From the NCBI RefSeq assembly GCF_036010325.1, contig NZ_CP108549.1, positions 62,001-126,000 on the forward strand: DNA of 64,000 nt, given 5' to 3'. The notes under the pieces are model-generated. The model ran no database searches and was not told the DNA's origin. It saw nothing but the letters and a program-made list of their open reading frames with translations. The position numbers and the translations under genes were made by a program. Source of the DNA: Streptomyces sp. NBC_01210. Lineage in GTDB: Bacteria; Actinomycetota; Actinomycetes; Streptomycetales; Streptomycetaceae. Positions 1 to 64,000 of the stretch are shown piece by piece (within the stretch, counting starts at the first letter, position 1; every line of letters starts with the position of its first letter).

Positions 1-552
1 GTCGTCGCTGAGGTCCTCATAGCCGGGCTCGGTGATCTGGAAACGGAACGCTGCTGCCTCGACCTGGAGCCGCTGACCCGACTCGCCGGTGTCAAAGCCG
101 GACGGGGTGAAGCGCAGCAGCTTCGGCTGTGACAGCAGCCCGGCCGTATCGGCCGGCACCCAGCCATGAGCGGCACCGAACCGCAGGAACTCCCCCACCA
201 CCGTCATGATCGCATTCGCGGTCCCCCGCGACCGGTACCGGACGGGACCAGGCCGCAGCCGGCCGGCACGAGGCGGAACAGACGTCTCGATCAGCCACTG
301 CTGCAGGTCGGCCAACCCCAGAAACCCGGGAGCCTTCCAATCCAGCCGCCGCATCCTGCAGTAGCTCAAGTACAGAGCGACCCGCCCGGCATAGACACGC
401 TCAGTATTCGGCGAACACCCCCGCGCCCGCAACGAAGCCAGGAACGCCACCGCCTCGCTCTGCAGATCAAACGAACCGGCGTCGACCACCACCCACCGCA
501 CCACACCAGTCACCCGAGAAACAGCACGCTCCGCCACAAAATCGGAATCCAC
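1..552 (-). CDS. tyrosine-type site-specific recombinase, N-terminal part (cut by window edge)
   Basis: An open frame runs from a GTG at 552 to the left edge of the window, about 184 codons, with no stop. The conceptual protein has a SAM-like core-binding domain: a segment like SEAVAFLASLRARGCSPNT, then RVYAGRVALYLSYC, then an RGTANAIMTVVGEFLRF stretch. This is the usual N-terminal half of a phage or ICE integrase that carries out strand exchange between att sites. The catalytic R..HxxR..Y part would lie outside the window. The start is uncertain; an internal GTG at 534 is also possible. It is divergent from the large defence gene at 724. An integrase at the edge of an accessory block suggests an island boundary, but I see no att repeat here. 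Confidence 0.75.
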   Translation of the reverse strand, partial: MDSDFVAERAVSRVTGVVRWVVVDAGSFDLQSEAVAFLASLRARGCSPNTERVYAGRVALYLSYCRMRRLDWKAPGFLGLADLQQWLIETSVPPRAGRLRPGPVRYRSRGTANAIMTVVGEFLRFGAAHGWVPADTAGLLSQPKLLRFTPSGFDTGESGQRLQVEAAAFRFQITEPGYEDLSDD

Positions 553-723
553 GTGACAAACACAACCACCGCCCGCAGAACGGCGTACGGCACACGCTCA
601 CAGGCCATCCCTGCAGGCGACAATCCAAACAAACATCCCTCATCACCTACTTTTCCCCGAGATAATGGATGTGCCTGAGTTGAATTAAGCGCCTGCAGGT
701 AGGCGTGAGCGAGGAGAGCCGCG

Positions 724-3700
724 GTGAGTGAGGCAGCACGGGCAGACGCCGGGGGCAGCGCCGGGGCGGGCGGCTTCGACTACCAGCACCGCGTGGCCGC
801 CTGGCTGGCTGTCACCGCTGTAGCGGCCTCCGCCTCCCCCGGCGTCCAGGGGCTGTGGACCGGAACTGTGGAACGGATTGCCTGCGAAACCGGCGAACCC
901 GTCGACGACTGCCGAGTGCACACCTCCGATCGCCGGACACTAGCGATCCAAGCTAAGCGGTCAATCACGCTGTCTCAGTCAAAGGAGAGCGAACTTGGCA
1001 AGACCGTCGCGCAGTTCGTTGAGCAGCACCTCATGCCAGGCCATGAGCAAGACCGGCTGATCCTCGTCACCTCCCGTGACGCCTCAAAACCGGTGAGGAA
1101 CGACCTCGCGCAAGTTCTTGATCGCCTCCGTAACGCTCCTGCCGAGCAGGACGGGGCGTCGCTCGTCTTCAACAGCGACCAGACTGACGCCTACGACAAG
1201 TTCGTCACTCACGCGATCCGGCAGTGGGCGAAGCAGCGCGGCGGCACGCCCTCAGCCGCAGAACTGAGGACGTTCCTCGCCCGCTGCCACGTATGGGTCC
1301 TGGACGTCGGGCAGGGCGGTCTGGAAGAACGAGAGGCCCTCCAGACACTGCGCACGTCCGTGATCACTGATCCCGGCCAAGCGGACGCGGCATGGCACGT
1401 ACTGCTCAGCGCCTGTGCACAGCTGGCCATCAACCATTCCGGCACCGACATGAGACAGCTGCAGCAGGCGCTGTCATCGGCCAGCATCGCGCTGGCCACC
1501 ATCCGAGACTTCACCTCGGATGTCCAGTGCCTGACCAGAACCACGCAGGACACCCTCGATCAGTTGGGCCATGGCCTCACTACCGTCCCCACGCCGCAGG
1601 GGCCTGTGGCCATTGCACGCACGGTCACAGGCATCGGAGCGACGTCCCGGGAGGGCTCGGTCCTCGTGGCTGGCGAGCCGGGTGCGGGAAAGACCGTGGT
1701 GATGCACGAGTTGGCCCGGGAGGCCATCGCAGCAGGTCGGCCCGTACTTTTCTTGTCCGTAGCCGGCGTGGATGCCCGGAGTCCTGGCATGCTCCAAGCG
1801 GAACTCGACCTGCAGCACCCGCTCGTCGACGTTCTCGAGCAGTGGCAGCCCGGCAGCACCGGCCTCCTGGCGATCGACGCCCTGGATGCCGCACGCGTCG
1901 ATGCCTCCACCGAGCTGTGGCGGTCAATCATCGCGGATGTCAACCGCAGGCTGCCGAACTGGCAGGTGGTCGCCTCCATCCGCACCTGGGATCTACAACA
2001 CTCCCCCCAGCTGCGCTCCCTCTTTCCAGACGGGCCGGTACAGATGGGTGATCTGACGGACGAAGAGGTCGCCCAGGTCACCAACGTCTTCCCCTCCTTG
2101 CGTGACCTTCTGAGCCAGGCTTCCGACCAGCAGCGACAGCTGATGCGCAACCCGTTCAACCTGCGCCTGGCTGCCGAACTCCTGCTGGATGGCGCAGCAG
2201 CAGCACAGCTACGCACCGTCGACAGCAGATTGGACCTGCTGGAGCGCTACTGGGAGGCGCGCGTCACCCGGGGAACCGAGGGCATCGCGAAAACGGCCCT
2301 CCTCGGCCGCCTGTGTGCAGCAGCGGTACAGGAGAGACGACTGGCCGTCCCCGCCCAGAAGATCTTGGAGGGCGACACCGCAGCATCAGACGTCCTGCGG
2401 GCCCTCCTTTCCAGCTCGGTCCTCACGCAAGCTCCGACGGTCATGGGTCCGACGGCCAACGGTCCCCTGCAATTCGCGCACCACGTGCTGTTCGACTACG
2501 CCGTCGCCGTCACCTACCTCTCCCAGACTCCAGACGGGCTGCAGGAGCGGCTGGACGCCGATCCCGACCTGTTGCTCTTCGCCCGCCCCAGCATCGACAT
2601 GTACTTCCGGACGGCCTGGGCGCGAGACCCCGGCGTGTTCTGCGCGCTGGCTCTGGCCTTGATGACGCTGCCCTCGCCCGGGATGGCAGCCACCGCACTC
2701 GCAGACGTCGTCACAGACGACTGCGATCAGACAGCAGACCTGGAGCCATTGCTCTCACCGGATCCACGCACCGAAGAGGGAGCGAACCGGGTACTCGCAG
2801 CAATCGCCATCGCTGTCTCACTCAAGCTGAAGGAAAGCAGCGTTCAGCACCCTGGTGTCTGGGCCGAGGTTGCTGAACGCCTCTCCCGGAGACCTGGCGC
2901 ATCCCTCCCGGCGCTGGGTGTTCTGGTGACCGACCTGACATCCCATCGGGCGGTGCTAGACGAACAGCAGCTGCGACTCTGCGGACTGGCAGCGCGGCGC
3001 CTGCTCGAACACCTGTGGACCCAGCCTCCAACCCCCGCATCCCGGCTGGCCATCACCGCAGTCATCCAAACCGCAGCAAGCGACCTGGCCTCGACCGAGA
3101 CGCTGCTCAGACGCGCTGCGGAGTCGCCCCAACTCGAAGAGCGCGGGTTCAACGATCTCGACTCGATTACCAGCGAGGTTTCGGAGCTGATGGATCTCCT
3201 GCCGAACCTCGCAGAAGACCTTTACGTGGCTGTGCTAAGCCACACCGAGACGTCCTCGGCCAGCACACAGCTGGGCAGCGGCTCCGTGCTCACGTTCGTG
3301 TCTAATCGCCGGCAGGACTTCGACTCAGCTAAGTACCCCCTAGTCGAACACTTCCCTGCCATTCTGCGGTCCCACCTCCCTCGTGCCCTGGCGGTTCTCA
3401 CCCGCCTGGCAGTCGCTGGCCGGGACCTACCCGAGCATTCGGCTGGCCTGGGAAACCGCATTTTCGTGATCATTGAGGACGGCTCACGCCGACGGGATTT
3501 CGCCTCCCCCTACGCGGGCAGTGACCCGACGGACCTGCTCGGCGCGTTTCAGGACTTCGCCGTCACGGCCACTGAGACGCAGGCCCAGGCACTTTGCGAG
3601 GCGCTCACGTCGTCTCCGCGAGCAGCTGTTGTGTGGCGACGCACCCTGCGTGCGGCGGCCGCCAACCCTGCTCTGGCAGCCTTCATGGTCAGTGAGCCGG

Positions 3701-5415
3701 CCGACGTCGTGACGCAGCTACTCATCCCGGACCTGGTCGGACCTGCGTGCGAGCTGATCAGCGCAGTGCACCCCACACTCGAACCTGCCGAAGCTGCCCG
3801 CCTGGAGTCCGCGATCATCTCGATCCGGCCAGCCGCTTCTCACCACGAGCAGGGTGGGTTGGAGCAGCGCCGTTACCGAAGGCTCGTCAGCGCGCTCTCC
3901 GCAGAGCACCTCACCAGCCCATCTCTGACAGCAGACAGGACTGCACCGGATCCGGCGTTTGACGCTGACCCTATGGCCTGGAGTGGTGAGGAGCGCGCCG
4001 AAACCGCGGAGGAAGACCCGGCGGACGCCGAGCTGCGCCAGCTGACTGCGGCCCTCAGCAGTTTCGCGAGTACCTATCTCAACGGCACCGCCTCTTCAGA
4101 CGACATCGCATCCGCCGAGCACACGGCGACCAGGCTAGAAGCGGCCCTGCCGCAAACACAGTCCGTGGATCTGCGCACGCAGGCAGAGGACGCCCTCGCT
4201 GATGCTGCTGAGATCTGGACCCGTAGCGCGCAGACTCCGTCGGCAATCCTGAGCCACGCGCGCACCCTCCTTCTTTCGGCGTCAAGAAGCCCTCGACCCG
4301 AACCCACTCCGGAAAACGCCACGTTCAACCTGGCGATTCCCCAGGGCCCGCGAACCGAAGCGGCCCGTGGTCTTGGTCAACTGGCCGGCATTCCAGCGCA
4401 GTACAACCCCGAGGTGACCCACGCATTGCTCGCGCTGACAGCGGATCCCGTGGGGGCCATCCGGCACACCGTGTCTCTGATCGCCCCTTCCGTGGCCGTC
4501 AGCGACACCGGAACGGCGTGGGAAATCCTCGAGCACCTCGCGGAGCACGACATCGACGACGCTGTGCTCGCTGCCACGGTCACCACGGCCTGCTTCCGTA
4601 TGAACGACGCTCAACGCGGCGCTTCGATCCTCGCCACAGTCATGGGGCGCGCGGCCCCGCGCCCGGGCCGCGACACCGCCGCTTCCGCTTGCGCAACCGC
4701 CGCCGGGCTCCTGTGGATCCACCACGCGACGCCCGGAACGGACACCGCCCTCACCAGCATGATCACTCGCTGGTCGGACGGCAGTACCTGGTCCGGTTGT
4801 CTCCACGAGCTGCGCGTCTCCGGAGCGCTCACCCACGGCAACGACACTGTCCGGCGACGCGCGCTCAGGCTGATGCAGCAGCTCGCCGAACCAGCCCTGG
4901 ACCGAACCCGTCATGCTCTGATCCAGTATCGAACCCTGACCGACGCCGAGCGTGAGCAATTCAAGAACACCGCCTGGCTCCTCGACCACATCGCCTCACA
5001 GCTCTACTACGCAAGCGGCGGCGTCCCCAACAGCACACCCCCCACCACGCAAGAAGCCAGACTCGTCGACGAGGCACAGCCACTGATCAAGCTGCTCTCG
5101 GCGACCCCAATCGCGCGCACCGCCCACCACCTCGTCAGACTGTGTGAGCGCATGATCGACCAGCGCCCGCAGGAGACGCTCCTCACCGTCCGCGACATCA
5201 TCACCCAGGTCGGTGCCCAAAGCGGCTACACCGCAGACCCCCTCGGCGTAGGAACCTGCGTCACCTTCGTGGAACGCATCCTCGCCGACCACCGCAGCCT
5301 CCTCCGCAGCCCGGACAACCTCACCGCCCTACGGCAGATCTGCGACGCCTTCATTGACGCCGGATGGCCCCAAGCCCACAAACTCGTCTTCGGCATCGAA
5401 CAGATCTTCCGGTAA
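724..5415 (+). CDS. Cap4/DUF4297-like nuclease fused to a STAND-type NTPase with long helical C-terminus (Avs-like defence protein)
   Basis: The 1563-aa protein has three parts. Residues 1-200 resemble a Cap4/DUF4297 PD-(D/E)xK nuclease: GGFDYQ at 16-21, E55, D61-D62, and the QAK motif at 76-78. Next comes a P-loop NTPase, with GEPGAGKT at about 317-324 and a Walker-B-like LLAIDALDA near 380-388, followed by a winged-helix-like region. The remaining ~900 residues are leucine/alanine-rich and look like helical repeats. Avs/STAND proteins use this layout to sense phage proteins with the repeats, oligomerise through the NTPase and activate an N-terminal nuclease. That function is inferred from architecture. 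The GTG or ATG start at 724 follows a GAGGAG-like ribosome site. A helicase fragment starts 16 bp downstream. Confidence 0.72.
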   Translation: MSEAARADAGGSAGAGGFDYQHRVAAWLAVTAVAASASPGVQGLWTGTVERIACETGEPVDDCRVHTSDRRTLAIQAKRSITLSQSKESELGKTVAQFVEQHLMPGHEQDRLILVTSRDASKPVRNDLAQVLDRLRNAPAEQDGASLVFNSDQTDAYDKFVTHAIRQWAKQRGGTPSAAELRTFLARCHVWVLDVGQGGLEEREALQTLRTSVITDPGQADAAWHVLLSACAQLAINHSGTDMRQLQQALSSASIALATIRDFTSDVQCLTRTTQDTLDQLGHGLTTVPTPQGPVAIARTVTGIGATSREGSVLVAGEPGAGKTVVMHELAREAIAAGRPVLFLSVAGVDARSPGMLQAELDLQHPLVDVLEQWQPGSTGLLAIDALDAARVDASTELWRSIIADVNRRLPNWQVVASIRTWDLQHSPQLRSLFPDGPVQMGDLTDEEVAQVTNVFPSLRDLLSQASDQQRQLMRNPFNLRLAAELLLDGAAAAQLRTVDSRLDLLERYWEARVTRGTEGIAKTALLGRLCAAAVQERRLAVPAQKILEGDTAASDVLRALLSSSVLTQAPTVMGPTANGPLQFAHHVLFDYAVAVTYLSQTPDGLQERLDADPDLLLFARPSIDMYFRTAWARDPGVFCALALALMTLPSPGMAATALADVVTDDCDQTADLEPLLSPDPRTEEGANRVLAAIAIAVSLKLKESSVQHPGVWAEVAERLSRRPGASLPALGVLVTDLTSHRAVLDEQQLRLCGLAARRLLEHLWTQPPTPASRLAITAVIQTAASDLASTETLLRRAAESPQLEERGFNDLDSITSEVSELMDLLPNLAEDLYVAVLSHTETSSASTQLGSGSVLTFVSNRRQDFDSAKYPLVEHFPAILRSHLPRALAVLTRLAVAGRDLPEHSAGLGNRIFVIIEDGSRRRDFASPYAGSDPTDLLGAFQDFAVTATETQAQALCEALTSSPRAAVVWRRTLRAAAANPALAAFMVSEPADVVTQLLIPDLVGPACELISAVHPTLEPAEAARLESAIISIRPAASHHEQGGLEQRRYRRLVSALSAEHLTSPSLTADRTAPDPAFDADPMAWSGEERAETAEEDPADAELRQLTAALSSFASTYLNGTASSDDIASAEHTATRLEAALPQTQSVDLRTQAEDALADAAEIWTRSAQTPSAILSHARTLLLSASRSPRPEPTPENATFNLAIPQGPRTEAARGLGQLAGIPAQYNPEVTHALLALTADPVGAIRHTVSLIAPSVAVSDTGTAWEILEHLAEHDIDDAVLAATVTTACFRMNDAQRGASILATVMGRAAPRPGRDTAASACATAAGLLWIHHATPGTDTALTSMITRWSDGSTWSGCLHELRVSGALTHGNDTVRRRALRLMQQLAEPALDRTRHALIQYRTLTDAEREQFKNTAWLLDHIASQLYYASGGVPNSTPPTTQEARLVDEAQPLIKLLSATPIARTAHHLVRLCERMIDQRPQETLLTVRDIITQVGAQSGYTADPLGVGTCVTFVERILADHRSLLRSPDNLTALRQICDAFIDAGWPQAHKLVFGIEQIFR

Positions 5416-5430
5416 CTGCTCCACACCCTC

Positions 5431-6687
5431 ATGACGGCCGCCCCTGAACCACGCCAAACATGCCCATTACTTCACCAGCACCAGATAAAAGGCCTACGCT
5501 CGCACGATGAACGACTCGTCGAACAACTCGCCTCCCGCGCCCTCAGCAGCGGGAAGCGCAAGGTCCACGTCCGGCGCGATGAAGAAGGGCGGATCGTCGG
5601 AACCGGCGGCGAGGTGGGCGCGGACGAGGAGCAGGACGACACCAACCGTGCGGTCGAGTCCGCCCTGCTCCACTTCTCCTCTCCCCGGGACGCAGCCACG
5701 ATCGCCGCGTTCCTGCGCACCCGGGTCTACCGGCCGGAGTCACTGGTGTGGCTCGAGGGCTACCAAGCCCTCCTCCACTGGCGGAAGAAGCACCACATCA
5801 CCGGCCTCTACGCCGTCCCCTACGACACCGAGGTTGAAGTAGGAGTGACGAAAGATTTTCCGCTTGGACGATGGGTCCACCAACAGCGGAAAGCACTGCG
5901 GACAGGGGAGCTGGAGGAACGGCGCAAGACCCTGCTGGACGCGCCGGAGGCCGGGATGGTGTGGGAACCGGGCGAAGAAGCCTGGGAGAACAAGCTCGCC
6001 GCTCTCCGGTCCTACCAGCGGGCCACCGGGCACCTCGCCCCCCGACAGGACGCCGTCTGGGGCGAGGGCGAGGCGACGGTGCCCATCGGTCAACACACGG
6101 CCAATCTGCGCAGGAAGGGCGGCCTCGGGAAGAACGCGGAACGTGCGGCGGAACGCACGCAGCAACTGGCCGCGATCGACCCCGACTGGAACTGCCCCTG
6201 GCCGCTCGACTGGCAGCGCCACTACCGCGTCCTCGCCGACCTCGTCGACGCCGACGGCAGCCTCCCCGACATCGCACCCGGGGTACTGATGGACGGCGAC
6301 GACATCGGACGGTGGCTGGAGCGGCAGACCCAGCCAGGCACTTGGGCACAGCTGTCCACCGAACAGCAGGAACGGCTGTCCCAGCTGGGCGTACAGCCGC
6401 TTGAGGCGCCCTCTCCCGCCCCGACGGCCACGCGTACGACGAAGAGCCCCAGCAAGGCGGAACGGGCGTTCCAGCGGGGCCTGGCGGCCCTCGCACAGTG
6501 GGTCGAGAGGGAAGGCACCCACCGGCCCGTACCACGCAGCCACGCTGAAGAGATCACGGTCGACGGCGAGACCGAGCCGGTAGTCGTCAAGCTGGGCGTA
6601 TGGACATCGAACACCCGCGCGAGGCGGGACAAACTCACCCAGGAACAGCTGGACGCCCTGCGGGAACTGGGCATCGAATGGGCGTAA
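5431..6687 (+). pseudogene. C-terminal fragment of a Streptomyces telomere-region helicase (helicase-associated repeats)
   Basis: The 418-codon frame matches only the C-terminal part of the large HA-repeat helicases found near Streptomyces chromosome ends. From about residue 27 (DERLVEQLASRAL) it contains the family's linker, then SPRDAATIAAFLRTRVYRP, LVWLEGYQALLHWRKKH and several helicase-associated modules with W.CPW..DWQRHY and PLGRWVHQQR motifs. The Walker A and B motors of the N-terminal half are absent, so it cannot be an active helicase. The first ~26 residues look unrelated, and no ribosome site precedes 5431. I read this as a 5'-truncated gene fused to the sequence after the nuclease gene. 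It might still be translated. Confidence 0.7.
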
Positions 6688-6702
6688 TCGATTGCGTCAG
6701 GA

Positions 6703-7743
6703 CTACCTCATGGCCACCATGGCGCACAAAGGTCGGCATGTCCGGTCGAGGGTCTCTGCCCCATAACCGGTGCCAAGCTCGATGCGGCACCGGGGTGCCT
6801 TCGGATCGATGGGCGTGCAGGCTACGGACAGCTGCGGTCTGCGTCGCAGGCTTCGGCCGGCAGGAAGGTCCGTGTCCTGTGGAAGGGCGATGACCGCTGC
6901 TTCAGCATTCCTGATGACTGCCGCGCGCAGTCGGTCGACCTCCCTACGGGCCAAAATGCGATGGACGACCTTTCGCGGCTGCAGGTTCTGGCTAAGCACG
7001 AGCAGGCGGGAAGGACTGAGGGGCCACCACAGGTATTGGCTCGTCAGCGTCGAAGGAGAGCGGCCGGAGGCGTCGGTCGACAGGATGACTGGCTGGTCGC
7101 TGGTGATCAACCGCGCTTGGGGGTCGTCCCACAGCTCAAGTTGTCGGGTGGAGTGCTCGTCGGCTGCCCCGTACGCGCTGTGGAAGAGACTAGCTACGAA
7201 TCCCGTCGTCGTCAGGGTCGGAGTTTCCTGCAGCGCGCGCTTTCTCATCCAGGTGTCCTGCGCCTCCATCAGGCGCTTGCGCTGCGGTGTGCGGTTGCGC
7301 TGGAAGGCGAGGACCACGGCGAGCGACATGAAGTCATCGAAGTCCATGTCGTCGTCCGGCTCCCATCCGCGCAGCAGGCGCAAAAGCCTTGCGGCCTCGT
7401 CATCGATGACGGAGAGCATCGCTTCAGCCTGATTGTGCGGCGCGCCAAGAGGGTCTGTAACGCGGTAGAAGTTTTCCCGAACGCAGGTGTCCCGGAGGCC
7501 CCGGAGGCGGTCAAAGCCGTTGATCGTGTCCAAGACCCGTACTCGCTTGCCATCGGGGCTCCATGCCTTCATGTAGGCCTGGGGAACGTAGTGGTGCCTG
7601 CGCGAGACACAGTCGCGTCGTGCCGCTGCCGCCGCCACGTTCGCCATGTACTCCTGAACGCGCGGGTTCACTGCCTGGCCGCCGCCCGACACCGGGACCT
7701 GGCCCCACGGATTGGCTACCCGGCTGACCAGCTTCCACTCCAT
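6703..7743 (-). CDS. DUF4238 domain protein
   Basis: The 346-aa protein has the N-terminal RRHHYVPQAYMKAW signature of DUF4238 at about residues 47-60. The family's later features also fit: an acidic helical middle, and a segment with LITSDQPVIL and WWPLSPSRLLVLS near residues 215-255. The family has no firmly established biochemical role, but it is common in accessory regions and often sits beside defence genes, as here. The ATG at 7743 follows a GGAGGGAGGGGAG purine run. An internal ATG at 7647, after AGGAG, is the alternative start. The gene converges on the helicase fragment that ends at 6687. Confidence 0.72.
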   Translation of the reverse strand: MEWKLVSRVANPWGQVPVSGGGQAVNPRVQEYMANVAAAAARRDCVSRRHHYVPQAYMKAWSPDGKRVRVLDTINGFDRLRGLRDTCVRENFYRVTDPLGAPHNQAEAMLSVIDDEAARLLRLLRGWEPDDDMDFDDFMSLAVVLAFQRNRTPQRKRLMEAQDTWMRKRALQETPTLTTTGFVASLFHSAYGAADEHSTRQLELWDDPQARLITSDQPVILSTDASGRSPSTLTSQYLWWPLSPSRLLVLSQNLQPRKVVHRILARREVDRLRAAVIRNAEAAVIALPQDTDLPAGRSLRRRPQLSVACTPIDPKAPRCRIELGTGYGAETLDRTCRPLCAMVAMR

Positions 7744-7943
7744 GCCGCTCCCCCTCCCTCCCGCTCGGTGGCCCCGCTACAGCGGTGTACGCGGTAGGCA
7801 CCGTCCGGTGCGGGTATTGACGGCCCGATTCTCTCAATGCCCATCTGCCGACCGCCCCGAATTATTACGACCGCGTGGTAACGGCTGACTAGCCCCTCCG
7901 GGCCAGAGCTGCGTAACGGGTCCCAGCTCACCGATGCCGCTTT

Positions 7944-8474
7944 CTAGACTGGGGCGTTCCGTGGACGTCCAACCCAGGCTTGGTGGTGAGACGCGACGCG
8001 CAGCCCCTCGCGCAGGCGTCCACGCAGGACGCCGACACGTGTTCTGCCCTCCAGGACCTGAAGGCCGCTATTCGACGGGGCTAGGAGCCGTCTGTCGATC
8101 AGGATCGGTGGACGCATCCACGTCCCGCGCTCTTCCCAATGGTGTCCGACCTCCGCGGGGCGGACTTTTACCCAGTGCACCGGGTTCTCGACCAAATACT
8201 CGATACAGTCGGCCTCGGACGCGCCGGTCGGCATGTCGTTGAAGTCCGCGGTCGGGATCGTGTCAAGGCGCCACGTGATCCCCTCTAGAGCGATGTCTCC
8301 GTAGTCCCGCGCGAAATCGGTGTTGGCACCGTGGTCGTAGAGGAACTGCTCGAGGACGTCGTCTGGCCAACGGAGCGGTGTCAGCGCAGGGTCGGCGCGG
8401 AAGTCGCCAAAGGTGAAGCTGAGGTCGCCGTCTCTACGACGTGCCATCAACGGGCTGAGGTCAGATAGCTTCAT
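7944..8474 (-). CDS. hypothetical protein with ParB-like C-terminal motif
   Basis: I do not recognise this 176-aa protein as a named family. The N-terminal half is acidic and aromatic (FTFGDFRADPALTPLRWPDD). The C-terminal half contains PPILIDRRLL followed by LQVLEGRTRVGVLRGRL. The second segment resembles the short motif that ParB/Srx-like folds use for nucleotide binding, but the match is weak. The gene stands alone between the DUF4238 gene and the small membrane protein, on the same strand. Confidence 0.5.
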   Translation of the reverse strand: MKLSDLSPLMARRRDGDLSFTFGDFRADPALTPLRWPDDVLEQFLYDHGANTDFARDYGDIALEGITWRLDTIPTADFNDMPTGASEADCIEYLVENPVHWVKVRPAEVGHHWEERGTWMRPPILIDRRLLAPSNSGLQVLEGRTRVGVLRGRLREGLRVASHHQAWVGRPRNAPV

Positions 8475-8643
8475 GCCTCCGGTCTACGGCAGATCCCCGG
8501 CAGTGTTCCCCCTGCTCCGGCTCAACCGATGCTGAGGCACGTAACGGTGGGGTGGCGGGGTCGTCGGTCGTGTGCCTCCATAAAGCCGGGCGCCCCGGCG
8601 ACAACCCCTGCCTGAGCCGGTCAGACGTCCCAGAGCGCAGAGG

Positions 8644-8670
8644 GACCCCGGGCCGCAGATGCCCGGGGTC
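8644..8670. terminator. intrinsic-type hairpin terminator
   Basis: A perfect 10-bp inverted repeat, GACCCCGGGC and GCCCGGGGTC, is separated by a 7-nt loop. It lies 18 bp past the stop of the minus-strand small gene at 8689. Like many Streptomyces terminators it lacks a long U-tract. Confidence 0.7.
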
Positions 8671-8688
8671 TCGTATCTCAGACCGCCG

Positions 8689-8832
8689 TCAGCGGTTACT
8701 CAGCCACCAGGTAAACGCGGCGAACAAGGTGGTGCCAGCCGCCGTTGCCGCTCCACGCACCAGGGCGAACAGCGCACTGCGTGCGAGCCGCTGAAGGGTC
8801 TTGTCGGTCGTCCAGGTTCGCTTCGAGGTCAC
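8689..8832 (-). CDS. small putative membrane protein, 47 aa
   Basis: A GTG at 8832 is preceded, 6 nt away, by an AAGGAG ribosome site. It opens a 47-codon frame that ends at a TGA beside a strong hairpin terminator. The protein has a basic, hydrophilic start (TSKRTWTTDKTLQR) and one hydrophobic helix (LFALVRGAATAAGTTLFAAF) ending WWLSNR. That fits a single-pass membrane peptide. Good translation signals plus a dedicated terminator make it more credible than most short frames. No function can be assigned. Confidence 0.55.
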   Translation of the reverse strand: MTSKRTWTTDKTLQRLARSALFALVRGAATAAGTTLFAAFTWWLSNR

Positions 8833-9025
8833 CGTGTTCTCCTTCGTGCGCCACCCCTGCAGGAGCGGAGTTCGTAGTTGATGGGAGACCTTCTCCTGTG
8901 ACCAAGCCACCCTGGACGAGGCTCTGTTGAAATCCGATGTCTTCGGACGGCCCCCTCTGTAGTCGTACGTGGTGGCATGATTCTCGGACGGATTCGGATG
9001 GTTTTGGACGACGGGGGGCACGGGG

Positions 9026-10090
9026 GTGGGACGCGCTGGGCAACTCCGCAAGCCTGAGCTGGTGGGAGCACACCAGGAACTCAATGCGGCGCTGCATCGA
9101 CTGCATTTACTGGCCGGGAGACCGAGCCTTGCCGAGATCGCCCAGGCGCTCAAAGGTGCCGGTATCTCCCGGAGCACCATCCACGATGCATTCTGCAGCC
9201 AGCGGCTGCCGAAGTGGAAAGTGATCGACGCGTTGGTGGAGGTCCTTTCCTCCCAGGCGCCAGGTGGTCGCCCCGAAGAGGACCAGAAGGTGCTGTACGA
9301 GGTGTGGCTGCGTGCAGCCAAGGAGGGCGACGAGCAGCAGAACCAAGGGCCCCAGACCGACAGAGAGCGGAAGGCGGAGGCCCACGTACTCCTGCAACGC
9401 GCGCTCCTGCCGCAGGAGATCCCTCAGATCGACGGGCTTGAGATCGCTAGCCGCTACCTACCGGCGAGTGACCCCCACCGGGCCGGCGGGGACTGGTTCG
9501 ACGTGATCCCCCTGGAGGGCAGCAAGGTAGCCCTGGCGGCCGGGGATGTGATGGGCGGCTCCATCCTCTCGATCGCTCTCATGACCCAGCTGCGCAGCGA
9601 GCTCAACACGTTGGTCCACCTCGGTCTGCCTCCCCACAAAGCACTGAACTTGCTCAGCGAACAAGCACAGCGCCTGATGGGAGATCAGCTCGCAACCTGC
9701 GTCTGCTCCGTCTACGACACCGACACCCGCCTCCTCGCCATCTCCAGTGCCGGCCATATCCCGCCCTTCCTGCTGAACAAGGACGGCACCGGCTTCATTC
9801 TGGACATGCCGACGGGGCTACCAATCGGCCTGGCTGCAGATGCCTGCGAGACAGTCACAGTCCAGATGAGCCCGGGTGAGACACTCTTCTTCCTCACAGA
9901 CGGAGTGATCGTGTCACCGACTGAAGGCCTCGATCCCGGCCTCGCCCGTCTGACTACGAGCCTGGCGGAAGCACAGACCACCTCCGATCCCACCCTGCCG
10001 TCACTCGAAGACCTGATCGACGTGCCGCTGAAGGCCCTCAGTAACCTCCGACACGACGACGCCGTTCTGCTGGCCGCACGCTTCTCCTGA
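9026..10090 (+). CDS. SpoIIE/PP2C-family protein phosphatase with N-terminal DNA-binding-like domain
   Basis: The 354-aa protein ends in a PP2C-type SpoIIE domain from about residue 135: PQIDGLEIASRYLP, the metal-binding GGDWFDV, GDVMGGS, the AGHIPPFLL block, and LTDGVIVSP plus HDDAVLLAAR at the end. Such phosphatases dephosphorylate anti-sigma-antagonist proteins. Residues 1-75 resemble a short helix-turn-helix module (PSLAEIAQALKGAGISRSTIHDAF) like those on Streptomyces accessory regulators. No GAF, PAS or histidine-kinase-like ATPase domain is present. The GTG at 9026 follows a G-rich run. A two-sided terminator lies 180 bp downstream. Confidence 0.82.
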   Translation: MGRAGQLRKPELVGAHQELNAALHRLHLLAGRPSLAEIAQALKGAGISRSTIHDAFCSQRLPKWKVIDALVEVLSSQAPGGRPEEDQKVLYEVWLRAAKEGDEQQNQGPQTDRERKAEAHVLLQRALLPQEIPQIDGLEIASRYLPASDPHRAGGDWFDVIPLEGSKVALAAGDVMGGSILSIALMTQLRSELNTLVHLGLPPHKALNLLSEQAQRLMGDQLATCVCSVYDTDTRLLAISSAGHIPPFLLNKDGTGFILDMPTGLPIGLAADACETVTVQMSPGETLFFLTDGVIVSPTEGLDPGLARLTTSLAEAQTTSDPTLPSLEDLIDVPLKALSNLRHDDAVLLAARFS

Positions 10091-10270
10091 CAGCGGCATG
10101 CGGTGCCGACCGAAGAGCTCATGGAACGGGCCATGGAGCATCCGCCGGTGCTACACGACGTCCCCGCACCGCACCTCAGGTGGCTCACGCCGGCTCCCGA
10201 GGTGGCGGGGCAGACCGCCCTGTGGGGCGACACCGCGTGCGATCCCGACGACAGCCCGACGTCATTACGG

Positions 10271-10306
10271 GCGGCGGCCCCAGGCGAGGAAGCCCGGGGC
10301 CGCCGC
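10271..10306. terminator. bidirectional hairpin terminator
   Basis: A perfect 11-bp inverted repeat, GCGGCGGCCCC and GGGGCCGCCGC, has a 14-nt loop. It lies between the phosphatase (plus strand, ends 10090) and the convergent small gene (minus strand, ends 10324), so it can serve both. Confidence 0.65.
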
Positions 10307-10323
10307 TGTCCGTACTGGGCAGG

Positions 10324-10575
10324 TCAGAACGACCGCACGACGATGCCGTTGACGCGCGCGACGAACTCGCCCTCGCTGATGCGGGCCGCCGCGCCGAGGC
10401 GTTTCTGGAACTCCTGGTAACCCTCAACCGGTTCGCCGGCCACTTCGTACGCCCACTCATCGAGAGAAGTGTCGGCGAGAGCGGCCTCGAGGCTCGTGAG
10501 GAGCTTGGCTCCGACGGGAGTGGGGGAAGCGGACGGGTCGACCGGGTACTCAACTGCCCAGTTGGTGTGTGCCAT
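10324..10575 (-). CDS. hypothetical protein, 83 aa
   Basis: The frame from ATG 10575 encodes an 83-aa acidic protein starting AHTNWAVEYPVDPSASPTP and ending RVNGIVVRSF. A longer in-frame extension to 10620 exists but reads as upstream DNA. I do not recognise the family. Its protein-like composition and its own terminator support it as a real gene. Confidence 0.5.
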   Translation of the reverse strand: MAHTNWAVEYPVDPSASPTPVGAKLLTSLEAALADTSLDEWAYEVAGEPVEGYQEFQKRLGAAARISEGEFVARVNGIVVRSF

Positions 10576-10680
10576 GCGCTGGACACTAGCCCGTGCCCAT
10601 GGTCCCGTGGCACCGGCCAACGGTCAGGGCGGAGTCGACGGTCCGATGCGGTGGCCCGGATCTCCGCTTACGGTACTTCG

Positions 10681-11571
10681 ATGAACCAGGATGAGATCCG
10701 TGACGAGCTGGTGAGTTCTGCACAACGATGGGCTTGGACAGCTATCGACGCCTACCTCGAAGAGCCTGCGGACCAGGACTTCGCAGTCCATCACATGGCT
10801 GTGGCTGTCGAGCACCTGGCCAAGGCGTGTCTGGCATCCGTCACTCTCACCTTGCTGGCTACCCCCAAGCCTTCTGTACAGGATCTGCTCGTACTGGGCG
10901 GCCAGGAAGACAAGGTGGAGACAGGGCGTGCCGGGCTCAGGACCGTCGGCGGTGCGGAGGCTGTGACGAGACTCGCGCAAGTAGGGAAGGGAGAAGTGCC
11001 AGCGCAACTCGCGGCGTTGAGGGATGCCCGCAACGGCATCACTCACATGGGGTGGGGGCGGCCGTCTGACGAGTGCAGGGACCTGCTGGCGGCTGGTGTG
11101 GCGTACGTCGATTCCTTGCTGCCCAATCTGGCGAAGGAGCCGGATTGGTTCTGGGAGAGCCATTACGACGTGTGCAAGGGCCTCGTAGAGAAGACGACGT
11201 CCGAGCTGAAGTTGCGCTACGCGGCGAAGATCCGGCGGGCGCAGGCGACCTTCGCGAAGAAGACAGAGCGTATGTCCGACGGCGAGAAGACGGCCGTGGT
11301 CGCCAGTCTGTCGGCAGCGCCTCTGCCCAGCCGATGGCTTCTGCACATCCCCGCGCAGTGTCCGGCATGCGAAAGTCCTGCCTTCATCAGCGGGCGGGAC
11401 AAGAGCGGCGACTACGGAGACATCTGGTTCTTCCCCCGCTACTTCGGGTGTCGGGTCTGCGAACTCACACTGACCGGACCGGAACTGGACCTCGCAGACA
11501 TGAAAGCCCAGTCACTGCGCACAGAAGAAGAGGTGGATGACGACTGGGAACCCGACTTCGACTTCATGTGA
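10681..11571 (+). CDS. HEPN-like protein with C-terminal zinc ribbon
   Basis: The 296-aa protein starts at ATG 10681; an upstream in-frame extension overlaps the terminator and is unlikely to be translated. The N-terminal two thirds are helical. They contain ALRDARNGITHMGWG near residue 105-118, whose RNGITH spacing fits the R-x4-H ribonuclease motif of HEPN proteins. The C-terminal ~80 residues carry CPACES and FGCRVC pairs consistent with a zinc ribbon, then an acidic tail. HEPN proteins often act as RNA-cleaving toxins or defence effectors. That role is inferred from the motif and from its neighbours. Confidence 0.5.
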   Translation: MNQDEIRDELVSSAQRWAWTAIDAYLEEPADQDFAVHHMAVAVEHLAKACLASVTLTLLATPKPSVQDLLVLGGQEDKVETGRAGLRTVGGAEAVTRLAQVGKGEVPAQLAALRDARNGITHMGWGRPSDECRDLLAAGVAYVDSLLPNLAKEPDWFWESHYDVCKGLVEKTTSELKLRYAAKIRRAQATFAKKTERMSDGEKTAVVASLSAAPLPSRWLLHIPAQCPACESPAFISGRDKSGDYGDIWFFPRYFGCRVCELTLTGPELDLADMKAQSLRTEEEVDDDWEPDFDFM

Positions 11572-11644
11572 CGCCGATGCCGGGCACACCTTGCGCGCTT
11601 GAGGGCTACTGCCGGAATCCCCCATTCTCTGCGACCATCTATCC

Positions 11645-13060
11645 ATGGTCGGCAGCAGTGATCGTGCAACGCTTCGCGCCCTGCTAGACACCGCCGTCGC
11701 GCCTCTCAGCAACCTGACGCACACCGTGCTGAGTCAGGCCTTCGAGCGATTGGGCATGCCGGCGATTCCCCAGAACGCCGGCAGCAAGCCGGCCCGGGTT
11801 GAACAGAGCCTCCAGCAGGTACCCGACACGGAACTGCCACGACTGGCCCAACGCGTCCTACAACAGCAGGACTTCCCCTTCCCTGTGTGCCCGCCGCTCC
11901 GCCATCAGCTCGAAGACCTGCTGTGGGAAGAGGGCGCACCACCCGGCATCCCCAAGAAGGCCCGCCGTGAACTGGCGCGCGCCCTGTATCTCCCGGATCT
12001 CACCCAGCACCATGACCGCTTCCTGCATCTGCTCGATCGCCTCTGGGTGATCGAGGGACCGGACCTTTCCTTCGACGAGTTCAGCGCGCTGCTGCTGAAC
12101 GGGACGCGGCCGGTGACGCTGAAGGACCTCATCGAAAAGCACGTCTTCCGCAACGAGGAGGACTGGTCGACCGAACGGCTTTTCGACAGCCTCGGTGCGT
12201 TCGAGGCAGGGGACGCCAGGTTCGCCCGCTTCCTGGAAGGCCTGGTCTCGGCGGACGTTCTCCTGGACGAGCACCTGCAGGAGAAGACAGCCAGCACGAT
12301 CAACGATCACCTCCGCGCCCATGGGATCGAGTTGCGGCAAACCGGCAACGATGGCGGGTATCCGCTATTCACCCTGGTGTCGACGCGGCTGCACAGCAGT
12401 CGGAAGCCGAAGAACATCATTTTCGCTTCCCTCGGAAAGCCGGACATTCGTTTTCGGTCCTCGGTGGACAACGACATCGAGATCGTCGGTGGGCGACCAG
12501 GTGCCACCCTTGTCTATGACCGGGAGATTCCTGTCGAGGGTCTGCGTTGGCGTGACCTGCACCGCTGGTGGCAGGACACCCACGGGTTCAACAGCGAGAG
12601 TGACGCCGGTGAAGATCTTTACCAGCGGCTCCTCAGGAGCCTGCCGGGCAACTCACCTGGTCAGAGGAACCTCTTCACGGCCTACCGTACGGCTCGCCCG
12701 TTCTGCGCGGATGACCTTGCTCTCCTGCCCGAGGTATGGCTGCACTGGGATCCCAAGACCGTTAAGGAACGCGGCCCCGAAGCGTTGCTGCGTTCCCGCA
12801 TGGACTTCCTTCTGCTGCTGCCCTTCGGGCAGCGTGTCGTCCTGGAGATCGACGGAGTGCAGCACTACACGCGCGACAACGGCCGTACCCCCGACACGGC
12901 CAAATACGCGGACATGGTCGCCGCCGACCGGGATCTCAAGCTCAGGGGGTATGAGGTCTTCCGCTTCGGTCACGACGAACTGAAACGGCCCGAGGACGCC
13001 AAGGATCTTCTACTCCAGTTCATCCCGGACATGTTCAGCCGCTTCAGAGTCAGACTCTGA
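11645..13060 (+). CDS. AbiJ-NTD3-like abortive infection protein with C-terminal PD-(D/E)xK nuclease-like domain
   Basis: The 471-aa protein has a helical N-terminus. Its middle region fits AbiJ-NTD3: FLEGLVSADVLLDE, then RKPKNIIFASLGKPDIRF, DNDIEIV and LRWRDLHRWWQD, at about residues 195-305. The last ~100 residues resemble a Vsr/DUF559-like nuclease, with LEIDGVQHY, KYADMVAADRDLKLRGYEVFRFG and a terminal helix. Families with this combination are predicted to act in abortive infection. The start at ATG 11645 lies 73 bp after the HEPN-like gene, and the two may be co-transcribed. A strong hairpin follows. Confidence 0.65.
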   Translation: MVGSSDRATLRALLDTAVAPLSNLTHTVLSQAFERLGMPAIPQNAGSKPARVEQSLQQVPDTELPRLAQRVLQQQDFPFPVCPPLRHQLEDLLWEEGAPPGIPKKARRELARALYLPDLTQHHDRFLHLLDRLWVIEGPDLSFDEFSALLLNGTRPVTLKDLIEKHVFRNEEDWSTERLFDSLGAFEAGDARFARFLEGLVSADVLLDEHLQEKTASTINDHLRAHGIELRQTGNDGGYPLFTLVSTRLHSSRKPKNIIFASLGKPDIRFRSSVDNDIEIVGGRPGATLVYDREIPVEGLRWRDLHRWWQDTHGFNSESDAGEDLYQRLLRSLPGNSPGQRNLFTAYRTARPFCADDLALLPEVWLHWDPKTVKERGPEALLRSRMDFLLLLPFGQRVVLEIDGVQHYTRDNGRTPDTAKYADMVAADRDLKLRGYEVFRFGHDELKRPEDAKDLLLQFIPDMFSRFRVRL

Positions 13061-13101
13061 CGCCACAGTAGAGACGCCGCACCCCAAAGCTCCTGCGGCA
13101 C

Positions 13102-13147
13102 CCCGGCTGCTACCGGCTGCTACCGGCTGCGCTGGGTAGCAGCCGGG
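13102..13147. terminator. bidirectional hairpin terminator overlapping a gene end
   Basis: A perfect 13-bp inverted repeat (CCCGGCTGCTACC and GGTAGCAGCCGGG) has a 20-nt loop made of repeated CTACCGG-GCTG units. It lies just after the AbiJ-like gene. Its right arm is the last codons of the convergent 61-aa gene. Confidence 0.65.
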
Positions 13148-13305
13148 AACTCCGCCAGGACGATGCCGGTCACCGGGTCCCGATGCACCGGGACGTACAG
13201 GCCCCAGTCGGCGTCACCGGCCGTGAGCCAGCCTCCGGCCCACGGGATGTCGGCGGTCTCCAGCTCGATCCCGGCGAGCGGACCACCCAGGAGTCGGACG
13301 ATCAC
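13120..13305 (-). CDS. small conserved protein, 61 aa (paralogue A)
   Basis: This 61-aa frame has an equal-length paralogue at 24225-24410. Shared positions include IVRL.GGPL.G.EL, then DWGLY.PVH.DP.TG.VLAE. The GTG at 13305 is preserved in both copies. Conservation at the protein level and of the upstream sequence makes it a genuine gene. The family function is unknown; the motif set suggests a small beta-rich domain. Confidence 0.6.
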   Translation of the reverse strand: MIVRLLGGPLAGIELETADIPWAGGWLTAGDADWGLYVPVHRDPVTGIVLAEFPAATQRSR

Positions 13306-13866
13306 AGCGGTACCACCATCCTGCGGGACCTTCCCACCTCACCCCTTGGTGGGGCTCGGCACCCGAAGGACAGCACCGGGGCGCCGGCGACCTCCGTCCC
13401 GGCCCTCCGCTGCGGGGCTAACAGCGGCGCGGCCCGGCGGCCCCGGCCGGACCTCTTACTCCTTCACTCCAGCCAAGGGACATGGGCAGAGCGGCCGCAA
13501 CGGGAATGTCAGCGGCCGACCCCGGCGAAACCGCGTGGTGACCTGCCCGGATACGGGGACGGCCTTCTGGGTGGCGCAACAGTAGGCGCAACAGCCAGGC
13601 GCAAACCTTGTCGCAACCCCGTGCTCCTGGTCGACCGAGGCGGCGGGTCAGCGGTCCACCTGGAGATGCACGACGTCTACGCGGTCGGCGGCGAATGGGG
13701 CTGCCGGGGAGACCCACAGCCGGGACGCGGGCGGCGCGGAGGGCGGCGACGGAAACTGCATAGCTCCCACCAGCATGTGCGCCCGGTGCTACGTTGTTGC
13801 AAGGTTCCCTCTTGCCGGGACCTTGCTGCGGCACGCGGCTGCACGGTTCGTCCAGCTCGACCAGTA
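13306..13866. other. intergenic region with a conserved leader shared with 24411-24480
   Basis: The first ~75 bp, upstream of the 61-aa gene, match the region upstream of its paralogue. Both have a small hairpin written CCCC-5 nt-GGGG (TTGGT here, TTAGC there) followed by a matching GAAGGACAGCA stretch. The rest of the 560 bp has only overlapping frames with no recognisable protein. The promoter of the ABC-3C genes should lie near its right end. Confidence 0.45.
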
Positions 13867-15124
13867 GTGGGGGACGTGGCGCAAGCGCGATCGCATTCGG
13901 CCGCGGGCCAGATGATGGGCTACCTCTATCAATGCGAGCTAGCCCTTCTTGAACTCGCACGCCGCAGCTGGGACGACAATACCGTTGAAGTGCGTATGGA
14001 ACTTCTCGACGACATCGAGTTCCTGCGCCACGAGACGCAGGATCCCCTTGAGCTGCTGCAGTCCAAGTACCGAGAGGCGGCCGGGCAGCTCAGCGAGACT
14101 GGAAAAGACTTCTGGCGCTCAGTCACCTTGGATCGACTCTCTGAACGTCAGCGCCGACCAATCAGCCCTCCCGCTACCCATCCTGCGACTCGTCTCGACA
14201 CAGGTTGCCAAAGAGGGGACCTTCCTCCACTTCCTGCGTTCAGGCCCTGACCGGAACGTAGGCCGGGCTCTGGCGCGCATGGAGGAAGTTGCCACCGACG
14301 CAGACGGACCCGGAACCACGGCTGACGACCGCGCGCTCTTCATGGAGCTCACGACAGCGCAACGGCACAAGCTCGTCACCGCCATGGTGGTCGATGACGG
14401 TGCACCAGTGATGTCAGACGTCGACCGTAGTCTCGCCAAGGAGCTGGGGATCACCCCTAGCGAGCACGCGGGTGCAGTGCTAGACGAGATCAAGGGCTGG
14501 TGGTATCGCGTGGCCGTGCGTCTGCTAGAGCGCAAGGACCCTACCTACATGCTGGCCTCGGTCAGTGCTGAAGAACTCCTGTGCCGCCGCGATGAAGCCG
14601 TCGATCGGTACACCGGCAAGAGCTTGCCGATCACCGAGACCCTCCGCAATCTCACCGAGGCAGAGATGGCCCCCTACCGGAACCGGCTGGTCGTTTCGCA
14701 GATGCAGTGGATCGGTCTCCCCGACACCGAGATCGCGATGCATCTACGCGACTACCACTACGCGCGGGCGCAGCGCTCCGAGTGGCTTAGGAGCTTCAAA
14801 GTCACCGCGGATGGGCTGGATGCATACGAGCGTGATCTGCACTACGAGTGGGAGAGCGTCTTCCGGCGTCGTACCCGCCGCGTCGATGATGCGACCAGCG
14901 AGACCGCTCGGCAGGACATCGGTCAGGACGTCTTGGACGGGACGATGGAGAAGGTTGCTGATAAGTCGGCTCGGCCAGGCACCAGCACGGCCCCCTGGAT
15001 CGGTCGAGGATCCATCCACGACCTCTGCGACAGGACGGAGTACGTGGGGAGCGATCGAGCTGTGGGCTGGCACCCCGACCACCCCCGTCTGTGCAAGGAC
15101 CACATCGAGGCCGCGGACCAGTGA
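13867..15124 (+). pseudogene. ABC-3C system large component (nuclease-like), frameshifted at 14128
   Basis: The protein reads in two frames. The first, from GTG 13867 (or 13876), gives HSAAGQMMGYLYQCELALLE, a VRMELLDDIEFL acidic motif, LLQSKYREA and the GKDFWRSVT block typical of the ABC-3C large component with its Cap4-like fold. At 14128 one T too many in ACCTTGG shifts the frame. Dropping it gives VTWIDSLNVSADQSAL and then an uninterrupted ~320-residue remainder ending VGWHPDHPRLCKDHI, another ABC-3C hallmark. The stop overlaps the next start (GTGA). The frameshift could be inactivation, a regulated shift or a sequence error; the otherwise intact reading frame favours something recent. Confidence 0.72.
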
Positions 15125-15606
15125 CCACACCGGCCCCACTCCACCGCTCGGCGGAAGCGCAGGCGCTTCTCAACCCGGCATTCGGCGCCTACCTGCTGGC
15201 CCACAGCATCTACGCTGCGCAAAGCAAAAAGGGGCGGCCAATGCCGTGGCCGTCCGCGTTTCTCGTCCTGCCGCTCGTCCTTCCGGCCAAAGCTCGAAAC
15301 AGCCTTCCGGGTAATTCGACGGTCTCACTCATGGCGTGGGCGGATAAAAACCCCCTTCAGCACGCAGCCTTCGCCGAGCGGGCGGTCTCGCTGACCAGCC
15401 TCACACGAATGAGTCTGCGTATGGCGATGCGCCACCAGGCTATGGAAGTCACACCGCTCGGCCTGCGTTGTCCGCGCAAGCCCAAGGCGGCCCCTAGCTT
15501 CGGACAAGAGGTTGCGGAGTGTGCGCGCGCTGCGGCTCTGGTAGGCCGTTGGCTTGCAGCAACCGACCCGCATCGCGCCTACACCGCTCTTGGTGTTCGT
15601 CCCTGA
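15121..15606 (+). CDS. ABC-3C system middle component
   Basis: The 161-aa protein begins at GTG 15121, which overlaps the stop of the large component by 4 nt. It shows the middle-component pattern: LLNPAFGAYLLAHSIY, PSAFLVLPLVLPAKAR, LPGNSTVSLMAWADKNP and a helical end. In ABC three-component systems the middle component is thought to bridge the large effector and the ATPase. The start was chosen by coupling and by where conservation begins. The ATPase gene follows after 21 bp. Confidence 0.75.
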   Translation: MTTPAPLHRSAEAQALLNPAFGAYLLAHSIYAAQSKKGRPMPWPSAFLVLPLVLPAKARNSLPGNSTVSLMAWADKNPLQHAAFAERAVSLTSLTRMSLRMAMRHQAMEVTPLGLRCPRKPKAAPSFGQEVAECARAAALVGRWLAATDPHRAYTALGVRP

Positions 15607-15627
15607 CCAAGGAGTCCCAGAACCGCC

Positions 15628-17580
15628 ATGCAACTGCTTGCCCTGGCCCTCTATCACCAAGACAACGGGAAGCCCCCCAGGGTCCTGCGGTTCCACCCCG
15701 GGCGGCTGAACATCCTGACCGGAGAGTCCGAAACCGGGAAATCCGGCGTCCTCGCCATCATTGACTTCTGCTTGGGTCGTAGCAAGCCCGGGCTGCCCGA
15801 CAACCCCATCGACCGTACCGTCGGCTGGTACGCGCTTCTAGCCGAGTTTCGTGACGGGCGCCGGATGGTTCTCGCACGGCCTCGCCCGGCCGGCGAGTCC
15901 ACAAATGAGGCGTTCGTACGCTCCGGAGACCAGACGCTCAGTCTTCCCAGCGCTGCTGAACTCCACGTCAACTCGAACGCCGCCGCGCTGCGCGGCGAAG
16001 TCAGCGCGCACCTCGGAATCGAAGACTTCCGCTTCCAGCCTCCAGCTAGCGCTGCCCGCTACCCCTTCGACGTCTCTGTAGCTCAGGGCGCCCTGTTCTG
16101 CTTCCAAAACCAGGACGAGATCGCTGCCTCCAAAACTCTGTTCCACCGTCAGACCGAGGACGGCATCGCGCAAGCCATTAAAGACACCCTGCCCTACTTC
16201 CTCGGCGCTGCTGGCCCTGAACAGGCCCTTCGGCAATACCGGCTCGGCGAAGCCCGCCGCGAGGTACGCACCGCGCAGCGCAAGCTCGACGCCGCCCTGC
16301 GACAGCGCGAGGTCTTGGACACCAATGGCATCGCCTTGCTCAGGCTCGCGCAGAGTGAGGGGCTTCTCAGTGACGTTCCCGCAGCCCCTGACGCCGACAC
16401 GGTGCAGGCCCTGCTCCGAAAGGCGCTCGCCGTCCCACCCCTCGCTCCGATCAGTTCCGACGTCGGCGACCGCCGTCAGGAGCTGAATGAGGAGCGTCGA
16501 ACGCTGCGGGCCCAGCTGCAGGAGTTCGATGCTGCCCTGGCCACCGTCGACCGTTGGCAGCGCAGAAGCTTCGACTTCACAGGAGAGCTGCACCTCCAGG
16601 TCGACCGGCTCAAGACACTCGATCTTCTGGGGCCTGAGAGGGATCACGACACCGACGTCTGCCCAATGTGCACCCAGCCCCTTGAACACCGGGATCCTTC
16701 AGCCCAGGACATCTCGAGGCTGACGATCCGGCTCTCAGAGGAACTGGAGCAGGCCGCCGGAGTTCAGCCCGTCCGCCAAGAGCATCTTCGGGCCCTGCAA
16801 GTCCAGCGCGATGGCCTGGCCGAGCGACTCAAGGCCAACGGCGCGCTCCTGAAAGAGCTGATGGCGAGCGATGAGAACATGGCTCGCCTGCAAGAACAGC
16901 ATTTGCGAGCAGCGCACCTCCAAGGACGCATCGCACAATCTCTGGCTCATGACCGCCGGCCCACCGACGACGTCGGTCAGCTGCGCAATGCGCTGGCATC
17001 CGCGCAAGAAGTCGTCAGCGTTCTCGAAGAGCACACAGCCAACGACGACGTACCCGCCGAGACGGAGCGCCGTCTCGCTGACATCGCGGCTCAAATGACC
17101 CCGTGGGCGCGGCGGCTCAAGCTTGGTCAGTCAGAAGAGCCGAACGAGGCCGGCATCAGCTTCAAGAAACTCAGCGTGGTCATCCGGCGGCCCCAGGACC
17201 GTCTCCCTCAGGAACGCGTTGGCAGCGCCAAGAACTACATCGGCTACCACCTCGTGGCCCATCTCGCCCTGCACACCTACCTGCGCCACCACCACAGGCC
17301 CGTCCCTAGCTTCCTCGCGCTGGACCAACCCACGCAGGCGTTCTTCCCGTCCAAGCCCCGCGACGCGTCCACCGTCCCAGACGCCGACTGGTCCACCGTC
17401 ACCGAATATTTCCGACTCCTACATGACGTCTCGGAACTCAACCAGGGCGATCTCCAGATCATCGTCTGCGACCACGCAAATCTCCCGGACGACTGGTTCC
17501 AAGAAGCTGTGATCGACAACTGGAGGCCCGACGAGGACGGCACACGCAACGCGCTCATCCCCCCGCGCTGGCTCACCTGA
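15628..17580 (+). CDS. ABC-3C system ATPase (SMC/Rad50-like, DUF3732)
   Basis: The 650-aa protein has a Walker A motif GESETGKS at residues 32-39, a long coiled-coil centre interrupted by a CPMC zinc-hook-like pair near residue 345, and a Walker-B-like FLALDQPTQ near residue 560. This is the SMC/Rad50-like ATPase of ABC-3C systems, which are predicted to be antiphage or anti-mobile-element systems. AAGGAG precedes ATG 15628. It is the last gene of the three-gene operon and is intact. Confidence 0.8.
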   Translation: MQLLALALYHQDNGKPPRVLRFHPGRLNILTGESETGKSGVLAIIDFCLGRSKPGLPDNPIDRTVGWYALLAEFRDGRRMVLARPRPAGESTNEAFVRSGDQTLSLPSAAELHVNSNAAALRGEVSAHLGIEDFRFQPPASAARYPFDVSVAQGALFCFQNQDEIAASKTLFHRQTEDGIAQAIKDTLPYFLGAAGPEQALRQYRLGEARREVRTAQRKLDAALRQREVLDTNGIALLRLAQSEGLLSDVPAAPDADTVQALLRKALAVPPLAPISSDVGDRRQELNEERRTLRAQLQEFDAALATVDRWQRRSFDFTGELHLQVDRLKTLDLLGPERDHDTDVCPMCTQPLEHRDPSAQDISRLTIRLSEELEQAAGVQPVRQEHLRALQVQRDGLAERLKANGALLKELMASDENMARLQEQHLRAAHLQGRIAQSLAHDRRPTDDVGQLRNALASAQEVVSVLEEHTANDDVPAETERRLADIAAQMTPWARRLKLGQSEEPNEAGISFKKLSVVIRRPQDRLPQERVGSAKNYIGYHLVAHLALHTYLRHHHRPVPSFLALDQPTQAFFPSKPRDASTVPDADWSTVTEYFRLLHDVSELNQGDLQIIVCDHANLPDDWFQEAVIDNWRPDEDGTRNALIPPRWLT

Positions 17581-17749
17581 CTTCACCAGCGAGCCCCTCA
17601 ACGCTTGCGTCGCGCCCCGCCGCTGCGCTGCTTGCGGTGCAAGGAGTGGAGTGGAGCCCACTCGATGGGCTCCACCCGGTGTCGGACATCGTGACCTGGA
17701 TATCCAGCATCGGGCGGCCCACTCGGTGGACGATGTTCTGCATCGTCAT
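17573..17749 (-). CDS. small frame coupled to the upstream gene, 58 aa
   Basis: A TGATG overlap joins this frame to the 103-aa gene upstream. It starts TMQNIVHRVGRPMLDIQV. After about residue 22 another frame reads more like protein (VEPIEWAPLHSLHRKQR and a basic end at 17598), so the true gene may be frameshifted. No family was recognised. Confidence 0.3.
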   Translation of the reverse strand: MTMQNIVHRVGRPMLDIQVTMSDTGWSPSSGLHSTPCTASSAAAGRDASVEGLAGEVR

Positions 17750-18060
17750 CACAGCCAGGCGTTCGAGTGCCGTATCCGGGACACGGCGCGGGCATCGCGG
17801 CGCGCGGCGGCACTGCCGATGCGGTTCTGTCGGGGCCGGGGCCGGCGCGACTGGGCGCCGTAGAATCGGCGTATCCCGGCCGCCTTGAGCCGCTTGCGCT
17901 GCTTGGCCAGCTCCGCCTTCTTCTCGCGGGCGGCCTTTGGCTTCCGGGGCCGCTTCCAAATCGGCGGCGGCCCGTACGCCTCGGCGCGCTCTTGGGCGGC
18001 TTCCCTCAGCCGGGCGGCGACGGCTTCGATCCTCGGGTCTGAAGATGGCGTGGTGGTCAT
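17749..18060 (-). CDS. small basic protein, 103 aa
   Basis: The frame starts at ATG 18060 with GGAGG 7 nt upstream, and its ATGA overlaps the stop of the preceding gene. The protein has an amphipathic N-terminus (IEAVAARLREAAQERAEAYG) and a lysine/arginine-rich centre (KRPRKPKAAREKKAELAKQR). That suggests nucleic-acid or protein binding. It is the middle member of three translationally coupled small genes. Function unknown. Confidence 0.5.
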   Translation of the reverse strand: MTTTPSSDPRIEAVAARLREAAQERAEAYGPPPIWKRPRKPKAAREKKAELAKQRKRLKAAGIRRFYGAQSRRPRPRQNRIGSAAARRDARAVSRIRHSNAWL

Positions 18061-18338
18061 GCGAGTCCTCCGGTGAGTGTGGTCCCGCCCTGCACGGGCT
18101 GGACAGGCTCTAGGTGCGCGACAGCATCGCCGTCGCGGTGGCGGGCTGTGGCGAGGGGCGGTCGGGCTGCGGCTCGTTCCCGGATGCCGGCCTGGAGTCT
18201 GGCGGCCATCTCGGCGGCTGCGGCCTCCAGCGTCCGGCGGTTCTGCTCCACCGCGGCGACGTCCGTCGTCGGCTCAAGGTTCCGGCCGACCCTCCACTCC
18301 GGGCGCAGGCTCGGTCTCGGAGTGGTGGGCGAAGTCAC
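18057..18338 (-). CDS. small protein, 93 aa, first of a coupled trio
   Basis: The frame from GTG 18338 has a helical, charged middle (VEQNRRTLEAAAAEMAARLQ, then IRERAAARPP). Its TGA overlaps the next ATG (ATGA at 18057-18060). That coupling, rather than homology, is the main support. The start is uncertain. It is divergent from the ligase remnant that begins at 18356. Confidence 0.4.
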   Translation of the reverse strand: MTSPTTPRPSLRPEWRVGRNLEPTTDVAAVEQNRRTLEAAAAEMAARLQAGIRERAAARPPLATARHRDGDAVAHLEPVQPVQGGTTLTGGLA

Positions 18339-18355
18339 CGGCTCCCCGGCCGACC

Positions 18356-18687
18356 CCCCGCACGCTGCTGCTCGGCAGGTACGACGACCAAGACCGCCTT
18401 CAGTACGTCGGCCGCACCACCACCCTCGCCCAGGCGGCAGGTGCTGCGGTCGCCGGCCTACTCGCTCCGGGACGGGATCATCCATGGACAGGCTGGTCGT
18501 TCTCCGCCGGGTGGGGCAGGCAGGAAAAACTTGTCGTCACGCTGGTGTGGAACCCGAGCTGGTGGTGGAAGTCGGCGTCGACGTCGCTCGCGACGCCTCC
18601 GGCCGGTGGCGACATCCCGCACGCTGGCATCGTGCCCGCCCCGACCTCTCCCCCGCCGATGTCCCCCGCCTGACAGCACCGCCGCAC
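18356..18687 (+). pseudogene. C-terminal remnant of an ATP-dependent DNA ligase-like protein
   Basis: About 110 codons match the end of actinobacterial LigC-type ligases: LLLGRYDDQDRLQYVGRTTT, HPWTGWSFSAGWG and, in a second frame, EPELVVEVGVDVARD with GRWRHPARWHRARPDLSP. Loss of one G at about 18547 (CTGGTGTGG for CTGGTGGTGG) separates the two frames. The catalytic nucleotidyltransferase half is absent. This is a truncated, non-functional remnant. Confidence 0.65.
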
Positions 18688-18870
18688 TGACGGCGGCACG
18701 GCGCGGCGGTCCCGGCCGGTCAGCGGATGTACAGGCTCTTGCCGGTGCCGATGTAGTTGCCCTGTGCCTTCACCGTCCCCACTGCGTCGCCCGTGCAGCC
18801 GGATCCGCTGTAGACGGTCGCGTCGATGTCGGTGAAGTCCGTCCGCGCTGCTGTCCGGAATACTCGGTCC

Positions 18871-19359
18871 ATGCCGCTCATCCGTGACATCGCCCAGGCC
18901 GACTACTCGGTGGTGGAGGAGCTGCTGTACTCGAACGATCTGGGAGGCGGCAGGTCCTATTACCCCGAGGGCTTGGACGTTATTGTGGCCGAGCTCCACG
19001 GATCCGTCGTCGGGGTCGCCGAGTTCCAGCTCCACTGCGACTTCGGACATGACGAAGGCCGGGAGGCGCATCCTGGCGAGCAGACGTTCGTCTCGACCAT
19101 GGCCGTCGCTGATACCGATCGTCGCAGCGGGGTCGGCCGGGCGCTTCTCACCGAGATCGCCCGCCGGGCCCAGGAAGCCGGCCACACATTCCTGGCCCTG
19201 GCCCCCCAGGACGGTGACGATGCGGCCAGCCGACAGGCGTTCTTCCAGGCGTGCGGCCTCACGCTCTACGGACCCGACAGACCGGGTGCGGCATGGGGCT
19301 GCCCGGTCTCAAAAATTCTCGATGTGGCCGCGACCAGCTCCCGACCTCTTCCCCCCTGA
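18871..19359 (+). CDS. GNAT-family N-acetyltransferase
   Basis: The 162-aa protein starts at ATG 18871 (PLIRDIAQADYSVVEELL). It has a GNAT fold signature: VVGVAEFQLH, then FVSTMAVADTDRRSGVGRAL with the acetyl-CoA loop R-x-x-G-V-G-R, and ARRAQEAGHTFLALAPQDG. It would transfer an acyl group from acetyl-CoA to an unknown amine. An upstream in-frame ATG at 18826 is less likely to be used. Confidence 0.7.
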   Translation: MPLIRDIAQADYSVVEELLYSNDLGGGRSYYPEGLDVIVAELHGSVVGVAEFQLHCDFGHDEGREAHPGEQTFVSTMAVADTDRRSGVGRALLTEIARRAQEAGHTFLALAPQDGDDAASRQAFFQACGLTLYGPDRPGAAWGCPVSKILDVAATSSRPLPP

Positions 19360-19501
19360 CGTCGCCGCCGCATTGACGGCGGCACGGGTGCGGCGGCCTC
19401 GCCGACGCGCAACCGGCTGAGCACACGCCCCGATCCCCTCGCCCGCCGCCCGGGACCTGTCCCACCCACCCACTTCTCTTTTCTTCCTGCTGTGGGGCGT
19501 G

Positions 19502-19552
19502 TGTCGACGGTCACGTAATTCCTCAGGTGTCGTGGTCACGTAATTCCCCAGG
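19502..19552 (+). repeat. left end of the IS21 element with two terminal boxes
   Basis: Two direct copies of GTCACGTAATTCC(C/T)CAGG lie here, the first starting 8 nt from the terminus. The opposite end has related boxes at the same offset. These are the expected transposase-binding repeats. Confidence 0.7.
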
Positions 19553-19607
19553 CGGTGGCGGTCGGGCACGGTGAGTCGGATGATCAGGTGGCTAGTAGTC
19601 TGCGGCC

Positions 19608-20198
19608 ATGCCTGATCCCGTCCCGTTCGCCGTTCCCACCCGCTTCGACGGAGCCCGCGATCGTGTCGCGGTCGTCGTTCCAGGCGTCGGCTACTCGCCT
19701 GCCAGGCCGCTGCTGCACTTCGCTCGTAGCGTCCTGCTCCAGCACGGCTGGACGGTGCAGGAGTTGTGGTGGCAGATCCCCGATGGGTTCTCGCAGTTCA
19801 CCGTGAACGACCGGGTCGAATGGGTGGAGCGGCAGGTCACCGAGGCTGTCGATGCCGAAGCGGGAGCCTGTCGGCTGCTGATCGGCAAGTCCCTGGGCTC
19901 CCTCGCCTGCGGCATCGCAGCTGACAGGAACATCCCGGCAGCCTGGCTCACCCCGGTTCTGACCAGCGACCACGTCACCGCGGCTCTTCAGCGAGCGACG
20001 GAGCCGACCCTTCTCATCGGCGGAAGCGCCGACAAGCTGTGGGATTCACGAATCGCCGCGTCCCTGCGGCACGAGGTCCTGGAAGTGCCCTCGGCGGACC
20101 ATGGTCTGGAACTCGCAGACGATGCCGCAGGATCCGTTGACGTTCTGCGGCAAGTCGTCTCTCGGCTGGACCACTTCATCGGCTCGCTCGGCCGCTGA
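19608..20198 (+). CDS. alpha/beta-hydrolase, passenger of the IS21 element
   Basis: The 196-aa protein has an alpha/beta-hydrolase layout. VAVVVPGVGYSPARPLL provides the oxyanion-hole strand-loop near residue 20. The nucleophile elbow GKSLGS near residue 89 gives the catalytic serine. An aspartate in GGSADKLWD and the histidine in SADHGLE near residue 167 complete a possible triad. Short, lid-free hydrolases of this kind act on small esters or thioesters; the substrate is unknown. It lies between the left IS end and istB and is convergent with the transposition genes. No strong ribosome site precedes ATG 19608. Confidence 0.72.
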   Translation: MPDPVPFAVPTRFDGARDRVAVVVPGVGYSPARPLLHFARSVLLQHGWTVQELWWQIPDGFSQFTVNDRVEWVERQVTEAVDAEAGACRLLIGKSLGSLACGIAADRNIPAAWLTPVLTSDHVTAALQRATEPTLLIGGSADKLWDSRIAASLRHEVLEVPSADHGLELADDAAGSVDVLRQVVSRLDHFIGSLGR

Positions 20199-20225
20199 GA
20201 GCACTGAACAAGAACGTCCCGATCT

Positions 20226-20999
20226 CTAGCCGCCGGCAGATGAGTCGGGCTTGCCGGTCGGCCCCTTGGGCCGCTTGTTGGGGCGGTAGCTGGGGCTGTT
20301 CATAATGATCTGGTGGCTGGCGTTGATCAGCCGGTCCAGGAGTGACTCGGCGACGACCGGGTTGGGGAAGAGTGGATACCAGTCGCTGGGCGCCCGGTTG
20401 CTGGTGATGATCAGAGACCGTCCCTGCCGCTCGGAGACGAGTTCGTAGAGGTCGTCGGCCTGGGACGCGGACAGTTGACGCATGGCGAAGTCGTCAAGGA
20501 TGAGCACGTCGGGCCGGATGAGGTCACGCATGCGCTTGTCCCAGGTGCGGTCCGCGTGGCCGCCGGCGAGCTCGCCCAGGATGCGGCTGGTCTTGGCGAA
20601 GCGGACGTTGGCGCCCTGCCGGACGGCTTGGTGGGCGAGAGCCTGGGCGACGTGTGTCTTCCCGACGCCGACTGGTCCGAACGGAATTACGGACTCGCCG
20701 GAGTGGAGCCAGCGCAGGGCCGCGAGGTCGCGGATCTGGGCGGCGGGAAGTTTCGGGGAAGCCTGGAAGTCGAAGCCTTCCAAGGTGGCCTGCTGTTCGA
20801 ACCTGGCCCGGCGCAGGCGCCGTTCGAGGGCCACGGTTTCACGGCGGGTAATCTCGTCCTGGCAGAGGACCTGGAGGAAGTCCAGGTGCCCGAGTTCTCC
20901 GCCTTGGGCCTGAGTAAGACGGGCGTCGAGGGTCTCGAGCATCCCCGAGAGTCGCAGGGTCTTGAGCGACTCGCGCAGGGCGGTGGTCATCACGCTCAT
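20226..20999 (-). CDS. istB: IS21-family helper ATPase IstB
   Basis: The 257-aa AAA+ protein has Walker A GPVGVGKTH near residue 109, Walker B VLILDDFAMR near residue 170, the arginine-rich N-terminal domain (ITRRETVALERRLRRARF) and a sensor region LIITSNR. IstB binds target DNA and stimulates the IstA transposase. Its ATG at 20999 overlaps the istA stop by 4 nt, the usual translational coupling of this family. It appears intact. Confidence 0.92.
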   Translation of the reverse strand: MSVMTTALRESLKTLRLSGMLETLDARLTQAQGGELGHLDFLQVLCQDEITRRETVALERRLRRARFEQQATLEGFDFQASPKLPAAQIRDLAALRWLHSGESVIPFGPVGVGKTHVAQALAHQAVRQGANVRFAKTSRILGELAGGHADRTWDKRMRDLIRPDVLILDDFAMRQLSASQADDLYELVSERQGRSLIITSNRAPSDWYPLFPNPVVAESLLDRLINASHQIIMNSPSYRPNKRPKGPTGKPDSSAGG

Positions 21000-22612
21000 C
21001 GCGTGGCCTCCTCGGCGTCGCCGTGGCCCTGGTCGTCGTGGAGTTCGACTGGCCTTTGGGCGGGAATGTCGGCGGCGAACAGTCCCTCGGGGCCGTGCAG
21101 GAAGGCCGCGGCCCCCGCGTCGCCGGTGTCCGGCTCGGGATCGGTCTCGGTGCCGGCGACCAGGATGCCCTTGACCGTGCGATAGGACGGATCACCAACC
21201 GTGATCGCCTTCCTGCAGGCGGCCTCCAGTCGCGTGTCGCCGTACTTCTTCCGCAGCCCGATGACCCCTTGGGCAGCGCGGAGCCGGTAGAGTGCGTTGA
21301 CCTCCAGAAGTTGGTCGATCACCTCCCGGCAGCAGTCGCCGACCTGCGAGGCTTGGCCACGGCACCAGATCGGCGTCCGCATCTGGAAAGCGATCTTCTC
21401 GGGCGGATAGTCGCCTCTGTCGGTGCGCTTGCCCTGTTCCAGGGCCGCGTGCGTCTTGACGAGCTCACCCTCGTGGAAGATCTGCACCATCGTGGCGGTG
21501 GAACGGACGTCGACGCGTCGCCCGACCAGTTTCCAGGGCACCGAATAAAGGGTGCGGCCGACCTTGACGTGGATGTCCGGGCCGACGGCGGCCTTCGACC
21601 ACTTGGCCAGCACGAATGACTCCCGCGGCAGCGGCAGGAGGGTCTCGGCCTCCACCGCCTCGAACACCGCCAGCGGCTTGGCCCCGCCCAGCGGCCGGCA
21701 CTGCCGCTGACCAGCGACGTTCCTGCCCCAAAGAAGGGCCTCGGCCTGCATGTGCTCCAACGAGGTGAACGTCCGCCCGCTCCAGAGCGAGTCCCGAACA
21801 TAGGGCATGGGCCGCTCCACTCTGGGCTTGTCCTTCGGATGAAGAGCCCGTGCCGGATCCACCAACGTGCCGTAATGCGAGGCGAGTTCGGCATACGACT
21901 TGTTGATCTGCGGGTCGTAGAGGTCGGGCTTGTCCACCCCGGTCTTGAGGTTGTCCGGCACCAAACGTCGCGGGACGCCGCCGAAATAGCGGAAGGCTTC
22001 CACGTGCGCGACGGTCCACGAGTGCTGATCCATGTGCACCACGGGGCGTACGAACATGTGCCGCGAGGCGGGCAGCACCATCACAAACGCCCAAATCCGG
22101 TGCCGCTTACCGGTAGTTGGGTTGAACCACTGTCCCAGGAAGCCATAGTCGATCTGGGCCTCCGAGCCCGGCTCGACGTCATCCCGCAGCACCGTGACCT
22201 TGGAGCGGGCCGCCTCGTCGGGCAGGTTCTCCGACACCCAGCGGCGGAACGTCGACAGCGACACCTTCAACTTGCCTTCGTCCCGCAGCCGTTGATGGAT
22301 CGTAGTGACCGTCGTGGTCCTCAGCAGCTCCTTGACGAAATCGCGGTGCGGTTCGATCTCTCCCCACCGCACCTGGTTCAGCTTCCGGCTGGCGAGCTCC
22401 GGGAACCAGCTCTTGAGTAGTTTGGCCCAGTCCGTCTCGCTCATTGGCGGCCCGCCCGGGCTGATCCCGGCCGCCTCCGCCGGCGCCAGGTACTTCCTGA
22501 TCGTCTTGCGGTCCACCCCCAGCGAGGCGGACACCTGACTCTTGGACCGGCCCGCGTACCAGTGCACGTAGATCTCGACGATGTCGACCACGGTGAATGT
22601 TCTCCTTGCCAT
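20996..22612 (-). CDS. istA: IS21-family transposase IstA
   Basis: The 538-aa protein from ATG 22612 has an N-terminal helix-turn-helix (IVEIYVHWYAGRSKSQVSAS), a DDE integrase core (VEPGSEAQIDYGFLG; HMFVRPVVHMDQHSW; LVPDNLKTGV; and RVERPMPYVRDSLW with the catalytic glutamate), and a C-terminal Mu-like beta domain (VGRTLYSVPWKLVGRRVDV). It recognises the terminal boxes and performs transposition. A longer frame to 22738 covers IS end sequence and is not the start. AAGGAGA lies just upstream of 22612. Confidence 0.92.
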   Translation of the reverse strand: MARRTFTVVDIVEIYVHWYAGRSKSQVSASLGVDRKTIRKYLAPAEAAGISPGGPPMSETDWAKLLKSWFPELASRKLNQVRWGEIEPHRDFVKELLRTTTVTTIHQRLRDEGKLKVSLSTFRRWVSENLPDEAARSKVTVLRDDVEPGSEAQIDYGFLGQWFNPTTGKRHRIWAFVMVLPASRHMFVRPVVHMDQHSWTVAHVEAFRYFGGVPRRLVPDNLKTGVDKPDLYDPQINKSYAELASHYGTLVDPARALHPKDKPRVERPMPYVRDSLWSGRTFTSLEHMQAEALLWGRNVAGQRQCRPLGGAKPLAVFEAVEAETLLPLPRESFVLAKWSKAAVGPDIHVKVGRTLYSVPWKLVGRRVDVRSTATMVQIFHEGELVKTHAALEQGKRTDRGDYPPEKIAFQMRTPIWCRGQASQVGDCCREVIDQLLEVNALYRLRAAQGVIGLRKKYGDTRLEAACRKAITVGDPSYRTVKGILVAGTETDPEPDTGDAGAAAFLHGPEGLFAADIPAQRPVELHDDQGHGDAEEATR

Positions 22613-22805
22613 CCGGTGTGCCCGTTGACCTCTCGGCTCGCAGGTCAAGGGACCGCGACGACTCCGAGAGGACAGGACCCTCAACCCGGGCACCGGCATG
22701 CCCATGGGGAACCCGACCGATTCGCAAGGAAGATCCAACAGCAGTTCAAACCACCCGAAACAGGGAACATCGGACCAGTTCGAGCATGGTCAGCAGCACC
22801 ACCTA

Positions 22806-22899
22806 CGGTCAGCGCCCCGGTGGGGAACCGTGACCGCGAAGGTGGGGAATTACCTGACGCTGATCATGCAGATCGCGGGGAAAATTCTGACTGCTCACA
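22806..22899 (-). repeat. right end of the IS21 element with three terminal boxes
   Basis: Read inward on the minus strand, three boxes occur: GTCAGAATTTTCCCC at offset 8, GTCAGGTAATTCCCC, and GTCACGGTTCCCC. They match the two boxes of the left end. Confidence 0.65.
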
Positions 22900-23175
22900 G
22901 CGTGGACTCGGGGGCGTAGAGGGGATGTCGGCCTCCCGACCACGGTCGGACCAGCGTGGTGACCTGCGGGTTCGCGGGCATGCGCGGCAGTGGGTGCAGA
23001 CGATTGTCGGCCGGGTTGTCGGAGGGGATTTGGGCCTGGCCCACGGAGGCGTTGTCGCTTCGTGACCGTGGTCGGGCCTTCGCGGTCGAGGCTCTGGTCG
23101 GGGCCGGCTGCTGCTCTGACCGGTACACGCGGCGCCGGGCAGGCCGGCGCCGTGCCGGACCGGAGGCGAGCGACC

Positions 23176-24075
23176 GTGATGATCGGCGTGGACGCGGGCA
23201 GCGGAGACCGGATGGCGGTGGCCGTGCTGACGCAGTACCGGATGGCGACCACCGAGCAGATGCACCGGGTGATCGCCCCCTCGGTGCGCATCGAGCAGAC
23301 CAGGCGCAGGCTGGCCAGACTGCGCGCAGAGGGGCTGGTCGACCGCATCACCCTGCCGCAGGCCGGACGGATGCGGGTGTGGTTCCCCACCGCGTACGGC
23401 GTGCAACTCGTATCCGAGTGGCCCGAGATGCGCGGGCACCGGCCCTCCAGGACCGTGTCCGACCCGACCGCCGTGCGGCTGAAGGCCGGCCACACGCTGA
23501 CCGTGGCCGAGACCACGCTCGCCTTCCTCGAGGACGCCCGCCGCCACGGCGACGTTTTCCGGCCGCTGGACTGGATTCCCGAGGTCCACCACCCCATCGG
23601 GAGTGGCGAGGCCGTCATCCCCGACGCGCTCCTGTACTACCGGCGCGGCCCCGTCGACGGCGACAACGGGGCGATGCTGCGGGCCTTCGTGGAAGTCGAC
23701 CGCGCCACCATGGGCCCCGAACGCCTCGCCGCCAAGCTGCCCGCGTACGAGCGCCTCCACCGCTACGTGCCCGCGGTCCCGGGGCGCCGACCGACCGTCC
23801 AGGAGACGGCGGTTGAGGAGTGGCGGCGGCGCTACCCGCTCTTCCCTCGCGTCCTGTTCGTCCTGGACGGCACCGGGTCCGTCGGCGTCGAGAACAGGAT
23901 CAGCGCGCTACGCGCGGGGGCAGGGCAGCTGGCGCCGTCGCGCTTCCTGCACGACGTCCCCATCCTCGCGGCGTCGCTGGCCGGCCTGCTCCACCACAGC
24001 CCCTCCGCACCTGTATGGCGTCCGGTCCACGACCCCGACCGGCGAGTCCACTGGACCGGGCCCGCGTACCGGTAG
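23176..24075 (+). CDS. replication-relaxation family protein
   Basis: The ~299-aa protein fits the replication-relaxation family of plasmid- and ICE-borne winged-helix proteins. A helix-turn-helix occupies residues 15-65 (LTQYRMATTEQMHRVI; RRRLARLRAEGLVDRI). Then comes the family core: HTLTVAETTLAFLEDARR, IPDALLYYRR, FVEVDRATMGPERLAAKL, and PRVLFVLDG. Members are thought to act in replication or mobilisation of Gram-positive plasmids. GGAGG 9 nt upstream supports GTG 23176; ATG 23179 is equally possible. No relaxase or coupling protein is nearby, so it may be a relic of a lost plasmid or ICE. Confidence 0.75.
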   Translation: MMIGVDAGSGDRMAVAVLTQYRMATTEQMHRVIAPSVRIEQTRRRLARLRAEGLVDRITLPQAGRMRVWFPTAYGVQLVSEWPEMRGHRPSRTVSDPTAVRLKAGHTLTVAETTLAFLEDARRHGDVFRPLDWIPEVHHPIGSGEAVIPDALLYYRRGPVDGDNGAMLRAFVEVDRATMGPERLAAKLPAYERLHRYVPAVPGRRPTVQETAVEEWRRRYPLFPRVLFVLDGTGSVGVENRISALRAGAGQLAPSRFLHDVPILAASLAGLLHHSPSAPVWRPVHDPDRRVHWTGPAYR

Positions 24076-24224
24076 ACGTAACGCGCTGACCAGCCGTGGT
24101 TGGGGGTGAGCACGGCGCGGCCAGACCCGTGGTCGGGCTCGTGGTCGGGCCGTGGCCGGGCCTCATGCCTTCGAGGCCCGGGGCCTCGCGCCGCCGGTAC
24201 TGCGCCGTGCAGCATCCCCGGCCG

Positions 24225-24410
24225 CTACCGGCGGCGCGGGGCGGTGGCCCGGATCTCCGCCAGGACAGCGCCGGTGGCGGGGTCATGGTGCACCGGCAGA
24301 TACAGGCCCCAGTCGGAGTCGTCGGTGGTGAACCAGTCTCCGTCCCACAGGCCCGGGGTCGTCGACAGCTCACGTCCGCCGAGCGGGCCGCCCACGAGTC
24401 GCACGATCAC
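24225..24410 (-). CDS. small conserved protein, 61 aa (paralogue B)
   Basis: It starts at GTG 24410, 7 nt after AAGGAGG, and has exactly the length of its paralogue at 13120-13305. Conserved residues include IVRLVGGPLGGREL and DWGLYLPVHHDPATGAVLAE. The DNA just upstream is also shared between the two loci. Function unknown. Confidence 0.62.
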   Translation of the reverse strand: MIVRLVGGPLGGRELSTTPGLWDGDWFTTDDSDWGLYLPVHHDPATGAVLAEIRATAPRRR

Positions 24411-24480
24411 AGCGGTACCTCCTTCGGCGGGGCTCTCCCGCCTCACCCCTTAGCGGGGCTCAGAGCCAGAAGGACAGCAT
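24411..24480 (-). promoter_or_regulatory. conserved leader of the 61-aa gene family
   Basis: This stretch matches 13306-13375 upstream of paralogue A. Shared elements are AGCGGTACC next to the start codon, CTCACCCCTTxGxGGGGCTC with a 4-bp hairpin, and GAAGGACAGCA. Conservation outside the coding frame suggests a shared promoter or leader, or a recent duplication of the whole unit. Confidence 0.45.
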
Positions 24481-24532
24481 CGGGATCATCAGCGGGCCGT
24501 GGGAGGTTTCCCGCGACCCGCTGCATCGTTGG

Positions 24533-25543
24533 TCAGCCGACGTCCGAGGCATCACGCTGAAGGTCATGCAGGCTGATGATCTCGCCGCAGATGATGTACG
24601 TGTTCAGGGCGCACAGGTTGGCTGTTTCGAAGGCTATGGCCGCGTGCACGGCTTTGTTGGTCATCGTGTCTACGGCGACGAACCGGTCGTACAGGCCAGA
24701 GATCATGACGTCGGTCAGCTTGTTGCTCGACTTGCTCTCGATAGCCCGCTTGGTGAACTCGAACAGCCGGTTGCGGTGGTGGGCGTCGTCCAGGGGGTGG
24801 CCCGTGGCAGACGGCTCGTCTTGCGGCGGTAGTACGTGGTCGACGACGGCCTTGAGGATGCGGCGGCACGTCGTGATGGCCTGCGACAGCTCCTCCGCGG
24901 CATCCCGGTCGGGGGAGGTTTCGGCTGCTTCCTGGAGTCGCCGGTAGACCGCGTTGAACTGCTGGAGGAGCTCGGGCACACCGTCGGTCAGGAGCTTGTC
25001 CACCTTGACGCGGTAGCCGCCGAAGATGGACTCGTTGATGCTGGTGTAGCCCAAGCGTCGCTCCCAGGAGCAGAGCAGGGCGAACGTCAGGTGACGGGTC
25101 CGGGCGACTATGCGTCGAGACCGTTCCCTGGATGCCAGGTCGTGCTTGTAGTCGATGCGTTCACCGCTCTCTTTGAGCTCACGGAGTTCCTGGTCCCAGA
25201 ACTCGAGCTCCGTCAACGAGTGAGCCTCCACCGTTTCTTGGCCGGTGTCGTCGTCCTTGATGAACTTACGGTCGTTCATGTACTGGGTGAGGGCCTGCTC
25301 GGCGGGCCCCGTGGCAGATCCCCAGGTAGAAGGGTCCGCCATCAGCATGCGGGAGGCCTCGCCGTTGCTCTGCCGGTCACCTCCTGTCGGCCGTAGCTCA
25401 AGAGAGAGACGGATCGCGTGCTTGGTGTCGCCGACCAGGTTGGCGATTCGCACGGCACGCCGGACCGAGACGTCCAGGGGCTTGTCGTCGAAGTCGTCCA
25501 GCGCCTGCCGTACGAGTTGGAGGATGTAATCGCTTGATGCCAC
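24533..25543 (-). CDS. AbiTii-like protein (predicted abortive infection)
   Basis: The 336-aa protein begins DYILQLVRQALDDFDDKPLD, then VSVRRAVRIANLVGDTKHAI and a leucine-rich stretch. This resembles the AbiTii N-terminal domain found in predicted phage-abortive proteins. The rest is helical and ends with NKAVHAAIAFETANLCALNT; a histidine in this region could belong to a degenerate HEPN-like site. The GTG at 25543 lacks a clear ribosome site. It is isolated, in the same orientation as the 61-aa gene downstream. Family assignment is tentative. Confidence 0.5.
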   Translation of the reverse strand: MASSDYILQLVRQALDDFDDKPLDVSVRRAVRIANLVGDTKHAIRLSLELRPTGGDRQSNGEASRMLMADPSTWGSATGPAEQALTQYMNDRKFIKDDDTGQETVEAHSLTELEFWDQELRELKESGERIDYKHDLASRERSRRIVARTRHLTFALLCSWERRLGYTSINESIFGGYRVKVDKLLTDGVPELLQQFNAVYRRLQEAAETSPDRDAAEELSQAITTCRRILKAVVDHVLPPQDEPSATGHPLDDAHHRNRLFEFTKRAIESKSSNKLTDVMISGLYDRFVAVDTMTNKAVHAAIAFETANLCALNTYIICGEIISLHDLQRDASDVG

Positions 25544-25691
25544 GACAGAACCTTAGAAAGTGTGCGGTCAGCCTTGCAGCGCATTATTCGTGGCAGTCCA
25601 GCCGTGAACGTCCAGGTCCGCCGCCAACCCTTACGGATGAGGGTGCCGAACGCGAAGAACTACGCCCAGTGATCAGCGCGTTGTGCTGTTC

Positions 25692-26075
25692 ATGAGACCG
25701 ATGAACGAAGCGCACGTAGCAGAGCCAGGTCTGGTCGTCGTGGGGGTCGCGGCCGCCGACGACCGGACGGCGTTCGCCTTCCAGGAGGCGCTCGCCTCGC
25801 GGTGGGCGACCGCGACGACAGACCGTACGACCCGGGATGCCGGCGAACCTGGCGTGCGGCTGCGTTGCTTCCTGCACCTGCGCCAGGAACTCGGCTCGGA
25901 GCCGTGCCCACCGAGTACCTGGAGCCGCCCTCGCCCGTCCGGAAGGCGCTGGGGCCTTCCCGGCCGTCCGGCTGGGTGCTGGCAAAGGCCGCTGGCCGCA
26001 GGCCCAGCCGGGGCGGTGTCGTGCACGCCGTCGACTGCGAAGAGGCGCCCGCGGGAGCGCCGGTGCTGCCGCTGA
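25692..26075 (+). pseudogene. DUF6207-like gene, 3' end replaced
   Basis: The first ~68 codons match the small Streptomyces DUF6207 family: NEAHVAEPGLVVVGVAAADD, FAFQEALASRWATATTDRTT and GEPGVRLRCFLHLRQEL. This covers nearly the whole normal protein. The frame then runs on without the family's own stop, out of register with the DUF6233-like gene. The junction at about 25900 suggests a deletion that joined two genes. Function unknown. Confidence 0.5.
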
Positions 26076-26185
26076 GCCGGGTGCGGGACACAGCCGAGCA
26101 GCCGGGTGTCCGGCTGTGCTCGCTGTGCGGCGCCGCCGCCGAACTGGACCCCGTCCTCAAGGGCTTCGACCACGGCTTCGGGTGA
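25904..26185 (+). CDS. DUF6233-like protein, probably only the C-terminal domain
   Basis: The frame from GTG 25904 gives 93 residues matching the DUF6233 C-terminal domain: GVVHAVDCEEAPAGAPVLPL, then AEQPGVRLCSLCGAAAELDP and a FDHGFG end. The cysteine in VDCEE and the CSLC pair could bind zinc. Full members have another ~80-100 residues in front. Those are missing here, where DUF6207-like sequence is fused instead. Confidence 0.5.
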   Translation: MPTEYLEPPSPVRKALGPSRPSGWVLAKAAGRRPSRGGVVHAVDCEEAPAGAPVLPLSRVRDTAEQPGVRLCSLCGAAAELDPVLKGFDHGFG

Positions 26186-26198
26186 AAGCGCCCAGGGA

Positions 26199-27326
26199 TC
26201 AGCTAGCGGTCCGCGACGCAATCAGTCGGTTGGTCAGCTCCACCGTCGCGAGATACCACCAGTAGATCCAGTCCAGGAACGCTTCGTCATAGTCGCCGCG
26301 CTGGTCCGCCTTGCGGTGGCGTAGGTCGTAGCGGTTGGCGATCTCGAACAGTGCCCCCTCGTCCTTGCCGAGCTGATCTTTGAGCAGGGCGCGGCGTTCC
26401 TCGAGGATCCCCGCGAGGGTGACGATCGCCGACCGCTTGCTCTCCACCGTCGTGTCCCGTCCGCGGAACAGGGCGATCGCGTGGCGGACACGGATCGTGA
26501 TGTCCGGGGCGCTGTCGTTGAGTGCACGGTGCACCAGCGCGCTGCGGGCGTCGTCGGTGACGGCGACCAGGCGCCCGAGGTCCTCGCCTTCGGCAGCCAG
26601 CTCGTACTCGATGCCCGCCTCGCGCAGCAGCTGGTTGACCTTGCCTCGGTACAGGATGCGGGCGGGTCCGTTGTGGAACTCCGAGTGGTGCCACCCGCAC
26701 ATGTTCCAGCTGTGGAAGCGGCGCGTGCGGGGGCGGCTGACCAGGTCGTGGAAGACCTCGATCAGGCCGAAGAAGGTGTCCTCGTCCCACGTCTCTGGGT
26801 CCAGGGGCCACAGGTCGGGGATGCCGAGCCGCCGGTCGATCGCCTGCGAGGCGTCTGGCAGATCGTTGGGGTCGTCGACGCATTCCTCGCCGAAGACTTC
26901 GGCCAGGTAGCCGTTGTCGGCGAAGTCGCTGATGATTCGTGCGAAGTCACGGCGGGTGTCTCGCGGCGTGCTGCCGTCGTGCGAGAGGCCGCGGCCTTGC
27001 CGCTGTGGCCAGTACGGCCGGGGCTCGGACGCATGCCGCAGTTCGGCCGCGCGGCTGACCAGCTCCGTCAACCACTCCCGCTTGTCCACCCCGCCCCGTT
27101 TTCCCCAGCCGGGCGTTGTTGTCACCCAGGGGTCGTCCGAGGGCGCAGGGTGCTTGGGCAGGTCCTCGAAGTCGGCCACCGCCGTGGTGCCGGCAAGGGC
27201 CTCCGTCAGCAGCCATATCGCCTGCGCCTCCCATGAGGTGTTCGACGACCGAAGGACACGCTCGCCCTCGGACACGAACAGCGATGTAGGCCAGAGGAGC
27301 TCGTAGTTGCTCAGGTCCAGACTCAC
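26199..27326 (-). CDS. hypothetical protein with HEPN-like C-terminus
   Basis: The 375-aa protein is acidic and aromatic. I recognise no named family. Near the C-terminus FEIANRYDLRHRKADQRGDY has an R-x4-H spacing (RYDLRH), followed by a membrane- or packing-type helix FLDWIYWWYLATVELTNRLI. Both fit HEPN ribonuclease folds. The middle has WNMCGWHHSEFHNG, rich in potential metal ligands. The GTG at 27326 is a guess based on where protein-like sequence begins; GTG 27341 is an alternative. A defence or toxin role is possible but only inferred. Confidence 0.5.
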   Translation of the reverse strand: MSLDLSNYELLWPTSLFVSEGERVLRSSNTSWEAQAIWLLTEALAGTTAVADFEDLPKHPAPSDDPWVTTTPGWGKRGGVDKREWLTELVSRAAELRHASEPRPYWPQRQGRGLSHDGSTPRDTRRDFARIISDFADNGYLAEVFGEECVDDPNDLPDASQAIDRRLGIPDLWPLDPETWDEDTFFGLIEVFHDLVSRPRTRRFHSWNMCGWHHSEFHNGPARILYRGKVNQLLREAGIEYELAAEGEDLGRLVAVTDDARSALVHRALNDSAPDITIRVRHAIALFRGRDTTVESKRSAIVTLAGILEERRALLKDQLGKDEGALFEIANRYDLRHRKADQRGDYDEAFLDWIYWWYLATVELTNRLIASRTAS

Positions 27327-27479
27327 CGCGACATCATCGCCCACCCGGGCCGGCGCCAACTGGCCAACAGAACATGAGCATTCGGCCGGGAAACGGTCCT
27401 TGAACGGCCTTTGCGGTGGACAGCATCCTTCATGGCGCTCAGCGCCGTCCCGGTTCCGTGCCGACTTCAGGGGGCGTCC

Positions 27480-28205
27480 ATGGCCAAGCGCACCGCGAAG
27501 AGAGGCAGCAGCAGGCCCCTGCGGCTGCCTGTTGACCGGTTACGGAAAGGGTGGCCCGGGCCCGCCGGCACCCATGTGCGGCTCGCGACTGCGGCGGACA
27601 CGGACGCCGTCGACGCACTGCTGGACGCGGCGGGGGCCCGGCTCATCCCGGCCCTGCGGTCCTCCATCGAACAGGGCACGGCAGGTGCCGCCCTGCTGGA
27701 TGGTCTGGGCGGCACCACGAAGACGTTCTTCGAAGACTTCGCGCGTCGGACGGCCGGGCACACGATGGCCGACTCGATGGCCAGCGTCAGTCTGACTCTG
27801 GTGGCCGCCGACGGCCAGGATCGGCCGGTCGGCGCTCTGTCCGTCACCGCGCCCGGAACCATCATCGAGCGGGCGCTGGAGCACGGCTACAGCAACGTGC
27901 AGGCGCTGACGCTGAGCGTGGCCATCGGCAAGGTGCACGGCCTGGCGGTAGCCGAGGACGCCCGCGGCCAGGGCCTCGCCAGCATCCTGATGAAGCGGGC
28001 CTGGCAGGTCTACGAACAGCTCGACTACTTCCTGCTGTACGGGTCCTTCGAGACCGGCCGGGACCTGAGCGCCTTCTACAAGAGCTGCGGGTACACCGTG
28101 CGCGTCCCCGGCGAGGGGTTCCTCCTCGAACGCCTCGGGCTGCCCTTCGGAATTCACGCCGGCCCCGACCAGTGCGTGTTCACCCGCTGGAGGCCCCGAC
28201 GCTGA
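27480..28205 (+). CDS. GNAT-family N-acetyltransferase
   Basis: The 241-aa protein from ATG 27480 has a basic N-terminus, then a GNAT domain: GTHVRLATAADTDAVDALL near residue 30, VHGLAVAEDARGQGLASILM with the acetyl-CoA loop R-G-Q-G-L-A, and LSAFYKSCGYTVR. The unusual ~100-residue insert between strands 1 and 4 is helical. The substrate is unknown. A longer frame to 27411 overlaps the intergenic region. Confidence 0.7.
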   Translation: MAKRTAKRGSSRPLRLPVDRLRKGWPGPAGTHVRLATAADTDAVDALLDAAGARLIPALRSSIEQGTAGAALLDGLGGTTKTFFEDFARRTAGHTMADSMASVSLTLVAADGQDRPVGALSVTAPGTIIERALEHGYSNVQALTLSVAIGKVHGLAVAEDARGQGLASILMKRAWQVYEQLDYFLLYGSFETGRDLSAFYKSCGYTVRVPGEGFLLERLGLPFGIHAGPDQCVFTRWRPRR

Positions 28206-28273
28206 CCGAATGTTCTCCCGGTACTGGCCTGATCGGCGGAGGCGTTGTCAGTGCCTGCTGCCACCATCCGGTC

Positions 28274-29532
28274 ATGCCTCTCGTCACTCGGGAGCGGGCC
28301 CGCTCCCCCTTCGCGGACCTGACGCACAGCGCCACGGTCCCGCTGGACCCCGACGAACTCCTCCACATGCCTGGCCTGCGGCAGCACGGCCACGTCTTCT
28401 TCGGCGACATAGCGGTGCGCTGCTACAAGCACAAGGCCCGCTGGACGTACGACGAACGGGACATCCGCGCCGCCGGCCGGACTTTCGCGGAGCTGGACCT
28501 GGACCTGGACGACGTCGTGGATGTGGAACTGCCTCCGTACCGGGACATCCCGGAACGCGATCCGGAGGAGTGGCACCGCCCCAACTGGCGACGCCAACTG
28601 GTGTCGTGGATGGTCGACCGGGCCCGCAACAAGCTGTTCCAGGAGAACCGTCCCCATGACGAGTGGGGCGACTGGAGGCAAATCGGTGCGAACGGACTGC
28701 CCGGAAACCTGACGTGGGAGGAGTTCGTCGCATCGAGCAGCCAGGCCCGGCACTGCAGAACATCGCCGGGACCCGGCCGTTGCAGCTGCTGGCCTGGTCC
28801 GGCGAGACCTGGCTTCTGCCTCGCGCCTACACGGAGCTGCTGGACCGCTGGGAGCAGCGAGAGGAGGAGTTGACCGCCCGGGCCCGGCTCTGCTCCTGCG
28901 GGGCGCAGGGCCCGTACTGGGGCGGCTGGAGGCGGCACAACACGAGGACGGGGTACGTCACCATGTGCCCACCCTGTGCCGGGGAAGCCTGCCAGCTGTA
29001 CACCGGCCACCTGCGGGGCGTGCTGTACGAGACGCTACGGCGGCGCAATACCCGAGCCGACGCCTACCTGTGCCGATTGTGCAAGGAAAGCCCGGCGGCG
29101 GCGTGGGATCACTGCCATGAACACGGCTACGTCCGCGGCCCGCTGTGCGGCAGCTGCAACACCCGCGAAGGCACGGGCATCCCGTACTACTTCCTCCGGC
29201 TCGAAGGCGCCGCACGGCATCTCCTGGAATGCCGCGGCTGCCTTCAACAGCGGACCCTGCCGCGCCGGTTCCACATCGACGTCGTCCGCGCACACCTGGA
29301 GCAGACCGAGCGGCACGGGCGCTGCCACAAGCAGCCGTACGCACGCGAGTTGGAGCACGCGCACGGTGTTCACCGGTTTCAGCTTGAGTGCAGCGGCTGG
29401 CACGCGACCGGGAACTGGACGAAGGACGTCACGGCGTCCGAGGTGGCCGCGCTCGTGCGGGCCCTCGTCGACGCGTCCCTCGCCGGGCAGGAGGGCCGGC
29501 CTTCTCCTGGCACGGCCACGGGCGCGGGGTAA
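28274..29532 (+). pseudogene. recombination endonuclease VII-like protein, frameshifted at 28729
   Basis: The first ~150 codons from ATG 28274 (PLVTRERARSPFADLTHS ... GNLTWEEFV) continue in a different frame as RIEQPGPALQNIAG and LLPRAYTELLDRWEQREEE. Restoring one C after 28729 joins them. The C-terminal half has the endonuclease VII zinc-binding fold: YLCRLCKESPAAAWDHCHEH, then YVRGPLCGSCNTREG, with C-x2-C pairs and the DHCH active site. It also has an earlier C-x-C and C-x2-C set. The enzyme family resolves branched DNA. Without the missing base the product ends about 200 codons in. Confidence 0.65.
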
Positions 29533-29600
29533 CCGCCGCGCGGCAGTGCCGTTGAGCACGGCATCGCGTGCATGACCATCCGACCCTCGCGGATACGCGA

Positions 29601-29720
29601 GCGAGCCCCGGACCACATCGGTCCGGGGCTCGCGGGCTGTTCGGGACCCAGCTACAGCTCGAACTCCAGGTCCAGCACGTCATTGATCTGCAGCTCCTGG
29701 AGAGCCCGCGCGGCGGCCGC
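29601..29720. repeat. hairpin plus decayed tpg 3' end (copy 1)
   Basis: A perfect 14-bp stem (GCGAGCCCCGGACC and GGTCCGGGGCTCGC, 5-nt loop) is followed, from 29652, by minus-strand sequence ending in CTACAG. Conceptually this reads ALQELQINDVLDLEFEL, a diverged copy of the Tpg C-terminus. A second copy lies at 30336-30460 in the same orientation. Confidence 0.6.
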
Positions 29721-29745
29721 ACCGAGGCAGCGACATGCTGCAGCC

Positions 29746-30294
29746 CTACCTGGCCAGGGCCTTTTTGAGCGTCAGGTGGAAGAGCGCGGTCGGGTCTTCC
29801 ACAAGTTCCCTGACCCGCTCGAAGTCGTGGCCGTGGAACCACTCGAAGATCCGACCGCCGTCGATGCGTCCGTTCAAGACGAGGTGCAGGTTCGTGAGGA
29901 CCGTGGATTCCATCCGGTATGCCTCACTCCTGGTCCCGGCGGGAGCGGAGACCCACCCGTCGACCAGGGCGTACCCGAGGTTGCGCGCCTGAGTCTCGTA
30001 CTTGTCGAACTGCCGCTCAGGAGCCCCGGTGGACCCAACCTTCACCACTGCGCGTAAGCCCTGGAAGCCCAGGACGTACAACCGACCGCCCTCCTTCTCC
30101 GGCTCCGGCAGTTCTTCACGCAGTCGTTTGCGTACCAGATAGGAGGTCAGCCTGATCTCTGTTTTCTGCCAGGGCGGCACAGCTCCGGCCTGGAGGGCAG
30201 ATATCGCTTTCGCGCGAGCCGCCTCGGAGCCGATCTCTTCAGCCCACTTCTCCATGATGACTTCGCGGATGATCTGTTGTGGGATACGTGGCAT
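29746..30294 (-). CDS. GIY-YIG-like nuclease-fold protein (T5orf172/MUG113 type)
   Basis: The 182-aa protein has an N-terminal helical stretch. From about residue 70 it has the GIY-YIG-type core: RLYVLGFQGLRAVVKVGSTG, then ERQFDKYETQARNLG, WVSAPAGTRSEAYRMESTVL with the catalytic-type glutamate, and RIFEWFHGHDFERV. T5orf172-like domains occur in phage and mobile-element proteins. The gene is bracketed by two direct copies of the hairpin/tpg-tail repeat. The ATG at 30294 lacks a strong ribosome site. Confidence 0.6.
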   Translation of the reverse strand: MPRIPQQIIREVIMEKWAEEIGSEAARAKAISALQAGAVPPWQKTEIRLTSYLVRKRLREELPEPEKEGGRLYVLGFQGLRAVVKVGSTGAPERQFDKYETQARNLGYALVDGWVSAPAGTRSEAYRMESTVLTNLHLVLNGRIDGGRIFEWFHGHDFERVRELVEDPTALFHLTLKKALAR

Positions 30295-30335
30295 CGCGTC
30301 AGCTTCTCAGGCAGCACTGACAAACGGACACGCGA

Positions 30336-30460
30336 GCGAGCCCTGGACCACATCGGTCCGGGGCTCGCGGGGTGTTCGGGGCGCGCTGCTACAGGTCGAA
30401 CTCCAGGTGCTCGATGTCCGTGAACCGGACCTCTTCCAATCTCCCGGCCCGGCGGCCGCG
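30336..30460. repeat. hairpin plus decayed tpg 3' end (copy 2)
   Basis: This has the same arrangement as at 29601: a 14-bp stem with one G-T pair (30336-30349 and 30355-30368), then minus-strand tpg-like sequence from the stop at 30389. It reads GRLEEVRFTDIEHLEFDL, almost identical to the end of the intact Tpg at 33618. Confidence 0.65.
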
Positions 30461-30571
30461 GCGGCCGTCTGGATGGATGTGGCGAGGGCCGCCCGGCCGG
30501 GCAGCGCTGATGCTGGAGCCATTCTGGCTTCGAACGGGGATTCGGCGGCCGACCCGGGACACCGGCCGCCG

Positions 30572-31638
30572 TTAAGCCTCCTGCCGCTGAATGACGGGAA
30601 GGTGATCCAGCACGCCCTCCAGCAGAGCGTTCACGCTTGCGCGGGTTGGAAGGTCACCAATGCTGAAGCGGCTGGTCCGGGTACCGATCTGCCGGTGCAG
30701 TGCGTCGTCGGCGGAGGCGCGGAACTCCGTGAGCTGCTTCATATACACCTTCTCGGTCTTGCCCCACGGCCCGTGCGCGACGACGTGCTGGAAGTTCTTC
30801 TGACCGAAGACCGGCGGGACGTGATCCAGGATCGCGCGAAGCAGCATCTGGCAGGCGTATGGGTGCTGGTCGGCGTAGTTGGCGTTGAGCTCGCGGACCA
30901 GGGCGAGCAGCTTGTCCGTCCGGAAGGCCGTGCCTATGGCCTCCAGGTCGGCAATCAGCTCTTCGGCAACGTACGGGCTGACGGCTGGAACGGGCATGGG
31001 GGCCGGCACCAGGGGGTGAGGAGCTGGCAGAGCTTCTGCCTGGGCAGTGATCAGGCGGGCGGTGGTCTGCACGTACTCCTGCAGGCTTCCCGGTACTGGC
31101 GGATCTCCCGGCGGAGTTCGCGCCACCAGGCTCCGTCTTCCGTCCCACTGGAGCCGCCCCAGGTAGCTGGCTCGTGAGCCAGGACGTCCGGCAGCCGGGT
31201 CAGAAGTCCCCTGGGCAGTCCGGGCAGCTCCCGCTCGATGTCCGCGAGTGTGAACCGCGGCTTGGCTGCCTTCTGCGTCGACAGCGGCGCCTTGCGCTGT
31301 ATCGCGATCAGCACGTGGAGGACGCGGAGGAAGGGGGCGGCCACGTATGGCTGGAGCTCTGGCACGTGGAGGGCGGCAGCGATCGTGAGGGCGGGCCGGT
31401 CGTCGTCGGCGATGTGGAAGCTGGTGTGCGAGGTGAGGCCGTAAGAGGGGCCCACATGCCCGGAGGAACCGACGCGCGGCAAAGAGCGGATCAGCTCCTC
31501 AGCATCGAGGTCATGCCGGTCCATGGCGTCCACGGCGAACTGCCAGACGGGCCACTCGCCCTCCATGAGGTACTGCTGGGCCATCGTCGTCAGGAGCATG
31601 GTCTGCTCCCGGGAGAGAGTGGCCGTCAGCTCGATCAT
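30572..31638 (-). pseudogene. hypothetical protein split by a frameshift near 31085
   Basis: Two overlapping frames read as one protein. The 5' part (ATG 31638; IELTATLSREQTMLLTTM ... WWRELRREIRQYR) runs into the 3' part (SLQEYVQTTARLITAQAE ... ASVNALLEGVLDHLP) after a frame change at about 31080-31090. Joined, it would be about 350 residues, mostly helical. I do not recognise the family. The 3' part contains QHPYACQMLLRAILDHVPP, which resembles C-terminal regions of predicted abortive-infection proteins, but this is weak. It lies in a minus-strand run with the two genes upstream. Confidence 0.5.
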
Positions 31639-31741
31639 GACATCTGTCTTTCCATCGGGATGCGGTCCGGGCAGGGCCTGCGTGCTGCGGGTATGACGAC
31701 GGCAGTGGACGCGACCCTGGCGACGCTGCGGAGTGCACTGC

Positions 31742-32665
31742 TCACGCTGTTCGCTGGACCAGGCCGGCGGCGAACCACTGCACGAGGGTGGCAGCCAGGT
31801 GCACCGCCATCTCGGCCTCGCGCTGGGTCTCGAACCGGGTCGGGTTCTGCGATCCGTGCCGGGCGGTCTGGCCCTTCCACAGCCGCCGCATCATGGATGA
31901 CACCAGCTCGATGTCGTTCTCTCCACTGGGTGCGGGGATCGCAGTGGAGAACCGCTGCGGCGAATTCCCGATCACTCTCAGCATCGATCCGAGCGTCGCG
32001 TTGGCGTTGTTCGGTTCGATGAGGGACTGGGAGGCCGACTCCACCGCCTTGATCGCTTCGCTGTACGCCTTGGTTGGGTCCGGGTCGCGCCCGTACGCGC
32101 ATTTCCAGGCTGTTGCCAAGTGGTCGGCGGCGGATCCGCTCTGCGGGGTGCGAGCCGCTGCCAGAGCGCTGGAGACAGCCTGCTGTGCCGTTGTGTCGAC
32201 CCGGAGCTCCAGCCCGGTGCGAGCGTCGTTGACGCGATACGCAGATCCCGCGAGCGTCAGCATGTCCTCCAGCTCCGCGATGGCCTTCTCGCGGTCGTTG
32301 CTCCCGTGAGTCCCCAGGTATTGCCGCCGACCGCTCCACGTGCCCGGGTTGGGGTAGTACGTCTGCGAAGTCGACGGCGTGCTCAAGTGCAGCATCGCGT
32401 TGACGACATCGAGCAGCTGCTCCTTGCTGGTACCTGCTGCGAGAAACTTCGCCGGCGAGTACTCCCGGGGGCCGGTGTCGACGCGCAGCTTCAGGTGGAG
32501 GGCGATCCTCTGTGCGTTTGTTTCGTCGTCTTGGAGGAGAGCCATCACCCACTGGCGCAGAGGAATCTCCATGTAGTCCGGGATGCCCTCGGAGAGGGAG
32601 TCGTCTACCGATCCTCGTAGATCCGCCGCCTGCGGATCACGCCGCTTGCGGCTGCGCATGAACAT
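31742..32665 (-). CDS. hypothetical protein with abortive-infection C-terminal-like region
   Basis: The 307-aa protein has an N-terminal region PLRQWVMALLQDDETNAQRI. Its C-terminal ~130 residues begin YGRDPDPTKAYSEAIKAVES, then ANATLGSMLRVIGN, MRRLWKGQTARHGSQ and EAEMAVHLAATLVQWF. That series (paired KAY/AIKAVE, TLG, R-x-HG) is typical of abortive-infection or HEPN-type C-terminal domains. The function is inferred only. The frame begins with two candidate ATGs (32665 and 32659). Confidence 0.5.
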   Translation of the reverse strand: MFMRSRKRRDPQAADLRGSVDDSLSEGIPDYMEIPLRQWVMALLQDDETNAQRIALHLKLRVDTGPREYSPAKFLAAGTSKEQLLDVVNAMLHLSTPSTSQTYYPNPGTWSGRRQYLGTHGSNDREKAIAELEDMLTLAGSAYRVNDARTGLELRVDTTAQQAVSSALAAARTPQSGSAADHLATAWKCAYGRDPDPTKAYSEAIKAVESASQSLIEPNNANATLGSMLRVIGNSPQRFSTAIPAPSGENDIELVSSMMRRLWKGQTARHGSQNPTRFETQREAEMAVHLAATLVQWFAAGLVQRTA

Positions 32666-32753
32666 GAACGAACGGCAGCGCCGCCCAGTGACACGCGCCG
32701 AAGATTTCCCCGCCTCCTAGGGCGCCGGGCGAGGCGAGAAGAACGAGCAGGCC

Positions 32754-32773
32754 CCTCGCCGCGGCTGGCGAGG
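32754..32773. terminator. short hairpin downstream of the 214-aa gene
   Basis: CCTCGCC and GGCGAGG form a 7-bp stem with a 6-nt loop, 27 bp past the minus-strand stop at 32800. It is weak but well placed. Confidence 0.4.
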
Positions 32774-32799
32774 CGGATGAGTCGGGCCGTTGCGGGGGC

Positions 32800-33444
32800 T
32801 CAGCGGCGATCCAGCGCGTCTATCAGCTTGCCGATGTTCCGCACCGCACGATCGGAGGCGCCCTTGGCTGCCAGAGCTCCCAGGACGATGTCCCGCTCAA
32901 GCAGCCCTGCGTCGCGCAGGTCCTGCAGGATGCGTTGGGCTTGCTGCTTGCCGAACTGGTCACCGAAGCCGTTGTTCTTGTGGAAGTCCAGCCGGTCGAT
33001 GGCATCAGCCAGCTCGGAATCGAGCTGCTCGGGCTGCTCATCGGGCCGGGTGAGGTCGATGGCGCCGAGTTGGCACGCCCAGCCTTCGAGCGGGAAGCCG
33101 TGGACGCTCTCCACGATGGCCAGCGAGGACCCACGGGCCAGGCTTGCGGCGAAGTCGAGGGTCCTCTCGTCCGGGACGTATGCCAGAACGGGTCCCTTGC
33201 CGCGGGCGACACGGTCGCGGGAGGCACGCGGTGTGGTGACAGCGTGTTCCGCCGCCAAACGCCGCAGGGACGGGATCTGCTGTTCCACGCCGAAGGCATT
33301 GAGCACGAGCACGCCGACGGCGCCCTGCTCAGCGCATTCTTGCCGAACCCACGCCACGGCCAGATCGGCTGCGATCTCCCAATCCCGCTCGGGGTCGTCA
33401 TCGGGGACCCATGCTGCCCGCAGGGTGCTGCTCGCGCTCGCCAC
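32800..33444 (-). CDS. hypothetical protein, 214 aa
   Basis: I do not recognise this protein. It has a Rossmann-like hydrophobic strand GAVGVLVLNAFGVEQQIPSL, a second strand GSSLAIVESVHGFPLEGWA, and a helical C-terminus (LQDLRDAGLLERDIVLGALA). The GTG at 33444 has purine-rich GAGAGG upstream. It follows tpg at 174 bp and could be transcribed with it. Confidence 0.5.
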   Translation of the reverse strand: MASASSTLRAAWVPDDDPERDWEIAADLAVAWVRQECAEQGAVGVLVLNAFGVEQQIPSLRRLAAEHAVTTPRASRDRVARGKGPVLAYVPDERTLDFAASLARGSSLAIVESVHGFPLEGWACQLGAIDLTRPDEQPEQLDSELADAIDRLDFHKNNGFGDQFGKQQAQRILQDLRDAGLLERDIVLGALAAKGASDRAVRNIGKLIDALDRR

Positions 33445-33617
33445 GTTCGCGGTCCTCTCTCCTTCGAGACGGCCGCGCGGAAAGCGCGGCCATTCCTGGT
33501 CACGCTATCGGCAGCCTCCGACAACCGGTCCCTGCGCGAGTAAGGGGACGGAATGGGCCCGTCCGTCGTGCCTCGGCTCACAACAGGACCAGGGGGCCAC
33601 GGGGTACGGGACTGCCA

Positions 33618-34175
33618 CTACAGGTCGAAGTCGAGGTGCTCGATGTCGGTGAAGCGGACCTCTTCCAGGCTTCCGGCGCGGCGGCCGCCGTCCTGGAAGT
33701 ACACCTCCTTGAGTGCTTCGGCTGCGATCTCCCGCAACCGCTGTTCGCTGGCACCCTGTTCCTGGGCTTCGAAGAGTTGGGCGGCGTAGCGGGGCGGCAG
33801 CGCGACGGTCAGGTGCCGGATACGGTCCTGGTCCGTGGAGCCGATCGGCGCGGTGTAACCGAGGCGGGCGCGGGTGTCGATGACGATGCCGCCGGTGGTC
33901 GCCGCCTGCTGCCGTGCCTTGGCCCGGATCTGCGGCTGCCACCGCTTCTTCACCTCACGCTCCAGGCGGGCGGCGAGGTCCGGGCGGGGCTTCTTGATCT
34001 GGTCCTTCACGTACCGCTCGACGGTGCGCTGGGAGATCCGCAGCATCTGGGCGACCGCCTTGGTGCCCTTGTACTGCTTGACCAGGTACCGCATCTGGGC
34101 GCCGGCTGACTTCGGCGCGGGGCGGGTGAATGCCTTCTGCACCGCCTTGTCGAGGCCGTCCCCGAATGTGCTCAT
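33618..34175 (-). CDS. tpg: telomere terminal protein Tpg
   Basis: The 185-aa protein has the length and sequence pattern of Streptomyces Tpg: PKSAGAQMRYLVKQYKGTKA, a helix-turn-helix ISQRTVERYVKDQIKKPRPD, then RWQPQIRAKARQQAATTGG and the conserved end EVYFQDGGRRAG with FTDIEHLDFDL. Tpg is covalently attached to the 5' ends of linear replicons and primes end patching. It starts 6 nt after the tap stop, with GGGAAG upstream. Intact tap-tpg indicates a linear chromosome arm or linear plasmid. Confidence 0.92.
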   Translation of the reverse strand: MSTFGDGLDKAVQKAFTRPAPKSAGAQMRYLVKQYKGTKAVAQMLRISQRTVERYVKDQIKKPRPDLAARLEREVKKRWQPQIRAKARQQAATTGGIVIDTRARLGYTAPIGSTDQDRIRHLTVALPPRYAAQLFEAQEQGASEQRLREIAAEALKEVYFQDGGRRAGSLEEVRFTDIEHLDFDL

Positions 34176-34181
34176 CGCCTG

Positions 34182-36407
34182 CTACTTCCCGTTGTCGGCG
34201 TCGGTGACGGTGCCGTCCTTGATGTACCGGGCGAGGTTGAGCTCCGGGGCGTCAAACTGCTCGCGGACGCCCTCGCCCCACAGCACGCTCTGGGTGCCCT
34301 CCCACTTGACCAAGCCGGGGTTCACGCCGAGCTTGAAGCCGCCCGGCAGCGGCTTGCCGTCCCGGTAGGGCAGGAAGTCCAGCAGGCTCTCGCCATCAGC
34401 CGCATACACGACGCAGTCGGAGAGAATCGCCACCGGGTACTGCCCGGTGAACGCCGCGTGCTTGACGATCTTGCGGTGCAGGTTGATCCGCGTGCGGGAG
34501 ATGACCGCCGCACGGATGTCCGGCCGCCACGTCGGACGGGACAGCGCCCGCCACGGCTGGCCGGGCTTCCAGCCCTCGCCACGGGGCCGCTCACGCAACT
34601 TGCCCAGGCCGCCCTTGACCGTCGCCTTGACCGCCGAGACGACGATCGCCAGCTCCGGGTCACGCTGCCGGTAGCCGTCCATCGCCGCCAGGAAGTCGGC
34701 CGGCGACAGGTCCGCGTCGACGCCGAGGTCGGCCATCGTGGCGAGGTAGGCGTCGCGCAGCCGGTTGTACCAGCCGTCCAGGTAACGGCCGTTCTCGTAG
34801 CGCACCCACGCCTCGACCGGACGTACGTCGTAGCCGAGCTCCACCGCGTAGGCCACGGTCGGCGTGGCGTACCAGGCCGGGCCTTCCGGTCGCTCGCCCT
34901 TCGGTGTGAACGGGCTGGGCAGCAGACTCGCGTCCAAGTCCGCCCACTTGTCCTTGCCGACCTTCACACGGGACAGGTCGACGTGCGACAGGTCGACCAG
35001 CCACGAGCCGGGCAGCTTCGGGTCGAACACCGGCTGCTTGACCTGTGTCGGCTCGCCCAGCCCGACGACCAAGCCGTTGGCTCCGGCGGCGAAGGCCATG
35101 TTCACGTCGATGCCGACCAGGTGCCGCAGGGAGCACTCGGCATCGGTCATCGGCCGCGCCCAGTCGTACGCTTCCTCGAACAGCTTCTCCGCCGGGCCGC
35201 GCACGTGGAAACGCGGCAGGCCGGCCAGGAGCGGGTGGCCGTCCGGGGCCTCGCACGGGGCGCAGTCGACCGGGTCCTTGCCCAGTGAGCCGGGGTTGTG
35301 CTCGGAGTGCCGCTTGCCGTCGGCGCCGGGCTCGGAGGCGCGCGTCGGCGGGTGGAAGGCGGTCATCAGCTCCAGGCCGGTCACGGCGGTGGAGCCGCGC
35401 GGCGTCATCACCCGGGACGCGAACGTGCCCAGGAGCCGGGCGAGTTCCGCCGGTGCCAGCTGTGCGGCATGGCCCCAGTGGCGGGTGTCGAGCGCGTTCC
35501 AGGACGGGATGCACAGCTGCACGCACATCCGCTCGGAGCTCTGCGCCGGGCGGTAGATCCGCGCCCACGGTCCGAACCCGCGCTTGGTGAGCTTCCACTC
35601 CGCGCGGGCCAGCTGCTTGATGACCTTGTGGCCCTCCGGGATCCGCCCGGCGAGTCTCTCGTCCTCGGTGAGGGCAACGGGCAGGCCGTAGCGTTCCAGC
35701 GCGGATGGGGTGAGCACCAGCAGCGGGTCGGCGTCCTTGCCCGGCCCGGACAGCTTGGGCTGTCCGAGCTTGGCCTCCTTGAGGGTCCAGTCGACCAGGG
35801 CCGAAATGGACTTGGCGGGAACGTCCAGGACCAGGCCGCCGACGCAGTACGCCAGCACCTGACCGTCTGTGTCAACGTCGATGACGGCGAGCGGCCCGTT
35901 CTCAAAGCGCAGGTCGTCGTCGGCCTCCACAGAAACACGACCGGCCGCCTTCCCCGTCGGCCGCCGGGACAACGGCGTCCCGGTCCTCGCCGGGCGGGCA
36001 GCCTGGCCGGAGCGCTGCAAAACGCCCGGCTTCGCGGCGACCGGCATGCTTTGCGGACCTGTGCCCGCGAGTTCGGGGCGCGAGGGGGCGGGCGGGGCCG
36101 GCGGGCTGGGCGGGAAGCCGGGGTTGCTGTCAGGAGGCAAGGTGGGCTGCGGGTAGCGGTGGGCGAGACCGTCGAGCAGTCTGCGGTATGCCTCCAGGCG
36201 CTCCCCCTTCGGTTCGGCCCGGCCCGCCTCCCACGCGGTGATACTCGGTACGCGCACACCCAGCGCCTGGGCGATGGCTGCCTGGGTCAGACCGGCCGCC
36301 TCCCGCAACCGCACCCGCTCGGTCGGAGCGGGCAGCACGGTGCCGCCGTCGACCGCGGCAAGGAGTGAGTCGACAGCCGAGAACAACTCGTCGGGCTGAT
36401 GCGTCAT
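34182..36407 (-). CDS. tap: telomere-associated protein Tap
   Basis: The 741-aa protein matches Tap in length and order. An Xre-type helix-turn-helix covers residues 26-60 (RLREAAGLTQAAIAQALGVR and SITAWEAGRAEPKG), followed by a proline-rich linker to about 150. A long conserved region then carries RIYRPAQSSERMCVQLCIPS, YDWARPMTDAECSLRHLVG and RTRINLHRKIVKHAAF. Tap binds telomeric 3' overhangs and recruits Tpg for end patching. AGGAAG precedes ATG 36407, and the HTH-like gene ends 19 bp upstream. Confidence 0.92.
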   Translation of the reverse strand: MTHQPDELFSAVDSLLAAVDGGTVLPAPTERVRLREAAGLTQAAIAQALGVRVPSITAWEAGRAEPKGERLEAYRRLLDGLAHRYPQPTLPPDSNPGFPPSPPAPPAPSRPELAGTGPQSMPVAAKPGVLQRSGQAARPARTGTPLSRRPTGKAAGRVSVEADDDLRFENGPLAVIDVDTDGQVLAYCVGGLVLDVPAKSISALVDWTLKEAKLGQPKLSGPGKDADPLLVLTPSALERYGLPVALTEDERLAGRIPEGHKVIKQLARAEWKLTKRGFGPWARIYRPAQSSERMCVQLCIPSWNALDTRHWGHAAQLAPAELARLLGTFASRVMTPRGSTAVTGLELMTAFHPPTRASEPGADGKRHSEHNPGSLGKDPVDCAPCEAPDGHPLLAGLPRFHVRGPAEKLFEEAYDWARPMTDAECSLRHLVGIDVNMAFAAGANGLVVGLGEPTQVKQPVFDPKLPGSWLVDLSHVDLSRVKVGKDKWADLDASLLPSPFTPKGERPEGPAWYATPTVAYAVELGYDVRPVEAWVRYENGRYLDGWYNRLRDAYLATMADLGVDADLSPADFLAAMDGYRQRDPELAIVVSAVKATVKGGLGKLRERPRGEGWKPGQPWRALSRPTWRPDIRAAVISRTRINLHRKIVKHAAFTGQYPVAILSDCVVYAADGESLLDFLPYRDGKPLPGGFKLGVNPGLVKWEGTQSVLWGEGVREQFDAPELNLARYIKDGTVTDADNGK

Positions 36408-36425
36408 CTGCGTTTCTTCCTACTG

Positions 36426-36809
36426 TTACCGGACGCCCTGGCGGATCTCTTCGAGCCGCGTCATCAGCCGCTGGTAGCGCTGGGAGGCTGCCTGGGAGGA
36501 GTTCAGGCCCTGATGGACGGCGATCTGCCGCCAGTCCATGCCCCGGCGCCTCGCCTCGATGACCACCTGGGTCTCCAGCCGGTCCAGCTCCTCGCGCATG
36601 TCCTCGAACAGGCCCAGAGCCGCGCCCACGTCGTCCGGGATCACGCCCGGCTGCTGCCCGTGGTTGCTGTGTTCGCCGGCGGCCGCCAGCAGCCGCCCCA
36701 CGAGCGATGCATCCTGTTCGACACGGCGCGCGGCCGTGGTGTCGTCCCCGGGAGCGGGGGCCAGTGCGGACAGGCGGTCACGGGCCTGCTGACGGGAATC
36801 ACGTGGCAT
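36426..36809 (-). CDS. small HTH-like protein at the head of the tap-tpg operon, 127 aa
   Basis: The frame from ATG 36809, preceded by GTGAGGG, gives PRDSRQQARDRLSALAPAPG, then helices and a C-terminal helix-turn-helix-like VVIEARRRGMDWRQIAVHQG with SQAASQRYQRL. It lies immediately upstream of tap on the same strand. A perfect palindrome sits 24 bp before its start. The arrangement suggests an autoregulator or accessory factor of the telomere operon; this is inference. A longer frame to 36851 overlaps the palindrome. Confidence 0.6.
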   Translation of the reverse strand: MPRDSRQQARDRLSALAPAPGDDTTAARRVEQDASLVGRLLAAAGEHSNHGQQPGVIPDDVGAALGLFEDMREELDRLETQVVIEARRRGMDWRQIAVHQGLNSSQAASQRYQRLMTRLEEIRQGVR

Positions 36810-36832
36810 ACCCTCACCGTATCGCACGCCGG

Positions 36833-36861
36833 CAATGAAACAACGATTCATTGTTTCATTG
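36833..36861. promoter_or_regulatory. 29-bp AT-rich palindrome upstream of the tap-tpg operon (putative operator)
   Basis: Perfect 11-bp arms, CAATGAAACAA and TTGTTTCATTG, flank CGATTCA. AT-rich symmetry in a GC-rich genome, just upstream of a HTH-like gene, is the classic picture of a repressor site. It may overlap the promoter. Confidence 0.6.
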
Positions 36862-37037
36862 ATGCCAGGGAGGGCTGTGTCGGCTCAGCTCCACACACGC
36901 TGGTCCGTCCCACCGCCTGGTGGCCCCGTGGCAGGGCTCGGTTCCGGGAGGCGGCAGATGGGGACGGCGCGACGGCTGTGCTGCGGCCCGGCATCCGTCA
37001 CCGGCCTGGAACGGGGAAATACCGCTGCCGTTCCCGC

Positions 37038-37706
37038 CTAAGGCTCCCCCGATGTCCCCGCGGGCGGGTGCAGCGCCCGCACGCCGGCGTGGGTGGTGAG
37101 GATGCGGTGGTCGCAGTGGCGCAGCAGATGCCCCAGGTCCACGGGGAGTTCGGCGTGGTGCACCACGGTCACGTCCGTGCCGGTGGTGCGGTGCAGGGCC
37201 ACCAGGTCCGCCCATACGCCCCATCCGATACGGTGCGCGCGCAGGACGGTCAGCCGGCCTACCGCCCCGGCTTTCAGTGCGGCGCGTGCTGAGCGCTCCT
37301 GCGTCGGTGCGTTGCCGCGCGTGGCGCAGGACGGGGCTCTCAGGGGCCGGCCGTCGGCCACCGCGTGCAGGATGTCGTGCCACAGCAGCCGGCCGCCGCC
37401 GCTGACGGTGGGGTGGACGACGACCCGTCCCGCCGCCGGGTGGTGGGCGGCCAGCACGGTGCGGGTGAAGCGCACATCGTCTGCGCGGTCCACGACCACG
37501 GTGAAGGGCGAACGGCCCGCCGTGCGCAGCGTCTTGCGGGGCGGGCAGCGCAGGGAGGCAGCCCGCCCGCACACCAGTACGTCCACGGCGATCTCACCGA
37601 GCGGGTTGATCGGATCCAGCAGACCCACTGCGCTCCACCTCCTTGCCTTCCCACCGGGCACTGCCCCGTACCGGCGATGACCCACGGGCCGCGTACAAGC
37701 GGGCAT
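37038..37706 (-). CDS. degenerate TniB-like ATPase partner of the transposition module
   Basis: The 222-aa protein starts at ATG 37706, in a TGATG overlap with the ATPase stop. It has AAA-like strands FTVVVDRADDVRFTRTVLAA and RLTVLRAHRIGWGVWADLV, then GTDVTVVHHAELPVDLGHLL. These mirror the Walker B and sensor parts of TniB-type ATPases, but no Walker A P-loop is visible. I read it as an inactive partner that helps target selection, as degenerate ATPase-like subunits do in other transposition systems. That role is inferred. Confidence 0.5.
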   Translation of the reverse strand: MPACTRPVGHRRYGAVPGGKARRWSAVGLLDPINPLGEIAVDVLVCGRAASLRCPPRKTLRTAGRSPFTVVVDRADDVRFTRTVLAAHHPAAGRVVVHPTVSGGGRLLWHDILHAVADGRPLRAPSCATRGNAPTQERSARAALKAGAVGRLTVLRAHRIGWGVWADLVALHRTTGTDVTVVHHAELPVDLGHLLRHCDHRILTTHAGVRALHPPAGTSGEP

Positions 37707-38458
37707 CAGGCGGAGCTGCCCAGCCGGCCGAACGCCCAGCGCAGCACCTCCCGGTCCACCCGTGGCCGGCCTGTACGGGACAGCGCCAGGCCCACGTGGG
37801 CTGTGAGGCGGGCCCAGTTACGGAAGTTGCCGTGCGCGGCGTGCTGGTCGGCGAAGGCGATGTCATCCGGGTCGGCGTCGGCCCACACCGGGTGGAACAG
37901 CGGGATCGTCTCGCCGACCTCGCCGGGGGTGAGGCGGGTGAAGTGCTGCCAGATGAAGATCCGCGACGACAGCATCGGCTCGCGGCGCAGCACCGTGTGG
38001 CAGCCCTCGCCGCCGACGAAGATGACCGCAAGACGGGTCGAGAGGTCGTCCCACAGGTAGCGGAAGTACTCGAACGCCTCCCCGTTGAGCCACTGCGCCT
38101 CGTCCACGAGGAAGGTGCGGGGGCGCTGGGCCAGAGCGGTCTTCAGCAGGCGGTCGAACTCACTGGGATGGCGCGGCGGTTCCCCGGGCAGACCGAGCGC
38201 GGTGAACAGCTCGTAGCGCACCGCCCGGGCGGTGGGCCGGGCCCGGAAAGCAAGCCGGCGGACATCCTCGGCAGGTTCGAGCTCGCCCAGGCACATGTTG
38301 ACGGCCAGCGTCTTGCCAAAGCCGGCCCCGCCGTGGATACACATCATCGCGCGGGCCGCGACCGTGTCGGCGATGTTCTCCCGCGCGGCCAGCAGGGCCC
38401 GGGTGGTGACCACGGACGCGTCCGGCAGATCGACGTACTGGTAGGAGGCCGCGGTCAC
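37706..38458 (-). CDS. TniB-like AAA ATPase of a Tn7/Mu-type transposition module
   Basis: The 250-aa protein has Walker A GGAGFGKT near residue 44, Walker B RTFLVDEAQW near residue 115, and the TnsC/TniB-type tail with HFTRLTPGEVGETIPLFHPV and HGNFRNWARLTAHVGLAL. Such ATPases bind target DNA and recruit the DDE transposase. Its GTG overlaps the transposase stop by 4 nt, and its stop overlaps the next gene. It looks intact even though the transposase gene is broken. Confidence 0.78.
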   Translation of the reverse strand: MTAASYQYVDLPDASVVTTRALLAARENIADTVAARAMMCIHGGAGFGKTLAVNMCLGELEPAEDVRRLAFRARPTARAVRYELFTALGLPGEPPRHPSEFDRLLKTALAQRPRTFLVDEAQWLNGEAFEYFRYLWDDLSTRLAVIFVGGEGCHTVLRREPMLSSRIFIWQHFTRLTPGEVGETIPLFHPVWADADPDDIAFADQHAAHGNFRNWARLTAHVGLALSRTGRPRVDREVLRWAFGRLGSSA

Positions 38459-39547
38459 AAAGCATCTCCGTCTTCATCGGTGGTGGGCTGTGCGGTCCGC
38501 CCGTCCGGGCCGGGCTGGGCGGAAGCGGAATCACGGCCGGACGGCACGGGGGCGGGCAGGCCTGGTGTGGTCAGCGCGGCCAGGGAGGCAGGGGTGCGCC
38601 ACTCGGCCGGAGGCGCGGCGGGTGGGATGAGGTCCCGCAGCGCCAGATCCGACAGGTCGGTGCCTGTGGCCTGGGCGAGTTCGGCTTCGGCCTGCGCGGT
38701 GGTCAGCGCGCCGAGCCGCTGAGGGGCGGCGGGCTGGTTCACGGCGGCGTAGCGCTCGCGCTGGGAAGCCTCCAGGTCCTTCTTCAACCGGCGGGAGCGA
38801 GCGGCCCGCGCCCGCCGTACGGCGCTGACCTGTTCCTCGGTGGCCCGGTCGGCCAGATCCGCGGACCCGAGGTAGCGGCCGGTGGCCGCGTGGTAGACCT
38901 CGATCCGGTGATCGTGGTGGGGCATGAAACGGACCCGGACCTAGATCCCGGCCTGGCCGGTCATCCACGCCCCCACATAGTCGCGTCTCCTGAAACGGAT
39001 GCCGCGGGGGGTGAGCGTGCGGGTGCCGGCGTCCTCCAGGGTGAACGTCCACAGATCCGTGGCGGGCACGTCCCGCAGCGGGGTGGGATCGTCCTGCCAC
39101 GCCTGAAGCGGAGTCTTGCCCCGCAAGGGCGCGGGGCGGTGCTCGGTGTTCCACCAGAGCGTCCAGGCCAGCAGCCGGGCGGTGAAGTCCTCGAAGCCGA
39201 GCAGCACTTCGTCCTTCGGGCGGGAGGCGCGTTTGCCGGGGCGCGGCTGGCGGGCATAGCCGGGCAGCGCGGCCAGGAACATACTCTCCACCGCCCGGTT
39301 GAGGCCCTCCACGGTGCCCTTGAGGTGGGGGGTGTAGGCGGGCAGGTCCTCCACCGTCACGTCCAGGAGATCGAACGCGGCGGTCACCGTCCGGGACAGG
39401 AAGTCCTTGCCGCGGTCCACCCGTACCTTCTCCGGCAGACCCCCGAACGGACCGTAGGGATCCTCACGCAGGACCGCGGAGCGCAGCGCGGAAAGCACCG
39501 ACTCCCGCGACGGATCCCCCGGCGTGACGGCCACCCCCGTGATCGCG
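38455..39547 (-). pseudogene. TniA-like transposase, C-terminal half (separated by an IS21 insertion; internal amber codon)
   Basis: This half begins ITGVAVTPGDPSRESVLSAL and contains the catalytic-core end (VRVDRGKDFLS; YTPHLKGTVEGLNRAVESMF with the DDE glutamate) and the Mu C-terminal beta domain (RTLTPRGIRFRRRDYVGAW). A TAG at 38941-38943 interrupts the beta domain; five codons later the same frame continues as MPHHDHRIEVYHAATGRYLG. The N-terminal half lies at 42591-43237 beyond the IS. Joining the halves and removing one ATCGCG gives a frame of about 577 codons, broken only by the amber codon. Confidence 0.8.
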
Positions 39548-39764
39548 TGTTTGTAAGCACTTCTTTGGGCCCCAGTGCACGGATCTGAAGTGGCTCCGTG
39601 GCGTACGAAGTTGATCTGGCTCCACTTGGCGAGCACGTGCTGCGACGTGCCCTCTTTGGAGTGAATGCACTGCTCCGTCCGCCCGGCGGCGGCAGGGTGT
39701 GTGCGTCGATCACGGTCTTGTCGGAGGCCGTGTGTGTTGATCGCGGTCGTGTCGGGAGGCCGGG

Positions 39765-41399
39765 GTGGGTTTGTCGCGGGCTGAGTTGTTCGCCGCGATC
39801 CGGAGGGACAGACGTCTCGATCCGGAGCTGTCGCAGCGGGCTCTCGGGGAGAAGTACGGAGTGCACCGGCGGACGGTGCGGCAGGCTTTGAATTCGGCGG
39901 TTCCGCCGCCCAGGAAGAAACCGGTGCCGCGGGCGACGGTCCTGGACCCGGCCAAGGGCTGGATCGACGCGATGCTGCGGGAGGACCTCACTGCACCGCG
40001 CAAGCAGAAGCACACCGCCCGGCGGATCCATCAGCGGCTCGCGCAGGAATACGGCTTCGACCAGGCGTCGTACTCGACGGTCTGCGACTACCTCCTGGTC
40101 CGGCGGCCGCAGATCGAGGCCGAGGCCCGGGAGGGGCACCGGCATTTGGACGGGATGGTCCCTCAGGTGCATCTTCCCGGCGAGGAGGCGGAAGTTGACT
40201 TCGCTGACGTGTGGGTCCGGCTGGCGGGCGAGGTGGTCAGGTGCCACCTGTTCACGCTGCGGATGTCGTACTCGGGCAAGGCCGTCCACCGGGTCTATGC
40301 CTCGCAGGCCCAGGAGTCCTTCATGGAGGGGCATGTCGAGGCGTTCAACGTGCTGGGCGGGGTGCCGGCCCGGCACATCCGTTACGACAATCTGAAGCCG
40401 GCGGTCAACCGGATCTGCACCGGCCGCAGCCGGGTGGAGTCGGAGCGGTGGCTCAACTTCCGCGCCCACTACGGCTTCGACGCCTTCTACTGCATCCCCG
40501 GCCAGGAAGGCGCCCACGAGAAGGGCGGAGTCGAACACGAGGGCGGACGCTTCCGCCGCACGCACCTCGTCCCGGTCCCCGAGGTTGCCTCGCTGGGCGA
40601 ACTGAACGAGAAGATCGCCGCGATCGACGCAGCTGAGGACGCACGGATCCTGTCGGGCAGGCTGACCACCATCGGCTTCAACTTCGCTGCTGAGACGGAC
40701 CAGTTGGTGCCGCTGCCGTTCGAGGAATTCGAGTGCGGCATCACGCTGACCCCGAAGGTCGACCGCAGCAGCCGGATTACGGTCCGCCAGTGCCACTACT
40801 CGGTGCCTGCCCGGTTCATCGGGCAGAACGTGCGCGTGCTGCTGCGGGGCAATGAACTGCTGGTGTTCGAGCGGCGGACGATCGTGGCCCGTCACCCGCG
40901 GCTGACCCGGCGGGGCGAGTTCCGCGACGAACTCGATCACTACCTGGAGATCCTGCTGGCCAAGCCGGGCGCCATGGCCGGCTCCACCGCGCTGGCAACT
41001 GCCCGGCAGAACGGCTCGTTCACCGAGGTCCACGAGGCGTTCTGGGCCGCGGCCCGCACCGCGCATGGAGACGCGGCCGGGACCAGGGCCCTGATCGAGA
41101 TTCTGCTGCTGCACCGGCGGATGCCAGCTGAGGCGGTCCAGCTGGGCATGGCAGCCGCGATCCGGGCGGGCGCCGTCACCGCGGACGTGGTGGCCGTCGA
41201 GGCCCGCAAGGCAGCCGCGCAGGCACCTGATCCGGCTGAGGAGGTGGACGACGGGGACGATCCGCCGCCGTGGGCCGAGCCCAGCGGGGTGGTGTCACTG
41301 ACAGCCCGCAGGGCCCAGCTTCCCGAGGACAAGCGCCCGTTGCCGACCGTGAGCCACTACGACCAGCTCCTGACCCGCCAACCGAAAGGCACTGCATGA
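39765..41399 (+). CDS. istA: IS21-family transposase IstA
   Basis: The 544-aa protein has an N-terminal helix-turn-helix (ELSQRALGEKYGVHRRTVRQ), a DDE core (GEEAEVDFADVWVRLAG; VLGGVPARHIRYDNLKPAV; HEKGGVEHEGGRFRRTHLVP with the glutamate) and a C-terminal beta domain with RQCHYSVPARFIGQNVRV. It belongs to a different IS21 branch from the one at 21 kb. Its stop overlaps istB (ATGA). It appears intact, so the element may still be mobile. Confidence 0.92.
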   Translation: MGLSRAELFAAIRRDRRLDPELSQRALGEKYGVHRRTVRQALNSAVPPPRKKPVPRATVLDPAKGWIDAMLREDLTAPRKQKHTARRIHQRLAQEYGFDQASYSTVCDYLLVRRPQIEAEAREGHRHLDGMVPQVHLPGEEAEVDFADVWVRLAGEVVRCHLFTLRMSYSGKAVHRVYASQAQESFMEGHVEAFNVLGGVPARHIRYDNLKPAVNRICTGRSRVESERWLNFRAHYGFDAFYCIPGQEGAHEKGGVEHEGGRFRRTHLVPVPEVASLGELNEKIAAIDAAEDARILSGRLTTIGFNFAAETDQLVPLPFEEFECGITLTPKVDRSSRITVRQCHYSVPARFIGQNVRVLLRGNELLVFERRTIVARHPRLTRRGEFRDELDHYLEILLAKPGAMAGSTALATARQNGSFTEVHEAFWAAARTAHGDAAGTRALIEILLLHRRMPAEAVQLGMAAAIRAGAVTADVVAVEARKAAAQAPDPAEEVDDGDDPPPWAEPSGVVSLTARRAQLPEDKRPLPTVSHYDQLLTRQPKGTA

Positions 41400-42211
41400 G
41401 CACGACCGCTGCACCGACCCGCCAGCACGTCCCGCCGCCCCGTCGGGATGTCGGACCGGAGGAGGCCGTGGACACGGCCATCGACGAGGCATGCCGCAGC
41501 CTGCACCTACCCACCATCCGCAGCCGGGTCGGGGAGATGGCCGATGAGGCGATGCGCCAGCGGTCCAGCTATAAGGACTTCCTCGCCGACCTGCTGGAAG
41601 CCGAGTGCGCCGAACGCGAGGAACGGCGCAAACAGCGGCTGGTCAGAGACGCCAATTTCCCCCGGCCCAAGCGGCTGGAGGACTTCGACTTCACCGAGAA
41701 CCCGAACGTCACGCCGGAGCTTGTCGGCACCCTGGCGGACCCGGCCTGGGTCAAGGCCGGGCAGCCGCTCTGTCTGATCGGCGACTCCGGCACCGGCAAG
41801 TCCCACCTGCTCATCGGGATCGGCACCGCCATGGCCGAGGCTGGGCTCAAGGTCCGCTACACGACCACGGTCAACCTGGTCAACGAGCTCGCGGAAGCCG
41901 CCGACGAGAAGAAGCTGGCCCGCACCATCGCGCGCTACGGCCGCGTTGACCTGCTCTGTCTGGACGAGTTCGGCTATCTCGATCTGGACAAGGCCGGAGC
42001 CAAACTGCTGTTCCAGATCTTCACCGAGCGCGAAGAACGGAGGGCTATCGCCATCGCGTCGAACGCTCCGTTCTCCGAGTGGAAGCAGACCTTCACTGAC
42101 CCCCGGCTCTGCACGGCAATCGTCGACCGCGTCACCTTCAACGCGCACATCGTCGAGACCGGCACCGACTCCTACCGCTTCGCCCAGAGTCAGAAGAAAC
42201 GGCGCCGCTGA
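41396..42211 (+). CDS. istB: IS21-family helper ATPase IstB
   Basis: The 271-aa AAA+ protein has Walker A GDSGTGKSH near residue 130, Walker B DLLCLDEFGYLD near residue 187 and a sensor segment AIAIASNAPFSEW. The N-terminal part has the acidic-basic helix LADLLEAECAEREERRKQRL typical of IstB. It starts within the istA stop codon. A strong hairpin follows at 42225. Confidence 0.92.
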   Translation: MSTTAAPTRQHVPPPRRDVGPEEAVDTAIDEACRSLHLPTIRSRVGEMADEAMRQRSSYKDFLADLLEAECAEREERRKQRLVRDANFPRPKRLEDFDFTENPNVTPELVGTLADPAWVKAGQPLCLIGDSGTGKSHLLIGIGTAMAEAGLKVRYTTTVNLVNELAEAADEKKLARTIARYGRVDLLCLDEFGYLDLDKAGAKLLFQIFTEREERRAIAIASNAPFSEWKQTFTDPRLCTAIVDRVTFNAHIVETGTDSYRFAQSQKKRRR

Positions 42212-42224
42212 CCTCGAACGACAA

Positions 42225-42260
42225 CTGCGGCCGGGCTCCCTCACGGGAGGCCGGCCGCAG
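42225..42260. terminator. strong hairpin terminator after istB
   Basis: A 16-bp stem with one mismatch (CTGCGGCCGGGCTCCC and GGGAGGCCGGCCGCAG) has a TCAC loop. It ends istB transcription and overlaps the end of the small antisense frame. Confidence 0.75.
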
Positions 42261-42423
42261 CCGCGTTGGGCCCGGCCGCCAAGTCCCAGTGCCGACCAGA
42301 CCATCGCCCGTTCTCGTCCAGCCGCCACGGGCACTGGGCGGCCCGCAACCTGAGTCGAGTCGGGTCGGCAGCCTCCACGCGCCTGTCGGGGGCGCGTTTG
42401 CGGAGGTCTGACCGAGGCTTCAA
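42241..42423 (-). CDS. possible small protein inside the IS21 element, 60 aa
   Basis: A TTG-started frame gives a protein-like end: RAAQCPWRLDENGRWSGRHW followed by DLAAGPNAAAAGLP. It lies on the opposite strand to istA/istB and ends in their terminator. It might be a passenger frame or a shadow. The tryptophan-rich segment favours coding, but no ribosome site or homologue is apparent to me. Confidence 0.3.
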   Translation of the reverse strand: MKPRSDLRKRAPDRRVEAADPTRLRLRAAQCPWRLDENGRWSGRHWDLAAGPNAAAAGLP

Positions 42424-42590
42424 AACTACCGCGCCGACCCCCGGTCACGGCCAGCGGAACCACTCGTTCGAAGTGGGGCCAAATCACCTTGCTACAGGGG
42501 CGTGAATCACACCAATACACGCCCCCTCCAGCCGGTGAGTGGAGCCAAAAGAAGTCCGTGCACTGGAGCCAAAACAAGTGCTTACAGACA

Positions 42591-43237
42591 ATCGCGTTCG
42601 TCGCGCAGTCGGTGAACCAGGTGATCCACGGCCTGCGGGCCCTGCCGTCGACATCGACCAGCACCGGCGCCTGGACGTGGTCGGTCTCCCACACCTGGTT
42701 GCGCCAGCCGCGCGGCCGGGCCAGGAACACATCGTGCTTGCGCGCCGCACGCTCCCCACCCGCAAGCCCCGCCCGCTCCCCCGGCGTCAGATCCCGCTGG
42801 ATCGCCCGGTGCAAGGTGGGCAGGGACGGCGGCGGGGCCGCGGGCGGGGACTGCCGGGCAGCGCGGGCCGTCAGCTCGCGGTGGACCGCGGCCACGTTGC
42901 CCTTCCACAACGCCAGCAGGCGGCGCACCTCCGGAGTGACCGCGAAGCGGTCTTTGCTCTGCGCCCGCGCCCCGGGCTCCGCGGCCGCGGACTCGTCACG
43001 CTCGGCGGCGGCCAGCCACCGCCACACCGTGCGCTCGGTCACTTCCAACGACTGTGCCATCAGCCGTACATGACGGGTGGTCAATTTCTGTTCCTGCCGC
43101 AGGGCGAGCAGCCTGCGCACGGCAGGGCCGCGCAGCGCCGACAGGGAGGAAGAAGGCAGGCCTCCCCGCACGTCCGGACCGTCCCCGTGCACGCCCGAGC
43201 GGGAGGCGCCCTCTCGCGGCCCGGCAGCGCCGGTCAC
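42591..43237 (-). pseudogene. TniA-like transposase, N-terminal half
   Basis: From GTG 43237, which overlaps the preceding stop, the frame shows two helix-turn-helix units (LTTRHVRLMAQSLEVTERTV with WRWLAAAE; FAVTPEVRRLLALWKGNVAA) and a linker. It then reaches the start of the DDE domain: ETDHVQAPVLVDVDGRARRP with the first aspartate, and TWFTDCATNAI. There it meets the IS end. The sense continues in the segment at 38455-39547. Confidence 0.8.
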
Positions 43238-44489
43238 AGCGGGCCCATGAGCCGTGCGCAGGCCCGCTCCAGCAACCGGCGGTCCACTACCGCACGGCTC
43301 TTGCCGTAGATCTCGGCGGTCAGGTGCGAGGTGAGCTTCGCCCACGTCCGGAAATTGCCGTGGCCCACATGCTCGTCCACCCACACGACATCGTCCTCGC
43401 TCACGTCCTCCCACAACGGGTGGAAGGCCGCCATCGCCGCTGCCACCTCGCCCGGGCGAAGACGCGACACCAACTCCCAGGTCAGCACCCGAGAGGCCAG
43501 CGCGGGCACCCGGCGCAGCGCCCGTTCGCTGCCCGCCCCCGCCAGCACGAGCGCCGTATCCGTGTCCGGGTGGTCCCACAGCCCGCGCAGAAACTCCAGC
43601 GCCGGCCCCGGAAGGCGCTGCGCCTCGTCCAGTACCAGCACGCGGGGCTGTCTCAACGCGTTCCGGCCTCCCCCGCCCCACGCGGCAGACGCCTGCCCAG
43701 CTCGAGAGCGTCCGCGAGTACCCGGCGCAGTTCGGGAACCGTCGAGTGCACACCAACATGGACCCGACGGACCCGGGCCGGGCGCGGCAGCTGGGACAGG
43801 GCGTACTGCAACGCGACGGTCTTCCCGTAACCCGCGTCGCCGTACAAACACACCACCGCCCCGACCGCAGCCGCGTGCGCGACCGTCCGCAGCACCGACC
43901 ACACGGCAGCTGTGTGCACCACCTGGGCGCCCGGCACCAGGACCGGAACCTGCGCCAAGTGCTTCTGCTCCCGCAGAAACACCTGCCCACCGCCGCCCTT
44001 CTCGGCCACCACGTTCAGGCCCAGCTCGCTGAGCGGATCCGGCCGGCTCGACCCGGCAACCTCAGGCTCCCGCTCAACCACCAAAGCCCGCCCCGCCCGA
44101 CGGTCCCTGCGAATCACCCGATGCAACGTCGACGCCGACGGCACCGAAGCCCCGCCACCCGCAGCGGCCAGCCGACGCCTCAGCTCAGCAACATTCCCTC
44201 CCACCTCGCCAAGCAGCGCCCACACCTCGTCCGACACCGCATACCCCTGCCGGACCCCGGCCTCCATCCGCCCGGTCGACTTGGCCTGCTCCAGCCAGCG
44301 CCACACCGTACGCTCCGAAACACCCACCATCTCAGCGACCGCACGCACATGCCGCGTCGACAGCTCCCCCGCCTGCTGCCGCTCCAGCAAACGACGCACC
44401 ACCAACGCCCTCGGCAGCCCAGCCCCCCGGTCGGCCCTCACGTCCTGATCCACCCCACGATCACACCGGTCTCCCCCACCACACCGCAT
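43234..44489 (-). pseudogene. collapsed second transposition module: TniA N-terminus fused to a TniB-like ATPase, frameshifted
   Basis: The 5' part has transposase helix-turn-helix units like the main copy (LSTRHVRAVAEMVGVSERTV then WRWLEQAK; YAVSDEVWALLGEVGGNVAE) and runs, after about 130 residues, directly into an ATPase N-terminus with HTAAVWSVLRTVAHAAAVG and Walker A GDAGYGKT. The DDE core is missing, so an internal deletion fused two genes. A frame change near 43668, in a run of Gs, then separates the Walker B part (RVLVLDEAQRLPGPALEF ... HGNFRTWAKLTSHLTAEIYG). The stop overlaps the main tniA start. Confidence 0.65.
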
Positions 44490-44598
44490 CAGAACTCACG
44501 AACCTGAGACAGCATCACCCGCCATCAGATAAAGCCCCATGACAGCGATCCCAGCCATCAGACTCTCGCCTCATGACAGTGCCAGCCCTACCATCACA
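44483..44598 (-). repeat. imperfect ~34-bp direct repeats, probable transposon end
   Basis: On the minus strand three full units and one partial unit follow each other. Each contains TCTGATGG (or TGTGATGG), a G-rich spacer and (G/A)CTGTC(A/T)(T/C)(G/A)(G/A)GG. Spacings are about 33-35 bp (44563-44598, 44530-44562, 44495-44529, partial 44483-44494). Tandem transposase-binding sites next to the first transposase gene are typical of Tn7/Tn5053/Mu-like ends. Confidence 0.5.
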
Positions 44599-44731
44599 AC
44601 CCACTGACCAGTACCAATACACCAACCACCAGACCACCAACACCGACTCTCACCACCACCGACCCCAAGCCGAGAGGCCGCAAGCTGTCGAGAGAATTGA
44701 GGTGCCCAGCCAGGGAGTCCAAGGAGGCTCG

Positions 44732-44839
44732 ATGCCGCCGGACCCCCACCGCCGTCGACTGCAGATCAAGCAGGCCGCGGCTGAACAGGCGAAGCAACAG
44801 ACGGCCGCGCGAACGTTGGACTGTCAGTTCGGGCGATAA
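44732..44839 (+). CDS. small basic peptide, 35 aa
   Basis: AAGGAGG stands 4 nt before ATG 44732. The frame encodes PPDPHRRRLQIKQAAAEQAK then QQTAARTLDCQFGR. The translation signal is excellent, and the sequence is a charged helix. No homologue was recognised. A longer in-frame extension to 44573 would read through the transposon-end repeats. Confidence 0.35.
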   Translation: MPPDPHRRRLQIKQAAAEQAKQQTAARTLDCQFGR

Positions 44840-44866
44840 AGAATCCGGTCAGGCCTCTAGGACGGA

Positions 44867-46031
44867 TCATGCGGCTGCTGGCTGAGGGTCGGTAGGGATG
44901 CGCCCCTCGGGATGGTTGTGAATCCAGGACAGGCCGCCGAGGTCCAGGCACCCACGGGTACGGGTGACGGCGACGTAGGCGAGGCGCGCTTCGCTGTCGT
45001 CGATCGGGCCGGGAATCGGGCGGCCGTTCTTGTCCTGCTGGTCGGTGTCCTTGGGCGGAAGGAAGTCATCGGCAATTTTGACGGTCCCCCATTCACGGCC
45101 TTTGGCGCGGTGGGCGGTGGAGACAGTGACGTCGGCGTGCGCTTCGGGGGTGAGTTGGTCGACGGCGGCAAGGATGGCGTCCGGGCCGTGCTGATCGATG
45201 AGGTCGACGAACGGCTTCAGGTCGCCGCCGGCGGGGTCATGTTCGGCGTAGTCCTGCAGTTCGCCCCAGGAGGGGAAGAGGAGGAGTTCTGGGTGCCAGG
45301 TGCGGCGACCTTCTTTGAGGTCACGGGCGGCGGTTGCCAGGGAGCGCAGGCTCTCCCCTCCCCCGGCCAGCCCAACGCGATAACCGGCGCCAAGGTGTGC
45401 CATCACTTCGGTCATGGCTCCGATGTTGGTCCGGCACAGCACCGCATCGGGACGATCGACCGGAGCGAGTTCGGTGGGAATCGCGTCGGTGCCGGTCAGG
45501 CGGATGGGAGCGTCGGCGATCGTGAGCCACCGGTTGGCCTCGGCTGCGAGGCGGGGGCCGAAGCGGAAGGACTGCGACAGGGACAGGGCGCGGCCGTCGA
45601 AGCCGGTCATGACGTCGCGGGCGCCGCGCCAGCCGTAGATGGCCTGGGCGGAGTCGCCGACCATCACCAGCTGGGCGTGGGTGCGTTGGGCGGTGAAGAT
45701 GGACGGACTTGGTGATGCCGAGGGCCATGCCGGTTTTCCAGCCTGCCTGGCGTGGCCCGTTCAGGCGGCGGGCGTAGCGGTGGCCGATGGCAGCGAACGC
45801 GAGGGCGTGAGCGGTCTTGCACATCACGGTGGAAGGGAAGCGGGCGACGGCGTCGTGGGCGATGGCCTTGTTGAAGGCGATGTAACGCCCGCGGCGCCGA
45901 GTGGAGGAAGCAAGCAAGACCAGCGTGCTGGTCTTGCCGGTACCGGCGCCTGCCTGGAGCGCCAAGTGGCCGCCAGCGCGGAAGACGTCGGCGGCTGCGG
46001 TCTGTTCATCGGTCGGATTCAGCACTGTCAC
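44867..46031 (-). pseudogene. UvrD/Rep-type superfamily I helicase with internal deletion and frameshift
   Basis: The N-terminal part from GTG 46031 has TDEQTAAADVFRAGGHLALQ, Walker A GAGTGKTS and IAFNKAIAHDAVARFP. After about 105 residues the frame breaks near 45705 and resumes as THAQLVMVGDSAQAIYGWRG (motif III), then SFRFGPRLAAEANRWL (motif IV), VSTAHRAKGREWGTVKI (motif V) and RLAYVAVTRTRGCLDL (motif VI). The expected region between motifs Ia and II, including DEAQ-type Walker B, is missing. The enzyme cannot work. Such helicases are common in Streptomyces plasmids and arms. Confidence 0.75.
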
Positions 46032-46498
46032 GTTCCAGACGGGGCGTGGGTGAGGGTGCGGCCAACGGCCGCCAGCAGCTGGTCTGGCGTGGTGTGGGCC
46101 AGCAGGGCTTTCAGGGCGTGGTCGAGGTGCTCGGCTTGCTGACGGGCGTGGCGGGCCAGGGCACGGTGGATGGTCTGCTGGAGGAAGACGCGGGGTGATT
46201 GGCCCATCTGTTCGGCAGCGCGGCGGACGAAGGCGTCCGCGGTGGGGCTGAAGGCAACGGTGAGAACGACGTGTCCGTCGCGGGCCGGATAGTGGGTGGC
46301 GAGGACATCGAGGGGCAGCAGCTCATTGAGGCGGTGGTGCGCGCGGCTGAGGACCCGGTCGGGATTCTTCGCCTTCACCACGGTCATCAGACGGGTGACG
46401 TCGTGGTTGGCGGCGAGCGGCATCACGCGGACGGCACGGGCCAGTTCAGCTTGCGTGGCGGGCCGGGTCAGGGTGATCTCAAGAGCGTGGTGCGGCAT
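46028..46498 (-). CDS. hypothetical protein, 156 aa, coupled to the helicase gene
   Basis: The frame from ATG 46498 (PHHALEITLTRPATQAELAR) has a beta-strand opening, then RLMTVVKAKNPDRVLSRAHH, VVLTVAFSPTADAFVRRAAE and MGQSPRVFLQQTIHRALARH. The last part resembles a ribbon-helix-helix or helical DNA-binding tail. Its stop overlaps the helicase start (GTGA), which implies a shared operon. Function unknown. Confidence 0.5.
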   Translation of the reverse strand: MPHHALEITLTRPATQAELARAVRVMPLAANHDVTRLMTVVKAKNPDRVLSRAHHRLNELLPLDVLATHYPARDGHVVLTVAFSPTADAFVRRAAEQMGQSPRVFLQQTIHRALARHARQQAEHLDHALKALLAHTTPDQLLAAVGRTLTHAPSGT

Positions 46499-46547
46499 GG
46501 TCAGGCCTCCGTGGCGTACGGGTGGCGGCTCTGTCTGGACGCTGCGT

Positions 46548-47411
46548 TCACGACTGATCCCGGCGGCCTGGGGCGGTGGCGGGGAGGCGGGCGTGGATGT
46601 GCTCGTGGTGGAGCAGCGGGTCGAAGACCTCCCAGTCCGCCAGGGCCAGGTCCGCAGCTGCGGGGGCGGCGGCGTGCGCGGGGCAGCGTTGGGTGCGCCA
46701 GCGCAGCTGCTCCGCGTAGCGAAGGGGGGTGAGGTCGTAGACGGCCATGTCGGCGGCGGGCAGGGCCAGTTGTCCGCGGGATGCGGTGGCGGGCATGAGC
46801 CTCCAGACACCGGCGGGGCCCTCGGCGGCGAGGACGGGATGGGGGCAGCGGTGGCGCCGGCGGGTCTGGGCGACGCACTGGATGTCGTCGACGGGGCGGG
46901 CGGCGAGGTAACGGCCGTACAGGATCTGCACCACGGGCCGGGCCGGTCGGCACATCGATGGTTCTGCCGCTGGCGGGTCGCTGGGCGAGGGCGAGGTGAA
47001 GGCGCCGGTGTCGAGCAGGCGCCGGGTGAGCAGCGCGAGGCGGCGGCGCAGTTCGGCCAGCTGCGGCGTCAGCGGCTCGGGAGGCTGGTGTGCGGGGCAC
47101 AGGACAGGGTGCGGGATACGGCACCACAGTGTGCCGTCGCCCGCAGGATGGGCGATGCCGGAGTCGACGTGCCACCGGCAGGAGACCGGGACATCAGCCG
47201 CAGCAAGTTCCTGCGGGTGCAGGCCGACGGGCCGCCCCTGGGTGCGGGCGTACCAGTCGATGCGGTTGCCGCAGTCACGGCAGAGGCTGGGCTGAGCGGT
47301 GCGCAGGAGCCGGCTGGGGCTGTCGGCAGCAACCCGCAGGGAACGCAGGCGTCGGGATCCCGTGGGAGTGCCGTCCCAGCGTCGACCGGACGGAGTGGTG
47401 AGGGAACACAT
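46548..47411 (-). CDS. DUF6083 family protein
   Basis: The 287-aa protein has the DUF6083 pattern: RRWDGTPTGSRRLRSLRVAA, then PSLCRDCGNRIDWYARTQGR, VPVSCRWHVDSGIAHPAGDG and LWCRIPHPVLCPAH. The C-x2-C and later Cys/His residues suggest zinc binding. The C-terminal part is a second domain with RRHRCPHPVLAAEG and PLRYAEQLRWRTQRCPAH. The family is seen in Streptomyces plasmids and arms; no function is known. ATG 47411 is preferred over a TTG at 47432. A 20-bp palindrome lies upstream. Confidence 0.65.
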   Translation of the reverse strand: MCSLTTPSGRRWDGTPTGSRRLRSLRVAADSPSRLLRTAQPSLCRDCGNRIDWYARTQGRPVGLHPQELAAADVPVSCRWHVDSGIAHPAGDGTLWCRIPHPVLCPAHQPPEPLTPQLAELRRRLALLTRRLLDTGAFTSPSPSDPPAAEPSMCRPARPVVQILYGRYLAARPVDDIQCVAQTRRRHRCPHPVLAAEGPAGVWRLMPATASRGQLALPAADMAVYDLTPLRYAEQLRWRTQRCPAHAAAPAAADLALADWEVFDPLLHHEHIHARLPATAPGRRDQS

Positions 47412-47495
47412 GGCCGCGAAGGTGACAGGCAACGCGCCGCCAACTCGACGTCCGAGCCGCCCATGTCCCGCGAACAGCCCAATTCACTGGAACAG

Positions 47496-47515
47496 ACGTG
47501 CGACCTGTCGCACGT
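47496..47515. promoter_or_regulatory. 20-bp palindrome upstream of the DUF6083 gene
   Basis: ACGTGCGAC, CT, GTCGCACGT is perfectly symmetric and lies about 85 bp before the DUF6083 start, after the Xre gene's stop. It could be an operator or, less likely, a terminator of the Xre gene. Confidence 0.4.
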
Positions 47516-47570
47516 GTACGCGATACCGGTGACCGGATCGGGTGATCTGTCGACAGCGGTGCAGCCGGGG

Positions 47571-47834
47571 CTAGTCGGCGGCTTCGGCGGGAGGCTCGTG
47601 CCCGTCGCAGAGGGTGGCGAAGAGATGATCGACGGGCACGTTCAGGGCATGGGCGAGGGCGTGCCAGGACTTGAGGGATCCAATGGTGCGGCCCTGCTCG
47701 ATCTCGATGAGGGTGCGCCTGGCCAGGCCGCTGCGGCGGGCCAGTTCGTCATAGCTCCAGCCGCGCTCGCTCCTCAGCCTCGCCAGCTCCAGACGCAGCG
47801 CGGTGAGGTTCGGGTCGGGCGGGAAGATCGTCAC
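47571..47834 (-). CDS. Xre-family helix-turn-helix regulator, 87 aa
   Basis: The frame from GTG 47834, preceded by GGTGGGG, encodes a compact Xre protein: LTALRLELARLRSERGWSYD, the recognition region ELARRSGLARRTLIEIEQGR and SLKSWHALAHALNVPVDHLF. It should bind DNA as a dimer. Three 12-bp palindromes lie directly upstream, which suggests autoregulation and control of the divergent gene at 48019. A much longer frame to 48308 is antisense read-through. Confidence 0.75.
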   Translation of the reverse strand: MTIFPPDPNLTALRLELARLRSERGWSYDELARRSGLARRTLIEIEQGRTIGSLKSWHALAHALNVPVDHLFATLCDGHEPPAEAAD

Positions 47835-47847
47835 CCCACCATCCGAC

Positions 47848-47931
47848 GGTGCAGACACCTGCCCTGTCAGTGCAGACCTCTGCCCTATTTCTGCAGGTGA
47901 CCACCCCAGCGGCAGGGCAGAGGTCTGCACT
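47848..47931. promoter_or_regulatory. operator cluster between the Xre gene and the divergent gene
   Basis: Three related sites occur: GCAGACACCTGC (47851-47862), GCAGACCTCTGC (47872-47883) and GCAGAGGTCTGC (47917-47928), each a near or perfect palindrome of the GCAGA-2-TCTGC type. The last two also form a perfect 18-bp inverted repeat (AGTGCAGACCTCTGCCCT). Their position fits a regulator-controlled divergent promoter. Confidence 0.6.
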
Positions 47932-48018
47932 ACGGTGCGGCCAACACCCCCGCTCCCCAGCGAATCGGTGGGGAGGCAGGAGCGGCCCCGCGCCGACGGA
48001 TGGAGGAACGCGCGCCCC

Positions 48019-49074
48019 ATGAGGCTGTGCACCATGCACCCACCGGTGCCCCGTACCTGGACCGTAGCACTACGCCCCCAACACGACGGCCCGGTCCTGT
48101 TCTGCCCACGCTGCTCACCCGGCGGAGAACAGGCCTTGCAGGCGGCGTCCGCCCGCCCCGCAGCCCTCGCACACCTGGCCCGGCACGCCCGCAGCGACAC
48201 CCTCCCCACCCATCTGCGCACCTGCCAGTGCCACGAACGCGGCTGCCGCTGGCACCCCGCCACCGCGGCTGCACCGGCCCCGTCCTGCTCGTCCTCACCC
48301 GCGAACACGGCGGCCGCACCTGGCGCCTGGCCGACACCTGCGCCTCCTGCGCCGCAGCCACCCCCAAGCAGCCGTCGTCCCCGACACCGCCCTCAACGCT
48401 CCGCCGGCACGGCATCTGCCCGAGGACGGTCCCGGCTCCAGCCGCGTGAAGCGCGCCAGGCGACGACGTGGTCCATCCGAACAAGTCCGCATCCAGGACA
48501 TGCTCAGCTACCTCGCCGCCCACTCCCTGAGGGCAACAGTCCCGAGGCCCGGCTGCTCGCCCTCCAGTGCGCCTTGCGGGCCGACACCCGTGAGCAGGTG
48601 CGCCTCCCCGTCGGGCTCCTGCGCAGCATGCGCCTGGCACACCACTCCACGTCCTGGGACGAGCTGGAACACCACCGCTGGCTCCGCATCCTGCAACCCG
48701 GCACCGCGCCCCCGCACGCCCGAACCCTCACCGCCCAGTTGGTCGATAGCCTCAGCCAGGCGCCCGGTCGCCCCGATCGCCACCGGGCCGCCGACTGGGC
48801 GCTACGCGTCACCTCCGCAGCACCGCTGAGAGCGCTGCCCGCCAGTACACGGCTGACCGCACTGGCCCTCGAAGCGCACCACTCCCCCGCCGACGCACAC
48901 GCGGGCGTTGAAGCCGACCGCCTCAGCCGCGCATGCGGCACCAGACCCGCAGACCTCGGCTCACTGCTCGATCAGCTCGTCACAGCCGGGACGATCAGAT
49001 CATGGGCCTGCGACCCGCACACCGAAGAGCTCCACTGGACCCCCTCGCGCCCCACGGCACGCCCTGCCGGGTGA
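48019..49074 (+). pseudogene. decayed hypothetical protein with cysteine clusters, three frame changes
   Basis: The protein can be followed through all three frames. It starts RLCTMHPPVPRTWTVALRP with FCPRCSPGGEQ and CQCHERGCRW; changes frame near 48260 to GPVLLVLTREHGGRTWRLAD and TCASCAAAT; near 48365 to GPSEQVRIQDMLSYLAAHSL; and near 48530 back to SPEARLLALQCALRADTREQ through to a helical end. The Cys pairs suggest a lost zinc-binding domain, and the C-terminal half looks like a winged-helix protein. It is divergent from the Xre regulator. Confidence 0.55.
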
Positions 49075-49184
49075 GGCTGGCCCACCGCAATGCTGTCGTC
49101 GTGCGCTGTCCCGGATACCCGGGATGCAGCTCCCTTGTTGCCGGGAACGCTGCCCGCCGAAAGTGCCCGTACTGGAGGTGAGCC

Positions 49185-49436
49185 ATGAACGAGCTCGCGG
49201 GAAGCCAAGAGGCACGCACGATCCCGAGCACGACGCCCCTGCTGGCGAAGCTGGCGCAGAAACGAACCGCCTGGACCCTGTGGATCGCCACGCTGGTCGT
49301 GGCGGCGATCCAGGCGGCAGAAGACGCGGCAGCGTCCACGGCGCCCAGGGGTCAGTCCTGGAGCGGCTCGCCCTCCGGCAGGGGTGCGGTCAGCGGATGC
49401 AGGCTCATGCCGAGGGCGAACAGCAAGTCGGGGTGA
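49185..49436 (+). CDS. small putative membrane protein
   Basis: GGAGGTGA sits 3-4 nt before ATG 49185. The first ~47 residues (NELAGSQEARTIPSTTPLLA, then QKRTAWTLWIATLVVAAIQA) form a charged start and one hydrophobic helix. The last ~30 codons overlap the 3' end of the convergent gene at 49352 and look like fused, non-native sequence. The gene may be truncated. Confidence 0.35.
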   Translation: MNELAGSQEARTIPSTTPLLAKLAQKRTAWTLWIATLVVAAIQAAEDAAASTAPRGQSWSGSPSGRGAVSGCRLMPRANSKSG

Positions 49437-50107
49437 GGGGCGGGTGGGCCGGCGGGGGCGAGTAGACGCCGGTTGGCCAGACGAGGGATTTGCGCGGCCG
49501 GAACATCCGCGGGCAGGCCGCGCGCAGCGCGGTGGAGCAGGTCTGCTGCGGCGGTGGCTTCGCCGAGGCTGAGTGCTGCGGCGGTGTGTCCTGTGCTGTA
49601 CAGGCTGTTCAGCTGCCGGGTGGTCAGCAGTCCGGGCAGGGCGGCCAGGTGAATGGTTGTTTCGGTGTGGATGAGGCGCTGGGGGCTGTTGGCCTGGTGG
49701 AGATGAGCCTTCAGAGCGGCGGCCGCTCGCTTCAGGCGCGTGGGGTCCCATTCCAAGGCGGAGGCCAGGTCGTCGGGATGGATGCGGCCAGTTTCGATGA
49801 GGGCGGCGTGCAGTACGGCTGTGTGGGGGGCGAGTTGCGGGCTGCGGTGGGGTGGTTTGCGGGTGGTGTCGGGCTGGCGGAGCAGGGACTCGGGCGGCGT
49901 GTTCAGAGCGTGGGCCAGGGCGATCAGGGCCGCGCTGCTGAGGGTCTGGGGCGTGAGGTGGGGGTCCCAGCCGGTGGTGGGGATACCCGTCAGTGCGGTC
50001 AGTTCGTCGTCGGTGAGCCGGCATTCCAGGGCGCGCGCCCGCAGGTAGGGCAGGTCGAATGCCGCAGGGATCTGGAGGTGGGGCGGTTGTGGAGTCTGGT
50101 CGGTCAC
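49352..50107 (-). CDS. hypothetical helix-turn-helix-like protein, 251 aa
   Basis: From GTG 50107, overlapping the upstream stop, the protein starts with FDLPYLRARALECRLTDDEL and the segment SSAALIALAHALNTPPESLL. That resembles a degenerate Xre-type domain at residues 15-70. A second helical part has DDLASALEWDPTRLKRAAAA and PGLLTTRQLNSLYSTGHTAA, like paired winged helices. It is coupled to the HA-containing gene at 50104. Function unknown. Confidence 0.5.
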   Translation of the reverse strand: MTDQTPQPPHLQIPAAFDLPYLRARALECRLTDDELTALTGIPTTGWDPHLTPQTLSSAALIALAHALNTPPESLLRQPDTTRKPPHRSPQLAPHTAVLHAALIETGRIHPDDLASALEWDPTRLKRAAAALKAHLHQANSPQRLIHTETTIHLAALPGLLTTRQLNSLYSTGHTAAALSLGEATAAADLLHRAARGLPADVPAAQIPRLANRRLLAPAGPPAPHPDLLFALGMSLHPLTAPLPEGEPLQD

Positions 50108-51138
50108 GGGCGCGCTCCGGGCGTTGGGGCCAGGACGGCCGAAGTGGCCGGGGTGGGGGTGTTGAGGTGCCAGCAGCGGGCAGCGGTGTGCCAGTCCTCT
50201 ACGGGGTGAGGGTGGAGAACGGCGGGGATGGAGAGGCTGACGTCGCGGACGAGGTGGTCGAAGCGCTCGGAGGTGCCGAAGCAGTTGGCGAACAGTCCAA
50301 GGTGGTCGGCGGTGCGCGGGGTGCGGCGGCGGAATTCCAGGGCGGCGCGCAGGAGCGGGCGGGCGCGGGCCGGGACGGCGTACATGTGGCGCGGGCCGGG
50401 CGGCACGCCGACGTTGATCCGGGAGTCGCGGTCGATGGCCAGGCGGGTGGCGTGCTCGTCGACGCTGGCGAGTTGGGCCATGGACAGCAGGGACTGGGCA
50501 GTGCCGGTGAACAGCAAGGCGGCTACGGCGGCGGCGCGCAGCGGGTTGGGCAGCTGGGTGGTGATGGTGTGCACCACGCGGGGGGTGATCGGCACGGTGG
50601 TGATGCCGGGTCCGCCGCGTTCGGCGAGGTCGTCGGGCACATCGAGCAGGAGTGCTTGGCTGAGGAATCCGGCCTGGGCGCCGCGCAGGCGGGCCAGCGT
50701 GTGCTGAGGGCTGGGGCTGAGCACGGTCAGGCTGGACAGGAACAGGCGCAGGCCTTCCATGTCCTGCCAGGGGGGCTCGATGTGACGCTGGGGGACGTTG
50801 AGATGGCCCTCCCTCTCGCGGAAAGCCCGTGCGGCGGCCAGCCCGCACTGGAAGGCATGCTCGCGCGGCGGCAGGCGGCCCTCCGACTCCGGGAAGGCGG
50901 GCGTGTCGGGCAGTTCGAGGAGTCCCAACTCCGCGAGCAGGGACCTCTGTTCAGGGTGCAGACGGTCAAAGCGTGCGCGCTGGGCTTCAATGCACGTCTG
51001 TGCCTGAGAGGCCGGCTCGTTGCCTGCCAGGCTCTGGCGGGCGGCGTGGTAGGCCCGCTGCCAGGTGATCGGCCAGGGCGGGTTCCACCACCGGTCCAGG
51101 GCAGTGAGGGCAGCGACGCGGCTGGAGAAGCTGGGCAT
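50104..51138 (-). CDS. protein with helicase-associated-like N-terminus and recombinase-like C-terminus
   Basis: The 344-aa protein begins with an HA-like motif (ALDRWWNPPWPITWQRAYHA; LLAELGLLELPD; REREGHLNVPQRHIEP). The C-terminal ~180 residues (LPNPLRAAAVAALLFTGTAQ; SIPAVLHPHPVEDWHTAARC) recall the helical layout of tyrosine recombinases, but no clear R..H-x-x-R..Y set is visible. It is coupled to the next gene and divergent from an HA-helicase remnant that overlaps its start. The domain calls are tentative. Confidence 0.45.
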   Translation of the reverse strand: MPSFSSRVAALTALDRWWNPPWPITWQRAYHAARQSLAGNEPASQAQTCIEAQRARFDRLHPEQRSLLAELGLLELPDTPAFPESEGRLPPREHAFQCGLAAARAFREREGHLNVPQRHIEPPWQDMEGLRLFLSSLTVLSPSPQHTLARLRGAQAGFLSQALLLDVPDDLAERGGPGITTVPITPRVVHTITTQLPNPLRAAAVAALLFTGTAQSLLSMAQLASVDEHATRLAIDRDSRINVGVPPGPRHMYAVPARARPLLRAALEFRRRTPRTADHLGLFANCFGTSERFDHLVRDVSLSIPAVLHPHPVEDWHTAARCWHLNTPTPATSAVLAPTPGARP

Positions 51139-51824
51139 GGTCTGGTCGCTGGCGGATGAGCGGTTCCAGGAGAACCTGGCGGCGGCCCGCGCGTAGTTCG
51201 ATGAGCACTGGACGCTGTGCGCTCCGAGGTCGGCGACGGCGCTGGACCGGCCGGTGGGTCAGTGGCTGTCCAACCTGCGGCGGCCCGGCGCGCTGGCCGA
51301 ACACCCCGAGTGGGAAACGGCGTTGAAGGCGGTTGACGAGGACTGGAACCCCGGGTGGCCGGCGGAGTGGCAGCGGCACTACGCCGCGCTGCGCGAGCTG
51401 GTGGCCGACGAAGAGGACCAGGCGGAGGTCCTGCCCGGGTTCACGGTCCACGCGATGGACATCGGGAAGTGGCTGGCCAAGCAGCGCAAGCCCGAGGTCT
51501 GGCAAGCGCTTGCGGACAGGCAGCGCGAGCGCCTGGAGCAGCTCGGCATCACGCCGCTCGCCCCGGAGCCGGAGGCGCCCGCGAAGCCGTCCACGACGCC
51601 CGTGGGGGCCTTCGAGCGGGGTGTTGCGGCCCTGGGCGCAGTACAAGGCCCGCACGGGCTCCGTGACGGTCCCCAGAGCCCACGTGGAGCGGCTGGAAGA
51701 CGGGACCGAGGTCAAGCTCGGCGTGTTCCTGTCGAACACCAAGACCAGGCGTGCCAAGCTCACCTCCGACAAACTCGCCGCACTCGCCGCCCTCGGGCTG
51801 GAGTGGGCGGTGGCCCCCGCCTGA
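51137..51824 (+). pseudogene. remnant of an HA-repeat helicase C-terminus
   Basis: The sequence reads FQENLAAARAYF(stop at the Tyr codon, TAG 51194-51196), then GQWLSNLRRPGALAEHPEWE, DWNPGWPAEWQRHYAALREL, MDIGKWLAKQRKPEVWQALA and VGAFERGVAAL. Near 51635 the frame shifts and ends AQYKARTGSVTVPRAHVERL and LAALAALGLEWAV. These are the last helicase-associated modules of the helicase type seen at 5431-6687. One nonsense codon and one frameshift make it dead. Confidence 0.7.
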
Positions 51825-51853
51825 CGTCGGGGTCTCGTGGCAGTACAGTGACG

Positions 51854-51884
51854 GCGCCCGCCCGGGATGGTTCGGGGCGGGCGC
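51854..51884. terminator. bidirectional hairpin terminator
   Basis: A perfect 10-bp stem (GCGCCCGCCC and GGGCGGGCGC) has an 11-nt loop and a T-rich right side. It stands between the helicase remnant and the convergent gene fragment. Confidence 0.65.
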
Positions 51885-51932
51885 TGTATTCGTTCCTGCA
51901 GTCACGGGACGGCGTGACCGGCCTCCGGGGGG

Positions 51933-52120
51933 CTACGGGGCGGCTGGGAGGGCTTCTGTGAGGCGGTCCAGCCGCGCGTAGAGCGCGCGGGCGTGCCCGG
52001 TCAGCTGCAGGGCGATCTGCTCATAGTCGCGGGGCTCAAGGTGCGGGTCCGTCCACGCGAGCACGGCGGTGACGAGTGCCTCGTACGGGGCGCGGTTCAA
52101 GGGGAGTTCGGCCTCGATCA
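51933..52120 (-). pseudogene. C-terminal fragment of an unrecognised small protein
   Basis: The minus strand reads IEAELPLNRAPYEALVTAVL, then WTDPHLEPRDYEQIALQLTG and HARALYARLDRLTEALP before a TAG. The segment is clearly protein-like but has no start codon. It ends abruptly near 52120, where AT-richer DNA begins. It is probably the tail of a small Streptomyces protein whose 5' end was lost. Confidence 0.45.
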
Positions 52121-52430
52121 GGCAAAAACCTGCTGATCATCAGAGTTCGTGAGGCTTCGCGGCTGCTCGGGTGATCTTTGATGACACGCACTATCTCAAG
52201 TAATCCTTCGGTGCCTGTCAGCAGAGAGTGGTTCCGTTCATAGCCATGGGGCACGCGGGCTGTCGCTGTGGTCGGCGGCACCGTCAGGCCCTCCCTCGAC
52301 AGCCCCCGGGGCTGTCCAGCCGCGGTGGCATCGGCCTGCGGTGAGCCGAGGTGACCGGGCCGACGGCTCGCTTTCGCCGACACGTCATCCCGATCTCCCG
52401 TGCATCACAGGCAGCTGTATGAGGAGAGCG
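52121..52430. other. intergenic region
   Basis: No convincing gene is visible. It holds the upstream region of the secreted-protein gene, with a GAGGAG ribosome site at 52421. Confidence 0.4.
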
Positions 52431-53255
52431 ATGACGGATACGCCCCGGCTCCGTGGCCCGAGCGCCCCGTCGGCGTCCCGCCGGGCGTGGCTGCGCGGTG
52501 CGCTGCTGGGCGGCGCGGCGCTCGCGGTCGCCGCGCCTCCGGTCGGTGCGGCCCTGTTGCGCAGGGCCGCGGTGCCGGCACCGTTCCGTCCGACGTTTCC
52601 GCGCAGCGGGCTGGTGACCAACGAGTACGCCCACTGGAACCCAGACGGGGTGGGCGCGCGCCTGTCTGACGTCTGGGACATGACCAGCGGCTCCGTCTTC
52701 GCCGACGACGGAGCCGCCTGGTCCGGGGTCCCGGACAGTCGAACCCCGAACGCCAACTGCACAAACGGCAACAATTCTTGTGTGTTTCGGCTGGCCAGCC
52801 AGCGGCACGACTTCGAGAACACCGTCGTCACCCTGCAGATGCGGCTCGACGCGCTGGTCACGACGCCCCGTACCCCCGCACTCGCCTGGGACGGGTTGCA
52901 CATCTGGCTGCGCTATCACGACGAGACGGAACTCTATGCGGTCAGCGTCGCACGCCGTGACGGGGTCTGCGTCATCAAGCGCAAGAATCCCCCCGGAAAT
53001 GAGAACGGCGGTACGTACTACGAAATCGGCTCGACCGCCCGGAACGTCTTCCCTTACAACACCTGGGTGGATGTCAGGACCAGTATCGCCACGCAGTCCA
53101 ACCATACGGTCCGGCTCACCCTCGATGTCGGCGGGCGGCGAGTGCTGGACGTCGTGGACACGAAGCCCATGAATCTCCTTCTCGCCGGCGGCGTCGGAGT
53201 CCGGGGGGACAACGCCGATTTCCAGTTCAGGAACCTCGTCGCGATCTCGTCCTAA
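52431..53255 (+). CDS. secreted protein with Tat signal and concanavalin-like domain
   Basis: The 274-aa protein starts at ATG 52431 after GAGGAG. It has a twin-arginine signal: SASRRAWLRGALLGGAALAV followed by an AAPPVGA cleavage region. The exported part (LVTNEYAHWNPDG; DVWDMTSGSVFADDGAAWSG; FRLASQRHDFENTVVTLQMR; GLHIWLRYHDETELYAVSVA; GVGVRGDNADFQFRNLVAIS) has the jelly-roll pattern of LamG/DUF1080-like carbohydrate-binding proteins. No catalytic residues are evident; it may bind a polysaccharide. The RCC1-repeat gene follows 67 bp later. Confidence 0.65.
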   Translation: MTDTPRLRGPSAPSASRRAWLRGALLGGAALAVAAPPVGAALLRRAAVPAPFRPTFPRSGLVTNEYAHWNPDGVGARLSDVWDMTSGSVFADDGAAWSGVPDSRTPNANCTNGNNSCVFRLASQRHDFENTVVTLQMRLDALVTTPRTPALAWDGLHIWLRYHDETELYAVSVARRDGVCVIKRKNPPGNENGGTYYEIGSTARNVFPYNTWVDVRTSIATQSNHTVRLTLDVGGRRVLDVVDTKPMNLLLAGGVGVRGDNADFQFRNLVAISS

Positions 53256-53322
53256 CCACTGGCCTGATCACCAGGCTGCGCCGGTCACATCGGGCCCCAC
53301 CCCCGTCCAGAAGGAGAAGCGC

Positions 53323-54528
53323 ATGAAGATCCCGGTTTTCGTACCGCCGCGGAGGGCCGGAACACCGGCTCCCCCAATCCTGTTGGCCCTGCTGTTCGCG
53401 CTGGTGGCGTCGGTACTTGCCACGCCGCTGGCGTTCGGCGGTGTCCGCGCCCCCCGTGCGGCGGTCCCGTTGAGCGGTGTCACGGCGATCGCCGCCGGGG
53501 ACAGCCACACCCTGGCGCTGATGAAGGACGGCACCGTCAAGGCGTGGGGTATGAACACCGTCGGCCAGATCGGTGACGGCACCAACACCGAGCGGCTCAG
53601 CCCCGTCACGGTCCCCGGGCTGACCGGGGTGCGGGCCATCTCCGCCCATGGCCACCACAGCATGGCACTGCTGTCCGACGGCACCGTCCGGGCCTGGGGC
53701 TGGAACGCGTTCGGGCAGCTCTGTGACGGCACCACCACCGACCGGAACCGCCCGACCGAGCCCGTGGACCTTGACGGCGTGAGGATGATCGCGACCGACG
53801 AAGGGCACACCATCGCCCTGATGTCCGACGGCAGCGTCAAGGCGTGCGGCTGGAACGCGTACGGGCAGATCGGTGACGGCACCACCACCGACCGGCACAC
53901 CCCCGTCACGATTCCCGGGCTGCGCGACCCACGGGAGATTGCCGTCGGCCATGCGCACAGCGAACTCGTGGAGCCGGACAAGACTGTCGTGGCCTGGGGA
54001 AACAACTACGATGGCCGTCTCGGTGACGGCACTGTCATCCACCGGCACAGGCCCGTCAAGGTCCTCGGGCTGACCCGCGTGCGGTACTTGGCGTCCCACA
54101 AAGCACACAGCCTGGCCGTGCGGAACAACGGAACCGTCTGGTCCTGGGGCTGGAACTTCTACGGTCAGCTCGGTGACGGCACCACCACCGACCGGCACGC
54201 CCCGGTTCTGGTGCCCACACTGACGGACGTGCGGGACGTCTCGGTCGGCCTGGCCCACAGTCTGGCCCTGCAACAAGGCGGCAGGGTCAGGACCTGGGGC
54301 TGGAACTACTTCGGTCAGCTCGGTGACGGCACCACCACCGACCACCTCCTCCCGGTGACCGTTGTCGGGCTGTCCCAGGTGAAGGCGGTCCAGGGCGGGG
54401 ACAACCACTCCGTGGCGCTGATCTCCGACGGCACCGTCCGGACCTGGGGCCGCAACGACAACGGCCAGCTCGGTGACGGCACCACCACCGACCGGTACCG
54501 CCCCATCAAAGTGCTCCAGTCCTCGTAG
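53323..54528 (+). CDS. secreted RCC1-repeat beta-propeller protein
   Basis: The 401-aa protein begins with a signal peptide (APPILLALLFALVASVLATP) and then about seven repeats of roughly 50 residues. Each has HxxAL..DGTV.AWG.N..GQLGDGTTTDR and ends V.gL..VR. This is a complete RCC1 beta-propeller. Secreted RCC1-repeat proteins in actinobacteria are common, but their ligands are mostly unknown. AGAAGGAGAAGCGC precedes ATG 53323. A perfect hairpin terminator follows at 54648. Confidence 0.85.
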   Translation: MKIPVFVPPRRAGTPAPPILLALLFALVASVLATPLAFGGVRAPRAAVPLSGVTAIAAGDSHTLALMKDGTVKAWGMNTVGQIGDGTNTERLSPVTVPGLTGVRAISAHGHHSMALLSDGTVRAWGWNAFGQLCDGTTTDRNRPTEPVDLDGVRMIATDEGHTIALMSDGSVKACGWNAYGQIGDGTTTDRHTPVTIPGLRDPREIAVGHAHSELVEPDKTVVAWGNNYDGRLGDGTVIHRHRPVKVLGLTRVRYLASHKAHSLAVRNNGTVWSWGWNFYGQLGDGTTTDRHAPVLVPTLTDVRDVSVGLAHSLALQQGGRVRTWGWNYFGQLGDGTTTDHLLPVTVVGLSQVKAVQGGDNHSVALISDGTVRTWGRNDNGQLGDGTTTDRYRPIKVLQSS

Positions 54529-55250
54529 CGCCTGGCCCTGGGCCAGCGCCCGCCCCCACCAGCGCGCTCGGACCGCCTCCCGTGTGCGCTGCGCCGCGGG
54601 CCAGCGTGGACATTCGTGGCGTCAACGCTCCCGGCGGGAATCACCTACCGAAGCCCTCGTAGTACGGCTACGAGGGCTTCGGCCATTTTGGCGAGCGCGT
54701 GTGCCGGTCGTCCCGACCGGGCAGACGCCGCTGCCGTTCAACTAGATGAGAGAACAACGCCTGGACCTTCGCCGCCACCAAACCGCGGCGGTCCAGCCAG
54801 GCCGGCTGGCGGCCGGTGTTGGTGGCTCCCAGGTGAAGGACGGACTGAACCGTCCACTGCCGTCGGCCATCCAGTCCGCCAGACCCTCGACGGCTTCATC
54901 GTCGAAACCGGACTGATCCTCACGCCGCCCTGACCATCACCCCGAAGAGCAAGCCTCAGTTGCTGCAGTGCGGGGCGGGGAGTAGACGCGGTCGCCAGCC
55001 ACGCGCCCAGTGGTCGTGACTGCCCCTGAACTCCACCGCGCCCCAGGAGGGCGTTCGGAGTGGAATCGCTCCAGGTGTCCGGCTGTTGATGGCACGGCAC
55101 GGACTCCTTCCGCGATCCCGCCCGGCCAATCAGGTCCGTCTCTCCCGTGCTTGATGTTTGCGCACGTCTTGAGGCTATATGCCCGTCTTTGTGTGGGACT
55201 GTGACTGTCGAAAGTCTCGCTTGACATTGACCAAGACGGAAGAAGCATCC
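54529..55250. other. intergenic region between the RCC1 and ice-binding genes
   Basis: Apart from the hairpin at 54648-54682, about 500 bp hold no recognisable protein. A weakly protein-like stretch near 54760-54930 has no start and no motif. The promoter of the ice-binding gene should be near 55150-55240. Confidence 0.4.
54648..54682. terminator. strong hairpin terminator
   Basis: A perfect 15-bp stem (CCGAAGCCCTCGTAG and CTACGAGGGCTTCGG) has a 5-nt loop and then CCATTTTG. It lies 120 bp after the RCC1 gene. Confidence 0.8.
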
Positions 55251-56330
55251 ATGGTGACCACTGGCCTCACAGGCCCCTTCCGCAGGATTGCCGCCCGATT
55301 CCGGCTGGCCCCGGCCCTGACCTTGTGTGCGACCACTGCCCTGATCGGTGTAGCCGCGCCGGCGAGCGCGAGCGCAGCCGCGCCGGCGAGCGCGAGCGTG
55401 AGAGCGGCCACGCCGCCGGTATCGCTGGCCACCGCCGGAAACTTCGCGGTTCTCGCCGCGTCGACGGTCACGAACACCGGTCCCACCACGGTCAACGGCG
55501 ACCTCGGACTGAGCCCGGGCACATCGGTCACCGGCTTTCCTCCCGGGCAGGTGAACGGGACCCAGCACGTGGCCGACGCTGTCGCACTGCAGGCCAAGAA
55601 CGACCTGACCGCCGCGTACAACGACGCGGAGGGGCGCCCGGCCACGGCCACCGTCCCGGTGGAACTCGGCGGAACCACCAAGACCCCCGGCGTGTACCAA
55701 ACTTCCGCCGGCACGCTCGGAATCACCGGAAAGCTGACCCTCGACGCTCAGGGCGACCCGAACGCCGTCTTCATCTTCAAGGCCGCATCCACCCTCACCA
55801 CAGCGTCCGGAAGCAGCGTGAACCTCGTGAACGGCGCGCGGGCATGCAACGTCTTCTGGCAGGTCGGAAGCTCCGCGACGCTCGGAACCAACTCCACCCT
55901 CCGGGGAAACGTCCTGGCCCTCGCCTCGATCACCGTCACGACCGGGGTGACAGTGGACGGCCGGACACTGGCCCGCAACGCCGCGGTCACGCTGGACAGT
56001 GACACGATCACCCGCCCGAACTGCGACCAAGCGCCTGTCACCACCACAACCACCACCAGCCTGACCTCTTCGGCCAACCCCGCGCCGGTGAGTCAGACGG
56101 TCACTTTCACCGCCGCAGTGAAGGCCGGTTCCGGTACGGCCATCCCCAATGGCCTCGTGGTGTTCATGGACAGGTCACAGCTCATCGCCGTAGTCCCCCT
56201 CGACAGCACCGGGCACGCAGTCTTCACCACCAACCTGGCCGTCGGCCTTCACCTGATCCAGGCCGCCTACCTGGGTGCGGAGGGGTTCGCCGACAGCACC
56301 TCACCTACGATCTACCAGCTCATCCAATAG
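55251..56330 (+). CDS. ice-binding-like (DUF3494) secreted protein with Ig-like domain
   Basis: The 359-aa protein starts at ATG 55251. It has a signal peptide with a 24-nt tandem duplication (AAPASAS repeated). The DUF3494 domain follows: LATAGNFAVLAASTVTNTGP, VNGDLGLSPGTSVTGFPPG, DLTAAYNDAEGRP, GTLGITGKLTLDAQGDPNAV, FIFKAASTLTTASGSSVNLV and a DTITRPNC end. A C-terminal ~95-residue Ig-like domain (TTTTTTSLTSSANPAPVSQT; ALVAYLG-type repeats) completes it. DUF3494 proteins form beta-solenoids that bind ice or act as adhesins. A related, decayed gene follows at 56590. Confidence 0.85.
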   Translation: MVTTGLTGPFRRIAARFRLAPALTLCATTALIGVAAPASASAAAPASASVRAATPPVSLATAGNFAVLAASTVTNTGPTTVNGDLGLSPGTSVTGFPPGQVNGTQHVADAVALQAKNDLTAAYNDAEGRPATATVPVELGGTTKTPGVYQTSAGTLGITGKLTLDAQGDPNAVFIFKAASTLTTASGSSVNLVNGARACNVFWQVGSSATLGTNSTLRGNVLALASITVTTGVTVDGRTLARNAAVTLDSDTITRPNCDQAPVTTTTTTSLTSSANPAPVSQTVTFTAAVKAGSGTAIPNGLVVFMDRSQLIAVVPLDSTGHAVFTTNLAVGLHLIQAAYLGAEGFADSTSPTIYQLIQ

Positions 56331-56346
56331 AGCTGAGCCACCGTCG

Positions 56347-56377
56347 GCCTCCGCGCACCGATGCTGTGCGCGGAGGC
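56347..56377. terminator. hairpin terminator after the ice-binding gene
   Basis: A perfect 12-bp stem (GCCTCCGCGCAC and GTGCGCGGAGGC) has a 7-nt loop, 17 bp past the stop. Confidence 0.75.
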
Positions 56378-56589
56378 AGGCCGGCGGTCGGACGGGTGGC
56401 CATGGAGTACGTGCCGGGGGTCCGCCCGGCGAGGCAGCCCAGGGCACCGAACAAGAACCCCGGCGTCGCCCGTCGGCGGCCGGATCCAGGCGTCCCGGAC
56501 GTCCAAGGTCCGGTGCCACGACGGCTGGTGAGCCCCGTGAACAACCCTCCAGGCATGAAGCTCAATGACGACAAGAAGGGGCCGCTCCT

Positions 56590-57753
56590 GTGACAGTGGA
56601 TGCCATCCTGTCCACGACCGGGGACAGAGGGCATAGACGCACTCGACTCAAGAGAATCCTCGTCCTGCTCCCCGGATTGGCCTGGCTGGTGGCGGCCGTT
56701 CTGGGCCCGAGCCCCTCGTACGCCGCAGAAGCACCCGTAGCGCTGGGGACCGCTACCAGTTACGCGGTGCTGGCCGGTTCAACGATCACCAGTACGGGCG
56801 CCAGCGTCATCAACGGCGACCTGGGGCTGAGCCCCGGCACTTCGGTGACCGGCTTTCCGCCCGGACACGTCAACGGGGTGCAGCATGTCGCCGACGCCGC
56901 CGCCGTCCAAGCGAAGTCCGACCTGAGCACCGCCTACAACGACGCGGCCGGCCGGACACCCACCACCAACCTCACCTCACCGGGCAATATCGGCGGAACG
57001 ACGCTGCGCCCGGCGTCCACAAGGCCGCGTCGTCACTGAATATCACCGGCACCGTCACGCTCGACGCCCAGGGCGACCCCAACGCCGTCTTCGTCTTCCA
57101 GATCGGCTCGACCCTGATCACGGCGCCGGGGAGCCATGTCAGCCTCGCAGGCGGAGCACAGGCTTGTAGCGTCTTCTGGCAGGTGGGCAGCTCCGCCACC
57201 ATCGACACCACTTCCGTCTTCAAAGGCAACGTCCTGGCCCTGACGGCCATCACGGTGAACACCAACGCGGTGATCGAGGGCAGGGTCCTGGCGCAGAATG
57301 CCGCGGTCACGCTGGACACCAACACCATCACGACGGCGAACTGCACCGGTCCGCAACTGTCGATCACGACACCGGCAGCGGGGCACCCGACGGAACGATC
57401 ACCGGGCAACTGGGACCGGTGACGGTCGACGCCAGCGGTGTCGACTCCTGGACGGCCACCGTCTCCGTGACCAGCTGCACCACGGGTGGCGGCTCACCTG
57501 CCGAGACCATCCCGAAGAGCCGTCTCGCCTACTGGTCGGGACCGGCCACAGCGAAGACCGGCACCGGTACCGCCACCCCGGGGCAGGGCACACCGGCGCA
57601 AGCACAGAGCCTGAGCACCCCCGCACGGCGTTCAGCCTGCAGCCAGGTACCGCAGTCACCTCTGTGACCTGGACGCCGACCCTGATCGTCTCGGTGCCCG
57701 CCCTCGCCGTGGCAGGCAGCTACACCGCAACTGTGACGCACTCCGTCGCATAG
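56590..57753 (+). pseudogene. second ice-binding-like (DUF3494) gene, decayed by frameshifts
   Basis: The gene begins with a signal peptide (KRILVLLPGLAWLVAAVLGP) and a DUF3494 start (LGTATSYAVLAGSTITSTGA; GDLGLSPGTSVTGFPPG). Loss of one base near 57006 (CTGCGCCC for CTGGCGCCC) breaks the frame, which resumes PGVHKAASSLNITGTVTLDA ... DTNTITTANC. Further frame changes near 57400 and 57620 separate the tail domain (VDSWTATVSVTSCTTGG; LQPGTAVTSVTWTPTLIVS; GSYTATVTHSVA). The tail differs from that of the intact paralogue, so the pair diverged before decay. Confidence 0.75.
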
Positions 57754-57814
57754 TGCTGATCCCCGCAAGAAGGAGCCCCCCATCGTGCCGAGAGCACGCC
57801 AGGCCCACCCGCCG

Positions 57815-59479
57815 GGGACTGTCCAATATCAACGGCCCTGTCTCGCTTTCGGTGGTGACGGAGCGTCGTGATGGGTCGTTGTCACTCGCGTGAAGGATGT
57901 CAACGAGCTCGTGCAGACGGTCTTTTCGGGCCTGTCCCCGCTGGTCATCGAGGATGTGGTCGACGAAGGTGAGCGGATCGTGGTGCGGGCACGGACTCCC
58001 CGGGACACTGCGGTCTGCCCGGTGTGCGGGGCCCCGTCGGAACGCGTGCACGGCTATCACTGGCGGACAGTCGCGGACGTGCCGGTCGATGAACGACGGG
58101 TGGTGGTCCGTGTGCGGGTGCGGCGTCTGGTGTGTCCCACGCGCGGCTGCCGCCACACCTTCCGCGAACAGGTGCCCGGCGTCCTGGACCGGTACCAGCG
58201 GCGTACGACCCGCCTGACCGGGCAAGTCAAGGCCGTGGTCAAGGAGTTAGCGGGCCGGGCCGGGGCACGTCTGCTGGCGATATTGGCGGTGAGCCTGTGG
58301 CGTCACACGGCCCTGCGCGCCCTGCTGCGGATCCCGTTGCCCACCGGGCGGGTGCCCCGTGTGATCGGCGTCGACGACTTCGCACTGCGCCGGCGGCACC
58401 GCTATGCCACCGTGATCATCGATGCCGAGACTCATGAGCGGATCGACGTGCTGCCCGGCCGCACGGCCGACACCCCGGAGGCGTGGCTGCGCGAGCATCC
58501 GGGCATCGAGATCGTGTGCCGTGACGGCTCGGCGACCTATGCTGAGGCGATCCGGCGCGCCCTGCCTGACGCGGTGCAGGTCGCGGACCGGTGGCATGTG
58601 TGGCACAACCTGTGCGAAGCCGCGCTGAGCGAGGTCAAGGCGCACAGCGCCTGTTGGGCCACCGTGCTGGACGCACCCATCTACGACGGGCCCCGCGCCC
58701 AAACCACCCTGGAACGCTGGCACCAGGTCCACGGCCTGCTCGACCAGGGCGTCGGCTTGCTCGAATGCGCCCGCCGTCTCCAACTGGCCCTGAACACCGT
58801 CAAACGCTACGCCCGCGCCGATCGGCCCGAGCGCTTGCTCCGCGTCCCCAAGTACCGCGCCAGCCTCGTCGACCCCTACCGCGAGCACCTGCGCAAACGC
58901 CGAGCCGATGACCCCGGCGTCCCTGTCAAGCACCTCTTCGAAGAGATCAAAGCCCTCGGCTTCACGGGCTGCCTGAACCTCCTGCACAAGTACATCAACC
59001 AGGGCCGCGCGGACGCCGACCGCAGCCATATCTCCCCGCGCAGGCTCGCCCGGATGCTGCTGACCAGGCCCGACAACCTCAAGGCCGAGCAACACGAGCT
59101 CCTGGCCAAGCTCACCACCGCCTGCCCTGAGATGACCCAACTTGCCACCGATATCAGGGACTTCGCCCCGCTCCTTACGCCGCACGCCGACAACGCCGAC
59201 GCGCTCACGCGCTGGATCGCCCAAGTCCGAGCAGCCGACCTGCCCCATCTACATGCCTTCACCCGGGGCCTGGACCGGGACATCGACGCCGTGATCGCCG
59301 GGCTCACGCTTCCGTACAGCAACGGCCCCACCGAGGGCGTCAACACCAGGACCAAACGGATCGCACGCCAGATGCACGGACGAGCAGGCTTCACCCTGCT
59401 TCGGCACCGCATCCTCCTCGGATAGCAGCACGCTCCGTCACCACCGAAAGCGAGACAGGGCCAAAAAAATGACAGTCCC
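57815..59479. mobile_element. ISL3-family insertion element
   Basis: GGGACTGTC occurs at both termini in inverted order (57815-57823 and 59471-59479). An identical 33-bp inverted block from GGCCCTGTCTCGCTTTC onward lies at 57834-57866 and 59430-59462. The transposase fills the interior. I see no clear target duplication (flanks CACCCGCC and TCATAGCG), so the exact ends or later rearrangement remain open. Confidence 0.8.
57890..59425 (+). CDS. ISL3-family transposase
   Basis: The 511-aa protein has an N-terminal zinc-finger pair (CPVCGAPSERVHGYHWRTVA; CPTRGCRHTF), a helix-turn-helix, and a DDE core (RVIGVDDFALRRRHRYATVI; VCRDGSATYAEAIRRALPDA; YSNGPTEGVNTRTKRIARQM with the glutamate). These are ISL3 hallmarks. 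It starts at GTG 57890, ends just inside the right inverted repeat, and looks intact. Confidence 0.93.
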   Translation: MKDVNELVQTVFSGLSPLVIEDVVDEGERIVVRARTPRDTAVCPVCGAPSERVHGYHWRTVADVPVDERRVVVRVRVRRLVCPTRGCRHTFREQVPGVLDRYQRRTTRLTGQVKAVVKELAGRAGARLLAILAVSLWRHTALRALLRIPLPTGRVPRVIGVDDFALRRRHRYATVIIDAETHERIDVLPGRTADTPEAWLREHPGIEIVCRDGSATYAEAIRRALPDAVQVADRWHVWHNLCEAALSEVKAHSACWATVLDAPIYDGPRAQTTLERWHQVHGLLDQGVGLLECARRLQLALNTVKRYARADRPERLLRVPKYRASLVDPYREHLRKRRADDPGVPVKHLFEEIKALGFTGCLNLLHKYINQGRADADRSHISPRRLARMLLTRPDNLKAEQHELLAKLTTACPEMTQLATDIRDFAPLLTPHADNADALTRWIAQVRAADLPHLHAFTRGLDRDIDAVIAGLTLPYSNGPTEGVNTRTKRIARQMHGRAGFTLLRHRILLG

Positions 59480-59605
59480 TCATAGCGATCGGCAACCAAC
59501 TGGCCTGCGCACTCTGCAGCCCTGTCAGCACACCACTGTCAGCGGAGGACCCCACGCCAACCAGCGAAAACACCGGCTATACCACTGACACATCAGTGAC
59601 GAAAA

Positions 59606-60354
59606 CCCACTGCAGGAACGCCGTGGCGGGACGTGCCCGAGCGGTACGGGCCGTGGGACCGGGTCTACGACCTGTTCCGGCGCTGGCAACGGGACGGCAC
59701 CTGGAAGCGCATCTTCACCGCGCTGCAGTCCCAGGCGGACGCGAAGGAGCTGATCACCTGGGATGTCAGCGTCGACTCGACGGTGTGCCGTGCCCATCAG
59801 CACGCCGCCGGGGCGGTTAAAAGGGGGATCTCCAGAGGGAGCCGCCCGGGGGCATCGAGACCGAGCCGGACGACCACGGCCTCGGGCGCTCACGGGGCGG
59901 GCTGACCACCAAGGTCCATCTCGCGGTCGAGCAGGGGCAAAAGCCCATGTCGATCGTCATCACGGCCGGGCAGCGCGGGGATTCCCCACAGTTCGAGCCG
60001 GTCCTGGAGCGGATCCGAGTGCCCCGGCAGGGGCTGGGGCGTCCACGCAAACGGCCCGACAAGGTGCGCGCCGACAAGGCATACGGATCCCGGAAGAACC
60101 GCTCCTACCTGCGCCGACGCGGGATCCGCTGCACGATCCCGGAGAAAAAGGACCAGATCCACAACCGCAAGAAGCTCGGCTCCCGCGGCGGTCGGCCACC
60201 GAGCTTCGACAAGACCGACTACCGCGAGCGCCACGCGGTCGAGTGCGGCATCAATCGCCTCAAACGCCACCGTTCTGTGGCCACCCGATATGACAAACTC
60301 GCGGTCCGCTACGAAGCGACTGTGCTGGTCGCGGGCACCAACGAGTGGCTGTAA
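59606..60354 (+). pseudogene. IS5-family transposase, 5'-truncated, frame change near 59820
   Basis: It starts mid-protein at GTPWRDVPERYGPWDRVYDL and contains TWKRIFTALQSQADAKELI, WDVSVDSTVCRAHQHAAGA with the first catalytic aspartate, then, in the -1 frame, [60 protein letters not shown] and the end region [15 protein letters not shown]. The shift falls in GTTAAAAGGGGG. IS5-type elements often use programmed -1 shifts at such runs, but the missing N-terminus shows this copy is dead. Confidence 0.75.
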
Positions 60355-60375
60355 CCAGCACGGCTGCACCACTGC

Positions 60376-60906
60376 CTACAGAGTGATCCAGTAGCGGCGC
60401 TTGATGCCCGCGTCGGTGGTGCGGACATCCTCCAAGACGCCACCGTTGCGCTCGATGCTGCGCGCCGATCCGACATTGTCGTCGTCGCAGGTGACGAGGA
60501 CCCGCCCCAGACCGAACGCACGGGCCTCGAGTAGAACCGCCCCGACGGCCCACGTGGCCAAGCCGCGTCTCCGGGCGGAGGGCCGGATGCTATAGCCGAT
60601 GTGCCCGCCGACATCGAGCAGAAAGGCGTTCAGATAGTGCCGCAGATCGATGGCTCCCAGATAGCTGTCGCCCTCGACGATCCACCAGTGGGTGGCGTGG
60701 ACGCGCTCTTCTCCCACGGCAACTGACCTGTCCGACTGCTGCTGCAGTTGCTCAACCCACGCCGAGAAAACCTCGGGGGTGTCGAGGCCGGCTTCAGGTG
60801 CGAGACGCAAGCCGGTCCCGTCCTGATGGGCACCTGGAGACCACTCGTCACGCGCCGCGAGCCATGAGGACTGGAGCCGACCTGTGGGTGTGATCAGTTC
60901 AGGCAT
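60376..60906 (-). CDS. GNAT-family N-acetyltransferase (RimJ-like)
   Basis: The 176-aa protein from ATG 60906 (PELITPTGRLQSSWLAARDE) has a RimJ/RimL-type GNAT pattern: THWWIVEGDSYLGAIDLRHY, then GGHIGYSIRPSARRRGLATW with the acetyl-CoA loop R-R-R-G-L-A, LGRVLVTCDDDNVGSARSIE and NGGVLEDV. It probably acetylates an amine, perhaps a protein N-terminus or an antibiotic. It lies between transposase remnants. Confidence 0.75.
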   Translation of the reverse strand: MPELITPTGRLQSSWLAARDEWSPGAHQDGTGLRLAPEAGLDTPEVFSAWVEQLQQQSDRSVAVGEERVHATHWWIVEGDSYLGAIDLRHYLNAFLLDVGGHIGYSIRPSARRRGLATWAVGAVLLEARAFGLGRVLVTCDDDNVGSARSIERNGGVLEDVRTTDAGIKRRYWITL

Positions 60907-61268
60907 GCGGGCGACGATAACACTCGTTCGTCCCCTGTGATCAGGCATTTTGCGCTGGTCCGGGCCCACGACTGCTCGCGCATCACACCCGCATGACGCG
61001 TGATCATCCACAACCAAGATCTACTTTCACAACAGTCCACCATGTCCCTGACGGGACGCCTCGCCGGCGTGAAAATCGGTAGTGCGGCTGACCGCCGACG
61101 CCGGTAGTGCCTTGGGAGATCGATCCCGCGAAACAGTCTGGTGCCGGAGCTGGCCTGAGGGACCACGCACTGTTGCCACGAGCACGCCGTTCAGAATCCC
61201 GACCGTCCCTTCCGCTCCCGGTCAGCCGCACCCGTGGCCATCTGAGCGAGGAACGAGGTGGGAAACGC
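60907..61268. other. intergenic region between the acetyltransferase and the IS110 gene
   Basis: I see no convincing gene. The region should contain the left end of the IS110-type element; that family usually lacks terminal inverted repeats, so its limit cannot be fixed here. Confidence 0.35.
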
Positions 61269-62584
61269 GTGGCGGATACGGAAGTGACCGACCAGGGTGC
61301 GGAGTTGGTGGATCGCGTCGCCGCGATCGACATCGCCAAGGCATCGGGCATGGTGTGTATGCGTCTGCCCCATCCCAGCCGTGCGGGTCGACGCACTCAG
61401 GAAGTGTGGAACGTCCCTGCGAGCACGATTGGCATCCTCGAACTGGGCGACCGCCTGGTGTGCCAGGGCGTCACCCGGGTCGTAATGGAAGCCACCGGCG
61501 CGCGTACTGGAAGCCGTTCTTCTTCCTCCTGGAAGCCCGCGGGCTGGAGTGCTGGCTGGTCAATGCGCGAGAGGTGAAGAACGTTCCGGGCCGGCCGAAG
61601 ACCGACAAGCTCGATGCCGTCTGGCTCGCCAAGCTGACCGAACGCGGCATGCTCAGAGCCTCGTTCGTGCCGCCCAAGCCGGTCCGGCAACTGCGGGACC
61701 TCACCCGCATGCGAACCGTGCTGATCCGCGAGCGGAGCCGGCACAAGCAGCGCGTCGAGAAGATCCTCGAAGACGCCCAGATCAAACTGTCCTCGGTGGC
61801 CACCGACATCTTCGGCGTCTCCGGCCGCTCGATGATCGAGGCTCTGATCGCCGGTGAACGAGACCCACGGGTGCTTGCCGACATGGCCCGTGGCTGCATG
61901 GTGGTCAAGAAGGCGGCCCTGACTGAGGCCCTCACCGGCCAGTTCGAGGACCACCATGCGTTCTTGTGCCGGACTTTGCTGGACAGCATCGATTTCCTCA
62001 GCGGCCAGATCGACGCACTGACCGTGCGGACCACCCAGGCCCTCGAGGAGCTGCCGTGCCCTGATCCGAGCGGTGGCAGCCAGCCCGGTGCCGGGCCGAA
62101 CCTGGTGGCGAAGCTGGTCACCATCCCGGGCGTCGGGGTCCGTACCGCCCAGATGCTGCTGGCCGAGCTCGGCCCGGACATGACCGTCTTTCCCACCGCC
62201 GACCATCTCGTCTCGTGGGCGAAGTTCGCGCCACGGACCGTGCAGTGCGGAGGAAGAAACACATCCGGCCCCACCGGCAAGGGAAACCCGTGGATCAAGG
62301 GCGCCATCGGCGAGGCCGCGCTGTCCGCCTCCCGCTCCAACACCTTCCTCGGCGCCCGCTACAAACGCATCGTCAAGCGCCGCGGCCGCAAGAGAGCCCT
62401 GGTCGCCGTCGGTCATTCACTCCTGGTCGTCGTCTGGCACCTGCTCAACGAACCCGAGACCCCGTACACAGACCTCGGCTCCAACTACCACCAGCACCTC
62501 GTCGATCCCACCCGGCGGACCCGCGACCTGGTCCGCCAGCTCAAGGCCCTCGGCCACGACGTCACCCTCGCCCCCGCAGCCTGA
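61269..62584 (+). pseudogene. IS110-family transposase (DEDD), frameshifted at 61500
   Basis: The N-terminal RuvC-like DEDD part starts at GTG 61269: AELVDRVAAIDIAKASGMVC, then QGVTRVVMEATGA. Here GCGCGCG carries two bases more than needed, and the protein continues in another frame as YWKPFFFLLEARGLECWLVN. The rest (VKNVPGRPKTDKLDAVWLAK, the transposase-20 domain LVTIPGVGVRTAQMLLAELG, and GNPWIKGAIGEAALSASRSN with the serine region) is intact. A CG insertion in a CG-repeat best explains the break. Confidence 0.82.
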
Positions 62585-62828
62585 CCAGCCAACTCCCCAA
62601 AGCTCAGGCCAACGAACGCTTCAGCATGCCCTTGACCTGGGGGATTTTCCGTTCAGGCCCTAGAGGCCCTCGACTTGTTTGACAGTCTGGGTGCGCCAAC
62701 CGTGCGCACGCTCTGGGGCTAACCAACGGGGATGCCGAACAGGCAGGTATTCGAACAGTTCCAATACCCGACTCCACCATTAGGCCGCTCCAGGGCCGAC
62801 ACGCCCGAAGTCCTCGACCAGGAAAAGG

Positions 62829-62960
62829 GCCTGGGCCCTGGCCGAGACGCTCACCCAGGCCGGCGAGCGCATCGCCTCCGGCGAGAAGATCACCGGACCG
62901 GCCGCCGACCGCTACCGCGCGGCAGCCGCCGAGTTGTCCCACCACTACGTCGGGACCTAG
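62829..62960 (+). pseudogene. short protein-like fragment
   Basis: About 43 codons read WALAETLTQAGERIASGEKI then TGPAADRYRAAAAELSHHYV before a TAG. The segment is clearly coding in style, but no start or complete domain is present. It may be the end of a gene removed by the neighbouring transposases. I cannot name the family. Confidence 0.35.
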
Positions 62961-63023
62961 CTCGGTAACGACCTCGTGCGTGATTAGCGTGAGGCCGTGT
63001 CGGGCTCGTGGCCGGTGTTGTGA

Positions 63024-63950
63024 TCACGTCTTTGCGGTGTGCAGTGCGAGTGCCTTGGTGTGTTGGGTTGCTTGTTGGTCGGTCAGGAGGCCGGCTGCTG
63101 CGCGGATGGTGTCGGGGAGGTTGTCCCGGCGGGTGTGGTGTCGGGCGAGGGCTCGCCAGTTCTTGAGGTGGGCGATGCCGTGTTCAACGGGGATGCGTGC
63201 TGAGGAGTGGGCGAAGAGGGCGGCTTCGTGGTGGGCCATGAGCCATTGCAGATGTTCGAGGTGTTTGCCGCGGCGTTTTCGTGGTGGTGTGACGACCTGG
63301 CCGTAGGTCTGTGCTGCGAGTCCCTGGTAGCCGGCATCGGCGAGGATCTGCAGGTCGATGGTGTCGGCGAGGAGGTCGACCAGGCCGGCATCGCGGGCTT
63401 GGGTGATGTCGGCAACCGATCCGGCCCGCACCTCGCCGCAGAACAGTAACTGTCCGCGTTCATCGGTGAGGACGAGGGCTTTCATTGCGTTGATGCGGCT
63501 CTTGCCGGAGATGAAGCGGCTGCGTCCGCCGCGATGTGCGGAGGGCCTGCGGACCCGGATCTCGGTGGCGTCCATCAATGCGGTCTGCCCGGTGGCACCG
63601 AGATGAGCGATGACGTCAGCGAGCGTTCGCAGCCGCAGTCCGCCCTCGATGCGGCAGCCGCGGTCGGCGAGCAAAGGTCTGATCTCGCCGATCGCGCGTG
63701 TAATCGTGGAGCGGTCGACACCGAACCAGCAGGCAAGGATGTCGTGGGTGACAGCGTGCCGAAGGTGGACCAAGGTGGCCAGGAGCCGGTCGACGAAGAC
63801 CAGCTTGTACTTCGCACCAGCGCCCACAGCTCGACGACGCGGACGGTCAGCCAGCTCGGCATCTCTTCGGGCCTGCCACACCGGCCCCAACTCGGCCACC
63901 AGATCGGCGATCACGGCCGCCGAAAGTCCAGTGACGCGACGCTCCGACAT
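63024..63950 (-). CDS. IS5-family transposase (DDE_Tnp_4 type)
   Basis: The 308-aa protein from ATG 63950 has an N-terminal HTH_Tnp_4 domain (LVHLRHAVTHDILACWFGVD, then RSTITRAIGEIRPLL) and a DDE_Tnp_4 core. TALMDATEIRVRRPSAHRGG holds the first aspartate, LQILADAGYQGLAAQTYG the second, and SARIPVEHGIAHLKNWRALA the glutamate. The gene looks complete. The right end of the element lies beyond or very near the window edge, so its terminal repeats cannot be checked. Confidence 0.88.
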   Translation of the reverse strand: MSERRVTGLSAAVIADLVAELGPVWQARRDAELADRPRRRAVGAGAKYKLVFVDRLLATLVHLRHAVTHDILACWFGVDRSTITRAIGEIRPLLADRGCRIEGGLRLRTLADVIAHLGATGQTALMDATEIRVRRPSAHRGGRSRFISGKSRINAMKALVLTDERGQLLFCGEVRAGSVADITQARDAGLVDLLADTIDLQILADAGYQGLAAQTYGQVVTPPRKRRGKHLEHLQWLMAHHEAALFAHSSARIPVEHGIAHLKNWRALARHHTRRDNLPDTIRAAAGLLTDQQATQHTKALALHTAKT

Positions 63951-64000
63951 GATCAACTCGCGTGCTTCAACCCCCACCACAGATAGCCCAACGACCCAGC

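What the first reader, a model, noticed from the sequence alone, without database searches (positions are those of the whole stretch)
13867..17580. Complete three-gene ABC-3C system with a single-base frameshift in the effector gene
Seen: three overlapping or closely spaced genes with AAGQ...YLYQ / DDIEFL / WHP motifs, a middle component and an SMC-like ATPase with a CPMC hook. The first gene needs one T removed at 14128 (ACCTTGG) to read through. Known: ABC-3C systems were proposed from comparative genomics as conflict systems, and few are tested. Inferred: either this strain lost the effector recently while keeping the rest, or the shift is regulated or erroneous. A silenced effector with intact partners would be informative about toxicity.
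Basis: partly seen in the sequence, partly recalled or inferred. Interest (0 to 1): 0.75.

Follow-up and report, generated by a model that had tools for sequence, protein, structure and literature searches.

The report
Lamassu defence system with broken nuclease
A known kind of bacterial anti-phage and anti-plasmid system (Lamassu) sits near the end of a Streptomyces chromosome with its DNA-cutting part recently broken, which is probably ordinary gene decay and not a new mechanism.

Summary
The three genes at 13867-17580 are real and form a type II Lamassu (DdmABC-like, "ABC-3C") operon: LmuA (Cap4-like nuclease + CTD7), LmuC (MC3) and LmuB (SMC/Rad50-like, DUF3732). LmuA is broken: homology runs in one frame to about 14127 and continues one frame over to the stop at 15124. 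Of 20 Streptomyces LmuA loci, 19 read straight through and 1 is cut by a contig end. All 19, and an intact 99%-identical allele, have one residue more at the break, so the lesion is best read as a net loss of two bases, not one extra base. The predicted product is 87 correct plus 40 wrong residues: it keeps the presumed catalytic residues but lacks the rest of the nuclease fold and CTD7. LmuB and LmuC look intact; no second CTD7 or DUF3732 match was found in the genome. An assembly error is not excluded, but no clear frameshift was found among 46 gene-like core ORFs (one weak candidate unresolved). Programmed frameshifting is unsupported. LmuA loss beside full-length LmuB was seen in three other loci, too few to claim effector-first loss. 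Lamassu at Streptomyces chromosome ends is already published.

The parts
13867..14127 (+). lmuA, N-terminal piece in its own frame (87 residues): first helix and three strands of a Cap4-like PD-(D/E)xK nuclease, with the conserved LDD and LLQSK motifs
   Evidence: (LmuA profile 1.6e-10; Cap4_nuclease 0.00052, below its cut-off)
14120..14132 (+). the frame break: the frames cross about here; net loss of two bases against intact relatives
14128..14250 (+). out-of-frame run (40 wrong residues) to a premature stop, giving a predicted 127-aa product
14129..15124 (+). lmuA, remaining piece in the next frame: rest of the nuclease fold and CTD7, open for 331 codons to the natural stop
   Evidence: CTD7 5.1e-33; LmuA 2.7e-26
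15121..15606 (+). lmuC (MC3 middle component), looks intact
   Evidence: (1.1e-36)
15628..17580 (+). lmuB (SMC/Rad50-like sensor ATPase, DUF3732), looks intact; GESETGKS at residue 32, CPMC at 345, ALDQP at 564 (Gln where Walker B usually has Glu)
   Evidence: (1.8e-106)

Best explanation
This is a type II Lamassu operon near one end of a linear Streptomyces chromosome. Its effector gene lmuA has recently been inactivated by a net two-base loss inside the nuclease domain. In an intact system (known from other Lamassu) LmuB with LmuC holds LmuA inactive and senses abnormal DNA structures or ends; it then releases LmuA, which forms a tetramer and cuts DNA, stopping the plasmid or phage at the cost of the cell. 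Here the sensor and middle component could still be made, but the nuclease would be a 127-aa stump without the rest of its fold or the CTD7 part. The most likely phenotype is loss of defence, with the remaining genes drifting. Shown here: identity of the three parts, the lesion in the given sequence, near-identity to an intact allele, open frames of the partners, no second copy found. Inferred: that the lesion exists in the organism, that the stump is inert, and the mechanism, which is carried over from relatives.
For: LmuA, LmuC and LmuB profiles match in operon order, and so do CTD7, MC3 and DUF3732. The closest solved chains for LmuB and LmuC are Lamassu proteins. A model of the intact relative P0004 (pLDDT 86.5, pTM 0.59) has chains of Lamassu entries (LmuA alone or in complexes) as its first 16 PDB matches, best E 4.3e-15, and places the lesion in helix 65-77, which follows the QxK strand. 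19 of 20 LmuA loci are open across the break (1 cut by a contig end). P0004 differs at 3 of 403 aligned residues plus the missing one, and the piece after the break is still open for 331 codons, so the lesion looks young. One DUF3732 and one CTD7 match in the whole genome at E <= 0.001.
Against: No reads or second isolate could be examined. The two copies of the 58-kb chromosome end differ by three homopolymer-length gaps and one mismatch, and one weak frameshift candidate among the core ORFs is unresolved. Cap4_nuclease is below its cut-off on the N piece and on P0004, and was not listed for P0012 and P0090; the nuclease call rests on the LmuA profile, the invariant D34/Q50/K52 and fold matches whose TM-scores to Lamassu chains are modest (TMq 0.28-0.49). 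Against the stump being inert: a V. cholerae study reported that ddmABC mutants with severely truncated proteins kept protection against one phage; the review that tells this urges caution (PMC12409362, passage).
Confidence: 0.73

Rival explanations
1. Assembly or sequencing error: the living strain has an intact lmuA and an ordinary working Lamassu.
For: An almost identical intact allele exists. Spurious frameshift pseudogenes are common in public assemblies (PMC11017572, abstract and outline seen). The genome's duplicated ends differ by three homopolymer-length gaps in 58,042 columns. One of 46 gene-like core ORFs has a weak split-frame candidate that I did not resolve (ORF 8, 26 residues at 58%, 25 bits).
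Against: Of 61 core ORFs compared with a relative, 3 were flagged as split; on inspection two are not gene-like and one is an upstream extension into another gene. A laxer repeat found 46 of the 61 gene-like (21,120 aa): 39 are covered over 90% in one frame, and of the other 7 only ORF 143 (dismissed) and ORF 8 (weak) have a complementary piece in another frame close by. The lmuA lesion is two bases and not in a run longer than two, unlike the three gaps. lmuC and lmuB, 2.4 kb beside it, show no break.
Confidence: 0.22
2. Effector-first loss: Lamassu tends to lose LmuA before its sensor, because a DNA-end sensor coupled to a nuclease is costly near the ends of linear chromosomes.
For: Beside full-length LmuB, LmuA is broken in three other loci by three different lesions: frameshift near residue 326 in L107 (Streptomyces sp. 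Tue 6430), N-terminal half missing behind a transposase-like sequence (recognised by eye) in L103 (Streptomyces sp. AC1-42W), first 51 residues missing beside a helicase-like frame (by eye) in L176 (G414). In G070 no LmuA of this type was found in the 6.6 kb upstream. One case of the reverse was seen: G195, LmuB match ends at residue 521 with LmuA open.
Against: Tiny numbers: 3 against 1 without the window. LmuB was the bait in most searches, which favours finding intact LmuB. Three LmuB remnants have no LmuA match (L143, L146, L147), which fits plain decay. Shortened LmuB proteins such as P0100 and P0114 also exist. LmuC breaks were not counted, and the L107 frameshift could itself be an assembly error.
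Confidence: 0.12
3. Programmed +1 frameshifting produces full-length LmuA at a controlled level.
For: Only that the downstream frame is still open and conserved, which recency also explains.
Against: 19 of 20 relatives have an uninterrupted gene (1 cut by a contig end), and the shifted product would be one residue short of all 19. No stop codon or run longer than two bases sits at the junction (sequence). Broken LmuA genes elsewhere are broken at other places.
Confidence: 0.02

Closest known systems
Type II Lamassu / DdmABC (Vibrio cholerae, Salmonella enterica; PDB 9hqu, 9hqx, 9hr5, 9nxx, 9ny5, 9uxh, 9uxl)
   Same: Same three components: LmuA with a Cap4-like nuclease and a C-terminal ABC-3C domain, LmuC, and LmuB with Walker A, a CPxC hook and Gln in place of the Walker B Glu (PMC10586767 passages for hook and Gln)
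   Different: lmuA is broken here; the hook reads CPMC-T, where the review gives CPxCG or similar; the parts are distant from the solved ones (LmuB E 1.1e-50, LmuC E 1.6e-4, LmuA E 3e-6 with the intact allele)
ABC-3C systems (the comparative-genomics name for the same set, with CTD7 and MC3)
   Same: CTD7 and MC3 both over their Pfam cut-offs
   Different: Only the frame break
Lamassu of linear Streptomyces replicons, e.g. plasmid SLP2 of S. lividans 1326 (NC_004933.1)
   Same: LmuA and LmuB at 4.4-8.1 kb from an end of the linear plasmid, LmuB 50% identical
   Different: SLP2 LmuA is open over 99% of the query

Membership tests
Lamassu type II (DdmABC) | LmuB: SMC/Rad50-like ATPase of about 650 aa, full length, Walker A, hook, Walker B | tested here: met
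Lamassu type II (DdmABC) | LmuC middle component between lmuA and lmuB | tested here: met
Lamassu type II (DdmABC) | LmuA with N-terminal effector domain and C-terminal ABC-3C domain | tested here: met
   by homology of both pieces and fold of the intact relative
Lamassu type II (DdmABC) | LmuA encoded as one continuous protein | tested here: not met
   frame break near 14127; so it is a Lamassu locus, but not a demonstrably working one
Lamassu type II (DdmABC) | Cap4-type PD-(D/E)xK nuclease effector | tested here: inconclusive
   D34, Q50, K52 invariant in 51 relatives; Cap4 structures among the fold matches; Pfam Cap4 below cut-off or not listed
Lamassu type II (DdmABC) | Anti-phage or anti-plasmid activity; LmuA release and tetramer on activation | not testable with these tools
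   needs a bench test; known for relatives from PMC12409362 passages
Programmed frameshift gene | Shift site conserved among relatives | tested here: not met
   19 of 20 loci have no shift, 1 cut by a contig end

The most novel reading that the evidence does not exclude
Lamassu operons at the ends of linear actinobacterial chromosomes repeatedly shed the nuclease LmuA while keeping LmuB and LmuC, either because an end-sensing nuclease is dangerous beside telomeres or because LmuBC has a nuclease-independent role at chromosome ends.
Probability: 0.1. Interest if true: 0.55.

Novelty: new member of a known kind. Interest (0 to 1): 0.2.

Why it matters
Mainly bookkeeping: a profile-based defence-system caller may list this strain as Lamassu-positive although its nuclease gene is broken. 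If the effector-loss pattern held up in a larger census, naturally nuclease-free LmuBC operons would be useful for asking whether the sensor does anything at telomeres without its nuclease.

Tried and rejected
Tried without result: a scan of genome contigs with the single LmuB sequence (none confirmed; repeated with a profile, 46 loci); viral contigs with the LmuB profile (none confirmed); a core DNA piece meant to pick a close relative, which proved poorly conserved, so G230 was used for its synteny; a paper search combining ABC-3C, Lamassu, pseudogene and frameshift (12 listed of 4,789 holding two terms). By title only PMC12409362 and PMC9148166 of those 12 concern bacterial defence; I read passages of the first and not the second. 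I make no claim that broken Lamassu is absent from print.

Rejected: one inserted T (relatives have one residue more at the break); programmed shift; a backup copy; an internal stop in LmuB of L137 (it is the natural end, residue 648); TTA-codon control (no TTA codon in the three genes' frames).

Rows dropped before counts: of 46 genome-contig loci, 3 had only an LmuB remnant and no LmuA match (L143, L146, L147); of the other 43, 3 had LmuA cut by contig ends (L117, L127, L134), 1 was inconclusive (L140, 26% identity over part), 37 were open and 2 broken. Some genomes occur in both the genome contigs set and the G sets, so the sets must not be added up. The second Lamassu copies in G253, G284, G310, G566 and G548 were not examined for LmuA on their own. 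Of the 61 core ORFs, 15 are not gene-like by base composition; one of these, with 4% GC, is probably a masked stretch.

Full report
WHAT IS THERE. The window is bases 62001-126000 of a 9.08-Mb contig in a 9.2-Mb, two-contig genome; the nearest named relatives of its LmuA are from Streptomyces. At 13867-17580 lie three genes on the + strand. The first, from a GTG at 13867, reads correctly for 87 residues and then runs into 40 unrelated residues and a stop at 14250. Homology continues in the next frame to a stop at 15124. The second gene overlaps it by 4 bases (15121-15606), and the third is 15628-17580.

IDENTITY. PADLOC profiles name the parts LmuA (N piece 1.6e-10, C piece 2.7e-26), LmuC (1.2e-5) and LmuB (1.8e-106). 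Pfam gives CTD7 (5.1e-33), MC3 (1.1e-36) and DUF3732 (5.1e-39), all over cut-off, and Cap4_nuclease on the N piece at 0.00052, below cut-off. By sequence the solved relatives are Lamassu chains: LmuB 9hqu_A (1.1e-50), LmuC 9hqu_D (1.6e-4), and, for the intact LmuA relative P0004, 9hqu_C (3e-6). LmuB has GESETGKS, CPMC and ALDQP. Gln in place of the Walker B Glu is described as general for LmuB, and a CPxCG-like hook as present in many but not all (PMC10586767, passages); here CPMC is followed by Thr.

THE BREAK. Of 20 LmuA loci in the genus sample, 19 are open over the whole gene and 1 is cut by its contig end. In all 19 the two tryptophans that flank the junction are one residue further apart than the window offers. 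P0004, 99% identical, differs at 3 of 403 aligned residues and has a serine (S73) that the window lacks. The simplest lesion is a net loss of two bases in that codon, not the gain of one. In the alignment of 51 intact relatives D34, Q50, K52 and W74 are invariant and S73 nearly so. The stump therefore keeps the presumed catalytic residues (so named from general knowledge of the PD-(D/E)xK fold) and ends inside the helix that follows them. The model of P0004 (mean pLDDT 86.5, pTM 0.59) has helix 65-77 there; the missing part holds the next strand, the later helices and CTD7. Its first 16 PDB matches are chains of Lamassu entries (LmuA alone or complexes with it); Hachiman and Cap4 follow. TM-scores to the Lamassu chains are modest (TMq 0.28-0.49).

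IS IT REAL? Two checks on the assembly. First, 61 ORFs from 200 kb of a relative's core (G230) were compared with the syntenic 200 kb of this genome. Three were flagged for split frames; on inspection two had no codon-like base pattern and one was an upstream extension into another gene. A laxer repeat counted 46 of the 61 as gene-like (21,120 aa): 39 are covered over 90% in one frame, 7 are not, and of these 7 only ORF 143 (the extension just named) and ORF 8 have a complementary piece in another frame nearby. That of ORF 8 is weak (26 residues, 58%, 25 bits) and is unresolved. So no clear frameshift was found. Second, the two chromosome ends are inverted repeats of 58,042 columns with one mismatch and three single-base gaps, all in G or C runs. 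The consensus is good but not perfect in homopolymers; the lmuA lesion is two bases and outside any run longer than two. Public assemblies do contain many spurious frameshift pseudogenes (PMC11017572, abstract), so about one chance in five is left for an error.

CENSUS. With an LmuB profile, genome contigs gave 46 loci; 43 have full-length LmuB. Among these 43, LmuA is open in 37, broken in 2 (L103, L107), cut by a contig end in 3 and inconclusive in 1. In the genus sample 24 of 392 genomes, own included, have LmuB at E <= 1e-60. Of 28 LmuB loci from it other than the own one, 27 are complete and 1 (L022, G195) ends after residue 521 with LmuA open. The three genomes there without an LmuA hit are G214 and G351, which do have LmuA, and G070, which has none in 6.6 kb upstream. 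The second LmuB loci of G139 and G196 have an open LmuA. In the family sample 19 of 394 genomes, own included, match. I examined 15 loci new to me, one per genome: LmuA is open in 14, and in one (L176, G414) it lacks the first 51 residues, with a helicase-like frame directly upstream, recognised by eye. G612 is cut by its contig end. Of 30 plasmid records with LmuB at E <= 1e-60 I fetched 5, and all 5 have LmuA open. So LmuA loss beside full-length LmuB recurs, by different lesions, but it is uncommon, and the excess over LmuB loss (3 to 1 without the window) is not convincing.

PLACE. The operon lies 75.9-79.6 kb from the contig start, about 18 kb inward of the end of the inverted repeat. Other than the own genome, 15 genomes in the two samples have LmuB on a contig of at least 4 Mb; in 12 of 15 it lies within 1% of the contig length from an end (not in G408, G530, G692), and in 4 of 15 at both ends. 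Contig ends are taken as chromosome ends here. This agrees with a published result: 31% of Streptomyces Lamassu lie in the first or last 1% of the chromosome, and their presence in terminal repeats was thought plausible (PMC10482375, passages).

HOW IT WOULD WORK. From the literature (passages of PMC12409362, PMC10586767 and PMC12904381): plasmids trigger DdmABC toxicity; LmuB is the likely sensor, of DNA ends or hairpins; LmuA is set free and forms a tetramer that activates the Cap4 nuclease. With LmuA reduced to a stump, sensing could not be turned into DNA cleavage. No second CTD7 or DUF3732 match exists in the genome to stand in. The expected state is a silent system in early decay. One published claim goes the other way: V. 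cholerae ddmABC mutants with severely truncated proteins were said to keep protection against one phage, which the review treats with caution.

VERDICT. A known system with a recent loss-of-function lesion, or less likely an assembly error.

Noticed in passing
33618-36407, - strand: The telomere pair tpg (terminal protein, NCBIfam E 1.4e-89) and tap (1090 bits) lies in the window.
   Followed up: partly
916-5412: A 1499-aa ATPase-containing protein matching the candidate defence family PDC-M54A (6.9e-220).
   Followed up: no
11645-13060: A protein with AbiJ N-terminal domain 3 (2.2e-33) and a weak DUF559 match, possibly another abortive-infection gene, just upstream of the Lamassu operon.
   Followed up: no
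5614-6687: A protein of helicase-associated (HA) repeats; relatives lie close to Lamassu in L058, L062, L063 and L064, and a helicase or helicase-associated gene adjoins Lamassu on SLP2 and on NZ_CP108139.1.
   Followed up: partly
20226-22738, - strand: IS21-type istA/istB pair, 2.6 kb downstream of lmuB.
   Followed up: no
own contig C1 1-58039 and its other end (outside the window): 58-kb terminal inverted repeat with three homopolymer-length gaps and one mismatch between the two copies.
   Followed up: yes
L193 (G070): LmuB without a recognisable LmuA; a Tpg-like protein (recognised by eye) lies upstream.
   Followed up: partly
P0187: An 807-aa protein carrying both MC3 (LmuC) and DUF3732 (LmuB): apparently a natural LmuC-LmuB fusion.
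   Followed up: no
P0114: A close LmuB relative (93% over 69%) with a PF13613 match whose first part is not LmuB (sequence): LmuB may also be lost by insertion.
   Followed up: no
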